In this document: in pieces, positions 1 through 45,052 of the stretch
How the letters are laid out: each line of letters begins with the position of its first letter
Position numbering within the stretch: position 1 is the stretch's first letter
Notes under the pieces: generated by a model
Told to the model about the DNA's origin: nothing
Databases searched by the model: none
The model's input: the letters and a program-made list of their open reading frames with translations, nothing else
Program-made: the position numbers and the translations under genes
Source of the DNA: Candidatus Magasanikiibacteriota bacterium
GTDB taxonomy: Bacteria > Patescibacteriota > Patescibacteriia > Magasanikbacterales > UBA922
DNA length: 45,052 nucleotides
Reading direction: 5' to 3'
NCBI GenBank assembly: GCA_018661775.1
Contig: JABJHO010000053.1
Coordinates: forward strand, 1-45,052

Positions 1-546
1 CTCGGTTCAACACTGGTGGTCAAAACACGAGAACCGAGTGATTACGAAAAGATTATCACGGCAATCTCTGTTCCAGAATATGAACATATTGTAGAAGCCA
101 AAACCTTTAATGATGTACAAACATCAATAGAAAAAATAGACACCATTACGCGTCGAGTAGAGGAGTCGGTCATTTTTCTGAGCATTCTTTTTACGCTCAT
201 TGCATTTTTTGTGACGTTTAATACTATTCGTGTTGCAATTTATACACAACGATTAGAGATTGGTATAAAAAAACTTGTTGGCGCAACAAATTGGTTTATT
301 CGAGGGCCATATATAATAGAGTCAGTCATTTTCACTATCTGCAGCATGTTTGTGGCGGGTGTTTTGGTGTATCATGGGCTTGCAATATTAGATCCGTACC
401 TTGAGGTGGTGTTTGGGCAAAAGGCCTTTCTACAGGCGTATTTTGGCGCTCATGCCGCACAATTAATAGGTATAGAGTTTGCAGGAGTATTTGCCCTTAC
501 TGTTTTTACTAGTGGTATTGCTATTCGTAAATATTTACGGACATAA
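1..546 (+). CDS. ftsX: Cell division ABC transporter permease FtsX, C-terminal part
   Basis: The reading frame is open from the first base, so the gene begins before the window and only about 180 residues are seen. A soluble segment is followed by a membrane helix (ESVIFLSILFTLIAFFVTF), the conserved 'RLEIGIKKLVGATNWFIRGPY' type segment and two more hydrophobic stretches, which is the C-terminal half of an FtsX permease. FtsX with the ATPase FtsE forms an ABC-type complex that activates peptidoglycan hydrolases at the division site. ftsE is expected just upstream, outside the window. The family call is by motif recognition. A related MacB-like permease is the main alternative, but the GA[ST]NWFIR-type loop favours FtsX. 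Confidence 0.82.
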   Translation, partial: LGSTLVVKTREPSDYEKIITAISVPEYEHIVEAKTFNDVQTSIEKIDTITRRVEESVIFLSILFTLIAFFVTFNTIRVAIYTQRLEIGIKKLVGATNWFIRGPYIIESVIFTICSMFVAGVLVYHGLAILDPYLEVVFGQKAFLQAYFGAHAAQLIGIEFAGVFALTVFTSGIAIRKYLRT

Positions 547-583
547 TAACATATTCCACAAGAAAATATATGTGCTTTTTCTG

Positions 584-612
584 TTGACAGTATATCTTTT
601 ATTTTGTATACT
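584..612 (+). promoter_or_regulatory. Promoter of tRNA-Gln
   Basis: TTGACA (584-589), 17-bp spacer, TATACT (607-612). Transcription would begin about 14 bases before the mature 5' end of the tRNA. Confidence 0.8.
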
Positions 613-625
613 ATGCTCACATTAT

Positions 626-696
626 TCGGAGGTCGTCTAATGGTAGGACTCCAGGTTTTGATCCTGGCTATCGGGGTTCGAATCCCTGCCTCCGAG
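626..696 (+). tRNA. tRNA-Gln (anticodon UUG)
   Basis: Cloverleaf with a fully paired acceptor stem, TCGGAGG (626-632) with CCTCCGA (689-695), discriminator G at 696 followed by genomic CA. The anticodon stem is CCAGG/CCTGG around a seven-base loop TTTTGAT, giving anticodon TTG. The T arm has the usual GGTTCGAATCC core. No intron or irregular loop is seen. Confidence 0.96.
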
Positions 697-756
697 CAAA
701 AACAACCAAAGATACATATTTTCTGTTTGATGAGATACTAATTTATTGGTGAACAT

Positions 757-1446
757 GTGAACAAACATCTAAAATATAAACACTCTATCCTCCTTATAGC
801 CGGTATCAGCACCATTTTAGCAGGAGCTATTCATGCTACTCTTGTGGCCCTTACTCATGTTGCACCACTTCCAATTGAAACTATCTTTTTTGTGTTTGCT
901 GGTCTTTTGCAGATTGTTATTGCTAAATCTGTTATTCGTACAGGAAGACTCAAACACACAGCTGCACTTTTTTCAATTAATGGGGCTCTTGTTGTTTTGT
1001 GGGTATTATCTCGCACACTCCGTGCCCCGTTTATGAATAGCCCGGAGTCTATTAACACACTTGGTGTCCTTGTTGTGTTGCTCCAAGGTGTTTCAATCGC
1101 TTCGGTTACATTATTAAAATGGATGGATAAAGAACGAATTCGACACATACATGGTTACTCATTTGCCCATGTATGTTCAATACTTCTTCTTGCCTCACTC
1201 CTTTCAGGGTTTGGTATATTTGGTGGTGGGCGTGTGGGTGAGATATTTCTTCCAGATAGAACACTTGACCACTCACATGGTGGGGTTGGTCACGGCCATA
1301 AGGAGGGTAGTCATAATGAAAGCAGTGAGGTGGGTGGCTTTGGTGTGGATATAAACACAGTTACTCCTGATTCTGAAGGAGGAATTAAAGAAATTACTGT
1401 AAAAGAAGGTGGCCATCATGACGATAGTCCACACCTTCACGAATAA
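757..1446 (+). CDS. Membrane protein with histidine-rich C-terminal tail
   Basis: About 229 residues from a GTG start (an ATG two bases upstream is out of frame and stops at once). Roughly five hydrophobic helices fill the first 155 residues, with a buried His in 'AGAIHATLVALTH'. The last 75 residues are soluble and rich in His, Gly and acidic residues (DHSHGGVGHGHKEGSHNE, and a terminal GGHHDDSPHLHE), which looks like a metal-binding tail. The gene is 15 bp ahead of another His/Cys-rich small protein and upstream of copA on the same strand. A role in copper or other transition-metal binding or transport is inferred from the tail and context. I do not recognise a named family. Confidence 0.7.
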   Translation: MNKHLKYKHSILLIAGISTILAGAIHATLVALTHVAPLPIETIFFVFAGLLQIVIAKSVIRTGRLKHTAALFSINGALVVLWVLSRTLRAPFMNSPESINTLGVLVVLLQGVSIASVTLLKWMDKERIRHIHGYSFAHVCSILLLASLLSGFGIFGGGRVGEIFLPDRTLDHSHGGVGHGHKEGSHNESSEVGGFGVDINTVTPDSEGGIKEITVKEGGHHDDSPHLHE

Positions 1447-1461
1447 GACTAAATTACGTAT

Positions 1462-1842
1462 ATGAGTAAGAGATGGGTTAAATTCATGGTCATAGTAATC
1501 CTCGCTGTTTTTCTCTTTCTTTGTAAGGGTGGGTCTCTGGCTTCTGCTGTGCATAGTATGGAAATCGGAGGGCATGGACATGGTGATACCATGTCTTGTT
1601 GTGACACCGAATCTTCAGTCAGTATAAATCACGATATTGGAGAGGCGCTACCCTCTCGTAATTTATTTATTTTCACGCCTGTTCTCAGTCTTGGTATTGC
1701 TTTTTTTGTGGTATTTTATAAACCACCACCTTTTTTAGTATCATATGTCTTGTCGAGAAAAAAAAGGTATGGAAGCTTTCGGTTATTACATTACCTTATT
1801 TTGCTTTTTAGTCGAGGTATACTCCATTCCAAAGTGTTCTAG
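1462..1842 (+). CDS. Small exported or membrane protein with His and Cys metal-ligand motifs
   Basis: 126 residues. An N-terminal signal or anchor helix (about residues 5-25, VKFMVIVILAVFLFLC) is followed by a short segment with HGHGD, an adjacent CC pair and several His, then a second hydrophobic helix (about 68-87) and a basic tail. The spacing of His and Cys suggests a metal site on the outer face of the membrane. It lies between the His-rich membrane protein and copA, so a copper role is inferred from context. Family unknown. The very basic, aromatic last 30 residues could be disordered. Confidence 0.6.
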   Translation: MSKRWVKFMVIVILAVFLFLCKGGSLASAVHSMEIGGHGHGDTMSCCDTESSVSINHDIGEALPSRNLFIFTPVLSLGIAFFVVFYKPPPFLVSYVLSRKKRYGSFRLLHYLILLFSRGILHSKVF

Positions 1843-1919
1843 TTGCGGGTGTAGATAGGTCGTATGCTTTTTGTGTTTGCATAGGGCTTTTTTTGATTAT
1901 TAATGTATAATAAAAATAT

Positions 1920-2048
1920 ATGAATGAGAAAAAATCATTGTTTAAACTATTACCTCTAAAGCAGGTCTTTGTGCTTGGGTTATTATTCTCTTTTTTTTGT
2001 ATAACCACAGCAGGCTTCTTTTTCTTGCTTTTTCGGTATGTTATATAA
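1920..2048 (+). CDS. 42-residue single-helix membrane microprotein
   Basis: ATG at 1920 opens a frame of 42 codons ending with TAA at 2046-2048, three bases before the copA start. The product has a charged N-terminus (MNEKKSLFKLLPLK) and one hydrophobic helix (about residues 15-42). A TATAAT hexamer at 1906-1911 precedes it, without a clear -35 box. The sequence resembles the short N-terminal anchor of periplasmic thioredoxin/DsbA-like proteins in this kind of bacterium, but the globular domain is absent. It could be a genuine copper-locus microprotein or the remnant of a longer gene. The tight spacing to copA argues for co-transcription. Confidence 0.5.
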   Translation: MNEKKSLFKLLPLKQVFVLGLLFSFFCITTAGFFFLLFRYVI

Positions 2049-2051
2049 TCT

Positions 2052-4436
2052 ATGAAACAAGAACGATATCCAATAGTCGGGATGCATTGCGCATCTTGTA
2101 AAAAGTTAATTGAAACACTCGTCGGGAAACTAGACGGTGTAACGGAAGTTGCCGTAAACTACGGTACAGAAAAAATGGATGTGACCTATGACGAATCGAA
2201 AATATCACTAGAGAAGATTGCAGAGACAGTAAAGCAGGCTGGTGGGTATGAACTCGTGCATACGGAAGATACTACCGTACTCGCAAGTGAATATGAAGTA
2301 GATAAAATGAACATGGATATGGACATGAAGGCTGATGATACCAATCCACATGCAGGTCACGCAGCAGTGATGAAAGAAAAAGAATATAAACTACTACAAA
2401 AAACAGTACTTTGGGTGGGAATCGGTGTGATTCCATTTGCCGCGATGATGATTGGGATGCTACTGCAAGCACTTGGTGTAGTTAGTATTGGTATGGCTCC
2501 ACTCGGATTTATTGAGTTTAGTGGCGGAGACTACACAATCAATACCTTATTCCTATTACAATTCTTACTAGCAACGCCAATCCTCTTCATTGGAGGAAAG
2601 CGATTCTTTGTAAACACCTGGCGAGCACTCAAAGTACGTAGTGCAAACATGGATACACTCATCGCGCTTGGTACTACTACCGCATGGGTTTTTTCTACAC
2701 TTGTTACGTTTATCCCACATTTGTTTGGAGACGTTGCCGAAGATGTATTCTTTGAAGCGGCGGCATTTATCGTATCCTTTATCCTCATGGGAAGACTACT
2801 CGAGGCGCAGGCAAAGTCAAAAACAATGGGAGCCGTGAAAGCATTGTTTGAGCTCCAAGCAAAAGATGCCACAGTACTACGGGATGGAAAAGAAGTCCGT
2901 GTCCCTATTGCGGAAGTAATCAAAGGTGACCTCATTATCGTACGACCCGGAGAGAAAGTACCGGTAGACGGAGTAATCACCAAGGGAGCAAGTACCATTG
3001 ACGAATCAATGGTAACCGGTGAATCCATTCCAACAGACAAAGCCGTTGGAGATGCGGTAATAGGTGCGACCATTAACAAAACAAGCACCTTTACCTTTCA
3101 AGTGAACAGTGTTGGGAGCGATACGATGCTTGCGCGCATTATCAAAATGGTAGAAGACGCACAAGGGTCTACCGCCCCAATTCAAAAACTAGCAGACAAA
3201 GTTTCTGGTGTATTTGTGCCAGTCGTAATTGTGATAGCATTAGTCGCTGCTGCATTTTGGTTATTTGTAGCGCCAAGTATTGGATTTGTACCTACGGACA
3301 TTAACGCTGTACAACTCGCAACATATATTGCAACGACCATACTCATCATCGCCTGCCCGTGTGCGCTCGGCTTAGCTACGCCTACAGCGGTAATGGTTGG
3401 AACTGGAAAGGCTGCTGCAAAGGGAATCTTGGTAAAAGATGCTGAGGCACTAGAGAAAGCAAACAAAATACATACCATCGTCTTTGATAAGACAGGAACA
3501 CTGACCAAAGGACAGCCAGAAGTAACCGCTACGGAGTTTTCTTCGGGAGCTGATCGAAATGAAATACTTACGTTTGCGCATGCACTCGAGCATTTATCTG
3601 AACATCCTCTGTCTACTGCTATTACAACATATGCCAAACAAGAAGTGAAAAGCATGAGTGATCTAGAAGTAGATAATTTCAAAATGATAGAAGGCCGCGG
3701 AGTAAGTGGAGATATTGATGGTAAAACTATTTATATTGGAAATACGCGACTACTTGATGAACAAAACGTAACACTAGATCCTGCACTCAAACAAACCGCT
3801 GAGACACTTACTGCGCAGGCGAAGACGACTATCTATATGTCAGTAGATAGGAAACATGTAGTCGTATTTGCACTTGCAGATGCAGTAAAAGAAGAATCAA
3901 AACATGCTATTGAAGCGCTACATACACTTGGTATCAAAACAGTCATGATGACCGGAGACAATCAAGCTACGGCAGACGCAATTGCCACTGAGCTTGGAAT
4001 TGACCAAGTTGAAGCAGAAGTACTCCCAGCAGACAAAGCAAATCTGATAAAGAAAATTCAATCTGAATCAGATGGGGGAGTAGTGGCAATGGTAGGAGAC
4101 GGAATCAACGATGCGCCAGCGCTTGCGCAGGCAGATATTGGGATTGCCATGGGGACAGGGACAGATGTGGCTATTGAAGCCGGAGACATTGTCCTCGTAC
4201 ATGGTACGCTCGATAAAGTAGTAGAGACTATTCAGGTATCCAAATCAACATTGAATGTTATCAAACAGAATTTATTCTGGGCATTTGGGTACAACATTAT
4301 CGCTATTCCGGTAGCCGCTGGAATTTTGTATCCAGTATTTGGCATTCTCCTTTCACCGATTATTGCTAGTGCTGCAATGGCATTTAGCTCTGTGTCTGTG
4401 GTGTTGAATAGTTTGCGGTTGAAGCGGAAAAAGTAA
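2052..4436 (+). CDS. copA: Copper-translocating P-type ATPase CopA (P1B-1 type)
   Basis: 794 residues, normal length. It opens with one HMA domain carrying GMHCASC (about residues 9-15), followed by a Met/His/Asp-rich linker (about 80-105, with [11 protein letters not shown] and HAGHAA). Core motifs in order: TGES in the actuator domain, the membrane CPC ion site (C435-P-C437), phosphorylation site DKTGT (D479), the nucleotide-binding SEHPL loop, and [16 protein letters not shown]. The last two helices carry FGYN and MAFSS, the ligand set of the Cu(I)-exporting P1B-1 subgroup. It exports Cu+ from the cytoplasm at the cost of ATP. Neighbours on both sides also carry metal motifs. No cognate regulator (CsoR, CopY or CueR type) is visible in the window. 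Confidence 0.95.
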
Positions 4437-4479
4437 TGTTTATCTATTATTGAATATACACTTATTTATATAAAAATCT

Positions 4480-5886
4480 ATGAAAGAAACAATTTATTAT
4501 GTCTCCGGCATGCATTGCGGTGCTTGTGAGATACTTGTTGAGCACAAATTACTTGAACAACCAGGTGTAAAAGTGGTAGATGCATCATTGAGCAACGGAA
4601 CTATACGAATAGAGCACGAAGGGCACATACCACCGGTAAAACAATTAGAAAAATGGTTTAAATCAGATGGGTACATATTTTCAGAAACCAAAATTAAACA
4701 AACCAAAGACCCTCTCATCTACTTTGTAGAAGGAAAGGGGATTCAAATGGACAAGAAGATTCTCAAACAAAAATTCAAAACACTTCGCAAAGTAGCAATC
4801 GTATTCTTTACGTTGTACTTAGTAGAAAAGAGTGGAGCCGCGCAGTATATCTCGGTAACAGACAATTCATCTCTTGCGGTATTTCTGATGTTTGGAATTG
4901 TAGCCGGACTCTCTAGCTGCGCAGCACTGGTCGGAGGGATATTACTGTCTCTCACAAAAGGGTGGAACGAGCAGCTCGGGTACAAAGCAACACCAAAACA
5001 AAAGATGCGACCACACATTACATTTCACATGGGGCGACTGGTTGCCTATGCGGTGTTTGGAGCAGTGCTTGGTGCATTTGGGAGTGCGTTCTCTTTTGAC
5101 GACATTACGATCTATGCACTCATCACTATTACGGTGTCTGTCGTCATGCTCATCATCGGATTACAAATGGCGGGTGTCAGCTGGGTAGATAGATTTCAGA
5201 TTCGCATGCCAAAGTTCATTACTCGCCGAGTAGCCAATAGCTCAGAAGCTCAAAATTCCCGTATGCCGGCCTTCATTGGTGCGGGTACGGTACTGTTACC
5301 TTGCGGCTTTACACTCATCGCGCAGGGAGTCGCGCTTACTTCTGGTAGCGCCATCCGCGGGGCATCAATTCTGTTTGCTTTTGCGCTTGGTACTGTGATT
5401 CCGCTCCTATTCATCGGCTATGCAAGTGTAAAGGGTACGAGCAGCGCCAAACGTGGCCGCACCTTCTCGTTTTATGCGGGAGTCGTCCTCGTTCTGTTTG
5501 CCTTGTACAATGTAAATGGGCAATTCAACGTACTTGGTCTCCCAAGTATGAGCGATGTATTTGCAAGTAGCTCCGAAGGTTCAGATACTGGTACCGTGCA
5601 GCGTGATCAGGCAGGGGAGCAGATAGTAAACATGAAAGCCTTTGGATTTAGCTATGCCTTTACGGGTCCATCTACGATTCAAGCCGGTGTCCCTACCAAA
5701 CTCGTGGTAGACGACCAGGGTATCAAAGGCTGCGGAGTATTCCTCTCTGCACGTGGACTCATCTCTGGATTTGTAGATTTGAAGTATGGTGAAAATATTA
5801 TAGATCTTGGAAAACCTAATAAAGGGGTATATAAAATCACGTGTTCTATGGGTATGGTGCCTCCGATAACTATTCATGTGGAGTAA
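4480..5886 (+). CDS. HMA - sulfite exporter TauE/SafE-like membrane domain - cupredoxin-like fusion
   Basis: 468 residues with three parts. Residues 1-70 are an HMA metal-binding domain with GMHCGAC (C13, C16). Residues about 105-345 hold a six-helix DsbD/SafE-like membrane domain with single cysteines in equivalent helices: SSC at C147 and LPC at C275. After a low-complexity linker (360-385) the last 85 residues resemble a cupredoxin fold with C418 and a CSMGM loop (C455, M457, M459) typical of copper ligands. It follows copA by 43 bp. I infer that it passes copper or electrons across the membrane, with the HMA domain facing the cytoplasm and the cupredoxin outside. Related fusions are annotated as sulfite exporter TauE/SafE family proteins; direct sulfite export is unlikely given the metal domains. 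Confidence 0.85.
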   Translation: MKETIYYVSGMHCGACEILVEHKLLEQPGVKVVDASLSNGTIRIEHEGHIPPVKQLEKWFKSDGYIFSETKIKQTKDPLIYFVEGKGIQMDKKILKQKFKTLRKVAIVFFTLYLVEKSGAAQYISVTDNSSLAVFLMFGIVAGLSSCAALVGGILLSLTKGWNEQLGYKATPKQKMRPHITFHMGRLVAYAVFGAVLGAFGSAFSFDDITIYALITITVSVVMLIIGLQMAGVSWVDRFQIRMPKFITRRVANSSEAQNSRMPAFIGAGTVLLPCGFTLIAQGVALTSGSAIRGASILFAFALGTVIPLLFIGYASVKGTSSAKRGRTFSFYAGVVLVLFALYNVNGQFNVLGLPSMSDVFASSSEGSDTGTVQRDQAGEQIVNMKAFGFSYAFTGPSTIQAGVPTKLVVDDQGIKGCGVFLSARGLISGFVDLKYGENIIDLGKPNKGVYKITCSMGMVPPITIHVE

Positions 5887-5945
5887 TAGAAACGCAAGAA
5901 CAATGAGTCAAGAGAAATCTATATTGAAGGGGTATTCCCGGAGCA

Positions 5946-5976
5946 AAAACAACACTATTTTGGGTGTTGTTTTTTT
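5946..5976 (+). terminator. Terminator after the copper block
   Basis: Stem AACAACAC (5948-5955) with GTGTTGTT (5964-5971), 8-base loop, followed by a T run to 5976. Confidence 0.85.
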
Positions 5977-6019
5977 ACTATATAATATATGGTGAAATCT
6001 AACAAATTTACCCCTAAAC

Positions 6020-6048
6020 TTGACAAATTACAATTTTTATGATAGAAT
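6020..6048 (+). promoter_or_regulatory. Promoter of the DEAD-box helicase gene
   Basis: TTGACA (6020-6025), 17-bp spacer, TAGAAT (6043-6048). The predicted transcript starts near 6055, leaving a leader of about 90 bases. Confidence 0.8.
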
Positions 6049-6063
6049 AAGGTATTAATTCAT

Positions 6064-6144
6064 ACTACGTGGAATTCCTCGTAGTGGCTCGAATCTTTAT
6101 TGTGTCAATGTGTTGACCCAAAAGACTATCGGGTAACACAATAA
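6064..6144 (+). promoter_or_regulatory. Structured 5' leader of the helicase mRNA with two possible hairpins at the start codon
   Basis: Hairpin 1 pairs ACTACG (6064-6069) with CGTAGT (6080-6085). A second arm, TTATTGTGT (6097-6105), is fully complementary to ACACAATAA (6136-6144), which ends two bases before the ATG. An alternative, TGTGTTGACCC (about 6108-6118) with GGGTAACACA (6131-6140) and one bulged G, uses part of the same 3' arm, so the two folds exclude each other. No Shine-Dalgarno sequence is present. A temperature- or helicase-sensitive translation switch is inferred; cold-shock control by mRNA structure is known for some helicase genes. Confidence 0.55.
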
Positions 6145-6146
6145 TT

Positions 6147-7430
6147 ATGACACAAAAAGAACAGAATACTGGTCGTTTTTGCGACCTTGGGATAGAAGAA
6201 AAACTTCTTACGACTCTTACAAAAAAAGGGTTTACTACACCAACACCAATTCAGCACCAAGTGATCCCAGGTGCTCTTCAAGGAAAGGACGTGGTTGGTA
6301 TTGCACAAACAGGTACAGGAAAAACCTTGGCTTTTGGTATTCCAATGATTCAACACCTTTCTTCTCAAAAGGGGCAAGGGTTGATTTTGGTACCAACTCG
6401 TGAACTTGCATTGCAAGTAGAGGATTCTTTGAAGCAGATTTGTGGACCAATCGGACTCCGCTCTGCAGTGTTTATAGGTGGTACATCAAAAGGACCACAA
6501 ATAAGGGCGCTTCGCCAGAATCCCCATATTATCATAGCGACTCCAGGTCGTTTGGTAGACCTCATGGACATGGGTGTGTGTCGTCTAGACAAGATTACGC
6601 TACTCACATTTGATGAGGCCGACAGAATGCTTGATATTGGGTTTTTGCCACAAATTAAACGTATCCTTACAACTATTCCAAAGAAAAGGCAGACATTGCT
6701 GTTTTCGGCTACAATGCCAAAGACTATCTCTTCGCTTGCTCGTGAATTTATGAGCATGCCACTAAGGATTGAGATTGCTCCACAGGGAACATCTGCTGAA
6801 AACATTGAACAAGAGATTTTTATGGTGAATAAAAATAGTAAAATGCGTTTACTTGATTCATTACTTGAAGAGTACAAAACTAATACAACACTTATTTTTT
6901 CACGAACAAAACATGGGGCAAAACGTATTGCAAGTAGTGTGCGAAACATGGGATACACTGCCACTGAAATTCATTCAAACCGTTCGCAAAGCCAAAGAAA
7001 AATGGCCCTTGATGGATTTAGAAAAGGGAAGTTTCGTATAATGGTTGCAACAGATATCGCATCTCGTGGTATAGACGTGAAAGAAATATCTTTGGTGATT
7101 AACTTTGATCTACCAGATAGCACAGAAGATTATGTGCACAGAATTGGTCGAACAGGGCGAGCCGGAAGATTAGGAAAAGCAATCTCTTTTGCCGAACCAT
7201 CACAAAAGTTTGATATTAAAAAAATAGAGAGATTAATACGAAAAACACTACCAAAATCAGCATTACCAGAACTTCCTCCTGAAAGAGAGAAGCCAAAGTA
7301 TGATGAAAGCGGTGGGAATCGTAATTTTGCCAAGCGTGGAAGTAGAAAGCATGCATTTCCAAAGCATAAAAAAAGAAGTAGAGATAATAAAAAGCACGGA
7401 GCAAAAAAAGAATCATTATTTGCAAGATAA
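6147..7430 (+). CDS. DEAD-box ATP-dependent RNA helicase (RhlE/CshA-like)
   Basis: 427 residues with the full helicase motif set in order: the Q motif (GFTTPTPIQ, about 28-36), Walker A AQTGTGKT (53-60), PTREL, TPGR, DEAD, SAT, and the second RecA domain with ATDIASRGID and HRIGRTGRAG. A basic, low-complexity tail (about 375-427, many K, R, H and G) probably binds RNA. It unwinds structured RNA in ribosome assembly and mRNA turnover. It is transcribed alone: its own promoter and a terminator bracket it. The structured leader suggests translational control. Which DEAD-box subfamily it belongs to cannot be settled by eye. Confidence 0.93.
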   Translation: MTQKEQNTGRFCDLGIEEKLLTTLTKKGFTTPTPIQHQVIPGALQGKDVVGIAQTGTGKTLAFGIPMIQHLSSQKGQGLILVPTRELALQVEDSLKQICGPIGLRSAVFIGGTSKGPQIRALRQNPHIIIATPGRLVDLMDMGVCRLDKITLLTFDEADRMLDIGFLPQIKRILTTIPKKRQTLLFSATMPKTISSLAREFMSMPLRIEIAPQGTSAENIEQEIFMVNKNSKMRLLDSLLEEYKTNTTLIFSRTKHGAKRIASSVRNMGYTATEIHSNRSQSQRKMALDGFRKGKFRIMVATDIASRGIDVKEISLVINFDLPDSTEDYVHRIGRTGRAGRLGKAISFAEPSQKFDIKKIERLIRKTLPKSALPELPPEREKPKYDESGGNRNFAKRGSRKHAFPKHKKRSRDNKKHGAKKESLFAR

Positions 7431-7434
7431 TCAT

Positions 7435-7466
7435 AAAAAACCCAGCAAACATGCTGGGTTTTTTTT
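7435..7466 (+). terminator. Terminator after the helicase gene
   Basis: CCCAGCA (7441-7447), loop AACA, TGCTGGG (7452-7458), flanked by A6 upstream and T8 downstream. Confidence 0.92.
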
Positions 7467-7493
7467 GTGCATACAGAGAAAAGCACAGTAATG

Positions 7494-7508
7494 CATTGTG
7501 CGACACTA
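7494..7508 (+). repeat. Interspersed 15-bp motif, copy 1
   Basis: CATTGTGCGACACTA. Identical 15-mers occur at 43421 and 44495, a 13-base core on the other strand at 44745, and a 10-base part at 45021. This copy lies between a terminator and the next promoter. Confidence 0.75.
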
Positions 7509-7554
7509 TTTATGATAAATTATGAAAAAAAACTAGTAACGCACAGTCTTTACC

Positions 7555-7583
7555 TTTACCAAAAGCATAAGAGATGCTATACT
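7555..7583 (+). promoter_or_regulatory. Promoter of the prenyl diphosphate synthase gene
   Basis: TTTACC (7555-7560), 17-bp spacer, TATACT (7578-7583). The -10 box lies downstream of an in-frame ATG at 7574, so that ATG cannot be on this transcript and the start is moved to 7598. Confidence 0.65.
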
Positions 7584-7597
7584 TTCAAAAAAAAGGT

Positions 7598-8674
7598 ATG
7601 AAACAACTCCATACATTTGCTCAAACATTTAATAGCGATTTAGCAGTATTTATAGAGGAACGAATGCAATTTTGCACAGACCTAACCAAGGATCCTATAT
7701 TTTTGGTGGCAATTGAGCAGACAAAACAATTGATCCTTGGGGCCGGAAAGCGTATTCGACCATACAATGCACATATGGGGTTTTGTGTTGGAAAGAATGG
7801 TATGGATAATGCAACGTATATAGAAGCTGTAAAAAACTATCTTTTGGCCATTGAGCTTTTTCATGTGTTTTGTTTGATCCATGACGACATTATAGACAAA
7901 AGTATATTGCGTCGTGGTGTGCCGACGATTCATGCAGTAATTTATGAGAAATACACAAAAGAGAAGCGGGTTGGTGATGTGTATCATGCCGCCACGTCCC
8001 ACGCTATTTTAATGGGAGATATTGTATTTTCTTGGATTATGATGCTGCTTCAGCCAAGCCAAATATCGGAACCACAAAAACATGCTGTAGAATATTTTAA
8101 TACCATGGTTCATGAAGTAAATATAGGGCAGATGATTGATTTAGATATTACTACTTTAGAAAACGTAACAAAAGAAAAGATATACGAAAAGATGAAAATG
8201 AAAACTGCTTTTTACACCTTTGTTCGACCGATGCACATTGGCTATGCGCTTGCCGGAGGAAAAGACACAAAGACTATACAGGATTTATCTGTTTTTGGTA
8301 ACCATTTGGGCATTGCGTTTCAGATACAAGATGACATATTAGATGTGTATGCCACAAAAAAAGAAAGTGGAAAGGTGTTGTGTAAAGATTTGCAAGAAGG
8401 GCAACATACGCTGCTTACGCAGTATGTACACGAACAAGGGTCACAAGAGCAAAAAAATACGCTTGAGAGGGTGTTTAGGAAAGAGGTGCAAGATGTGGAT
8501 ATTCCTGCTGTTCAGGAATTTTTTACAAAAACCGGAGCGTATGACTATGCCACAAGTTGCCTTGAGGAAGAAATGGAAAAAGCCAAAACATGTGTACGAG
8601 AAATGGAAGTTGGGCAAGAGATAAAAAATGAACTCCTTGTACTTGCTGATTTTGTGGTCAAAAGGAAGGTGTAG
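7598..8674 (+). CDS. Polyprenyl (geranylgeranyl/farnesyl-type) diphosphate synthase
   Basis: 358 residues from ATG 7598, preceded by AAAAGG. Trans-prenyltransferase hallmarks are both present: first Asp-rich motif DDIID (D96, D97, D100) preceded by a Phe five residues upstream, and second motif DDILD (D245, D246, D249). The early GKRIRP segment binds diphosphate. The enzyme condenses isopentenyl diphosphate with allylic diphosphates, giving precursors for the undecaprenyl carrier, quinones or membrane prenyl chains. The aromatic residue before the first motif suggests a shorter C15-C20 product, but chain length is not certain. Transcribed singly, ahead of tRNA-Asn. Confidence 0.88.
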   Translation: MKQLHTFAQTFNSDLAVFIEERMQFCTDLTKDPIFLVAIEQTKQLILGAGKRIRPYNAHMGFCVGKNGMDNATYIEAVKNYLLAIELFHVFCLIHDDIIDKSILRRGVPTIHAVIYEKYTKEKRVGDVYHAATSHAILMGDIVFSWIMMLLQPSQISEPQKHAVEYFNTMVHEVNIGQMIDLDITTLENVTKEKIYEKMKMKTAFYTFVRPMHIGYALAGGKDTKTIQDLSVFGNHLGIAFQIQDDILDVYATKKESGKVLCKDLQEGQHTLLTQYVHEQGSQEQKNTLERVFRKEVQDVDIPAVQEFFTKTGAYDYATSCLEEEMEKAKTCVREMEVGQEIKNELLVLADFVVKRKV

Positions 8675-8690
8675 AGGCTTTTGTATCCAC

Positions 8691-8719
8691 TTGACGTGGA
8701 GGTAAGGGCAGTATATACT
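8691..8719 (+). promoter_or_regulatory. Promoter of tRNA-Asn
   Basis: TTGACG (8691-8696), 17-bp spacer, TATACT (8714-8719), 23 bases before the tRNA. Confidence 0.78.
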
Positions 8720-8741
8720 ATGGTTCGTAGAACAATGTGAT

Positions 8742-8813
8742 TCCGCGGTAGCTCAGTGGTAGAGCAGTTGGCTGTTAACCAATTGGTCGTCGGTTCGAGC
8801 CCGACCCGCGGAG
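8742..8813 (+). tRNA. tRNA-Asn (anticodon GUU)
   Basis: Acceptor stem TCCGCGG (8742-8748) with CCGCGGA (8806-8812), discriminator G8813, then genomic CA. The anticodon stem GTTGG/CCAAT encloses CTGTTAA, giving GTT. D arm (AGCTCAGTGGTAGAGC) and T arm (CGGTTCGAGCCCG) are regular. Confidence 0.96.
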
Positions 8814-8821
8814 CAATGATG

Positions 8822-8849
8822 AAAAAAGCTGAAAACCTCAGCTTTTTTT
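8822..8849 (+). terminator. Terminator after tRNA-Asn
   Basis: A-rich run then AGCTG (8827-8831), loop, CAGCT (8839-8843) and a T7 run; with the flanking A/T runs the stem is about 10 bp. Confidence 0.85.
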
Positions 8850-8963
8850 GTGTTAATAGAAAAATTATTGTAATTTTGGTATACTATAATCATTCTTTTG
8901 GAGGTTTTTGGGGATAGGTATTTTAAAACAGAATAGAAATATTATTTATATAACGATGCGCAT

Positions 8964-9404
8964 ATGCAAACACATTACCCGTCACTTTTGGTTGTGCTTA
9001 ATTCTCAAAAAGCATTATGGTTTTCGGTTAAAGAGGATGGTGTGGAGCTAGTAGAAGAGTTGGGAGAAAAGAAAGAACGATACACCGACCATGAAGCGCA
9101 TTTTTCTGCAAGTGGAACTGGTGCAACAGGGCAATCAGGGGCAGCTGATGTAGATAACAAAAGAGACGCAGAGTCTTTGAGTAAACACATAAAACACGTT
9201 GCCGAAAAAACACACGTATTGTGGCAGGAAAACAGATTTGCACATTTGAGTGTTATAGCACCCGAACAGTATAAAAATGATGTTGCTTCAGAAATACACA
9301 AAAGTATACCAAACCAACAAATAGATATGGTTTTTGGGAACCATGTACATGCCTCAAAAAAAGAGGTAAAGGCATTGTTTCTGCGCAGTATTCGACCACA
9401 ATAA
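8964..9404 (+). CDS. Host_attach/baeRF-like single-domain protein
   Basis: 146 residues. It starts with a hydrophobic strand and 'LNSQKALWFSVKEDGVELVEEL', has a variable Gly/Ser/Asp-rich middle (about 45-70), then 'LSKHIKHVAEKTHVLWQENRFAHLSVIAPEQYKN' and ends in a helix. This is the pattern of the Host_attach / bacterial eRF1-like (baeRF) families, related to eRF1 domain 2. Some baeRF proteins are thought to act in ribosome rescue; whether this one binds ribosomes is inference. The last residues and stop codon are repeated 767 bp downstream, and the gene's own terminator appears broken (see the 55-bp repeats). A TATAAT at 8885-8890 may serve as its -10 box. Confidence 0.6.
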   Translation: MQTHYPSLLVVLNSQKALWFSVKEDGVELVEELGEKKERYTDHEAHFSASGTGATGQSGAADVDNKRDAESLSKHIKHVAEKTHVLWQENRFAHLSVIAPEQYKNDVASEIHKSIPNQQIDMVFGNHVHASKKEVKALFLRSIRPQ

Positions 9405-9420
9405 TAAAAATCCCCTAAGT
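9366..9420 (+). repeat. 55-bp direct repeat, left copy
   Basis: Matches 10133-10187 with one mismatch (9374 C versus 10141 A). It covers the last 12 codons and stop of the preceding gene plus the first arm of a terminator (AATCCCCTAAG). The second terminator arm is missing here. Confidence 0.9.
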
Positions 9421-9513
9421 CTGTTATTTGTACACTGTTCCTGGCGTGTCTAAAAAGAGTGTATGAAAAATTGCATCATTGTGTATAATATATAAGATCT
9501 AAAAAATAACAGT

Positions 9514-10080
9514 ATGTCTAAAGTTGTTTTTAAAAATACGATAAAAAAATACACAAAACACATAATCGACCCAGAGGAAAAGAAAACTGTTGAGATTCTT
9601 TTGGATAATATAGAAAATAACAAAGACTTCTTTGTTAGAAAAAAAGTTTCTGGAAAGATAGACATTGCAGCATCTGTATTACTTTTGTCAGAAGATCTGG
9701 AGAATGGCTTGTTTTTATTTCACAAAAAAATACAAAAATGGACAATGCCAGGCGGGCATGCTGACGGTGAGACTGATTTGCATAAGGTTGCATTAACCGA
9801 ACTTAAAGAAGAGGTGGGGGTAACAATAGAGCAAAAAAAAGGAATACTTCCTGTTTTTACGTACAAGTTTGATTACTCTCCAGAGGTTTTTGGGTATAAA
9901 AAAAGTATTATAAATTTATTTTATATAGAGACTTGCCCTGTGAGTCAAATACCAAAAATAATGGAACCTGATAAGTGTGAAGAGTTGCGGTGGATGAGCG
10001 TAGAGGAGGTAAAAAAATTAGCAAAAAAAAATAACTATAAAAGTTATTTGAGACTTGCTGAGGTTTGGGATAGTATGTAG
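9514..10080 (+). CDS. NUDIX hydrolase
   Basis: 188 residues. An N-terminal 60-residue helical segment precedes the NUDIX fold. The NUDIX box reads GGHADGETDLHKVAL then TELKEEVGV: the ...EE..G catalytic end is intact, with one extra residue between the two halves and T in place of R, a variant common in 'PGGHADG' type NUDIX proteins. The substrate, a nucleoside diphosphate linked to some moiety, cannot be told. A TATAAT at 9484-9489 could be its -10 box. It sits entirely between the 55-bp direct repeats, suggesting that it entered or was duplicated as a 767-bp unit. Confidence 0.85.
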   Translation: MSKVVFKNTIKKYTKHIIDPEEKKTVEILLDNIENNKDFFVRKKVSGKIDIAASVLLLSEDLENGLFLFHKKIQKWTMPGGHADGETDLHKVALTELKEEVGVTIEQKKGILPVFTYKFDYSPEVFGYKKSIINLFYIETCPVSQIPKIMEPDKCEELRWMSVEEVKKLAKKNNYKSYLRLAEVWDSM

Positions 10081-10132
10081 AGCCGGTGTATTTTTTACTA
10101 AATTTTTCCCGTTCCTTTTTGGTCTGTTTTGG

Positions 10133-10187
10133 GGTAAAGGAATTGTTTCTGCGCAGTATTCGACCACAATAATAAAAATCCCCTAAG
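10133..10187 (+). repeat. 55-bp direct repeat, right copy
   Basis: Second copy of the 9366-9420 segment, now non-coding upstream. It retains the intact terminator that the left copy lost. Confidence 0.9.
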
Positions 10188-10206
10188 CATTTTAGGGGAT
10201 TTTTTT
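10178..10206. terminator. Bidirectional terminator between the NUDIX and NRAMP genes
   Basis: ATCCCCTAA (10178-10186), 5-base loop, TTAGGGGAT (10192-10200), T run to 10206; A-rich on the other side. It can end transcription from both convergent genes. Confidence 0.9.
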
Positions 10207-10215
10207 ATGAGTAAT

Positions 10216-11616
10216 TTAGGTGAGTATTTTATGAACTTGCTCCCAAATAGTAAAGAGACTAAATGCGCCAAAAATACCAAAAGCAGTAAGCATGATGAGT
10301 TTGCGCCAAAGTTTTGCTTGGAGAGGTTCTGGAAGTGTTTTGTGGTTCATCCAGTTTACCATTCCTATGTGTACAAACATGGCAATAGCGTTGAGCACGG
10401 CTCCAAGGATGATAAGAAAGCGTGGTTCGGTAACATTGAATAAGAAGAGTATTATACCAAAAGCAATTTGTGCCCAAAGAAAAGAAAAGTATATTTTTGA
10501 TAAATGGACTTTGCTATCTTTTTTTCTTCCCAGCTTCTTTATCGCGAAGTTCTCGGCCATTATTCGTGATGACGAGTCAAGAACACCAAGTTGTGTTTGA
10601 AACAACATAATGGCAACAGCAAGAAGAAAGAGAATGCCTATGGCGGGGGAGATTGTTTGTGAAAGAATGGATCCTTGGTTCATAACAAATTGAATACCTT
10701 CTGCATTTGTGCCAGAGCCATATGTGGTAGTATATGCAAGAAGCATAAGAAGACACATGGTGAGCGCTCCAATAAACCAAAAAACAAGCCCGTGTTCTAT
10801 GTTAATTCGTTTCCACCATAAGTTAAAGTTGGCAATGTTTTCTTTGTTTAAGGCAAATGAGTGCCCTTCGAGCCGCACACTCTGCTCTCCATCCTCTGCT
10901 CGGAAAAGACCGGCTATTTTTTGCGAGTATTTCCCCATACCATACCCCTTTTCTTTTACGTAAATTGATTGTGTGAGATTAAGATTTCCCCCGGCTCCTG
11001 AATAGGCAAATGCAGCAAAAAAGGATGCAATAAAGATACCTTCTGGTAAGAACATATACCCATCACCCTGACCAACGAGACCCTGAGCAAGAGCACCCCA
11101 ATCTGCCGCCTTGGCAGACAAAAACGTAAGAACTAATATAAATGGGACAGCAAGTAAAATAAGTTTCGTGGTAAATGATTCCATCATGTCATACACCGTC
11201 TTTCCGACGCTGAGCATAATACCAATGACAAGGAGCATTCCAATGGCAATCCATTTAAAATTTGGCAAACCAAGAACGCTCCCTAGGACTTTTGCTGATG
11301 CGGCTATAATTCCAGGAATACCAAAGCCAACAAATGTAGAAACAATAAACCATGATGGTGCACGTTTAAAGCGTTTTGCTAGACCCACAAACACACTTTC
11401 TCCACGGACAAGAGCATAGCGTTCAATTTCTAAATTCATGAAAAATTGAATGGTAATTCCAAGTAGTGCGCCCCATGCAATACCAAGACCAAAGTTGGCC
11501 GCTAAATAGGGCCAAAGAATAACCTCTCCAGACCCAAGACCAAGGGCCAAAATAATAAAACTTGGACCTATCATCTTTTTGATAGGAATTGGTTTGGGGA
11601 ATTTCTTTGTACTCAT
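10216..11616 (-). CDS. NRAMP-family transporter lacking the canonical metal-site motifs
   Basis: 466 residues with 11 or so hydrophobic helices. The start of the fold (GPSFIILALGLGSGEVILWPYLAANFG, residues 17-43) is recognisably NRAMP. The first helix has GLGSGE where manganese/iron NRAMPs have DPGN, and the sixth-helix region reads FAYSGAGGNLNLTQSIY with no MPH motif. It therefore belongs to a divergent NRAMP-related clade whose substrate is not predictable as Mn or Fe; Mg-transporting NRAMP relatives are one known precedent. A long loop (about 215-270) is predicted between helices. Convergent with the NUDIX gene and divergent from dnaE; a TATACT on this strand (11650-11645) may be its -10 box. 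Confidence 0.82.
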   Translation of the reverse strand: MSTKKFPKPIPIKKMIGPSFIILALGLGSGEVILWPYLAANFGLGIAWGALLGITIQFFMNLEIERYALVRGESVFVGLAKRFKRAPSWFIVSTFVGFGIPGIIAASAKVLGSVLGLPNFKWIAIGMLLVIGIMLSVGKTVYDMMESFTTKLILLAVPFILVLTFLSAKAADWGALAQGLVGQGDGYMFLPEGIFIASFFAAFAYSGAGGNLNLTQSIYVKEKGYGMGKYSQKIAGLFRAEDGEQSVRLEGHSFALNKENIANFNLWWKRINIEHGLVFWFIGALTMCLLMLLAYTTTYGSGTNAEGIQFVMNQGSILSQTISPAIGILFLLAVAIMLFQTQLGVLDSSSRIMAENFAIKKLGRKKDSKVHLSKIYFSFLWAQIAFGIILFLFNVTEPRFLIILGAVLNAIAMFVHIGMVNWMNHKTLPEPLQAKLWRKLIMLTAFGIFGAFSLFTIWEQVHKILT

Positions 11617-11674
11617 ATAGTATGGTGTTGTATATTATGTATACAGTATAGCACATTCTTTGTTTTGCTGCATA

Positions 11675-11703
11675 TTGATTTTGATTATTGAATACGGTAC
11701 TAT
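11675..11703 (+). promoter_or_regulatory. Promoter of dnaE
   Basis: TTGATT (11675-11680), 17-bp spacer, TACTAT (11698-11703), about 23 bases upstream of the ATG after the expected start site. Confidence 0.6.
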
Positions 11704-11732
11704 ATATGCACAAGTATATATCATGATTTTTT

Positions 11733-14700
11733 ATGTCAGAATTTGTCCACCTTCATGTCCACTCACACTATTCTCTGTTATGTGGTCTAACAAAAGTAAA
11801 ACCCTTAGTAAAAGCAGCAAAGGAGCGCGGATTTTCTTCTCTAGCGCTTACTGACAATGGCGCACTCTATGGCGCAATAGAATTTTACCAGGCTTGTATT
11901 AAAGAAGAAATAAAGCCTATTATTGGATTTGATGCATATATTGCTGCTAGGAGTATGTATGACAAGGATCTTACAAAAGATAAAACTATTTATCGTCTTG
12001 TTTTGATAGCAGAAAACTATGAAGGGTATAGAAATTTAATGAAGCTCAGTTCCGAAGCATTTCTTAACGGATTTTTTAATGGAAAACCGCGACTAGATAA
12101 AGACTTGTTGCGAAAGTATAATAAAGGGGTTATTGCTCTATCTGGGTCAATTGATGGTGAGGTGCCATATTTTTTGCGTACCGGAAAAGATGAGGTAGCG
12201 AAAAAAGTAGCACTTGAGTATCAAGAAATATTTGGAGAGAATAATTTTTTTCTTGAATTACAGGATCACCCAGCCATTGAAGGGCAATTGGGTGTAAATA
12301 ACAAGCTTATTGCTTTGTCAAAAGAAACAGGTATTCCAATGGTGGTGACACGAGATGTGCATTATTTAAATACTGACCAGGCCGATTCACAAGATATTTT
12401 GCGGTGTATTAGTGAAGGTTGGAAAGTGGGGTATACAGACAGAGAAGATTTTAGGCATGTCGATAGATCGTTCAATACCGCGGAAGATATTATTTCTCGG
12501 TTTCGTCATGTGCCAGAGGCGATTAAGAATACGGTGTGTATTGCGGATCGGGTAGACATAGATATCCCGCTAAATAATTGGCATTTTGCGCCAGTTGATT
12601 TACCTCCAGGAAAAACTGCCGATGAGTTTCTGCGCGAAGAAGCATTTCAGTGTGCCCCAGATTTTTATCCAGAAATGGGTAAGGAGATAACGGACAGAAT
12701 TGAGTATGAGCTTGATATTATTAAAACAAAAGGATACTCGCCATATTTTATCTGTGTTGCTGATTATGTCCAGTATGCAAAAAGTAGGGGAATAGTAGAA
12801 TCAACGCGTGGGTCAGCCGCAGGCTCTCTTGTTTCTTATGTTTTAGGGATTACCACAGTTGATCCTATTCGGTTTAAACTTCCTTTTGAAAGGTTCCTTA
12901 ATCCTTTTAGACCAAGTCCTCCTGATGTGGATACGGATTTTGCTGATGATAGAAGAGATGAGATGATTGAGTATGTGACAAATAAATACGGTGCAGATAA
13001 GGTTGCACAGATTATTACATTTGGAACCATGGCAGCCAGAGCGAGCGTGCGTGATGTTGGGCGAGCACTTGGATTGTCGTATAGTTTTTGTGATCAGGTT
13101 GCAAAGCTTATTCCTCCGGCGGTTCAAGGGTTTCCTATGACAATTGATAAAGCACTAAAAGAGGAGCCAGATTTAAAGAAATTATATGAGACGAATGAGG
13201 ATGTTAAAAAATTATTGGATTTAGCACAGCAGGTAGAAGGGTGCGCAAGACATACATCAATTCATGCTGCTGGTGTTGTTATTTCACCAACCCCACTTAC
13301 AGATTTTTGTCCTGTACAGCGTGAGTCTGGTGGGGATAGGATTATTACACAATATGAAATGAAGTCAGTGGAAACAGCTGGTGTACTAAAGAACGATTTT
13401 TTAGGTATTCGAAATCTGTCTATTTTGGGTAATAGTGTGGAGATTGTAGAAAAAACAATGGGAGATGTTATTGATATTTATAATTTACCACTTGATGATG
13501 CAAAGGTTTTTGAGATGCTTGCACGTGGTGAAACCATGGGGGTTTTCCAGTTATCTAGTTCTGGTATGACGCGGTGGCTTAAAGAGTTGAAACCAACAAA
13601 TATTGATGATATTATGGCGATGGTTGCGTTATATCGACCAGGACCAATGGACTTTATCCCAGAATATATTAAAAGAAAACATCATCCAGAAACGGTAGAC
13701 TATCCACATCCAGCGCTTGAAGATATTTTGAAAAAGTCTTTAGGGCTCCTTATCTATCAAGATGATGTGATGCTTACCGCTATTGAGCTAGCAAAATATG
13801 ACTGGCTTGAGGCAGATAAATTTAGAAAAGCAATGGGAAAGAAAATCCCGGAGCTTATGGTGGAGCAAGAAAAGAAGTTTAAAGATGGGTGTGTGGCAAA
13901 CAAGATTGATAAGTCGATTGCGAATGATTTGTGGGAAAGAATTAAACCTTTTGCAACATATGCCTTTAATAAAGCACATGCGGCTAGCTATGGTATTGTT
14001 GCGTATCAGACCGCGTACATGAAGGCACACTATCCAGTGCAATATATGACGGCCATTTTACAAGCAGAATTTGGTGATACAGAAAAGGTGGCAGCAATCG
14101 TTCATGCATGCAAAAGAATGGGTATTACTGTACTACCGCCAGATGTCAATGAGAGTTTTAAAAACTTTGCTATGGTATCAAAACATGGGGAGCCCGGAAG
14201 AATTCGATTTGGGTTAACAGCTGTCAAAAATGTTGGGGAGCATATCTGTGAAGTGGTGTATCGTGAAAGGAAGGCACATGGTCAGTATAAAAGCTTAGAG
14301 GATCTGTTGGAACGGGTAACTGATAAAGATTTGAATAAAAAATCACTTGAAAGCCTTATTCAAACAGGCGCTTTAGATTGTTTTGGTCATGATAGAGGGG
14401 TGCTGTTGACTAACAGCGAAAATATTTTGTTTTTTAGTAAGCAACACAAAGAGAAGCAGGTGTCTCAGCAGGAGTCATTGTTTTCGGGAACGAAAATAGC
14501 CATGGATAATAAAGTGGTGTTGAAAGAGGCACAAAACGCAACATTAGAAGATAAGCTTGCGTGGGAAAAGAATCTTATGGGGTTGTATATTTCCTCCCAT
14601 CCTTTTTTGTATTATCAAGAGGTGATGGTGCAAGAAAATGCACCATTAGTACCACTTATAGATGTGGAAGAGTTTGACCGAGACGCATGGGTGATTGTTG

Positions 14701-15233
14701 GTGGTGTGGTAGACGGAGTAAAAAAGAAAATTACCAAAAAGGGGTCAGTGATGCTTTTTGTTACTATACAGGATATGACCGGGTCAATGGAAATACTCGT
14801 GTTTCCAAAGACGTATGAAAAAACACAAGCATTGTGGCAAGAAAACGCTCTTGTGTGTATTGTGGGAAAAACCCCAAGAGATGGTGGGGATAATAAGGTG
14901 TTTGCAGAAAATGTGTATGTGCTCAACAAGGAGAATGTGCACATGGTGGCACGCCAAGTGTCGCTTGGGACACAGACCACGCATAAAAGTAAAAATAAGT
15001 TTGCGGCTCCTGTGAGAGAGAAAATGGTCTACATTACACTTACCAAAGAAGAGGCGGCTGCGTGTGGAGAAGGTATTAAGCAGGTGTGTGCAAAATATCC
15101 AGGATCATACACAGTATTTTTGATTGTTGATGGTGTTACTATTCGCTCAACATTTTCGATGGATAGTTCGGATGGGTGCAAAGACGAGCTGCACACCATC
15201 TTGGGAGGAGAGAGGTGTGACTTTTGTGAGTAA
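11733..15233 (+). CDS. dnaE: DNA polymerase III alpha subunit DnaE
   Basis: 1166 residues, typical for DnaE. The N-terminal PHP domain begins HLHVHSHYSLL (metal-ligand His pair) and continues LALTDNGALYGAIEF. The polymerase core carries the catalytic PPDVDTDFADDRR (D398, D400) and later LKNDFLGIRNLSIL, with GSAAGSLVSY before it. Later segments are the tandem HhH region (ILPPDVNESFKNF), then an OB fold (about 985-1070, WVIVGGVVDGVKKKITKKGSVMLFV). It is the replicative polymerase. Stand-alone transcription from a promoter facing away from the NRAMP gene. The PHP motif looks complete enough for proofreading activity, which is inference. Confidence 0.97.
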   Translation: MSEFVHLHVHSHYSLLCGLTKVKPLVKAAKERGFSSLALTDNGALYGAIEFYQACIKEEIKPIIGFDAYIAARSMYDKDLTKDKTIYRLVLIAENYEGYRNLMKLSSEAFLNGFFNGKPRLDKDLLRKYNKGVIALSGSIDGEVPYFLRTGKDEVAKKVALEYQEIFGENNFFLELQDHPAIEGQLGVNNKLIALSKETGIPMVVTRDVHYLNTDQADSQDILRCISEGWKVGYTDREDFRHVDRSFNTAEDIISRFRHVPEAIKNTVCIADRVDIDIPLNNWHFAPVDLPPGKTADEFLREEAFQCAPDFYPEMGKEITDRIEYELDIIKTKGYSPYFICVADYVQYAKSRGIVESTRGSAAGSLVSYVLGITTVDPIRFKLPFERFLNPFRPSPPDVDTDFADDRRDEMIEYVTNKYGADKVAQIITFGTMAARASVRDVGRALGLSYSFCDQVAKLIPPAVQGFPMTIDKALKEEPDLKKLYETNEDVKKLLDLAQQVEGCARHTSIHAAGVVISPTPLTDFCPVQRESGGDRIITQYEMKSVETAGVLKNDFLGIRNLSILGNSVEIVEKTMGDVIDIYNLPLDDAKVFEMLARGETMGVFQLSSSGMTRWLKELKPTNIDDIMAMVALYRPGPMDFIPEYIKRKHHPETVDYPHPALEDILKKSLGLLIYQDDVMLTAIELAKYDWLEADKFRKAMGKKIPELMVEQEKKFKDGCVANKIDKSIANDLWERIKPFATYAFNKAHAASYGIVAYQTAYMKAHYPVQYMTAILQAEFGDTEKVAAIVHACKRMGITVLPPDVNESFKNFAMVSKHGEPGRIRFGLTAVKNVGEHICEVVYRERKAHGQYKSLEDLLERVTDKDLNKKSLESLIQTGALDCFGHDRGVLLTNSENILFFSKQHKEKQVSQQESLFSGTKIAMDNKVVLKEAQNATLEDKLAWEKNLMGLYISSHPFLYYQEVMVQENAPLVPLIDVEEFDRDAWVIVGGVVDGVKKKITKKGSVMLFVTIQDMTGSMEILVFPKTYEKTQALWQENALVCIVGKTPRDGGDNKVFAENVYVLNKENVHMVARQVSLGTQTTHKSKNKFAAPVREKMVYITLTKEEAAACGEGIKQVCAKYPGSYTVFLIVDGVTIRSTFSMDSSDGCKDELHTILGGERCDFCE

Positions 15234-15239
15234 CATAAA

Positions 15240-15261
15240 AAACACCCATTTTTGGGTGTTT
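15240..15261. terminator. Terminator between dnaE and the convergent PRPP synthetase gene
   Basis: AAACACCCA (15240-15248), loop TTTT, TGGGTGTTT (15253-15261). A-rich and T-rich flanks make it usable from both sides. Confidence 0.8.
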
Positions 15262-15282
15262 GTGGCGTATGTGTGTGGGAGG

Positions 15283-16362
15283 TTAGCGCATTGCACGAAT
15301 ATTCATATTCCAGTGGTGGTAAAATAGAATATTTGCAAGGTCGGGAATCCAACTCACCACACGAAGTCTATCCTTTTCTATAAGCTGGTTGAGCCCTCGC
15401 TCGTGCACTGGGATTGTATCTGTAATATACACTCTGTCAATAGGGCAGTCTTCTGAATTGAACTGTTCTATTGCATTTCCACAAAGCACACCATGGGTAG
15501 CTGCTGCCCAAATAGCAGAAACTCCATGTATCTCCTTTAGGGCTTTTGCAACAGAAATATTTGTTCCACCTGTGGCAAGTTCATCGTCGAGAGTGATAAC
15601 TAATGAATTTGGCAAGAGTGCCTTGTTGCTTTCAATATCTGTCACCAGGCCCAGGTGTTGTGTCGTGTGGCTATTATACCGTCTTTTGTATGCGGTAAAA
15701 ATTGGCACATGCTCCATGCCCATTGCCGAAAGAATGGTGTGGACAGGTTTGGCAAATGTTTTATGTGCTCCATCATCAGGAAAGAGAAGGCAGATATGTT
15801 CTAGACCCGCTGCTTCGGCGTCACCAAGCGCTTGGGCCAAAAGGCGTCGCATCATAGAGACTGGCGTGATGATTCCTGTTTCTCCTGCCATTACAATTTG
15901 GGGGCTATGTGGATCAGGGACAATAATGCGGTCAATACTGTTTCCGCAAGATGTCTGAAAGAGGCGGTACAATAATCCAGGGAGCGCAAGCTCGAGTGAT
16001 CCTTCGTCTTTGTCTGATCGCGAAAGAGGAAAATATCCAGTGACCAAACTGATTCTGCGCGCATGTCTCCCTTTTACGTAGGCTAAAATCAGCATAATCT
16101 GTATCAGTGTTTCTGGTGTACCGGACCCTCCTGCAAGAACCATAACATCGTGTCCACTAATATGGTTGTTTGATAATTGCACAAATGGTTCACCGCTTGG
16201 TCTGATGCCCCATTTTGGCAATGCAATATCAACAGGGGTATCTTGTGTTGGTTTGTGCACCTTTTCCTCAATAATTTTTGAGATTCTGTGTGCTTGCCTT
16301 TCAAATTTTGGTAAAGGAACGAGAGTGAACCCACCATTTGAGTTGTGTGGCCCATTTTGCAT
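15283..16362 (-). CDS. Divergent ribose-phosphate pyrophosphokinase (PRPP synthetase-like)
   Basis: 359 residues. The best landmark is the PRPP-binding loop in 'LVITLDDELATGGTNISVAKAL' (about 255-276). Other PRPP synthetase landmarks are weaker: RPSGEPFVQL..SGHDVMVLAG matches the RFSDGE..RGKDVFII region, and GYFPLSRSDKDE matches the PYFGYARQDRK region. The enzyme would make PRPP from ribose 5-phosphate and ATP for nucleotide synthesis. Several conserved residues are replaced, so a PRPP-binding relative with another role is possible. The start is supported by AAGGAG five bases upstream. Located downstream of tsaD on the same strand but with its own promoter. Confidence 0.75.
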   Translation of the reverse strand: MQNGPHNSNGGFTLVPLPKFERQAHRISKIIEEKVHKPTQDTPVDIALPKWGIRPSGEPFVQLSNNHISGHDVMVLAGGSGTPETLIQIMLILAYVKGRHARRISLVTGYFPLSRSDKDEGSLELALPGLLYRLFQTSCGNSIDRIIVPDPHSPQIVMAGETGIITPVSMMRRLLAQALGDAEAAGLEHICLLFPDDGAHKTFAKPVHTILSAMGMEHVPIFTAYKRRYNSHTTQHLGLVTDIESNKALLPNSLVITLDDELATGGTNISVAKALKEIHGVSAIWAAATHGVLCGNAIEQFNSEDCPIDRVYITDTIPVHERGLNQLIEKDRLRVVSWIPDLANILFYHHWNMNIRAMR

Positions 16363-16387
16363 GTGCTCTCCTTGTGCATGGCAGAGT

Positions 16388-16412
16388 AAAAAAAAGATCC
16401 CAATAGGGACAA
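16388..16412 (-). promoter_or_regulatory. Possible weak attenuator in the PRPP synthetase leader
   Basis: On the minus strand a short stem TCCC-TATT-GGGA is followed by TC and T8. It lies between the promoter (16459-16431) and the start codon. Only 4-5 bp, so weak. Confidence 0.3.
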
Positions 16413-16430
16413 AAGAACAAGTATGGCAGT

Positions 16431-16459
16431 AGTATACGTGAAGTTTTTGTATACGTCAA
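16431..16459 (-). promoter_or_regulatory. Promoter of the PRPP synthetase gene
   Basis: Minus strand: TTGACG (16459-16454), 17-bp spacer, TATACT (16436-16431), placed just after the tsaD stop codon. Confidence 0.75.
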
Positions 16460-16462
16460 AAA

Positions 16463-17485
16463 CTATATTTGCGCTATGCGCCAGTTTGGGTTTGCCACAA
16501 TTTCATTCCAGGGCGTTGTATCATTATGTGCCGCATGATGGTATCCAGCCAGCGCAATCATGGCGGCATTATCCATACAATATGTCTTTTTTGGAAAACG
16601 GAATTGAATAGGTTGATCTCTTTTTTCTAACATGTGAGAAAGCTGTGTTTGTAACTGTGTATTTGCGCTTACTCCACCACCAAGAAGAAGTGTTTTTATT
16701 GTGTGTTCCGAAAGAATGTTTTCTGTCTTCTTAAGCAAAACAGCAATAATGGCTTGTTGAAAAGAGGCACAAAAGTCTTCGAGTGTTATATTAGCATCTT
16801 CAAATGTATTATCTCGAAGCCAGTAGAGTGCAGCGGTTTTTAATCCAGAAAAACTCATATCATAGTCTTTGCTTCTTATCATTGGACGGGGAAATGGAAT
16901 AGCACTGCTGTTTCCATGTTCTGCAAGAGCAGCAATTTTTGGTCCACCAGGATAATCAAGGTGTAGTAATTTGGCCACTTTATCAAAACATTCTCCAACC
17001 GCGTCATCACGTGTTCCCCCAAGTTTGGTATAGTCACCATGATCTTTCATGAGAATATATTCGGTATGCCCACCGCTTGCAATAAGACAAAGCGCAGGAA
17101 ACACTAAATCAGTATGGTTTTCTTCTAAAAAAGGGGAGTATACATGGCCTTCTATATGATTAATGCTCAAAAGTGGAATATCCCATAAATAAGATAGTGT
17201 TTTTGCCACTTCTACACCAACCAAAAGTCCAGTAATAAGTCCAGGGCCTGATGTAACGGCAATATACTCCGGTTTTGGTTGATTGTGTAACACATCTTCA
17301 ACAATCGGTATAATAGCTTCTGCGTGCTTTCTTCCGGCAATTTCTGGAACCACACCACCGTATGTTTTGTGTACTTCAATTTGGCTTGCTGTTTTTTGTG
17401 CAAGAATGGTGTGTTTGTCTTTAGAAACATCCAAAAGCGCCACAGACGTGTCGTCACAAGATGATTCAATGCCAAGTATAATCAT
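16463..17485 (-). CDS. tsaD: tRNA N6-threonylcarbamoyladenosine transferase TsaD
   Basis: 340 residues from ATG 17485. The frame is open for 24 more codons, but the promoter lies inside that extension and family members start at MIILGIESSCDDTSVA. Landmarks: GIESSCDDT, the metal-binding HIEGHVYSPF, ASGGHTEYI, GGTRDDAVGECFDKVAK, YPGGP, and the C-terminal GGGVSAN and DNAAMIALAGY. TsaD with TsaB, TsaC and TsaE makes t6A at position 37 of ANN-decoding tRNAs. A shortened tsaB lies 5 kb away on the other strand. tsaC and tsaE are not in the window. Confidence 0.96.
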   Translation of the reverse strand: MIILGIESSCDDTSVALLDVSKDKHTILAQKTASQIEVHKTYGGVVPEIAGRKHAEAIIPIVEDVLHNQPKPEYIAVTSGPGLITGLLVGVEVAKTLSYLWDIPLLSINHIEGHVYSPFLEENHTDLVFPALCLIASGGHTEYILMKDHGDYTKLGGTRDDAVGECFDKVAKLLHLDYPGGPKIAALAEHGNSSAIPFPRPMIRSKDYDMSFSGLKTAALYWLRDNTFEDANITLEDFCASFQQAIIAVLLKKTENILSEHTIKTLLLGGGVSANTQLQTQLSHMLEKRDQPIQFRFPKKTYCMDNAAMIALAGYHHAAHNDTTPWNEIVANPNWRIAQI

Positions 17486-17509
17486 AGAGTAGGTGTAATA
17501 GATGGTTAT

Positions 17510-17539
17510 ATTGTAGCAGATTGTATGTGTTTCTGCCAA
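17510..17539 (-). promoter_or_regulatory. Promoter of tsaD
   Basis: Minus strand: TTGGCA (17539-17534), 18-bp spacer, TACAAT (17515-17510). It fixes the TsaD start at 17485. Confidence 0.65.
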
Positions 17540-17544
17540 GAATA

Positions 17545-17572
17545 TAAAATACCCCACAAGGTGTTGGGGTAT
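17545..17572 (-). terminator. Terminator of the HTH-protein gene
   Basis: ATACCCCA (17549-17556) with TGGGGTAT (17565-17572). Read leftwards it is followed by TTTATATT, and it lies between the upstream minus-strand gene and the tsaD promoter. Confidence 0.6.
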
Positions 17573-17600
17573 ATGTCACAAAGAGCGTATATTTAATTTT

Positions 17601-18173
17601 TTAGGAAAAAGTGATTGACTTGTCTAGTGTTTCTAAAAACCACAAGTTAAGGGTTTCTTTAATACCTTCCACGGTGTCAGGTAGAATAATGCACTCGTCC
17701 TTTATGTAGCAGAGGAACTCATACCAACATTCTTCAACAACATTTTTTTTTGGTGTTGCACCTATTTGAAAATATTTTTCACTTTTATTCGTAAAATCAT
17801 CTTCTGTGTATTCACGCAGCAGAACAAGGTTGTTTTCAAGAGTGAGCATGCCTTCTAAGATAATCTTCAGCTCGTTTAGGGGGCTTAATTTTGTTTGGAT
17901 CAGTTGTGTAACCTTATCCATTTCTGGTCGCCGACTTTTTACAACATATATATGATGGGCCGCAAATTTAAGCGTAGCTCTTAAGGTGTCATCACTTCTC
18001 CAGCTTTGTGGTCGAATTCTTAACTTTTTTTGTCTTTGGAGCGTCTTAATCTTGGTTTTGACAATCCTTTTTTCTGTTGTTAGCATTCTTGCTATAGTTG
18101 ATTTTGATAATCCCAAATCATATAGCGGAATTATATAATCTTCTACAGGCTGTTGGAGTGTTTCACTGTTCAT
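17601..18173 (-). CDS. Unknown protein with N-terminal helix-turn-helix
   Basis: 190 residues from ATG 18173, chosen because AAAGGG lies just upstream; a longer frame to 18224 runs almost to the tRNA. Residues about 12-50 (DYIIPLYDLGLSKSTIARMLTTEKRIVKTKIKTLQRQKKL) read as a helix-turn-helix with a basic recognition helix. The remainder is helical with many charged residues and a Cys-containing stretch near 'EECWYEFLCYIKDECIILP'. A DNA-binding role is inferred from the HTH only. I do not recognise the family. Flanked by tRNA-Glu and tsaD. Confidence 0.6.
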   Translation of the reverse strand: MNSETLQQPVEDYIIPLYDLGLSKSTIARMLTTEKRIVKTKIKTLQRQKKLRIRPQSWRSDDTLRATLKFAAHHIYVVKSRRPEMDKVTQLIQTKLSPLNELKIILEGMLTLENNLVLLREYTEDDFTNKSEKYFQIGATPKKNVVEECWYEFLCYIKDECIILPDTVEGIKETLNLWFLETLDKSITFS

Positions 18174-18239
18174 TTTTTCCCTTTCTTTCTGGGAGTTGTG
18201 CGGTTTAAAAATAAAAGCACTCATCTAAGAGCACTTCTG

Positions 18240-18311
18240 TAGCCCGTAGGGGAATCGAACCCCTGTTCCCAGGATGAAAACCTGATGTCCTAACCACTAG
18301 ACGAACGGGCC
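18240..18311 (-). tRNA. tRNA-Glu (anticodon UUC)
   Basis: Minus strand. Acceptor GGCCCGT (18311-18305) pairs with ACGGGCT (18247-18241), with a G-T first pair; discriminator A at 18240 followed by CA. The anticodon loop TTTTCAT gives TTC. T arm AGGGGTTCGATTCCCCT is canonical. gltX for charging it lies at 36.5 kb. Confidence 0.95.
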
Positions 18312-18415
18312 ATATAGTGAGAATAGTATAAAAAAAATCTGTCTCTTTGTCAAGGATATGTGTGAATGAAACAAAAAAGACAGTTTGTGACTATCTTGAT
18401 ACATCAGCAGAAATA

Positions 18416-18457
18416 GGTTTTTTGTCAATGTATTTTGTGTACTCTTGACAAAAAACC
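18416..18457. repeat. 13-bp perfect inverted repeat across the rplJ -35 box
   Basis: GGTTTTTTGTCAA (18416-18428) and TTGACAAAAAACC (18445-18457), 16 bases apart. The right arm contains the TTGACA of the ribosomal promoter and the left arm contains the same hexamer on the other strand. Confidence 0.7.
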
Positions 18458-18473
18458 CGTATTATTCTATAAT
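18445..18473 (+). promoter_or_regulatory. Promoter of rplJ-rplL, perfect consensus
   Basis: TTGACA (18445-18450), 17-bp spacer, TATAAT (18468-18473). The best promoter match in the window, as expected for ribosomal protein genes. Confidence 0.92.
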
Positions 18474-18480
18474 GACTACA

Positions 18481-18578
18481 AATCACTTACCGCAGACCGT
18501 AGCTCTTGGGCTTTTGCCAAGTTAAATACGCTACCGAGGTACATCTGAGAGTCTTCTCAAAGGTCGAATGTACTATAT
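18481..18578 (+). promoter_or_regulatory. Ribosomal protein L10 leader (L10-L12 autoregulatory element)
   Basis: The leader has the conserved pieces of the L10 leader RNA: CCGCAGACCGTAGC, a CTTGGGC/GCCAAG hairpin, AAGTTAAATA, and CGCTACCGAGG, where GTAGC pairs with GCTAC. A further hairpin GTACAT/ATGTAC encloses GAGA/TCTC (about 18539-18573). L10(L12) binding to this RNA is known to repress the operon. A covariance-model match was not run. Confidence 0.75.
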
Positions 18579-18600
18579 CTGTGGATAACACAGTTTTTTT
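18579..18600 (+). terminator. Attenuator-like terminator in the rplJ leader
   Basis: CTGTG (18579-18583), loop GATAA, CACAG (18589-18593), then T7. It sits between the L10 leader and the rplJ start, so it could be formed or avoided depending on the leader fold. The stem is short (5 bp). Confidence 0.6.
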
Positions 18601-18630
18601 GTTAGGTGATTAAACAAAATATTATATATT

Positions 18631-19152
18631 ATGCCTAAAACAAAGCAACAAAAAGAAAAGGTTGTTGCAGAACTTACAACCGGAATAAAAGAATCCAAAG
18701 CGGTGGTATTTGCCAACATCCAAGGGCTTACTGTGCAAGAAACAGAAGAGCTTCGAGGAAGATGCCGTGAGCAGGGTATTGCATGTGTAGCTGCAAAGAA
18801 AACCTTGGTACGAAAAGCATTGTCTGATGCTGGAATGGATATTGATACCAAAGTATTTGATGGAGGTATTGCTGTATTTGTTGGGAATACCGACGAGGTA
18901 GCTCCGGCACAAGTTGTGGCAAACTTTGCAAAAGATCATAAAATTACTACCATTTTTGGTGGAGTACTCGAGGGAGAATTTATTGATTCAGCAAAAGTAA
19001 CCGCATTGTCTAAACTTCCAAGCAAGCAGCAACTTCTTGGACAACTTGTTGGGACGCTTAATGCACCAGTTTCTGGATTCGTTAATGTTCTTGCGGGAAA
19101 TATCCGTGGTCTTGTAACCGTATTAAACGGTATAAAAGACGCAAAAGCTTAA
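18631..19152 (+). CDS. rplJ: 50S ribosomal protein L10
   Basis: 173 residues, normal length. The N-terminal RNA-binding domain includes AVVFANIQGLTVQETEELRGRCREQG and KKTLVRKAL. The C-terminal helix (about 140-173) docks L7/L12 dimers. It forms the base of the ribosomal stalk. It precedes rplL by 24 bp behind a perfect-consensus promoter and L10 leader, the usual order. Confidence 0.97.
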   Translation: MPKTKQQKEKVVAELTTGIKESKAVVFANIQGLTVQETEELRGRCREQGIACVAAKKTLVRKALSDAGMDIDTKVFDGGIAVFVGNTDEVAPAQVVANFAKDHKITTIFGGVLEGEFIDSAKVTALSKLPSKQQLLGQLVGTLNAPVSGFVNVLAGNIRGLVTVLNGIKDAKA

Positions 19153-19176
19153 ATTATATTGATTAGATAAAAAAAT

Positions 19177-19620
19177 ATGTCAGAAGAAACAAAAGTAGAA
19201 GAAACAAAAGTAGAAGAAACAAAAGCGGTAGAAGTGCCAGCAAAATTCAAATCTCTTGTAGAAGAAATTGAAAAAATGTCTGTATTAGACCTTTCAGAAT
19301 TAGTAACAATCTTAGAAGACAAGTTTGGCGTAAGTGCAGCAGCTCCTGCAATGATGATGGCTGCACCTGGTGGTGCCGCAGCTGGAGGAGAAGCAGCAGC
19401 AGAAGAAAAAACTGAATTTACCGTAGAGTTAACCGAAGCAGGAAGCAGCAAAATCGCTGTTATTAAAGCAGTAAAAGCAGCCACTGGACTTGGGTTGGCT
19501 GATGCAAAAGCATTGGTAGATGGTGCACCAAAAGCTATTAAAGAAAATATACCAAAAGCAGAAGCAGAGGAGCTTCAAAAACAAATTGAAGAAGCAGGTG
19601 GAAAAGTAGAGCTAAAATAA
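19177..19620 (+). CDS. rplL: 50S ribosomal protein L7/L12
   Basis: 147 residues, about 20-25 longer than usual. The extra length is an acidic N-terminal extension with three near-identical KVEET units encoded by a 15-bp tandem repeat (about 19192-19226). The dimerisation domain ([25 protein letters not shown]), an Ala/Gly hinge, and the C-terminal domain ([36 protein letters not shown]) are standard. It recruits translation GTPases. The tandem repeat probably expanded by slippage; its function is unknown. Confidence 0.97.
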
Positions 19621-19636
19621 TCACGCTTCAAATAAA

Positions 19637-19664
19637 AAATAACCGGTAAAACGGTTATTTTTTT
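19637..19664. terminator. Terminator after rplL, shared with the convergent gene
   Basis: AAATAACCG (19637-19645), loop, CGGTTATTT (19652-19660), T run to 19664. The stop codon of the convergent gene overlaps its right end. Confidence 0.88.
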
Positions 19665-21789
19665 ATACGGCAATAGGGAAGCGGTATACCGTGTTTGTAT
19701 CAAGAACGTACACAGATTTTTGTTCATAGTCGACAACCATGCTGGTTGGGTTTGCAAACGACTCAGACATAAATTGTGTGATAACATCCCCTTCTTTGTC
19801 GGCCATGATAACACGTTTACCGACAGTATCAAGAATAAAAATGTGCTGTACTTCGTTATATGTCCAAATTTGTGTCCCATGTGTTAAGGGTGGGCTGAGG
19901 TTTTTTATGGTGAACGGTTCTTGTCTGCCACGCACCAGCTTAATAATTTCACCAGTTTCTTTTAAGACGTATATACTACCGTCAATGGTGAGTGAGGTGG
20001 CCTGAGATAGATCTACTGTGTCTTTTATCCACTCCATCCCTTTGTCGTACCCTGTTTGGGTTTCACTGTGTTTATATATTTGGCTTTCGGCGGTGTCAAG
20101 GCTGTATAGCTTCCTGTTATAAATAGAAATATCTGCAATAGTGGCTGTGAGTTTTGGAAAGGAGATGTCTTGAGCAGTCAGACCCTGATCTTCATTTGTG
20201 TATGTGGATAGTGTGTTGTCTTCGGAAATAAATATTACCCTATCTGCCTCCTTGGGTGTGGTTCCTGATAGTATATTTTTTGTGGCAGTTGTCTGCTTTT
20301 TTTCAATATCTTGATTGGGGTTGAGTGTGTAGTATGTTGTGTCTGCCCCAGAAACAATCAGAGTTTCTCCTATTTTCTCTAGGTGGTTTGTTTGTGCCGA
20401 AGGGTGGGCTTCTGAAATGGAGAATAGTGTCTCCGGAGTTATTTGTGTGATTTTTTGTAGCGTACCTAGTAGAGTGGTAATATTATTCTGCAGTTCTTGA
20501 ATGTGTACTTCAGCTTTCGTATTTTTTGGTAGCTGCGCAAACAGAGCGGTGGATTCATCAAGGAGTGTAAGGGCTTTTTCTTCATTATTGTAAATAAGAC
20601 TTGCTTGTGCCGCAGTATATTTATCTGTTATAGCCTGTTCAAGTTGTTTATGTTGCTGCTTCGTTGTGATAATGCGTTCCTGGTGCTTAATAAATGTAAT
20701 GCTGAGTAAAAAAATAGTAACACTAATGAGACAGAGGAAAAAAAGGACTTTGCTAATAGTTGGTAGGGTTTTAATGTATACATTTTTTTCACAGATAACA
20801 TCTTTTACACCATCTACAACAGTCTTTCTTTGTCCGCCGTGGTTTGTGATAAGAAGAAATACGTTTCTGATCATTTTTCCTAAAGTAATGACGATAAGTT
20901 TTGTTAGTAGAATGGTGGTTCGTATAATAAGCACCAACCCCTTGCCAATAAAAATAAGGGTGTTTTCTGTGGGAGAGTAAGATTTTTTGTGCCGATTACC
21001 TTTTGTGTTCCGGAAGAGTGCCTGGGTTGTGTGGGCTTTTTTTTCTGTGTTGTCTTCTTCTCTACCTATGTCTTCTGTGCTCTCGTGTGGTGTTATTGTG
21101 CCTTTGGTAAGAGGTGTGGGTTGTTTTGGTGTGTTCCCATATATAACCATGCCAGCGTATGTATTTTTTTGCCCCTGTTTTTTGCATGATTGGGTAATAT
21201 GAGTGAGTAGTTCGGTTGTTGTTTGCGACTGAATGATAGACAGTAAACCACCTTTTTTTGTGACTGTGTTGCAGGCATTACTTCCTACATATAAGATGTC
21301 TTGGTTACGCAGACTTCCTTCTGAAATGGCGGAAAAAAATTGGCTGTTCGTGTCTGATTCATTATTTTCTCCAAGAGGCATGGTTTGCCATGTGTCTTCT
21401 TTTTTGTAAAAGAGGTGCGCATTGGTGGAATGGTGTGTAGTAAAATACAGTGTGTTTCCTTCTAGGCTTCCCACAAAAAAGTTTACACGTGTTTTTTTAT
21501 TATATTTTTGGTATTGGTATTGTTTGTTCGCCTCTTCAATTGCGTGTTCAAGGCGGCTCCGGTTCTCGTCTTTTTTGGCCTTGCAATAGCTATCTTCCAG
21601 TATGTCTATAAGGGATTGCATGTGTTCAATGTCGTTGTGTTGTGGTTGGGTGAGTTCGCATAATGCAAAAAAGTACCCATGCCCAAGAGGATTTGAGGAT
21701 GGCTCACTAATATTAAGGAGAATATGGGAAGATTGCTTCCCTCTTCCTTCAATAAAGAATTCTTCTAACACAAACATCTGTTCTTTCAT
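19663..21789 (-). CDS. Large membrane protein: PP2C-like N-terminal domain, transmembrane helices, C-terminal beta-propeller
   Basis: 708 residues. Residues 1-230 (ALCELTQPQ..., LEGNTLYFTTHHSTNAHLFYKKEDTWQTMPLGENN, LRNQDILYVGSNACNTV) follow the strand pattern of a PP2C/PPM phosphatase fold, but the acidic metal-binding residues of active PP2C are not evident. A long linker leads to hydrophobic stretches near 280-320 and a clear membrane helix about 345-368. A coiled-coil region follows (about 370-440), then an NHL/YVTN-like propeller (about 455-708, repeated 'SIYVLKETGEI', 'HIFILDTVGKRVIMAD', 'SVYVLDTNTVYRFP'). Role unknown; a membrane-anchored sensor or scaffold is possible. Fold calls are by pattern only. 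Confidence 0.6.
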   Translation of the reverse strand: MKEQMFVLEEFFIEGRGKQSSHILLNISEPSSNPLGHGYFFALCELTQPQHNDIEHMQSLIDILEDSYCKAKKDENRSRLEHAIEEANKQYQYQKYNKKTRVNFFVGSLEGNTLYFTTHHSTNAHLFYKKEDTWQTMPLGENNESDTNSQFFSAISEGSLRNQDILYVGSNACNTVTKKGGLLSIIQSQTTTELLTHITQSCKKQGQKNTYAGMVIYGNTPKQPTPLTKGTITPHESTEDIGREEDNTEKKAHTTQALFRNTKGNRHKKSYSPTENTLIFIGKGLVLIIRTTILLTKLIVITLGKMIRNVFLLITNHGGQRKTVVDGVKDVICEKNVYIKTLPTISKVLFFLCLISVTIFLLSITFIKHQERIITTKQQHKQLEQAITDKYTAAQASLIYNNEEKALTLLDESTALFAQLPKNTKAEVHIQELQNNITTLLGTLQKITQITPETLFSISEAHPSAQTNHLEKIGETLIVSGADTTYYTLNPNQDIEKKQTTATKNILSGTTPKEADRVIFISEDNTLSTYTNEDQGLTAQDISFPKLTATIADISIYNRKLYSLDTAESQIYKHSETQTGYDKGMEWIKDTVDLSQATSLTIDGSIYVLKETGEIIKLVRGRQEPFTIKNLSPPLTHGTQIWTYNEVQHIFILDTVGKRVIMADKEGDVITQFMSESFANPTSMVVDYEQKSVYVLDTNTVYRFPIAV

Positions 21790-21895
21790 AATTTTGACTT
21801 TATTTCACATTATAATTATACTACATTTTACAAGAAATACACAATAAAATCAATATTGTATAATTCTTGCACTATTATTTAGGTTTATAAGAGGT

Positions 21896-22477
21896 ATGCT
21901 TGAACACCTTTTTGGGTCAAAAACACGATATAAATTACTCAAGACGTTTTTCCATGAACCAGGAGAGGCGTTGTTTGTTCGTGAACTGGTTCGTGCAATA
22001 GATGCACAAATTAACGCGGTAAGAAGAGAGTTAGAATTGCTTTGTAATATGGGTATTATTGAGTGTGTCCCCGGAGATGTGAAACAAAAAGGACCTAAAA
22101 AGAAATATTATCAAGTCAATGCGCAATCACTACTTTTTACAGAGTTGCAAGCACTACTCCAAAAGGATAAGGTATTGGGGAAGCAGGAGTTTGTGGAAAC
22201 ATTGCGGCATAAACTGGGAGGAATAGAACTGTTTATACTTTCTGGATGTTTTACGAGTGATACGCGTGCTCCAACCGACATGCTTTTGGTTGGTAATGTT
22301 GAAGAAAAAGTGGTAGAAAAAATTATATCAGACTTTGAGCAACAATTTGATGCACCAATTCGATATACAATAATGACAGGTAATGAATTTAAGGATAGGC
22401 GACATGTCATGGACAAATTTCTCTTTGCTATTTTTGAGGCAAAGCATATAAAAGTTGAAAATCAAGTAGGCGTGTAG
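21896..22477 (+). CDS. Winged-helix regulator with degenerate nucleotidyltransferase-like domain
   Basis: 193 residues. Residues 1-80 form a winged helix (LFGSKTRYKLLKTFFHEPGEALFVRELVRAIDAQINAVRRELELLCNMGII). After a linker, residues about 108-190 (IELFILSGCFTSDTRAPTDMLLVG) have the outline of a minimal nucleotidyltransferase, but the G-S and D-x-D active-site pattern is eroded to SG...TDM, so catalysis is doubtful. AAGAGG lies just before the ATG. Probably a DNA-binding regulator; targets unknown. It starts a compact run with tsaB (5-bp gap) and the exonuclease gene. Confidence 0.65.
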   Translation: MLEHLFGSKTRYKLLKTFFHEPGEALFVRELVRAIDAQINAVRRELELLCNMGIIECVPGDVKQKGPKKKYYQVNAQSLLFTELQALLQKDKVLGKQEFVETLRHKLGGIELFILSGCFTSDTRAPTDMLLVGNVEEKVVEKIISDFEQQFDAPIRYTIMTGNEFKDRRHVMDKFLFAIFEAKHIKVENQVGV

Positions 22478-22482
22478 TTTGT

Positions 22483-22872
22483 ATGTATTTACTCATTGAC
22501 TGCACAACAAAAGATGTTATACGTCTCACTCTTTTTTCTCAAGAGAGTCGTGTTGAGTACATGGCCGAGGGAAGGAACGCAAGACTGTTGTCTCATGTTG
22601 TCTTATTTCTAGACCAAGAATCAGTTGCTCGTGGTGATATTTTTGGTATAGTTGTTGTAGTGGGAGGGGGAAGTTTTTCTAGCACAAGGATTGCCTCTAC
22701 AGTTGCCAACACTTGGGGGTTTGTACAAGATGTCCCAGTTATTGGTGTTTCACAGGAGGGTGTAAAAGATGTTGGGGAGTGTATAAAAAAACTGACCACC
22801 ACACCTTATTATGCCCCGCTTCATCCAACATATAGCGGAGAACCAAACATAGGAAAGAAAAAAAACACATAG
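22483..22872 (+). CDS. tsaB: Shortened TsaB-like subunit of the t6A system
   Basis: 129 residues against about 230 for full TsaB. The N-terminal ASKHA strand pair (MYLLIDCTTKDVIRLTLF), a helix with LLSHVVLFLDQ, and GGGSFSSTRIASTVANTWGF (the GPGSFTGxR region) are preserved. The C-terminal half is missing, replaced by a short basic tail. TsaB is the non-catalytic partner of TsaD, and the retained N-terminal region forms the known TsaD interface. Truncated TsaB proteins are plausible in reduced genomes. There is no downstream frame holding the missing half, so this looks like natural shortening rather than a frameshift. Confidence 0.72.
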   Translation: MYLLIDCTTKDVIRLTLFSQESRVEYMAEGRNARLLSHVVLFLDQESVARGDIFGIVVVVGGGSFSSTRIASTVANTWGFVQDVPVIGVSQEGVKDVGECIKKLTTTPYYAPLHPTYSGEPNIGKKKNT

Positions 22873-22895
22873 TTATATATTTTATTCTACATAGT

Positions 22896-23480
22896 ATGTC
22901 ACGGGAAATTATTTTTGATATAGAGACTATTGGAGATATTCGCGATTTATCTACCATGAAGGTTACGGTTGTTTCTATCTATCAGTATGAGAATGACTCA
23001 TACCGGTCTTTTGAAGAACATGAGCTTGGTGAGCTTTGGCCTATTCTTGAAAGAGGGGAGCGAATAATCGGATATAATTCAGCGCATTTTGACGTGCCTA
23101 TTCTTAATAGATATTACACAGGAGAATTAACGGCTATCCCTCATCTTGATATGTTAAAAATGATTAAGGAATCGGTGGGAAAGCGGTTTAAGCTCAATGA
23201 TTTGGCACAAGCCACGCTTCAAATAGAGAAAAGTGCTGATGGACTTATTGCAATGGAATGGTTTAAACAAGGGAAGGTAGATTTGGTTAAGGAGTACTGT
23301 GAACAAGATGTAAAAGTGACAAAAGAACTCTATGACTTTGGAAGAAAAAACAAGATGCTGTACTATCCAACGCTTACCGGAGAAATTATGCCATTTGCTG
23401 TTAACTTTGAGCCTGTAGTTGTGGCTTCGGGTGAGGGTGGGCAGCAGTCTACCGGCATTAACCTGACACTCCCGTTCTAA
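22896..23480 (+). CDS. DEDD-type 3'-5' exonuclease (RNase H-like fold)
   Basis: 194 residues. Exonuclease motifs in order: IIFDIET (D8, E10), GYNSAHFDVPILNRYY (Exo II), and 'LVKEYCEQDVKVTKELYDFG' (Exo III, with Tyr four residues before the catalytic Asp: DEDDy-like). It resembles predicted PolB-like or YprB-type exonucleases. It would trim DNA or RNA 3' ends in repair or turnover; the substrate is not evident. Ends at a strong terminator shared with the convergent flavoprotein gene. Confidence 0.85.
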   Translation: MSREIIFDIETIGDIRDLSTMKVTVVSIYQYENDSYRSFEEHELGELWPILERGERIIGYNSAHFDVPILNRYYTGELTAIPHLDMLKMIKESVGKRFKLNDLAQATLQIEKSADGLIAMEWFKQGKVDLVKEYCEQDVKVTKELYDFGRKNKMLYYPTLTGEIMPFAVNFEPVVVASGEGGQQSTGINLTLPF

Positions 23481-23495
23481 TGCGGTGAATTAAAA

Positions 23496-23525
23496 AAACC
23501 ATGGACACCACCATGGTTTTTTTAT
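23496..23525. terminator. Bidirectional terminator
   Basis: AAAACCATGG (23496-23505), loop ACACCA, CCATGGTTTT (23512-23521) with more T after. Between the exonuclease and the convergent ferredoxin reductase-like gene. Confidence 0.92.
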
Positions 23526-23535
23526 TACGCATATA

Positions 23536-24222
23536 TTAATATATTTCAAAGACTATATTTTTTGGCGCAATTTCATGAGCAAGGAGCATGCCTCGAACTT
23601 CTTTGACCATTGGCGGACTTCCACATAACATATACCGTGCGTTTGTGTCTATGTACCGAGAAATGTGAGCCGTGACTCTGCTGGCGGTGTATGTGTTGTC
23701 CGTGTGTTTTGGTTGAGATAGTGTAATGGTATAGGTAAAGTTCTTGTGTTTTTTGGCAAGCTGCTTTAATGCTTCTTCCTTGAACACACATTGTTCTTCT
23801 CGAAAACCAACCAACAGGTGCACAGGTTTTTTTCCGCCAGTATAGGTAAGGTACTCGGCCAATACACCAAGTAGTGGTGCGAGCCCTGTTCCTGTACCCA
23901 CAAGAATAAGTGGTGTGTCTACCGTATGAGTAAAGTGGCCAAAAGGTCCGGTAATTGTACATGTATCGCCTGGTTCAAGAGACTGGAAAAGCGAAGACGC
24001 TTTACCACCTGGCCATAGCTTTGCAATATATTCAATATGCGTATCTTGTGGTGCGCTTGCTATTGAGTATGCACGTTTATGGGTGGTGTTTTGTTCGTTA
24101 ATAAGAAACTGGATAAATTGGCCCGCGTCAAATACAAAATTATCTGGTTTTTTAAACAAGAGCGAGAGTATGTTGCTTGCAATTTCCTCTTTTTTTATAA
24201 AAGATATGGTGGTAGTATTCAT
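23536..24222 (-). CDS. Ferredoxin-NADP reductase-like FAD oxidoreductase
   Basis: 228 residues from ATG 24222; a TTG at 24240 is the only further start and lies over the promoter region. FAD-binding domain with RAYSIAS (the RxYS motif) and the conserved Gly-rich loop; NAD(P) domain with LILVGTGTGLAPLLGVL and a C-terminal CGSPPMVKEVRGML. It is of the ferredoxin reductase superfamily that moves electrons between NAD(P)H and ferredoxin or similar carriers. It is divergent from the Fe-S assembly operon and shares its operator, and that operon ends with two ferredoxins. I infer that it supplies electrons for cluster assembly. Confidence 0.88.
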   Translation of the reverse strand: MNTTTISFIKKEEIASNILSLLFKKPDNFVFDAGQFIQFLINEQNTTHKRAYSIASAPQDTHIEYIAKLWPGGKASSLFQSLEPGDTCTITGPFGHFTHTVDTPLILVGTGTGLAPLLGVLAEYLTYTGGKKPVHLLVGFREEQCVFKEEALKQLAKKHKNFTYTITLSQPKHTDNTYTASRVTAHISRYIDTNARYMLCGSPPMVKEVRGMLLAHEIAPKNIVFEIY

Positions 24223-24233
24223 GGGTGGTACAG

Positions 24234-24262
24234 TTGACAAGATTGATATAATGGTATATCAT
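24234..24262 (+). promoter_or_regulatory. Promoter of the Fe-S assembly operon
   Basis: TTGACA (24234-24239), 17-bp spacer, TATCAT (24257-24262). The -10 box lies inside the palindrome at 24251-24267. Confidence 0.8.
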
Positions 24263-24267
24263 ACCAT
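24251..24267. promoter_or_regulatory. Palindromic operator, probably bound by the Rrf2/IscR-like regulator
   Basis: ATGGTAT (24251-24257), centre ATC, ATACCAT (24261-24267): a perfect 7-3-7 palindrome between two divergent genes, covering both -10 boxes. Autoregulation by the adjacent Rrf2 gene is inferred from position. Confidence 0.75.
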
Positions 24268-24286
24268 ATTAGTATGAATTTTGCAA
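24258..24286 (-). promoter_or_regulatory. Divergent promoter of the ferredoxin reductase-like gene
   Basis: Minus strand: TTGCAA (24286-24281), 17-bp spacer, TATGAT (24263-24258). It overlaps the plus-strand promoter by 5 bp at the -10 boxes. Confidence 0.72.
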
Positions 24287-24290
24287 GTAT

Positions 24291-24704
24291 ATGCTCCAAA
24301 TAAGCAAACAAGTCGATTATGCAGTACAATTTCTCCTTTCTTTATCACATATGAAAGAGGGGAGTTATTTGAGCGCCCGAGAGTGTGCTGAGTCTCATGG
24401 GTTTTCTTTTTTATTTCTCCAAAAAATTATTACAAAATTACGCCACTCTGGTCTTGTCGCGGCAAAAAAAGGTGTTTCTGGTGGGTACTATCTTTGCAAG
24501 ACTCCAGAGCAGATTTCACTTAAGAGTATTGTAGAGTCTCTTGAGGGGGAGTATGCGGTAGTTCCTTGTTTGCAACAGATTTCTGCGTGTAAAATAGCCA
24601 CCAAGTGCAAGGCCCCATCGCTTTATGCGGTGATACAGCAAGATATTAGCACTACCATTGAGAAATATACATTAGCTCATATGAATTCTATGATGAGTAA
24701 ATAA
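24291..24704 (+). CDS. Rrf2-family regulator, IscR-like with three cysteines
   Basis: 137 residues. An N-terminal winged helix (ISKQVDYAVQFLLSLSHM, then CAESHGFSFLFLQKIITKLRHSGLV and KKGVSGGYYLCK) is typical of Rrf2. The three Cys expected to hold a 2Fe-2S cluster are C93, C100 and C106 (spacing x6, x5; IscR has a similar trio). It would sense cluster status and repress or activate the Fe-S assembly genes. The ATG is about 22 bases downstream of the predicted transcript start, right after the palindrome. One base separates its stop from the next gene. Confidence 0.92.
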   Translation: MLQISKQVDYAVQFLLSLSHMKEGSYLSARECAESHGFSFLFLQKIITKLRHSGLVAAKKGVSGGYYLCKTPEQISLKSIVESLEGEYAVVPCLQQISACKIATKCKAPSLYAVIQQDISTTIEKYTLAHMNSMMSK

Positions 24705-24705
24705 T

Positions 24706-25923
24706 ATGGAGATTACCCGCATGCCACAAAAACCAAAAGAGATACGAGAAGTGTATATGGATAATGCCGCAGCCACAAAAATGGATGCAAGTGTTTTTGA
24801 TGTATTTATGAAAAAAAGTAAAGAGGCGTACGCAAACCCATCTTCAATACATTCACCAGGATGTATGGCGCGTAAAGGTGTGGAAGTTGCAAGAGGTGAT
24901 ATATCACGCATATTGCACACACAACCCGATACCATACTATTTACGAGCGGTGCAACCGAATCATGTAATCTTGCAATCTCAGGGGTCTTATCAGGTGACC
25001 CAGGTCACGTGATTGCTGTAAGGACCGAACATCATGCGGTGTTGCGTCCAATTGCTGCTGCAGAGAAAAGAGGGTGGTCTGTGACATATATTGACGTGGA
25101 TGAATACGGGAGAGTTGCAGTACAAGACATTGCACGTGCGATTACTGACAAAACAATCCTTGTTTGTGTTATGTATGCAAACAATGAGATGGGGGCTATT
25201 GCACCTATTGCTGAAATTGGAAAAACAATACTAAAATGGAGAAAGAAACAACAGACGGTATTTCCATATTTTTTTACTGATGCGTGCCAAATTCCAGGCA
25301 ATGCAACACTTGATGTAGAAAAGCTTCATGTTGATCTCATGACCTTGAGTAGTGCTAAAATTCATGGACCAAAAGGTGTTGGTTTGTTATACAAAAGAAG
25401 AGGTGTTGTGGTTTCTCCGCAACTTCTTGGAGGTGGGCAGGAGTTTGGGTTACGGGCAGGAACAGAACATGGTGCAGCTATTGTGGCATTTGCCAAGGCG
25501 CTTGAAGTGGCGACAAACACAGAAGGTAATCAGTGTGCACAGATAAGAGAGGTGCGAAATTATTTATGGCAGTGTATTGTTAAGAATATTCCGGGTGCTC
25601 ACTTACATGGTCCAACAATAGAAACGAATGGAGATGAGGCAAGATTGGCTAATAATCTCCTTATTTCTTTTGAGGGTATTGAAGGTGAGGTGCTTCAGTT
25701 GTATCTTGATGCATATGGGATTTATGTGGGTGTTGGTGCGGCATGTACTGTGGAGGAATCGGAAAAGTCCCATGTACTTGAGGCTATGGGGTTGTCTGCT
25801 GATGTAGCCAATACAACAATTCGGTGGAGTATGAGTAAATATACAACAAACGAAGATGTGGAGTATGTTATGCATTATTTACCAGGAGTAGTAGAAACTA
25901 TTCGTTTATCTCATGATATATGA
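24706..25923 (+). CDS. Cysteine desulfurase, NifS/IscS type (class I)
   Basis: 405 residues. PLP-enzyme landmarks: YMDNAAATKMD, TSGATESCNLAI, EHHAVLRP, and the Schiff-base lysine in SSAKIHGPKG (K218). The active-site Cys is C347 in GAACTVEESEKSHVL, a loop of class I (IscS/NifS) length. It removes sulfur from cysteine as a persulfide for cluster assembly. A second, class II desulfurase lies four genes later, so this operon encodes both types. An in-frame ATG at 24721 is an alternative start. Overlaps sufB by ATGA. Confidence 0.92.
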   Translation: MEITRMPQKPKEIREVYMDNAAATKMDASVFDVFMKKSKEAYANPSSIHSPGCMARKGVEVARGDISRILHTQPDTILFTSGATESCNLAISGVLSGDPGHVIAVRTEHHAVLRPIAAAEKRGWSVTYIDVDEYGRVAVQDIARAITDKTILVCVMYANNEMGAIAPIAEIGKTILKWRKKQQTVFPYFFTDACQIPGNATLDVEKLHVDLMTLSSAKIHGPKGVGLLYKRRGVVVSPQLLGGGQEFGLRAGTEHGAAIVAFAKALEVATNTEGNQCAQIREVRNYLWQCIVKNIPGAHLHGPTIETNGDEARLANNLLISFEGIEGEVLQLYLDAYGIYVGVGAACTVEESEKSHVLEAMGLSADVANTTIRWSMSKYTTNEDVEYVMHYLPGVVETIRLSHDI

Positions 25924-27329
25924 AAAATACACTATCAAAAAACTATACAATAGATCGCTCAATGTTTGACGCGGCCAATAAAGATACTTCACGGTATAAA
26001 GCTGCTCCAGGTCTCACAAGAGACGTGGTACTTCAGATTTCAAAAGAAAAAAATGAACCGGCCTGGATGTTAGAGAAGCGGCTCAAGGCATACGAGTATT
26101 TTATGGCAGCAGAGATGCCAACATGGGGCCCTGATTTATCAGAACTAGATTTAGATACTATATCATATTTTATTCAACCAGACGCAAGAGAAGAGCGCAG
26201 CTGGGATGATGTGCCAGAAGATATTAAACAGACGTTTGATAAATTAGGTATTCCTGAGGCAGAAAAGGCTGCACTTGCTGGCGTTGGTGCACAATACGAC
26301 TCAGAGATGGTGTATCATAATATTAAAGAAGATTTGGCAAAACAGGGTGTTGTGTTTGTAAATATGGATACTGCGGTGCATGAGTATCCAGAAATGGTAA
26401 AAAAATATTTCATGACACAGTGTGTACCAATTAATGATCACAAATTTGTAATGATGCATGGTGCGGTATGGTCTGGTGGGACATTTATTTATATACCAAA
26501 AGGAGTGAAAGTAGCGTTGCCGCTACAGGCATATTTTCGTATGAACACCGAAAGTGGTGGGCAGTTTGAACATACGCTTATTATTGCTGATGAGGGTGCA
26601 GAAGTACAATACATAGAAGGGTGTAGTGCGCCAAGATATACAACAAACTCAATCCATGCGGGGTGTGTAGAAATTTTTGTACATAAACATGCGCGTGTAT
26701 CATATTTTTCTATAGAAAATTGGTCAAAAAATACTTACAACCTTAATACGAAGCGTGCGCTTGTGGATGAGTGTGGGGTTATTGATTGGGTAAATGGTAA
26801 CATGGGGAGCGGAAAAACCATGTTGTACCCATCTTCGGTATTGCGTGGAAGGGGGGCAAAATCAGACAGCCTTGGTATTGCTTTTGCGGGAGATGGGCAA
26901 GATCAAGATACAGGGGCAAAAGTAATACATGCTGCCCCAGAAACCACATCTACAATTAGGGCAAAATCAATATCAAGAAGTGGTGGGATAGCCTCGTATC
27001 GAGGACTTGTGCAAGTAAAGAAAAAAGCAGAACATACGGTATCTTCTGTGGAGTGTGATGCCCTACTTATTGGTGATGGTGCTGTTTCTCAAACATTTCC
27101 ATACATGGATGTGGCAAATAGCACTGCGCAGGTGGCTCATGAGGCTCGTGTGGGGAGGATTGGTGACGAAGAGGTGTTCTACCTCATGTCTCGTGGTTTA
27201 AACAAAGAGCGTGCCATGCAGTTGGTGGTTAATGGTTTTATTGAACCGGTGATAAAGGCATTGCCTCTTGAGTATGCTTTAGAGCTTAATCGGCTTATAG
27301 AGATAGAAATGGAAGGGGCAATAGGATAA
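25920..27329 (+). CDS. sufB: Fe-S cluster assembly protein SufB
   Basis: 469 residues, near the family length. Conserved segments: QPDAREERSWDDVPEDIKQTFDKLGIPEAE, GAVWSGGTFIYIPKGVKV, EGCSAPRYTTNSIHAG, and the C-terminal 'SSVECDALLIGDGAVSQTFPYMDVAN' with the Cys equivalent to the catalytic sulfur acceptor, followed by HEARVGRIG. SufB with SufC and SufD is the scaffold that builds Fe-S clusters. The ATG overlaps the stop of the desulfurase gene, so translation is probably coupled. Confidence 0.97.
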   Translation: MKNTLSKNYTIDRSMFDAANKDTSRYKAAPGLTRDVVLQISKEKNEPAWMLEKRLKAYEYFMAAEMPTWGPDLSELDLDTISYFIQPDAREERSWDDVPEDIKQTFDKLGIPEAEKAALAGVGAQYDSEMVYHNIKEDLAKQGVVFVNMDTAVHEYPEMVKKYFMTQCVPINDHKFVMMHGAVWSGGTFIYIPKGVKVALPLQAYFRMNTESGGQFEHTLIIADEGAEVQYIEGCSAPRYTTNSIHAGCVEIFVHKHARVSYFSIENWSKNTYNLNTKRALVDECGVIDWVNGNMGSGKTMLYPSSVLRGRGAKSDSLGIAFAGDGQDQDTGAKVIHAAPETTSTIRAKSISRSGGIASYRGLVQVKKKAEHTVSSVECDALLIGDGAVSQTFPYMDVANSTAQVAHEARVGRIGDEEVFYLMSRGLNKERAMQLVVNGFIEPVIKALPLEYALELNRLIEIEMEGAIG

Positions 27330-27333
27330 TTAT

Positions 27334-28404
27334 ATGATTGATACGAAAAAAACAACACACTCACGTTCTTTACCAGAGTATATGTCGTATGGTTTGGGTA
27401 TTGGATATAGTACTGCTGATACGGTATTTGGTGAAGGAGTGACTAGCTGTATAGTTGAGTGCACTACACGTGTCACCACTGTTTCTGGTATACAAAAAAA
27501 GAGGTGTGCAGAGGATATACAGACGTACTTATCGTATTTGGCTGATCACGCCGTTTATCAAACGTTTTGGGAGGAGCATCTTGTTTCCGTCCCAAACATA
27601 CAGATGATAACCATAGACAAGGAAGGGGTGTATGATCTGGGCATTACTTCTCAAAATTCTAGCGAAGGCGTAGTGTTTGTTCGTGTAAAACAAGGGTGTG
27701 CGGTGCAAATACATGAAAGACTGTGTTCTCGGGATATGCTGCGCCTTATTGTGCATATTGAGATAGAGCAAGATGCTTCTGTGGAGTATGTGTCTGTACC
27801 AGAAAAAGAGAGCCAAGGGGTGTTGTTTGTACATAGAACATTTGTGGCACACAAATCATCTTCGGTAACAGTTGTGGATGGAGTTCCCCAAAAAAAGTTG
27901 GGGAAAACATCAATACTTTCTTGTTTGGTTGGTACACAGGCATCGAGTGGAGTGTATGGCGTAACATATGGTAAAGGGAATGCTGTGTCAGACGTATTTC
28001 ACCAAACAACCCATCTGAGAGAGTCTACGTCATCTCACATGCATACAGAAAGCGTATTAGACCAACATGCACATACGATTTATCGAAGTCTCATTGATAT
28101 ACAAGATAATGCGGTGCAGGCAAAGGGGCACCAAACACAGCACACTACACTTCTTTCTGGTAGTGCTAAAATACAAAGTATTCCTAATTTGACTGTTTCA
28201 CAAAAGGATGTAGAGTGTACTCATGGAGTAAGTATTTCTCAACCTGATAAGGAGGCAACATTTTACCTCTCTTCTCGTGGGATACCAGAGGACAAAGTAC
28301 GGCAGCAACTTATCGTTGCACGGTGCAATACTATACTTTCTTATATTAGTGATCCTACTATACGAGAGGAAATACTGTCTTATGTAGAAAGTTTAACGAT
28401 ATAA
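27334..28404 (+). CDS. sufD: Fe-S cluster assembly protein SufD
   Basis: 356 residues. The N-terminal 200 residues are divergent. The C-terminal half has the SufBD beta-helix pattern, with HTTLLSGSAKIQSIPNL and CTHGVSISQPDKEATFYLSSRGI, where the His after Cys-Thr corresponds to the functional His of SufD. It forms the SufBC2D complex with its neighbours. It follows sufB by 4 bp. Confidence 0.88.
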   Translation: MIDTKKTTHSRSLPEYMSYGLGIGYSTADTVFGEGVTSCIVECTTRVTTVSGIQKKRCAEDIQTYLSYLADHAVYQTFWEEHLVSVPNIQMITIDKEGVYDLGITSQNSSEGVVFVRVKQGCAVQIHERLCSRDMLRLIVHIEIEQDASVEYVSVPEKESQGVLFVHRTFVAHKSSSVTVVDGVPQKKLGKTSILSCLVGTQASSGVYGVTYGKGNAVSDVFHQTTHLRESTSSHMHTESVLDQHAHTIYRSLIDIQDNAVQAKGHQTQHTTLLSGSAKIQSIPNLTVSQKDVECTHGVSISQPDKEATFYLSSRGIPEDKVRQQLIVARCNTILSYISDPTIREEILSYVESLTI

Positions 28405-28407
28405 CAT

Positions 28408-29625
28408 ATGAAAGATATTCGTACACAATTTACTGCACTTTCTGACACAACTAACCTTGTGTATCTTGATAGTGCTGCAACAGCATTGGTGCCAGAAATA
28501 GTGTTGGATGCCATGTCGTTGTATTATAAGAAATATCCTGCAAATGTACACAGGGGGTTATATGACATGTCTATAGAAGCGACACAACAATATGAAGGTG
28601 CGCGAAAAAGTGTGGCACAATTTATTGGCGCTTCTCCGGATGAAGTAGTGTTTACTTCAGGAACAACACAAGGTATAAACATGCTTGCTGTGGCATTAAA
28701 AAAACAGCTTACTTCAGACGATGTAATAGTATTAACACGATATGAGCATCATGCCAATCTTATTCCATGGCAACAGTTGGCGAGTGAGGTTGGGTGTGAA
28801 TTACGTTTTATTGACCTTATCCTCACTGGAGATGAGAAGTATACGGTGGATATGGAATCGGCACGCACATGTATTGATGCACAAGTAAAAGTAGTGGCAT
28901 ATTCGGCAGCGTCTCATGTTCTTGGAACCATTGCGCCGATACAAGAAATACAACACCTTGCAAAAGCTGTTGGCGCAATCACAGTTATTGATGCGGCACA
29001 AGCCATTGCGCACATGCCACTTAATGTAAAAGAAATTGATTGTGATTTTTTAGTATTTTCTGGACATAAGTTATATGGGCCCACTGGTGTTGGTGTGTTA
29101 TACGGAAAAAAAGAACACCTTGAGAAACTTGCACCGGTATCTTTTGGTGGTGGTATGGTTGAAACTGTTTCATATACGAGTGCCACGTGGGCAAAAGGCC
29201 CAGCAAAGTTTGAGCCAGGCACCCCATCTATTGCTGCGGTAATTGGACTTGGGGCTGCGGTAAAATTTATCACTTCAGTGGGTTGGAAGAGTATATGTGC
29301 TCACGAAAAGGACATTATACAATACGCACAAGATGTTCTTGGAAATGATACTCATATTGAAGTACTGGGCCCAACACACGACACGGATCGTATAGCGGTC
29401 TTCTCTTTTTGTGTCTCAGGAATTCATGCACATGATGTTGCCGAAATTTGCAATAGATCACACGTAGCGGTTCGAGCGGGGCATCATTGTGCAATACCTC
29501 TGCTGAAGTATATAGGAAAAGAAAGTGTGGTACGAGCGTCTTGTGGTATATACACGTCCAGAGAAGATATAGAAAGACTTGCTACCGCGCTCACTGAAGC
29601 AAAACGTATTTTTTCTGTAACATAA
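28408..29625 (+). CDS. sufS: Cysteine desulfurase SufS (class II)
   Basis: 405 residues. Landmarks: LDSAATALVP, NVHRGLYDMS, FTSGTTQGINMLA, EHHANLIPW, Schiff-base lysine K221 in FSGHKLYGPTGVG, and catalytic C361 in VRAGHHCAIPLL. The short Cys loop is the class II (SufS) form that hands persulfide to SufU or SufE. SufU is encoded next. Three bp after sufD. Confidence 0.95.
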   Translation: MKDIRTQFTALSDTTNLVYLDSAATALVPEIVLDAMSLYYKKYPANVHRGLYDMSIEATQQYEGARKSVAQFIGASPDEVVFTSGTTQGINMLAVALKKQLTSDDVIVLTRYEHHANLIPWQQLASEVGCELRFIDLILTGDEKYTVDMESARTCIDAQVKVVAYSAASHVLGTIAPIQEIQHLAKAVGAITVIDAAQAIAHMPLNVKEIDCDFLVFSGHKLYGPTGVGVLYGKKEHLEKLAPVSFGGGMVETVSYTSATWAKGPAKFEPGTPSIAAVIGLGAAVKFITSVGWKSICAHEKDIIQYAQDVLGNDTHIEVLGPTHDTDRIAVFSFCVSGIHAHDVAEICNRSHVAVRAGHHCAIPLLKYIGKESVVRASCGIYTSREDIERLATALTEAKRIFSVT

Positions 29626-29630
29626 GTACT

Positions 29631-30017
29631 ATGGATGATATACTATACAAAGAATACATTCTTGAGTTGTACAGAGACCCGCTGCACAAAAAGAACATAA
29701 CACACCCAACCATGCACGGAAAAGCAGTAAATCAGTCGTGTGGTGATGATATTACGGTTATGTTATTGGTAGATGATACTGATAGAATTACTGACGCAGG
29801 CCATCAAGGTGTTGGTTGTGCCATCTCTCAAGCGGCTGTTTCGTTACTGATTGACTGGTGTATAGGAAAAACAATCAGAGAACTGAACGAACTGACCCAA
29901 GAGCATGTTGTTGATATGCTAGGCATCCATATATCGTACGCAAGAAAAAATTGTGCGACACTAGGTTACGTGGCACTTACTCAGGCTATACAATTGTATG
30001 AAAGAAAAAACATATAA
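29631..30017 (+). CDS. sufU: Sulfur-transfer/scaffold protein SufU
   Basis: 128 residues. The zinc or cluster ligands of the SufU/IscU fold are all present: C37 with D39 in QSCGDD, C63 in GVGCAIS, and C108 in RKNCATLG. SufU accepts sulfur from SufS in Gram-positive-type systems. The gene overlaps the following NUDIX gene by 20 bases, which indicates tight coupling. Confidence 0.94.
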   Translation: MDDILYKEYILELYRDPLHKKNITHPTMHGKAVNQSCGDDITVMLLVDDTDRITDAGHQGVGCAISQAAVSLLIDWCIGKTIRELNELTQEHVVDMLGIHISYARKNCATLGYVALTQAIQLYERKNI

Positions 30018-30459
30018 CCCAATACAATTAAAAAACTACCCTTATGACTTGGTGTTGGAAAATACTCGCAAAAATCATAGTGAGTATGAAAATGCCATTC
30101 CGATTGTTATAGGCGTGGTAAGAAAAGAGGACGACATGCTCATTGTGCGAAATAAGAAATGTCCATATTGGCAATTTGTCACAGGACATCTGGAGCCCAA
30201 AGAATCAGCAGAACAGGCAATTGTTCGCGAGGTATTAGAAGAAACAGGGGTGCACGCCACGGTAAAGAGGTTTTTACGGACGTATCCATGTGTAGGAAAA
30301 TGTCTCTATCTATTTATTGCCTTTGAGCTAGAATATGTGTCGGGAGAGGTGGGGCCAAATGATGACGTGGACGAAGCCAAGTGGGTGCATAAAAATGAGA
30401 TGTGTGCCTTTAGGGAAGAAGGTCCTTCTCAGGATATGTTGGATTATTATATTAAATAA
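29998..30459 (+). CDS. NUDIX hydrolase inside the Fe-S assembly operon
   Basis: 153 residues. The NUDIX box is canonical: GHLEPKESAEQAIVREVLEETG (G-x5-E-x7-REVLEETG). The ATG lies inside sufU (20-base overlap), and sufC follows 6 bp after its stop. NUDIX enzymes cleave nucleoside diphosphate derivatives; the substrate is unknown. It is not a standard Suf component. FAD or NAD housekeeping for the linked flavoprotein is one guess without direct support. Confidence 0.88.
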   Translation: MKEKTYNPIQLKNYPYDLVLENTRKNHSEYENAIPIVIGVVRKEDDMLIVRNKKCPYWQFVTGHLEPKESAEQAIVREVLEETGVHATVKRFLRTYPCVGKCLYLFIAFELEYVSGEVGPNDDVDEAKWVHKNEMCAFREEGPSQDMLDYYIK

Positions 30460-30465
30460 ATTATT

Positions 30466-31209
30466 ATGAGCCTGGATATACAAAATTTGCATGTTCGTGT
30501 AAAAGAAAAAGAAATCCTTCGTGGAGTTTCCCTTTGTGTTGAAAAAAATAAAGTAGTAGTTGTTATGGGCCCAAATGGTTCGGGTAAATCTACATTGGCA
30601 AATAGTATAGGGGGGCACCCAACATATGACATAACAGGTGGAGTGATTACTGTGGATGGAGAACCGATACACACACTGCCACCAGATGAGCGAGCAAAGA
30701 AGGGGGTGTTTTTGTCTATGCAGTATATTCCAGAGATTCCTGGAGTGAGTATTGCGCACTTCCTACGAACGGCATATAACAGTGTGTTTGATCAAACAGT
30801 GAATCCTTTGAAATTTTATAAGATTCTAGAAGAGAAGGCAAAAGAACTGTTATTAGATGTGAGTTTTTTGAAACGGGATATGGGTGTTGGCTTCTCTGGT
30901 GGTGAAAAAAAGAAACTAGAGATGTTACAGCTTTCAGTGTTGTTACCAAAATATGCGATCTTAGATGAAACAGACTCTGGATTGGATGTAGATGCCTTAC
31001 GTACCGTTGCTTGTGGTATTAATAATTTTGTTGCTGCTGGTGGGGGTGTACTACTTATTACGCATTATCACAGATTATTAGAATATGTTACGCCAGATGC
31101 AGTGCTTATAATGGAGCAGGGGAGTATTGTGCAAAGAGGGGGGAAAGAGCTGGCAAAAAAAATTGAACGTGATGGGTATGCAAATGATAAGAAACATGAT
31201 ATAACGTAA
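30466..31209 (+). CDS. sufC: Fe-S assembly ATPase SufC
   Basis: 247 residues. ABC ATPase with Walker A GPNGSGKS (35-42), the Suf-typical 'GVFLSMQYIPEIPGV' Q-loop, signature FSGGEKKKLEMLQ, Walker B YAILDETDSGLDVDAL, and the H-loop ITHYHRLL. It energises the SufBCD scaffold. It is separated from sufB and sufD by sufS, sufU and the NUDIX gene, unlike the usual sufCBD order. Confidence 0.97.
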   Translation: MSLDIQNLHVRVKEKEILRGVSLCVEKNKVVVVMGPNGSGKSTLANSIGGHPTYDITGGVITVDGEPIHTLPPDERAKKGVFLSMQYIPEIPGVSIAHFLRTAYNSVFDQTVNPLKFYKILEEKAKELLLDVSFLKRDMGVGFSGGEKKKLEMLQLSVLLPKYAILDETDSGLDVDALRTVACGINNFVAAGGGVLLITHYHRLLEYVTPDAVLIMEQGSIVQRGGKELAKKIERDGYANDKKHDIT

Positions 31210-31213
31210 GTAT

Positions 31214-31501
31214 ATGATTAAAAAAGAACGTGTCATTGAAGAGTTGGAAACAGTAATGGATCCTGAGATCGGTCTAGATATTTATACGCTAGGCTTGGTT
31301 TATGATATGATATATACATCAGAAGAATTAATAACAATTGTAATGACGTACACCACACCACTATGCCCTTTTGGTCCCATGTTGCAAGAAAACATAGAAG
31401 CAGCATTGAAAGGTCTTGGCTTTGAGAAGGTGGTTATTACACTGACATTTGACCCACCTTGGGAGCCACCAGAAAATCTCCGTGAGATGATGGGGGTATA
31501 A
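31214..31501 (+). CDS. MIP18/DUF59-family Fe-S assembly factor (SufT-like)
   Basis: 95 residues. Family signature MDPEIGLDIYTLGLVYDM near the start, a conserved Cys in TTPLCPFGPML, and FDPPWEPPENLREMMG at the end. Members act in Fe-S cluster delivery or maturation. It follows sufC by 4 bp, in keeping with that role. Confidence 0.92.
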   Translation: MIKKERVIEELETVMDPEIGLDIYTLGLVYDMIYTSEELITIVMTYTTPLCPFGPMLQENIEAALKGLGFEKVVITLTFDPPWEPPENLREMMGV

Positions 31502-31512
31502 TATATGCTATT

Positions 31513-31812
31513 ATGAAACAAATACGAGTATGTAAAAGTGGTGCGTGTTCAAGTTTTGGTGCAAAACGCATAATGGAAGAGATTAGTACGCAAACTGGAG
31601 TGGCGCCTGGAGAAAAGAACGATACGTATGATCTTGGGTATTGTGGGTGTTTTGGGTGGTGTGCAAAAGCACCATGTGTAGAAACTGATGGTGAAAAGAT
31701 TATTTTTTCTTGTGAGCCAGAAACAATTATGCAAAAAATTAACGATAATGAAGGGGTGCTGATGGAAGAAAAAGAAATAGATATTTCTATTGATCCTCTT
31801 ACGTCAGTATAA
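31513..31812 (+). CDS. Thioredoxin-fold 2Fe-2S ferredoxin
   Basis: 99 residues. Cys pattern C7-x4-C12 and C46-x3-C50 (extra Cys at 44 and 55), in VCKSGACSSFGA and YCGCFGWCAKAPC, matching the thioredoxin-like 2Fe-2S ferredoxins related to NuoE. It may serve as an electron carrier for cluster assembly together with the divergent flavoprotein; this pairing is inferred from context. An acidic tail follows the domain. Confidence 0.8.
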   Translation: MKQIRVCKSGACSSFGAKRIMEEISTQTGVAPGEKNDTYDLGYCGCFGWCAKAPCVETDGEKIIFSCEPETIMQKINDNEGVLMEEKEIDISIDPLTSV

Positions 31813-31821
31813 TATATTTTT

Positions 31822-32157
31822 ATGGAAGATGTTCAAGATATTATAAAAAAGAATAACGCAATAGCAGAGGCTGACTCACTTATTGTGACACCAAAAAACC
31901 TCCCTGATGACATATCTCAAGGGGTAACAAAAGAGGGGGCTATTCGTAGAATTGTAGTTGATCGAACGGCATGTATTGGGGCTCGTCCGTGTGTGGTGGT
32001 TGCAGAAAAGTTATTTCAGGTGGATGACGAAAATTTGGCGTATGTGGTTGATCCAAATGCTGTTGATCAGGAAACTATTCGCATGGCTGCTGAATCATGC
32101 CCTGTTTTGGCCATACTTCTTTACGATAAAGATGGGAATCAAATCTTCCCAAACTAA
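31822..32157 (+). CDS. Ferredoxin with a three-cysteine cluster motif
   Basis: 111 residues. The single-cluster ferredoxin pattern VDRTACIGARPCVVVAEKLF...ESCPVLAI is clear, with C51, C57 and C93. The middle Cys of the usual C-x2-C-x2-C is Ala54, which leaves three ligands, a pattern seen in 3Fe-4S ferredoxins. It is the last gene of the operon and a likely electron donor in it. A 45-residue N-terminal extension is unexplained. Confidence 0.82.
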   Translation: MEDVQDIIKKNNAIAEADSLIVTPKNLPDDISQGVTKEGAIRRIVVDRTACIGARPCVVVAEKLFQVDDENLAYVVDPNAVDQETIRMAAESCPVLAILLYDKDGNQIFPN

Positions 32158-32190
32158 AACACCTTCGCAACAAGAGTGAGCGGGGTAGAA

Positions 32191-32216
32191 AAAAACAGCG
32201 TAGGAGCTGTTTTTTT
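32191..32216. terminator. Terminator of the Fe-S operon, also reached by clpB
   Basis: AAAAACAGC (32191-32199), loop, GCTGTTTTT (32206-32214), more T to 32216. The clpB stop codon overlaps its right edge. Confidence 0.88.
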
Positions 32217-34869
32217 ATGTGCGTGATACTGTGGTGATTGCAAGTTTATCTTGTGTAATGTCAGTTGTTATGCTGTCTCCCTTTTTTATATCTCCTTCAA
32301 TAATTTTCATTGCAAGTGGGTCAAGTAATTCAGATTGCAGAATACGTTTGAGTGGTCGGGCCCCAAGTGTTGGGTCAAAACCTTTTTCGCCCAACCAGTC
32401 TTTAGATTTCTTTGATACCTCTATGTGAATTTTCTTCTTAGCAAGTCTTTGTTTAATACTATCTAATTGAAGGTCTACTATTTCTCGTATTTGTTTTTTA
32501 TCAAGTGGACGGAACATGATTATATCATCAACTCTATTCAAAAATTCAGGTTTGAAATGCTCTCTTAATGCCTCCATGACTTTTTGCTTAATGACTGTTT
32601 CATTTTCAATAATACCTTTTTTGTTTCCACCATCACCAAAGCCAAACTCACCTCTACGACTTAAATTCATAATCATTTCTGAGCCCACATTACTCGTCAT
32701 AATAATAACAGTATTTTTGAAATTTACTTTTCGCCCTTTTGCGTCAGTAAGTCGCCCATCATCAAGAATTTGTAACATAACATTAAACACTTCAGGGTGT
32801 GCTTTTTCTATTTCATCAAACAGTACAACAGAGTATGGTCTTCGCCTGATCTTTTCTGTGAGCTGCCCCCCTTCTTCATACCCTACATACCCAGGTGCTG
32901 AACCCATCATTTTACTCACCGAGTGCTTTTCCATGTATTCACTCATATCAACACGAACCACTGCTTCATCATCATTAAAAAGAAATTCTGCCAAGGCCTT
33001 TGCAAGTTCTGTTTTTCCTACACCTGTTGGGCCCATAAAAATAAATGAACCTATAGGTTTCTTCTCTTCTGAAATACCGGCACGAGAACGTCGAATGGCG
33101 TTTGATACGGCTGTAATGGCCTCATGTTGCCCAATAACACGCTCCTGTAGTCCGTTTTCCATCTTGGCAAGCTTCTTTACCTCATCTTCAAGCATTTTGT
33201 TTACAGGCACTCCTGTCCATCTAGAGACGACCGCCGCTATATCTTGTTCGGTAACTTCTTCTTTAAGGATGGCACGTCCTTTCTGCACGTGAGTAAGTTT
33301 TTTTTCCAATAATTTAATAATCTCCTCCTTTTGTGGAATTTGTGCATACCTAATTTCGGCGACTTTTTGTAAATCACCGCGCCGCTCGGTAATTTCAGCC
33401 TCTTGTTTAAGAGAATCAATATCTTTGTTTGCGGTTCGAATTTGCATGATAATATCTTTTTCGTTTTTCCAGTGCAACTCTAGCTCATTACTTTTTTCTC
33501 GAAGATTTTCTAGGCTTTCCTGTAGAGTAATAAGGCGGTTTTGAGAGTCTACATCCTTTTCTTTTTTGAGTGCTTCAATCTCAATTTCTTGTTTCATCAT
33601 TTGTCGTTTCATTCTATCAAGATCGTCTGGCATAGAATCAATTTCCATACGTAACGCTGAAGTGGCTTCATCAATAAGGTCTATGGCTTTGTCTGGTAAA
33701 AATCTATCCGAAATGTAGCGAGAAGATAGCTCTACCGCCGCTATTATGGCCGGGTCAGTAATGCGAACACCATGATGTACTTCATATTTTTCTTTAATAC
33801 CACGAAGAATAGCTATGGCGTCATCTTTTTCTGGCTCGGACACAAGGACTGGTTGAAATCGACGCTCAAAAGCGGCATCTTTTTCTATGTACTGTTGGTA
33901 TTCTTTAAGGGTTGTGGCGCCAACTGTGTGGAGTTCTCCACGTGCAAGTGCTGGCTTAAGCATATTACTTGCATCAATAGCTCCTTCACTAGATCCTGCG
34001 CCAACAATGGTATGAAGCTCGTCAATAAAAAGAATAATCTTTCCTTGAGATTGGCCAACCTCTTTGAGTACCGCCTTGAAGCGTTCTTCAAATTCTCCTC
34101 TAAATTTTGTTCCAGCGATAAGCGCACCAATATCAAGACCAATAACTTCTTTATCGGTAATAGACTCAGGAACATCGCAATTTACAATTCTTTGTGCAAG
34201 CCCTTCTACGATTGCCGTTTTTCCAACACCTGGTTCTCCTATAAGAACAGGGTTATTTTTTGTTCTTCGCGTAAGGACTTGCATGACACGTCTAATTTCA
34301 TCATCTCGGCCAATGACTGGATCAAGTTTTTCATTTCTTGCTCTTTCGGTAAAATTAATACCATACTTTTCAAGGGATTGGTATGTTCTTTCTGGTGTGG
34401 GGGAGTGTGCGGACTGGTTTCCGCGTACCTGCACAAGAGCTTTCAGTACATTGTCGTATGTAACACCCTCTGCTATAAGAATATCACTAATAGGATTTTT
34501 ATTTTGCATGTAGGCCAGAAGGAGATGTTCTACGCTAATAAAAGAGTCACCCATCTTCTTTGATTCGGCGTGGGCATTTTGTAATACGTACATCATGGCT
34601 TGTCCCATTAATATTTGACCACCACTTCCAGGGCTTGGGCCAAATTGCTTTGGTAAGGTTGCCACAAGATCATGTGTGTGTGCAGAAATTACCTCAATAG
34701 GAATATCAAGCTGCTTGAGCAGTGACACCACGATACCATCTTCTTGTTGGAGTAATGCTGAAAATAAATGGGGCGGTTCAATTTGAGGTTGTTTGTTCTC
34801 CTGTGCAATGCGATTTGCATGTTGGAGTGCTTCTTGTGATTTGTGAGTAAATTGTTGTGGATTTAGCAT
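32215..34869 (-). CDS. clpB: ATP-dependent chaperone ClpB
   Basis: 884 residues, typical. The N domain (1-150, two Clp repeats) is followed by AAA1 with GEPGVGKT (211-218) and [13 protein letters not shown], the long coiled-coil M domain (about 405-525), and AAA2 with GPTGVGKT (near 610), [14 protein letters not shown] and GARPLKR. No ClpP-binding IGF loop is apparent, as expected for the disaggregase. It rescues aggregated proteins with DnaK. Control by HrcA is indicated by a CIRCE-type operator directly after its promoter. Confidence 0.97.
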
Positions 34870-34891
34870 ATAATATGATAGGTATACCGAC

Positions 34892-34918
34892 TTATCACTC
34901 AGTACTGTAGAGTGATAA
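34892..34918. promoter_or_regulatory. CIRCE-type operator (HrcA site)
   Basis: TTATCACTC (34892-34900), 9 bases, GAGTGATAA (34910-34918). The consensus is TTAGCACTC-N9-GAGTGCTAA; both arms differ by one compensating base, so symmetry is perfect. It starts two bases after the clpB -10 box. Confidence 0.88.
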
Positions 34919-34919
34919 A

Positions 34920-34947
34920 ATTATACCATATTGAAAAAACCTGTCAA
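34920..34947 (-). promoter_or_regulatory. Promoter of clpB
   Basis: Minus strand: TTGACA (34947-34942), 16-bp spacer, TATAAT (34925-34920). Strong, and covered on its downstream side by the operator. Confidence 0.88.
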
Positions 34948-34985
34948 TTATGCTTAAATTATAACATAACCCATGTAAATTCGCT

Positions 34986-35765
34986 ATGGAAATATTAGGT
35001 GTTCGTGTTGATGCAATCAATAGCACACAAGCGTGTGATAAGGTTGTGTTGGCTGTTGCAGAGAAGAGACAATTAATAATTTTTACGCCAAATCCTGAAA
35101 TGGTTGTACGAGCACAAAGAGATGCCTATTTTCGTGCTGTTATTAATCATGGTGATATTAATATATGTGATGGATTTGGGTTACAACTTGTTGGGGGAGG
35201 TGCCCTACATCGTGTTTCCGGTGTAGATTTTATGGAAGACCTGTGTCTTTTGGCCGAAAAAGAGGGGTGGCGTGTATATGTGTTAGGAGCAGGGGATAGA
35301 GTAGTGGTAGATACGTGTATCCAAGAATTGAAAAAGAAATATCCTAATATTACTATATGCGGTGGGCATCCTGGTCCAAAACTAGAAGAAAGAGATGTAC
35401 ACGGACAACTTCTGGTGGTGCCTATGGATGAAGAAGTGCAAGACACGGTGATTCATGAAATTATTATGTTAGAGCCTGAAATACTTTTTGTAGGTTTTGG
35501 TCACGGAAAACAAGAAAAGTGGATTTATGAACACATACCAAGCCTTTTATCAGTCCGTGCAGCAGTTGGGGTGGGAGGTGCTATTGATTATATCGCCAAA
35601 AAAACAGTAAGGCCGCCACAATGGATTCGTGTTTGCGGGTTTGAGTGGCTATGGCGTCTTATGTGGCAACCGAGCCGTATTAAAAGAATATGGGATGCAA
35701 CGGTAGTGTTTATGTGGTACAATATAGTTCATAAAATAAAAACATATGTTAACACAAAGCGTTAA
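34986..35765 (+). CDS. WecG/TagA/CpsF-family glycosyltransferase
   Basis: 259 residues. Family pattern: FTPNPEMVVRAQRDAYFRAVINHGDINICDGFGLQLV at the start, GVDFMEDLCLLAEKEGWRVYVLGAG, and at the end FVGFGHGKQEKWIYEH...AVGVGGAIDYIAKKTVRPPQWIRVCGFEWLWRLMWQPSR. These GT26 enzymes transfer N-acetylmannosaminuronate or N-acetylmannosamine to lipid-linked sugars in cell-surface polymer synthesis; the donor here is unknown. Its end overlaps the following methyltransferase gene by 20 bases. Confidence 0.93.
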   Translation: MEILGVRVDAINSTQACDKVVLAVAEKRQLIIFTPNPEMVVRAQRDAYFRAVINHGDINICDGFGLQLVGGGALHRVSGVDFMEDLCLLAEKEGWRVYVLGAGDRVVVDTCIQELKKKYPNITICGGHPGPKLEERDVHGQLLVVPMDEEVQDTVIHEIIMLEPEILFVGFGHGKQEKWIYEHIPSLLSVRAAVGVGGAIDYIAKKTVRPPQWIRVCGFEWLWRLMWQPSRIKRIWDATVVFMWYNIVHKIKTYVNTKR

Positions 35766-36510
35766 AACACATATTCACAAATTGCATCAAAAAAAATATC
35801 GATATGGGTTTGGGGAATATATTGTAGAAGGTAAAAAAGGTGTAGAAGAGGCGATCAAGAGTAATAAGACCGTTGCGTTGGTGGTGGTGCAAGAAGATAT
35901 GGTAAAAAATAAAGATATTTTACCGCTACTTCATAAAATAGAAGACGAACACCTTCCTGTTCATGTCTGTAGTGAAGAGGATGCACAACGTATCAAAACA
36001 ACCGCCACCTTTTCTGGTATTATGGCGCTGGTGAAGATAGACACACAGTCTCTTGAATCTTTTGATACAACAAAGCCAATTATTTGTTTAGACCGTATTC
36101 AGGATCCAGGAAATCTTGGTACCATTATACGAACAGCAGACTGGTTTGGTGTGCATAATATACTAGTTTCAGAGAGTTGTGTTGATGTGTACAATGATAA
36201 GGTGGTTCGCAGTACGATGGGCTCACTGTTTCATACCACGATTGTACGGAGTGTCGACGTGGTAAATGATGTGCTCCGTCTAAAGACTGTGGAGTCTTAT
36301 GGTGTGGCAGGACTTACACTTGATGGGGGGCCTATTTCAAAAGAGAGCCAAGAGAAGACGATCTTTATTTTTGGGAATGAATCGCATGGTATTCGCGCTA
36401 CATTTGATCCGATGCTGGATTATCGGTATACTATTGCTGGTTCTGGAAAGGCTGAATCACTCAATGTTGGTGTGGCTGCTGGAATTATTCTTTATTCTAT
36501 AACTCAGTAA
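35746..36510 (+). CDS. TrmH/SpoU-family RNA 2'-O-methyltransferase
   Basis: 254 residues. An N-terminal substrate-binding domain (about 1-95, YIVEGKKGVEEAIKSNKTVALVVVQ) precedes the SPOUT domain with motif 1 DPGNLGTIIRTADWFG, motif 2 IFIFGNESHGI and motif 3 AESLNVGVAAGIILY, which form the trefoil knot. It methylates rRNA or tRNA using S-adenosylmethionine; the target base is unknown. Overlaps the glycosyltransferase gene and is 3 bp from gltX, so likely one transcript. Confidence 0.92.
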   Translation: MLTQSVKTHIHKLHQKKYRYGFGEYIVEGKKGVEEAIKSNKTVALVVVQEDMVKNKDILPLLHKIEDEHLPVHVCSEEDAQRIKTTATFSGIMALVKIDTQSLESFDTTKPIICLDRIQDPGNLGTIIRTADWFGVHNILVSESCVDVYNDKVVRSTMGSLFHTTIVRSVDVVNDVLRLKTVESYGVAGLTLDGGPISKESQEKTIFIFGNESHGIRATFDPMLDYRYTIAGSGKAESLNVGVAAGIILYSITQ

Positions 36511-36513
36511 TGT

Positions 36514-38010
36514 ATGCCTCACACAAAGACACGTATTGCCCCTAGTCCTACAGGTTTTCTCCATATTGGGAGTTTACGAACAGCTTTATTTAATTATTTG
36601 GCTGCTAAAAAAAACGGAGGTTCTTTTGCGTTACGAATAGAAGATACGGACAGAGAACGTTTTGTGGAAGGTGGTGTAGAAAATATCATACAAACACTTG
36701 ATTGGGCTGGTATAAAAGTAGACGAAGGGCCTTATCTGAAAGAAGATGGAACTATTGCACAAAAAGGGGAGTGTGGGCCATATATTCAGTCACAGCGTTT
36801 AGATATATATAAGACACACGTACAAAAACTTCTTGAGCAGGGAAATGCGTATTATTGTTTTTGCTCAAAAGAAAGACTTGATGAGTTGCGCAGTGCACAA
36901 CAAGAAGCAAAAGAACCTACAGGGTACGATGGACATTGTAGAGACTTGGCAAATGAGGTATTGCAGGAGTATATGCGCAGCAATACCTCATTTGTGATCA
37001 GATTGCGTGTACCAAAAGAAGGAAAAACAACGTTTACTGATGCAGTTTTGGGAGATATTACGTTTGATAATAGCACGGTAGATGATCAGGTGCTTATAAA
37101 AGCAGACGAGTTTCCAACATATCATCTTGCTGTAGTTGTGGATGATCATCTTATGGGAATTACGCATATTTCGCGTGGGTCGGAATGGTTGTCTTCTACA
37201 CCAAAACATATATTGCTTTATACTATGTTTGGTTGGGATATTCCTATATATGCACACCAACCATTGCTCGTAAACGAAAAAAAACAAAAACTAAGTAAGC
37301 GTCATGGTGACGTGTCGGTTGAGGATTTTAAGGCAAAAGGGTATATTATTGAGGCGCTGATAAATTTTGTGGCATTTTTGGGGTGGAACCCTGGGGATGA
37401 GCGTGAAATATTTAGTCTAGAAGATCTTGAAAAAGAATTTTCTTTTGAGAAAATGGCAAAATCACCTGCAGTGTTTAATAGAGAAAAATTGAATTGGTAT
37501 AATAAGCGATACATGATGCAAATGGATTTGGGTGACATAACAAAACGAGCTATTCCATTTTTTATTAATGCTGGCGTGGTAGATAAAACTCAAGTGGACG
37601 GTCTAGAAGAGTTTGAGCAGTTGAAAAAAATAGTAGATTTAGAGCGAACGCGGGCAAATACGTTGGTTGAATTAGTAGAATCTGTTGGGTGTATGTTTGC
37701 TAAAGAGTTGGTGTATGACGCTTCATTGCTTGTGTGGAAAAAAAGTACCAAAGAGGATGCAAAAGAAAAACTTATTGGCCTTAAGTCATTGATTGAAACT
37801 ATTTCAGAAGATGGATGGGAGTTAGAGGGTATAGAGAAAACAATAAAAGATTGGATGGTAGAAAATGAATTTGGTACGGGGGATACGTTGTGGCCATTGC
37901 GGGTTGCCTTGTCTGGTCAAAAAAATTCACCAGGACCATTTGATTTGGTATATGTTCTAGGAAAAGAAAAAGTAGTAAAGCGGATTAGTGCTGCCATAGA
38001 CATGATATAA
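36514..38010 (+). CDS. gltX: Glutamyl-tRNA synthetase
   Basis: 498 residues. Class I landmarks: RIAPSPTGFLHIGSLRTALFNYLAAKKNGG (HIGH region), RIEDTDRERFVEG, and KQKLSKRHGDVSVEDF (KMSKS region). The C-terminal helical anticodon-binding domain ends in LRVALSGQKNSPGPFDLVYVLGKE. It charges tRNA-Glu (present at 18.3 kb) and may also mischarge tRNA-Gln for amidotransferase conversion if no GlnRS exists in the genome, which cannot be seen here. Confidence 0.97.
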   Translation: MPHTKTRIAPSPTGFLHIGSLRTALFNYLAAKKNGGSFALRIEDTDRERFVEGGVENIIQTLDWAGIKVDEGPYLKEDGTIAQKGECGPYIQSQRLDIYKTHVQKLLEQGNAYYCFCSKERLDELRSAQQEAKEPTGYDGHCRDLANEVLQEYMRSNTSFVIRLRVPKEGKTTFTDAVLGDITFDNSTVDDQVLIKADEFPTYHLAVVVDDHLMGITHISRGSEWLSSTPKHILLYTMFGWDIPIYAHQPLLVNEKKQKLSKRHGDVSVEDFKAKGYIIEALINFVAFLGWNPGDEREIFSLEDLEKEFSFEKMAKSPAVFNREKLNWYNKRYMMQMDLGDITKRAIPFFINAGVVDKTQVDGLEEFEQLKKIVDLERTRANTLVELVESVGCMFAKELVYDASLLVWKKSTKEDAKEKLIGLKSLIETISEDGWELEGIEKTIKDWMVENEFGTGDTLWPLRVALSGQKNSPGPFDLVYVLGKEKVVKRISAAIDMI

Positions 38011-38019
38011 CACAATATA

Positions 38020-38048
38020 TTGACGAGAAAAGAAAAAAACGATATACT
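38020..38048 (+). promoter_or_regulatory. Promoter of tRNA-Thr
   Basis: TTGACG (38020-38025), 17-bp spacer, TATACT (38043-38048). Confidence 0.8.
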
Positions 38049-38063
38049 TCTTCTCGTTAACAC

Positions 38064-38136
38064 GCCATCATAGCTCAGTCGGTAGAGCGCATCCATGGTA
38101 AGGATGAGGTCTCCAGTTCAATCCTGGATGATGGCT
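38064..38136 (+). tRNA. tRNA-Thr (anticodon GGU)
   Basis: Acceptor GCCATCA (38064-38070) with TGATGGC (38129-38135), discriminator T38136, then genomic CA. The anticodon stem CATCC/GGATG encloses ATGGTAA, giving GGT. D arm AGCTCAGTCGGTAGAGC; the T loop reads TTCAATC. Confidence 0.95.
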
Positions 38137-38141
38137 CAAAC

Positions 38142-38170
38142 TTGACAATTGATTATTTTTTTGCTAGTGT
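38142..38170 (+). promoter_or_regulatory. Promoter of the exported HExxH protein gene
   Basis: TTGACA (38142-38147), 17-bp spacer, TAGTGT (38165-38170). The same unusual -10 hexamer follows a TTGACC at 43462-43490. Confidence 0.5.
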
Positions 38171-38222
38171 AAAAATATACTGAGTATTCTTGTCAGTAAA
38201 GCCAACACCTAAGGAGAGAAGA

Positions 38223-38948
38223 GTGGTTACTGTAAAAAAATATCTAGTAGTGGTTATACCAACACTATTACTGTGCTCTTTCGTAATAAACCAATATGCA
38301 TATGGCGAAGAGGGGGGTTTTTCCAAAAAAAATACATATGATCAGGATACAGAGAGGTTGATTGTATTCCTTAAAAAACATCCATGTGCTAAATGCGCAA
38401 AAGAAATGATTGGGTGGATTTCTGAGAGGAAATTGCTTATTTCTTTTACAATTCCTGATTTAATGGAGTTTGACATCTCTGTTTCTCCTAAGGTTGATAG
38501 CCTTGGGGGAAAGTTTGCGATACTCAACATACCTAACAATTTCTTTATAAACAGTGTATGGAGTGATACTGACCGTTGGGTCGCCACTCATCATGAATAT
38601 ATTCACTTGGTCCAGTATTTAAAAGAAGGGTGGCCACTGGAAAAGAAAAAGAGTGTGCTTGAGATGCCCACCCTGAGTAAACAGATAGCTCGACTCGTTT
38701 TTGAGTCAGAGTACGATGCAGAATTAAGGAGTTGTACGTTTGCTATTACGTATTATATTGTTGATAAAAAACAATTTAAGCAACGCGCAGTAGAGAGATG
38801 TCTTATTCTAAAAGAGACGGGAGGTGCTGAAACTCTGCGTGCAATCTTGCCATACCTATTATCTGACAGCAGGATTGCTTCTCATTTAGAAATGTTGTTT
38901 GATTTAGCCGCTACCAAACCCTTAAGTTTGGCGCAAATTCTTGAGTAA
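38223..38948 (+). CDS. Exported protein with HExxH motif, putative metallopeptidase
   Basis: 241 residues from GTG 38223, chosen because AAGGAG sits six bases upstream; an in-frame TTG at 38190 gives 11 more residues. A signal peptide (KKYLVVVIPTLLLCSFVINQYAYG) is followed by a domain with two nearby Cys (CAKCAKEM) and ATHHEYIHLVQYLKEGW, where H-E-Y-I-H fits the zincin HExxH motif. A later Glu (FESEYDAELR) could be the third ligand. Peptidase activity is inferred only from this. Family unknown. Monocistronic with its own promoter and terminator. Confidence 0.68.
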   Translation: MVTVKKYLVVVIPTLLLCSFVINQYAYGEEGGFSKKNTYDQDTERLIVFLKKHPCAKCAKEMIGWISERKLLISFTIPDLMEFDISVSPKVDSLGGKFAILNIPNNFFINSVWSDTDRWVATHHEYIHLVQYLKEGWPLEKKKSVLEMPTLSKQIARLVFESEYDAELRSCTFAITYYIVDKKQFKQRAVERCLILKETGGAETLRAILPYLLSDSRIASHLEMLFDLAATKPLSLAQILE

Positions 38949-38963
38949 TTAAGATATTTGTTT

Positions 38964-38989
38964 ATACCTGGTAATTCAGGTATTTTTTT
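38964..38989 (+). terminator. Terminator after the HExxH protein gene
   Basis: ATACCTG (38964-38970), loop GTAATT, CAGGTAT (38977-38983), T run to 38989. Confidence 0.87.
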
Positions 38990-39060
38990 ATTTAGAAATT
39001 TTCTGTTTTTATTGTCAAGTAAAACTATACACAGGGGTGTTGATGGGTTGAGCAAAACGG

Positions 39061-39089
39061 TTGATTTTTTAATAAGCATGTAGTATAAT
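39061..39089 (+). promoter_or_regulatory. Promoter of the RimK-like gene
   Basis: TTGATT (39061-39066), 17-bp spacer, TATAAT (39084-39089). Confidence 0.75.
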
Positions 39090-39114
39090 CAGGACACTAT
39101 ATTATCTTACTTAT

Positions 39115-40038
39115 ATGAAATTACACGTACTTGTTCCGAGTATTCCTAAAAATCCAGATTCTCCAACATCCGCTCGTATTAATTTACTAGAAGAGGCGGC
39201 TGGTGTGCGAGGTATTGATTTGCACATCATAGATGCAAAGCAATGCAAGATGGTACTTAATGGTAAGATATCAGTATTGATTAAAAATGAGGAGCTCAAA
39301 GGTATTGATCTGCTACTTTCTTTGCCATCTTATTCAACAACAGATAGTCTTGTAAGGGCAACACTGCTTCAGCAGTTTGAGCTTTGTGGTGTGCGTGTGG
39401 TAAACTCTTTTGCCTCTACAATGATTGCAAAAAACAAGATAACCTCTTTACAACTTCTTGCTAAAAATAAAGTTCCTATTCCAAAAACATATGCGATTCA
39501 TTCTTCGGGGCATATGAATGATATGCTTAAAGACATAGGAAGGTTTCCGGTTATTGTAAAAAGTGTTGTCGGGTCGCTTGGTATAGGTGTTGCTATTATA
39601 GAGAGTAAGCGTGGTCTTCGTTCAATAGCAGACATGATGATTGAGTCTAACAATTCACATCCACTTTTGTTACAGGAATATATAAAAGAATCCTCTGGTA
39701 AGGATATACGAGTTTTTGTTGTGGGTGGTAAGATTGTTGCAGCAATGGATAGGATTGCCGTTACAAGAGGGGAGTTTAGGTCAAATTTCTCCTTAGGAGG
39801 AAAGGTAAAGATAGCAGAACTTACTGATGAGGAAAAGAAGATGGCAATTAAGGCAACACGTGTTTGTGGGCTTGATTATGCCGGGGTTGACCTTATTAGG
39901 TCAAAAGAGGGGACAAAAGTTTTAGAAATTAATTCTAATCCTGGGTTTAAAGGTATCACAGAAGCGACGGGGGCTGATGTGGCGGGTAAAATTATAGACT
40001 ACATGGTTGCATTAGCAAAAAAGAAGAAGAAAAAATAA
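39115..40038 (+). CDS. RimK-family ATP-grasp ligase
   Basis: 307 residues. RimK pattern: an N-terminal domain, then 'NSFASTMIAKNKITSLQLLAKNKVPIPKTY', VIVKSVVGSLGIGVAIIES (ATP-grasp Gly-rich loop), LLLQEYIKESSGKDIRVFVVGGKIVAAMDRIA, and LDYAGVDLIRSKEGTKVLEINSNPGFKGITEATG (Mg-binding ...LEINSNPG). Members ligate amino acids, often glutamate, onto proteins or cofactors. Ribosomal protein S6 modification is the namesake, but the substrate here is not predictable. The protein ends in a run of six lysines. Confidence 0.9.
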   Translation: MKLHVLVPSIPKNPDSPTSARINLLEEAAGVRGIDLHIIDAKQCKMVLNGKISVLIKNEELKGIDLLLSLPSYSTTDSLVRATLLQQFELCGVRVVNSFASTMIAKNKITSLQLLAKNKVPIPKTYAIHSSGHMNDMLKDIGRFPVIVKSVVGSLGIGVAIIESKRGLRSIADMMIESNNSHPLLLQEYIKESSGKDIRVFVVGGKIVAAMDRIAVTRGEFRSNFSLGGKVKIAELTDEEKKMAIKATRVCGLDYAGVDLIRSKEGTKVLEINSNPGFKGITEATGADVAGKIIDYMVALAKKKKKK

Positions 40039-40056
40039 CGACACAACACAGGATAC

Positions 40057-40084
40057 AAAAACTCCAGAACTCTGGAGTTTTTTT
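40057..40084 (+). terminator. Terminator after the RimK-like gene
   Basis: ACTCCAG (40061-40067), loop AACT, CTGGAGT (40072-40078), A4 before and T run to 40084. Confidence 0.9.
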
Positions 40085-40128
40085 AATGCATAACATATGA
40101 TATACTACTGTGGTACACAATAAACACT

Positions 40129-41253
40129 ATGTATCATGTAGGATATTTTTTACAACATAAATTGTTTCCAAATCAGCTAAAGCAGCTCTATTTCTTTATT
40201 GGATTTTTGTCGTTTGCAAGCTCAATGGTGGAGTTGTTTATGCCATTGTACCTATATTTGGAAGTTGGGTTTTCGTTTACCAACGTCATGCTGTTTTTTA
40301 TTGTAGAAAATATTTTTTTTGCATTATGCACACCAATTGCTGCTAATTTTCTTGTAAAGCATGGTGTAAAACATACCATTTTATTTGGTATTCCAATCAA
40401 ATGTTTTGTAATTTTACTTTTCTATTCATTACCTCAATTTCCGTCACTTTTGGCTGTTACCGCAGTGTTGGGTGGGTTATATCAAGCATTTTTGTGGCTA
40501 GGTATTCATATACTGTTTAAACATGTAACACACAAAAAGCAGCGTGGTAAAGAGTTAGGGGTAAGAATTTTTATAGGTCGGATAGCCGCCATACTTGGGC
40601 CAATTTTTGGTGGCCTTATTATTCACCTCTTTGGTTTTTACGTATTATTTATCTGCATACTAGGATTTGTTATGCTTGGTTCACTTTGTTTATTGGCCAA
40701 TGGTGAATATAGCCCCAAGTGTACATTTACCTGGAAGGGGGTAAGAAAAAGTATACGATGGAAATATGCCACCTTCTTTGTGTCTCAGGGTGTGATACAG
40801 ACGGGTCAAGCTGTTGCGTGGCCACTGTTTATATTTTTTATATTAGGAAGCTACGTTTCACTTGGTATAGCAGGGTCAGTATTTACGTTAATAACAGCAA
40901 TGATAGTTCTTGTGGCGGGGAACTATAGTGACAAAGTTGGTAAAAGAACATTTATTAGGAGATTACTTCCATTTGAGATACTTTCGTGGATAGCAAGGGC
41001 TTTTGTTCGTACGGTGACGCACGTATACGGGGTAATTCTATTTGCAGGGTCGACACTTGGTTTGCTCGCCGCGCCTGTAGGGGCGCTTGAATATGATAAT
41101 GCACCAAAAAATGCATTAGCCTATTTCGTACAACGTGAATTTTTTATCGTTTTTGGGCGTGTTGCACTACTTCTTTTTCTTTTGTTTACACAAAACTATA
41201 CCGGAAGTTTTGCTCTTGTCGCATTTGCAGAATTGGCTATATTACTATTTTAG
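40129..41253 (+). CDS. Major facilitator superfamily transporter
   Basis: 374 residues, almost wholly hydrophobic, about 11-12 helices. The first loop region and 'HILFKHVTHKKQRGKELGVRIFIGRIAAILGPIFGGLIIHLFG' match the MFS cytoplasmic loop and helix 5 (G-x-x-x-G-P-x-x-G-G motif C-like). A second half repeats the pattern (GNYSDKVGKRTFIRRLLPFE, the helix 8-9 loop). The substrate is unknown. A TATACT at 40101-40106 may be its -10 box. Confidence 0.82.
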   Translation: MYHVGYFLQHKLFPNQLKQLYFFIGFLSFASSMVELFMPLYLYLEVGFSFTNVMLFFIVENIFFALCTPIAANFLVKHGVKHTILFGIPIKCFVILLFYSLPQFPSLLAVTAVLGGLYQAFLWLGIHILFKHVTHKKQRGKELGVRIFIGRIAAILGPIFGGLIIHLFGFYVLFICILGFVMLGSLCLLANGEYSPKCTFTWKGVRKSIRWKYATFFVSQGVIQTGQAVAWPLFIFFILGSYVSLGIAGSVFTLITAMIVLVAGNYSDKVGKRTFIRRLLPFEILSWIARAFVRTVTHVYGVILFAGSTLGLLAAPVGALEYDNAPKNALAYFVQREFFIVFGRVALLLFLLFTQNYTGSFALVAFAELAILLF

Positions 41254-41319
41254 TTCTAGATGTAGAAGGGGTGAGGCAAGTGATTGCCTTATTTTTTATT
41301 TTGTGATACAACAAGAGAT

Positions 41320-42636
41320 ATGACCTTAGAGAAGAAAATACAATCCTTTCCAGATAGCCCCGGGATCTATCTGTTTTTTAATGCAAAAAAAGAGATTATA
41401 TATATCGGAAAGGCAACATCGCTTAAAAAGCGTGTGACAAGTTATTTTACAGGAAAGCGAACAGGCAGGCCCATAGAACGCATGATGCACGAAGTGGTGT
41501 CCATAACCGTAAAACAAACAGAATCAGCTTTGGAAGCTATTATTGCCGAAGCAAATGCAATTACGCAATATTTGCCAAAATACAATGTCCTTGGAAAGGA
41601 TAATAAAAGTTGGAATTATATTGGTATTACGCGCGATACGTATCCACAAATTCACACCATTCGTCAGCATGACATGTATAAGAAATTTGGAGAAAAAACT
41701 AACATAGATGGGTACGAATTTCACAAAGATGCAAAGCAGGCACGTCAGGTGTATAAAAATATTTTTGGTCCATATCCAGGACTTAACACAAATGCAGCTA
41801 TGCGCTTGTTGCAGCGGTTATTTTATTTCTCCACATGTAAGCCGGGAGCAAAGCGGCCGTGCTTGTATTATCAGATGGGCAAGTGTCTTGGTGTGTGTAT
41901 TGGCACCATTACACCAATAGAATATAAAAAACAGGTTATTGCACCGCTGACTATGTTTCTTAAAGGGGGGAAAAAACGAGTGATTACCACATTAGAAAAA
42001 AGGATGAAAGGCGTGGCAAAAGAACGTCATTATGAACATGCTGCACGCCTTCGAGATCAGATTACCGCATTACGGCGTATTCACGATATTGCCCTTATTA
42101 ATAACAGTTTTACACAAGAAGATATTGTGATACAGGATCAAGAATCAAAGCCATTACGCATAGAAGGGTATGATATTTCGCATTTAGGTGGAAAAGGTAT
42201 GGTAGGAAGTATGGTGGTTTTTGTTGGAGGACATGCTAAGAAATCAGACTATAGGATATTTAGCATCAAATCAGTTGTCGGACAAAATGATGTGGCGTGT
42301 CTTGCAGAAGTGTTGACGCGGCGTTTACAGCATGGGTCAAAAGAGGCTCAGAATAGGGGAGGTGCGTATTTTTGGCCACTACCTGACCTTTTTCTTATAG
42401 ATGGTGGAAAACCACAAATACATGCCGTAATGAAGGTGCTAGAGAATTACAACATCCGCATACCTGTTGTAGGAATTGCCAAAGGGAGTGAGCGAAAAAA
42501 GAATGAATTTATTTTTGGAAAACGTGTCAAAAATGTTATTATGTGGGTTGATGCTCATAGAACACTACTTATTGCTATTAGAGATGAGGCACACAGGTTT
42601 GCGCTAAAATATCAGAAGAAAAAGAGAAAACTATAG
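41320..42636 (+). CDS. uvrC: Excinuclease ABC subunit C, short form without helix-hairpin-helix domain
   Basis: 438 residues from ATG 41320; the frame extends to a TTG at 41284 that overlaps nothing useful. GIY-YIG nuclease (SPGIYLFF, then IYIGKA; Y17, Y28), four-Cys region (CKPGAKRPCLYYQMGKCLGVC), UVR domain (KERHYEHAARLRDQITALR), then the RNase H-like nuclease with EGYDISHLGGKGMVGSMVVF, LFLIDGGKPQIHA and IRDEAHRFAL. The tandem HhH DNA-binding end found in the 600-residue UvrC is missing. It would make both incisions in nucleotide excision repair with UvrA and UvrB. The stop is clean, so this is a shortened protein, not a frameshift. Confidence 0.93.
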   Translation: MTLEKKIQSFPDSPGIYLFFNAKKEIIYIGKATSLKKRVTSYFTGKRTGRPIERMMHEVVSITVKQTESALEAIIAEANAITQYLPKYNVLGKDNKSWNYIGITRDTYPQIHTIRQHDMYKKFGEKTNIDGYEFHKDAKQARQVYKNIFGPYPGLNTNAAMRLLQRLFYFSTCKPGAKRPCLYYQMGKCLGVCIGTITPIEYKKQVIAPLTMFLKGGKKRVITTLEKRMKGVAKERHYEHAARLRDQITALRRIHDIALINNSFTQEDIVIQDQESKPLRIEGYDISHLGGKGMVGSMVVFVGGHAKKSDYRIFSIKSVVGQNDVACLAEVLTRRLQHGSKEAQNRGGAYFWPLPDLFLIDGGKPQIHAVMKVLENYNIRIPVVGIAKGSERKKNEFIFGKRVKNVIMWVDAHRTLLIAIRDEAHRFALKYQKKKRKL

Positions 42637-42642
42637 AATTAC

Positions 42643-42671
42643 TTGACAATAATTCTCATATGTGATACGAT
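42643..42671 (+). promoter_or_regulatory. Promoter of the small lipoprotein-like gene
   Basis: TTGACA (42643-42648), 17-bp spacer, TACGAT (42666-42671). The -10 neighbourhood (TATGTGATACGATA) resembles the one at 43104-43116. Confidence 0.75.
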
Positions 42672-42701
42672 AAGCGCTCCGTTTATTTTTTTGGAGGTAT
42701 T

Positions 42702-42971
42702 ATGCGGAGCTGCTATTGTATGCTATTTCTTTTACTCCTGTGCACGGCATGTGACTCTCATGTGGTGACACACATGAACAGTCAGTGTGGTAACCCACAC
42801 TTAAGGATTAAAGACCCTTTTTGGAAGGAGGTGTGTCAATCAAGAAGACAGGTTTCTAATGCTTTACGTGTTTCGTCAGATCAAAAAAAAGATCAGATGT
42901 TAATGGTATTTCTCAAAGAAGATTTTCGCGCATGGCGACGTTTTAGAAGAATAGTTAGGAGTAAAAAATGA
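42702..42971 (+). CDS. Small lipoprotein-like secreted protein
   Basis: 89 residues. A signal sequence RSCYCMLFLLLLCTAC ends in a plausible lipobox (LCTAC), so the protein may be lipid-anchored at the Cys near residue 17. The mature part is basic and helical (RSKK end) with two more Cys. A perfect GGAGGT lies five bases before the ATG. GCTCCG (42676-42681) can pair with CGGAGC just after the start codon, enclosing the ribosome site. Family unknown. The stop overlaps the start of a 24-codon frame (ATGA). Confidence 0.6.
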   Translation: MRSCYCMLFLLLLCTACDSHVVTHMNSQCGNPHLRIKDPFWKEVCQSRRQVSNALRVSSDQKKDQMLMVFLKEDFRAWRRFRRIVRSKK

Positions 42972-43042
42972 TAACCACTTTTCTCGCACTTAATACAGTG
43001 CTTCAGATCCTTGTTATAATCTTTTCAATAAAGGAGTTATAA
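42968..43042 (+). CDS. 24-residue hydrophobic microprotein, coupled to the preceding gene
   Basis: ATG at 42968 overlaps the TGA of the lipoprotein-like gene as ATGA. The frame runs MITTFLALNTVLQILVIIFS and ends KEL before TAA at 43040-43042, one short membrane helix. It is followed directly by a terminator. The overlap and the position before the terminator favour translation, but 24 codons could also occur by chance. Confidence 0.4.
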   Translation: MITTFLALNTVLQILVIIFSIKEL

Positions 43043-43067
43043 AAAAAGAGAATAACAAATTCTCCAC

Positions 43068-43093
43068 CCATCCATGAAATTGGATGGTTTTTT
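43068..43093 (+). terminator. Terminator after the lipoprotein/microprotein unit
   Basis: CCATCCA (43068-43074), loop TGAAAT, TGGATGG (43081-43087), T6 (43088-43093). Confidence 0.87.
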
Positions 43094-43156
43094 ATTACCT
43101 AAATATGTGATAAGATAGAGGTGTCACTTCTTTTATACGGTTTTTTGGAGGATATT

Positions 43157-43369
43157 TTGAATACTGACTATATTGTAATTGTTATGATTCTTTTGGCTTC
43201 GGTAAATATGGAGCACTACACTGAACCGCGTCTTTCGCTTATGCCCATGTCCACCGGAGTGCTTTGCTCATTAATGTATTGGAATGGTTTTCTAGTATTT
43301 GCTCTTCTTTTTTTTCTTGTTTATACATCATTTTTTTACCTGATTAACAAAGACAGTGATCGTAGGTAG
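43157..43369 (+). CDS. Small two-helix membrane protein, TTG start
   Basis: 70 residues from TTG 43157, chosen because GGAGG (43147-43151) is five bases upstream, just as in the lipoprotein-like gene; a GTG at 43121 gives 12 more residues. Two hydrophobic helices (YIVIVMILLASVN and WNGFLVFALLFFLVYTSFFYLI) are joined by a short loop, with a basic tail. Its upstream region (TATGTGATAAGATAG, T-rich, GGAGG) resembles that of the lipoprotein-like gene. Function unknown. Confidence 0.55.
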   Translation: MNTDYIVIVMILLASVNMEHYTEPRLSLMPMSTGVLCSLMYWNGFLVFALLFFLVYTSFFYLINKDSDRR

Positions 43370-43375
43370 GAGGTG

Positions 43376-43402
43376 AAAAAGGCTACTTTACATAGCCTTT
43401 TT
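43376..43402 (+). terminator. Terminator after the small membrane protein gene
   Basis: AAAAAGGCTA (43376-43385), 7-base loop, TAGCCTTTTT (43393-43402). Confidence 0.9.
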
Positions 43403-43420
43403 AGATTCCAGTATAAAAAA

Positions 43421-43435
43421 CATTGTGCGACACTA
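43421..43435 (+). repeat. Interspersed 15-bp motif, copy 2
   Basis: CATTGTGCGACACTA, identical to copy 1 and followed by the same TT. Again located between a terminator and the next promoter. Confidence 0.75.
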
Positions 43436-43461
43436 TTGGGCCCAGGGAGTAAGAAGGAGTC

Positions 43462-43490
43462 TTGACCTTTGGATAGGGTTGTGTTAGTGT
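43462..43490 (+). promoter_or_regulatory. Probable promoter of the third NUDIX gene
   Basis: TTGACC (43462-43467), 17-bp spacer, TAGTGT (43485-43490). It overlaps the extended frame that begins at 43469, arguing for the later start. Confidence 0.5.
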
Positions 43491-43537
43491 TATCTTGTTA
43501 TGTTTCTTTACTTGTCTGTTTGTATAGGAGAAAAATT

Positions 43538-43954
43538 ATGAATAATGTTGAACAATACACATTTAAAGGTGGGGCTTTTGCGATTATCTTCAACAACAAA
43601 AAAGAAGCACTTCTTTGTCACAGAACAGATAGAGATTTATGGAATCTCCCTGGTGGGAGGCAAGAGAGAGGGGAGGCACCTTGGGATACGGCTATACGAG
43701 AAACAAAAGAGGAGGTTGGACTGGAAGTAAATATTGAAAAGTTGGTTGGGCAATACTTCAAACCAGAAGCCAATGAAAACTGTTTTGCATACCTTTGTTC
43801 TGTTGTTAGTGGAAAACCGACACTTACAAATGAGGCTGATGATATTCGATATTTTTCGGTTGATGCATTGCCTGAAAACATATTAACCAGACAGGTTGAG
43901 CGTATTAGAGATGCTTTAGCTAACCACTCTCATCCTGTCCTTAAAATACAGTAG
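43538..43954 (+). CDS. NUDIX hydrolase
   Basis: 138 residues from ATG 43538, which has AGGAG seven bases upstream; the frame could start at 43469 but that lies over the promoter. A canonical NUDIX box: PGGRQERGEAPWDTAI then RETKEEVGL (G-x5-E-x7-RETKEEVGL). It hydrolyses an unknown nucleoside diphosphate derivative. It is the third NUDIX gene in the window, and the three are not close copies of each other. Monocistronic. Confidence 0.9.
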   Translation: MNNVEQYTFKGGAFAIIFNNKKEALLCHRTDRDLWNLPGGRQERGEAPWDTAIRETKEEVGLEVNIEKLVGQYFKPEANENCFAYLCSVVSGKPTLTNEADDIRYFSVDALPENILTRQVERIRDALANHSHPVLKIQ

Positions 43955-43972
43955 GAGGGTTTATAGCAAGTT

Positions 43973-43998
43973 AAAAGACCTTATTTCAGGTCTTTTTT
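43973..43998. terminator. Terminator between NUDIX and peroxiredoxin genes
   Basis: AAAAGACCT (43973-43981), loop TATTTC, AGGTCTTTT (43988-43996). Works in both directions; the peroxiredoxin stop lies in the loop region. Confidence 0.85.
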
Positions 43999-44430
43999 TA
44001 TTTGTGCAACATGTTCTTTGGGCTTTACCTTCGTGTAATGTTTGATAATAACACCTTTTTCATCTATGAGGAATGAATCACGCTGAATACCCATATACTT
44101 CTTTCCAAACATTGATTTTTCTTTCCACACATCATATAGCTTCACCACCACTTTTTCATTATCTGATAGAAGAGGGAAGGGGAGATGCTGCTTGTCGGCA
44201 AATTTTTTGTGTGAATCCACTGAGTCACAACTAATGCCCATGATCACGAGACCAGAGTCAATAAGATCAGTATGGTTATCTCTAAAACTACACGCCTCTA
44301 CAGTGCAGCCAGGAGTAGCATCCTTAGGATAAAAATAGAGGAGTACCTTTTTACCTTTGTATGAAGACAGAGTATGTGAAGTACCGTTTTGATCTAATAA
44401 TGTAAAATCAGGAGCTGCTATACTAATCAT
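43981..44430 (-). CDS. bcp: Thioredoxin-dependent peroxiredoxin, PrxQ/Bcp type
   Basis: 149 residues. PrxQ pattern APDFTLLDQNG, then 'LYFYPKDATPGCTVEACSFRD' with peroxidatic C42 and resolving C47 five residues apart, followed by GISCDSVDSHKKFADKQHLPFPLLSD and the C-terminal SFLIDEKGVI. It reduces hydrogen peroxide and organic peroxides using thioredoxin. Single gene on the minus strand facing a convergent NUDIX gene. No clear promoter was found upstream; a TTGACG lies at 44461-44456 without a good -10 at the right distance. Confidence 0.95.
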   Translation of the reverse strand: MISIAAPDFTLLDQNGTSHTLSSYKGKKVLLYFYPKDATPGCTVEACSFRDNHTDLIDSGLVIMGISCDSVDSHKKFADKQHLPFPLLSDNEKVVVKLYDVWKEKSMFGKKYMGIQRDSFLIDEKGVIIKHYTKVKPKEHVAQIKKDLK

Positions 44431-44494
44431 ATAAAAATGTTATGTTAAAATATAGCGTCAATATACCATGTATTATAAAGATAAACAATTCAAA

Positions 44495-44509
44495 CATTGT
44501 GCGACACTA
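44495..44509 (+). repeat. Interspersed 15-bp motif, copy 3
   Basis: CATTGTGCGACACTA. Inverted relative to copy 4 at 44745-44757; the two enclose about 235 bases. Confidence 0.75.
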
Positions 44510-44744
44510 GTTTGCTTTACTCCAAAAAATGACTTTTAAGTAATAAGGCGATTTTTAATTGGGGACGGTTGTTAGCGGGGGACTGGGGATGAAAAGTTAT
44601 GAAAAAACCACTAATTAAAGAAGTTCTATATAGAGTTAAAGAGGTAGTAACATGGCAACTAAAAGGGTTTAGAACAAAGAACTAAAGGTATATGTGGAGT
44701 AGTTTAACCTAAATAATATAGTGACTAAATAGGGAGGATATATA

Positions 44745-44760
44745 AGTGTCGCACAATATA
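44745..44760 (-). repeat. Interspersed motif, copy 4 (opposite strand)
   Basis: AGTGTCGCACAAT (44745-44757) is the reverse complement of the motif core. GTCGCACAATATA (44748-44760) is also a perfect 13-bp inverted partner of 45018-45030. Confidence 0.75.
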
Positions 44761-44771
44761 GAATAGTTACT

Positions 44772-44921
44772 ATGTTGGAAGAGAGAAGTAGGAACGCATA
44801 CCAATACATGATTTATAGGTTTAACCGGATACTAAAGTCCTGTATGGAGGAAAACATATATTATATTAAGATGTTCTTTTTTATATACAAATTTATATAC
44901 AAAATAACAATGATAAAATAA
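44772..44921 (+). CDS. Doubtful 49-codon frame between inverted motif copies
   Basis: ATG 44772 to TAA 44919-44921. The product is basic and aromatic (MLEERSRNAYQYMIYRFNRI at the start, a Tyr/Phe/Lys-rich end encoded partly by the 12-bp tandem repeat). No Shine-Dalgarno sequence is near. It may be chance or a decayed fragment. Confidence 0.15.
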   Translation: MLEERSRNAYQYMIYRFNRILKSCMEENIYYIKMFFFIYKFIYKITMIK

Positions 44922-45017
44922 ACACCTAAAAAGTTAGTAAAAGAACATGTAGTTTGATACCTATTTCAATTTTCAATATTAAAAATTGTATACATAATAC
45001 ATGTGTGTCGTATAAGA

Positions 45018-45030
45018 TATATTGTGCGAC
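45018..45030 (+). repeat. Interspersed motif, copy 5 (partial)
   Basis: TATATTGTGCGAC, lacking the final ACTA of the full motif. Perfect inverted partner of 44748-44760, enclosing about 257 bases with the doubtful 49-codon frame. Confidence 0.65.
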
Positions 45031-45052
45031 TATACATATATCCTTTACTTTA

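Follow-up and report, generated by a model that had tools for sequence, protein, structure and literature searches.

A NUDIX hydrolase gene between two copies of the end of a Host_attach gene in a Magasanikiibacteriota genome

Insertions into bacterial chromosomes are known from several systems, and the arrangement described here shares features with each of them. Tycheposons, which measure 4–200 kb and carry xerD (PMC10872708), resemble our locus, as do other genomic islands at the 3′ ends of tRNAs or genes, in having a repeat on each side that regenerates the gene end, and one of our additional cases lies at a tRNA-Pro. However, these islands span kilobases and bring a recombinase, whereas the inserts found here measure 0.15–1.5 kb and contain none. 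The likeness to integron cassette arrays lies in the presence of one gene per repeat unit and in the tandem units found at recG. Unlike integron cassettes, the repeat is the coding end of a host gene, specific to its locus and not of the attC type. An attC-type site common to the different cassettes was not found, the only strong structure of the window repeat being a terminator hairpin, and the integrase-like protein on contig C1 scores below its model cut-off.

Two systems without gene-end repeats are also close. In Neisseria, minimal mobile elements hold different genes between the same conserved flanks, which was ascribed to the exchange of gene cassettes (PMC2649163). Similarly, the stretch between a tRNA-Asn and an Nramp gene at our locus holds different genes in the host genome and its congener. 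Minimal mobile elements are not known to be defined by gene-end repeats; the NUDIX site differs in being marked by one. Homology-facilitated illegitimate recombination is described as joining a foreign stretch by homology on one side only, in natural transformation (PMC3240628). It resembles our case in that a single foreign stretch is involved and a dedicated recombinase is not needed. The known cases are laboratory events that mostly lose resident DNA, whereas the NUDIX site duplicates resident DNA and its joining points are those that we infer. Searches of an open-access library, which are no proof of novelty, gave no description of the layout in Patescibacteria. The question bears on how very small, recombinase-poor genomes of the Patescibacteria type gain genes.

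The duplicated gene end and its insert

The window, that is, the whole stretch of 45,052 bases that was analysed, comes from a host genome of 981,017 bases (G000), which has one congener (G001) among the 46 family genomes searched. The features of the locus are as follows.

8742–8814, plus strand: tRNA-Asn (gtt), conserved left flank, common to the congener
8964–9404, plus strand: Host_attach / baeRF-type gene (PF10116), 146 aa, intact, with its 3′ end duplicated
9365–9419, plus strand: left repeat copy, holding the last 12 codons and stop of Host_attach and the first hairpin arm
9420–10132, plus strand: insert between the 55-bp copies, 713 bp, GC 32.5%
9484–9489, plus strand: perfect TATAAT upstream of the NUDIX gene, read by eye and not among the promoter-scan matches
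9514–10080, plus strand: NUDIX hydrolase gene (PF00293), 188 aa
10133–10187, plus strand: right repeat copy (54/55), outside any intact Host_attach reading frame
10174–10204: terminator hairpin in full, with a T-run on either strand, common to the convergent gene
10216–11616, minus strand: Nramp family divalent metal transporter gene (NF037982, 300.1 bits), conserved right flank

The two copies are identical at 54 of 55 bases with a period of 768, and the sole mismatch falls at base 9, which is C in the left copy and A in the right. An earlier note on this DNA had reported the same degree of match, which holds, but had placed the left copy one base off: at its exact coordinates (9366–9420 against 10133–10187) just 20 of 55 bases match, and the measured period replaces its figure of 767 bp. 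The mismatch rate of 1/55 (95% interval 0.05–9.7%) fits a recent event, though it is a weak clock, and the NUDIX insertion was probably recent. A 30-nt core of the repeat occurs twice in the window and in none of 100 shuffles, and the pair is the only direct-repeat family of at least 30 nt in the window (seed 14). A query with positions 10100–10215 turned up no further copy in either the host genome or the congener; the remaining matches there were the reverse strand of the hairpin itself and stretches of 15–21 nt. The repeat core had 0 matches in IMG/VR.

The Host_attach reading frame scores 31.3 bits against PF10116 (cut-off 26.7), and its protein was aligned with three relatives at 32–35% identity. 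Since two of the three have the same C-terminal residues that the repeat encodes, the repeated segment is native to the end of this gene, and what lies on the right is a fragment without a gene. The left copy includes, beyond the last 12 codons and the stop, 15 nt that end in the hairpin loop, and on this side the complete hairpin does not form in the RNA fold, while the right copy continues into the complete hairpin (−17.1 kcal/mol, z −4.9). Sequence and RNA fold thus confirm what had been noted before, that each copy joins the upstream gene's last codons and stop to a terminator arm and that only the right side has the whole hairpin. The terminator scan called this hairpin on the minus strand, and a T-run is visible by eye on both strands, so it probably terminates from both directions and would also serve the convergent Nramp-type gene. 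With one arm of the hairpin remaining on the left and no plus-strand terminator listed there by the scan, read-through from Host_attach into the NUDIX gene is predicted to be plausible. The direct repeats restore the end of the target gene, whose reading frame is intact, and an insertion that duplicated the Host_attach 3′ end is the best reading of the repeat.

Between the copies, the NUDIX gene is the sole ORF of at least 80 aa, in keeping with the earlier count of exactly one such gene, and the insert therefore has no integrase or recombinase gene of that size. Its product scores 53.2 bits against PF00293 (cut-off 21.1), and the nearest solved structure is 3fcm (E 9e-9); the 188-aa protein is thereby placed in the NUDIX hydrolase family, with predicted catalysis. 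No good −35 element was listed by the promoter scan for the TATAAT. With 32.5% GC against 39.5% for the whole window, the insert is AT-rich; it stands at the 0.7th percentile within the window and, among 4,749 windows drawn from 502 kb of the host genome, at the 3.6th. Relatives of the NUDIX protein at E ≤0.001 occur in 30 of 59 genomes, own included, the best three others being 30–34% identical. At E ≤1e-9, matches are found in 3 of the 46 family genomes, again with its own, and GTDB 220 yielded 33 loci at 24–37% identity. The search for a donor of the NUDIX gene in IMG/VR gave 5 pattern matches and that for a donor of Host_attach in GTDB 220 gave 18, of which 0 were confirmed in either case. 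In a separate observation from another genus (G013, contig C10, L071), a Host_attach relative (1571–2014, minus strand) adjoins a different NUDIX gene (2065–2481, plus strand) in divergent orientation.

The congener matches the left flank (window 7575–8848, 77%) and the right flank (10237–12600, 76%), with the DNA of the Nramp gene at 76%, and these matches fall on two contigs, C22 and C10. Both the NUDIX gene and the Host_attach gene are absent from this genome, which keeps the flanks and has between them a 280-aa ORF without a Pfam match in place of both genes. Host_attach occurs in 5 of the 46 family genomes, own included. Conserved flanks with differing gene content are thus seen in the one congener available, and genes are turned over in the stretch from tRNA-Asn to Nramp. 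Exactly where the congener corresponds to the NUDIX site, C22 and C10 (L075, L074) have 169 nt in common at their ends (91%). This segment takes in the final codons of a different gene together with the Nramp gene's end, and it would represent either a similar duplication or two strain variants. A single-copy, unoccupied version of the exact Host_attach site was not found among the 46 family genomes with their one congener, nor was a relative close enough in the NUDIX or Host_attach gene for a comparison of sites.

The same layout at other loci

Close direct pairs were scanned in 502,253 bases of the host genome (of 981,017), 396,129 of the congener, 400,000 of genome G029 and 277,395 of named loci, which gave 11, 3, 31 and 2 pairs, respectively. 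In the genus, 5 of the 14 pairs take in a gene or tRNA 3′ end with an unrepeated body (the window, L117, L131, L154 and L187), and 1 of 14 covers a 5′ end (L155), a tally made by eye and post hoc. The other eight lie within one ORF (L117), are paralogous (L142) or intergenic (L119, L144), or represent unit repeats (L151/L190) and multi-copy families (L146 and a second L190 pair). No gene-3′-end case was noted in the 400 kb of G029 (31 pairs, 5 viewed closely) or in the 277 kb of named loci (2 pairs). The additional cases are these.

L131 (host genome, contig C15): methyltransferase gene (PF01170) whose last 50-odd codons recur 507 bp on at 86%, 81-aa ORF between
L117 (host genome, contig C1): tRNA-Pro 3′ end and terminator, copies 54/55, 145-bp insert
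L187 (congener): Sm_multidrug_ex gene (Pfam) whose end, with stop and hairpin, recurs 804 bp on at 86%, 205-aa ORF between
L154 (host genome, contig C39): recG 3′ end, two copies around a 471-aa gene

The copies are 86–98% identical across loci, and the repeats of different loci show no resemblance and no common core. The distal copies start about 6 to 57 codons from the stop, varying by locus, which would suit joining at irregular points better than one set site. None of the other inserts is AT-rich (GC percentiles of 37.9 for L131, 79.2 for L154, 20.8 for L187 and 99.9 for L117). For some of these loci, versions with a single end were seen. The tRNA-Pro 3′ end is single-copy in the congener. 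At the place matching L187, the gene in the host genome is followed by a single terminator and by a minus-strand gene resembling the next gene of the congener, a likeness judged by eye and from the conserved flanks. An empty methyltransferase site was not found in the search, in which 18 of 29 genomes matched, own included, the others at 63–85% and in pieces.

At recG, both versions seem to be present in the same assembly. In contig C36, recG (RecG_wedge) is directly followed by the start of a small gene. Contig C39 holds, in order, a 532-aa gene, 113 nt that match the recG end at 94%, the 471-aa gene, a second copy and the same small gene as C36; the second copy with the small gene matches C36 at 98% over 199 nt. 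C36 ends in 134 nt that are found unchanged in C39. Since neighbouring contigs elsewhere share exactly 141 nt, the two contigs probably meet in the assembly graph, even though 134 nt falls short of that length. On this sequence evidence, an empty (C36) and a doubly occupied (C39) version of the recG site seem to coexist. The picture would be identical if the downstream gene truly existed twice.

A broad control counted repeated segments centred on stops, on starts and on mid-gene positions, with segments having more than 3 extra copies set aside and with paralogues, RNA genes and contig overlaps included in the counts. The respective numbers were 33/432, 29/414 and 10/436 in the host genome, 12/327, 8/321 and 12/329 in the congener, and 40/318, 30/310 and 15/320 in G029, with no clear excess at stops over starts in any of the three. 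A special bias of repeats to gene 3′ ends is accordingly not claimed, stops being about equal to starts. The density of cases, 5 in 898 kb of the genus versus 0 in 677 kb elsewhere, did not differ significantly (Fisher p 0.075). If insertion were random, selection alone could retain the insertions that do not break a gene, so the position at 3′ ends is no proof of a site-specific process.

Possible routes of insertion

We give about an even chance to the reading that a laterally acquired NUDIX gene was inserted behind Host_attach by joining linked to DNA uptake, which duplicated the last 55 bp of that gene with a terminator arm. DNA from outside would have been taken up and joined at the hairpin loop behind Host_attach, and recombination or replication would have continued on the resident chromosome from a point 55 bp upstream. 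The Host_attach end would thereby stay full, the NUDIX gene would lie between the copies, and the original terminator would close both genes. Homology-facilitated illegitimate recombination or template switching at the hairpin could each produce such an arrangement, with no dedicated recombinase involved. Saccharibacteria have been proven to undergo natural transformation (PMC10633639), and for Patescibacteria DNA uptake is named among other routes in a study of 2025 (PMC12455944). ComEC is present in both the host genome and the congener, which would permit transformation. The direction of the event, the source of the DNA and the route of recombination are what we infer from the layout. An RNA-derived insert, considered because some of the repeats end at a terminator, was dropped, as the recG and methyltransferase repeats do not.

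The earlier note had suggested a mini-element inserted with regeneration of the 3′ end. Its core, duplication by insertion, is retained on the strength of the native C-terminus, the AT-rich insert, the recurrence of the layout and the single-copy versions at some loci, while the mobile element itself finds little to act with. In a helper-dependent form of this idea, the 55 bp would be att sites, and a tyrosine recombinase working in trans would have placed a circle of 768 bp at the 3′ end of the gene. The regenerated gene 3′ end as target, the case at the T-arm end of tRNA-Pro, the tandem copies at recG and the two tyrosine recombinases of the host genome would all suit such an element. However, the insert has no recombinase, serine recombinases are absent from both genomes, and the congener (89% complete) has a case although 0 tyrosine recombinases were found in it. 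Of the two in the host genome, one is Xer-like (best model XerD, above the cut-off of the XerA model), and the other, of 282 aa (L198, contig C1, about 33170–34018, minus strand), has integron integrase as its best NCBIfam model, at 226 bits under a cut-off of 265; these two Xer- or integron-integrase-like proteins would have to serve four unrelated targets. The unlike repeats of the different loci, without a common core, and the varied starts of the copies argue against one dedicated integrase and for irregular joining. We therefore consider the helper-dependent element unlikely, and one-sided or template-switch insertion linked to uptake is favoured over a mobile element. Insertion-duplication of the Campbell type, in which a circle of the 55-bp segment and the NUDIX gene from the occupied site of another cell would enter by a single crossover, yields the order copy, insert, copy exactly. 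It would also explain the divergent copies (86–98%) as donor and resident versions, and it agrees with the apparent coexistence of occupied and empty recG versions. This route nevertheless presupposes that some site was already occupied, a 55-bp segment is little for homologous recombination, and the IMG/VR and GTDB scans gave no donor, which together make it rather improbable.

In another explanation, the Host_attach end, or the gene as a whole, was duplicated in tandem, and the second body was later replaced by the NUDIX gene. It has a parallel in the tandem paralogues with common ends and terminators in the host genome (two pentapeptide-repeat-like genes). Against it, no remnant of Host_attach was seen between the copies beyond the 55 bp, two events are required, and copies at 98% identity leave little time for the replacement. 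We judge it very unlikely, and the related suggestion in the earlier note, a duplication with loss of the second copy's body, is disfavoured on the same ground that nothing related to Host_attach is found between the copies. An assembly artefact or a strain chimera in the metagenome bin would be in line with an assembly that looks fragmented and strain-mixed, having exact 141-nt overlaps at contig ends and 96–98% variants at other ends. But the repeat lies mid-contig in 45 kb, its copies are not exact, and it is shorter than the apparent 141-nt overlap length and so insufficient alone to mislead the assembler; moreover, the L187 and L131 copies, at 86% identity, cannot be assembly duplicates. 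We hold an artefact to be highly improbable.

The outcome would be an ordinary one, the lateral insertion of a single gene, and is of some interest as it is recurrent and may be polymorphic at recG. Where one-gene insertions spare the host gene and leave a legible trace, the number of arrivals could be read from assemblies. The recG site, if it indeed has empty and occupied versions side by side, could serve to follow the process within a population. It is conceivable, though something of a long shot, that across the genus the 3′ ends of genes and tRNAs act as landing sites for single genes that need no dedicated recombinase; each arrival would add a copy of the end, so that sites could be reused, arrays such as that at recG could grow, and empty and occupied versions could coexist in one population.

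Other repeats in these genomes

Several further arrangements of repeats were observed in the scanned stretches. In both species, two genes are each followed by a segment of 141 nt that includes a terminator, the units being 87–94% alike (host genome, L151, contig C36, 1786–1926 and 2826–2966; congener, L190, contig C14, 9–149 and 2367–2510). The congener has an extra 285-aa ORF between its units, and these gene-plus-repeat units seem to predate the split of the species. At L119 (host genome, contig C3), intergenic repeats of 82 nt and 87% identity (14427–14508 and 16257–16338) surround four minus-strand ORFs, three of which were tested and gave no Pfam match. A strong hairpin (z −3.45) lies between these repeats at 15715–15845; the arrangement has a cassette-like look, with a putative attC identity. 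At L144 (host genome, contig C29), a thioredoxin gene (7082–7405) stands between 95-nt direct repeats (6867–6960 and 7444–7538, 84%), each with a hairpin.

The two pentapeptide-repeat-like genes lie in tandem at L126 (host genome, contig C10, 12838–14078) between FtsH-like and pseudouridine-synthase-like genes, all named from reading, and are absent from the matching place in the congener (L184). A multi-copy intergenic family of ~130 nt, represented by L146 1446–1576, has copies in L131, L139, L140, L150, L151, L154 and L190, with 11 matches in the sampled stretches. In G029, related intergenic repeats are clustered over 11 kb (L159, 6041–16995) and are partly tandem with a 68-nt period.
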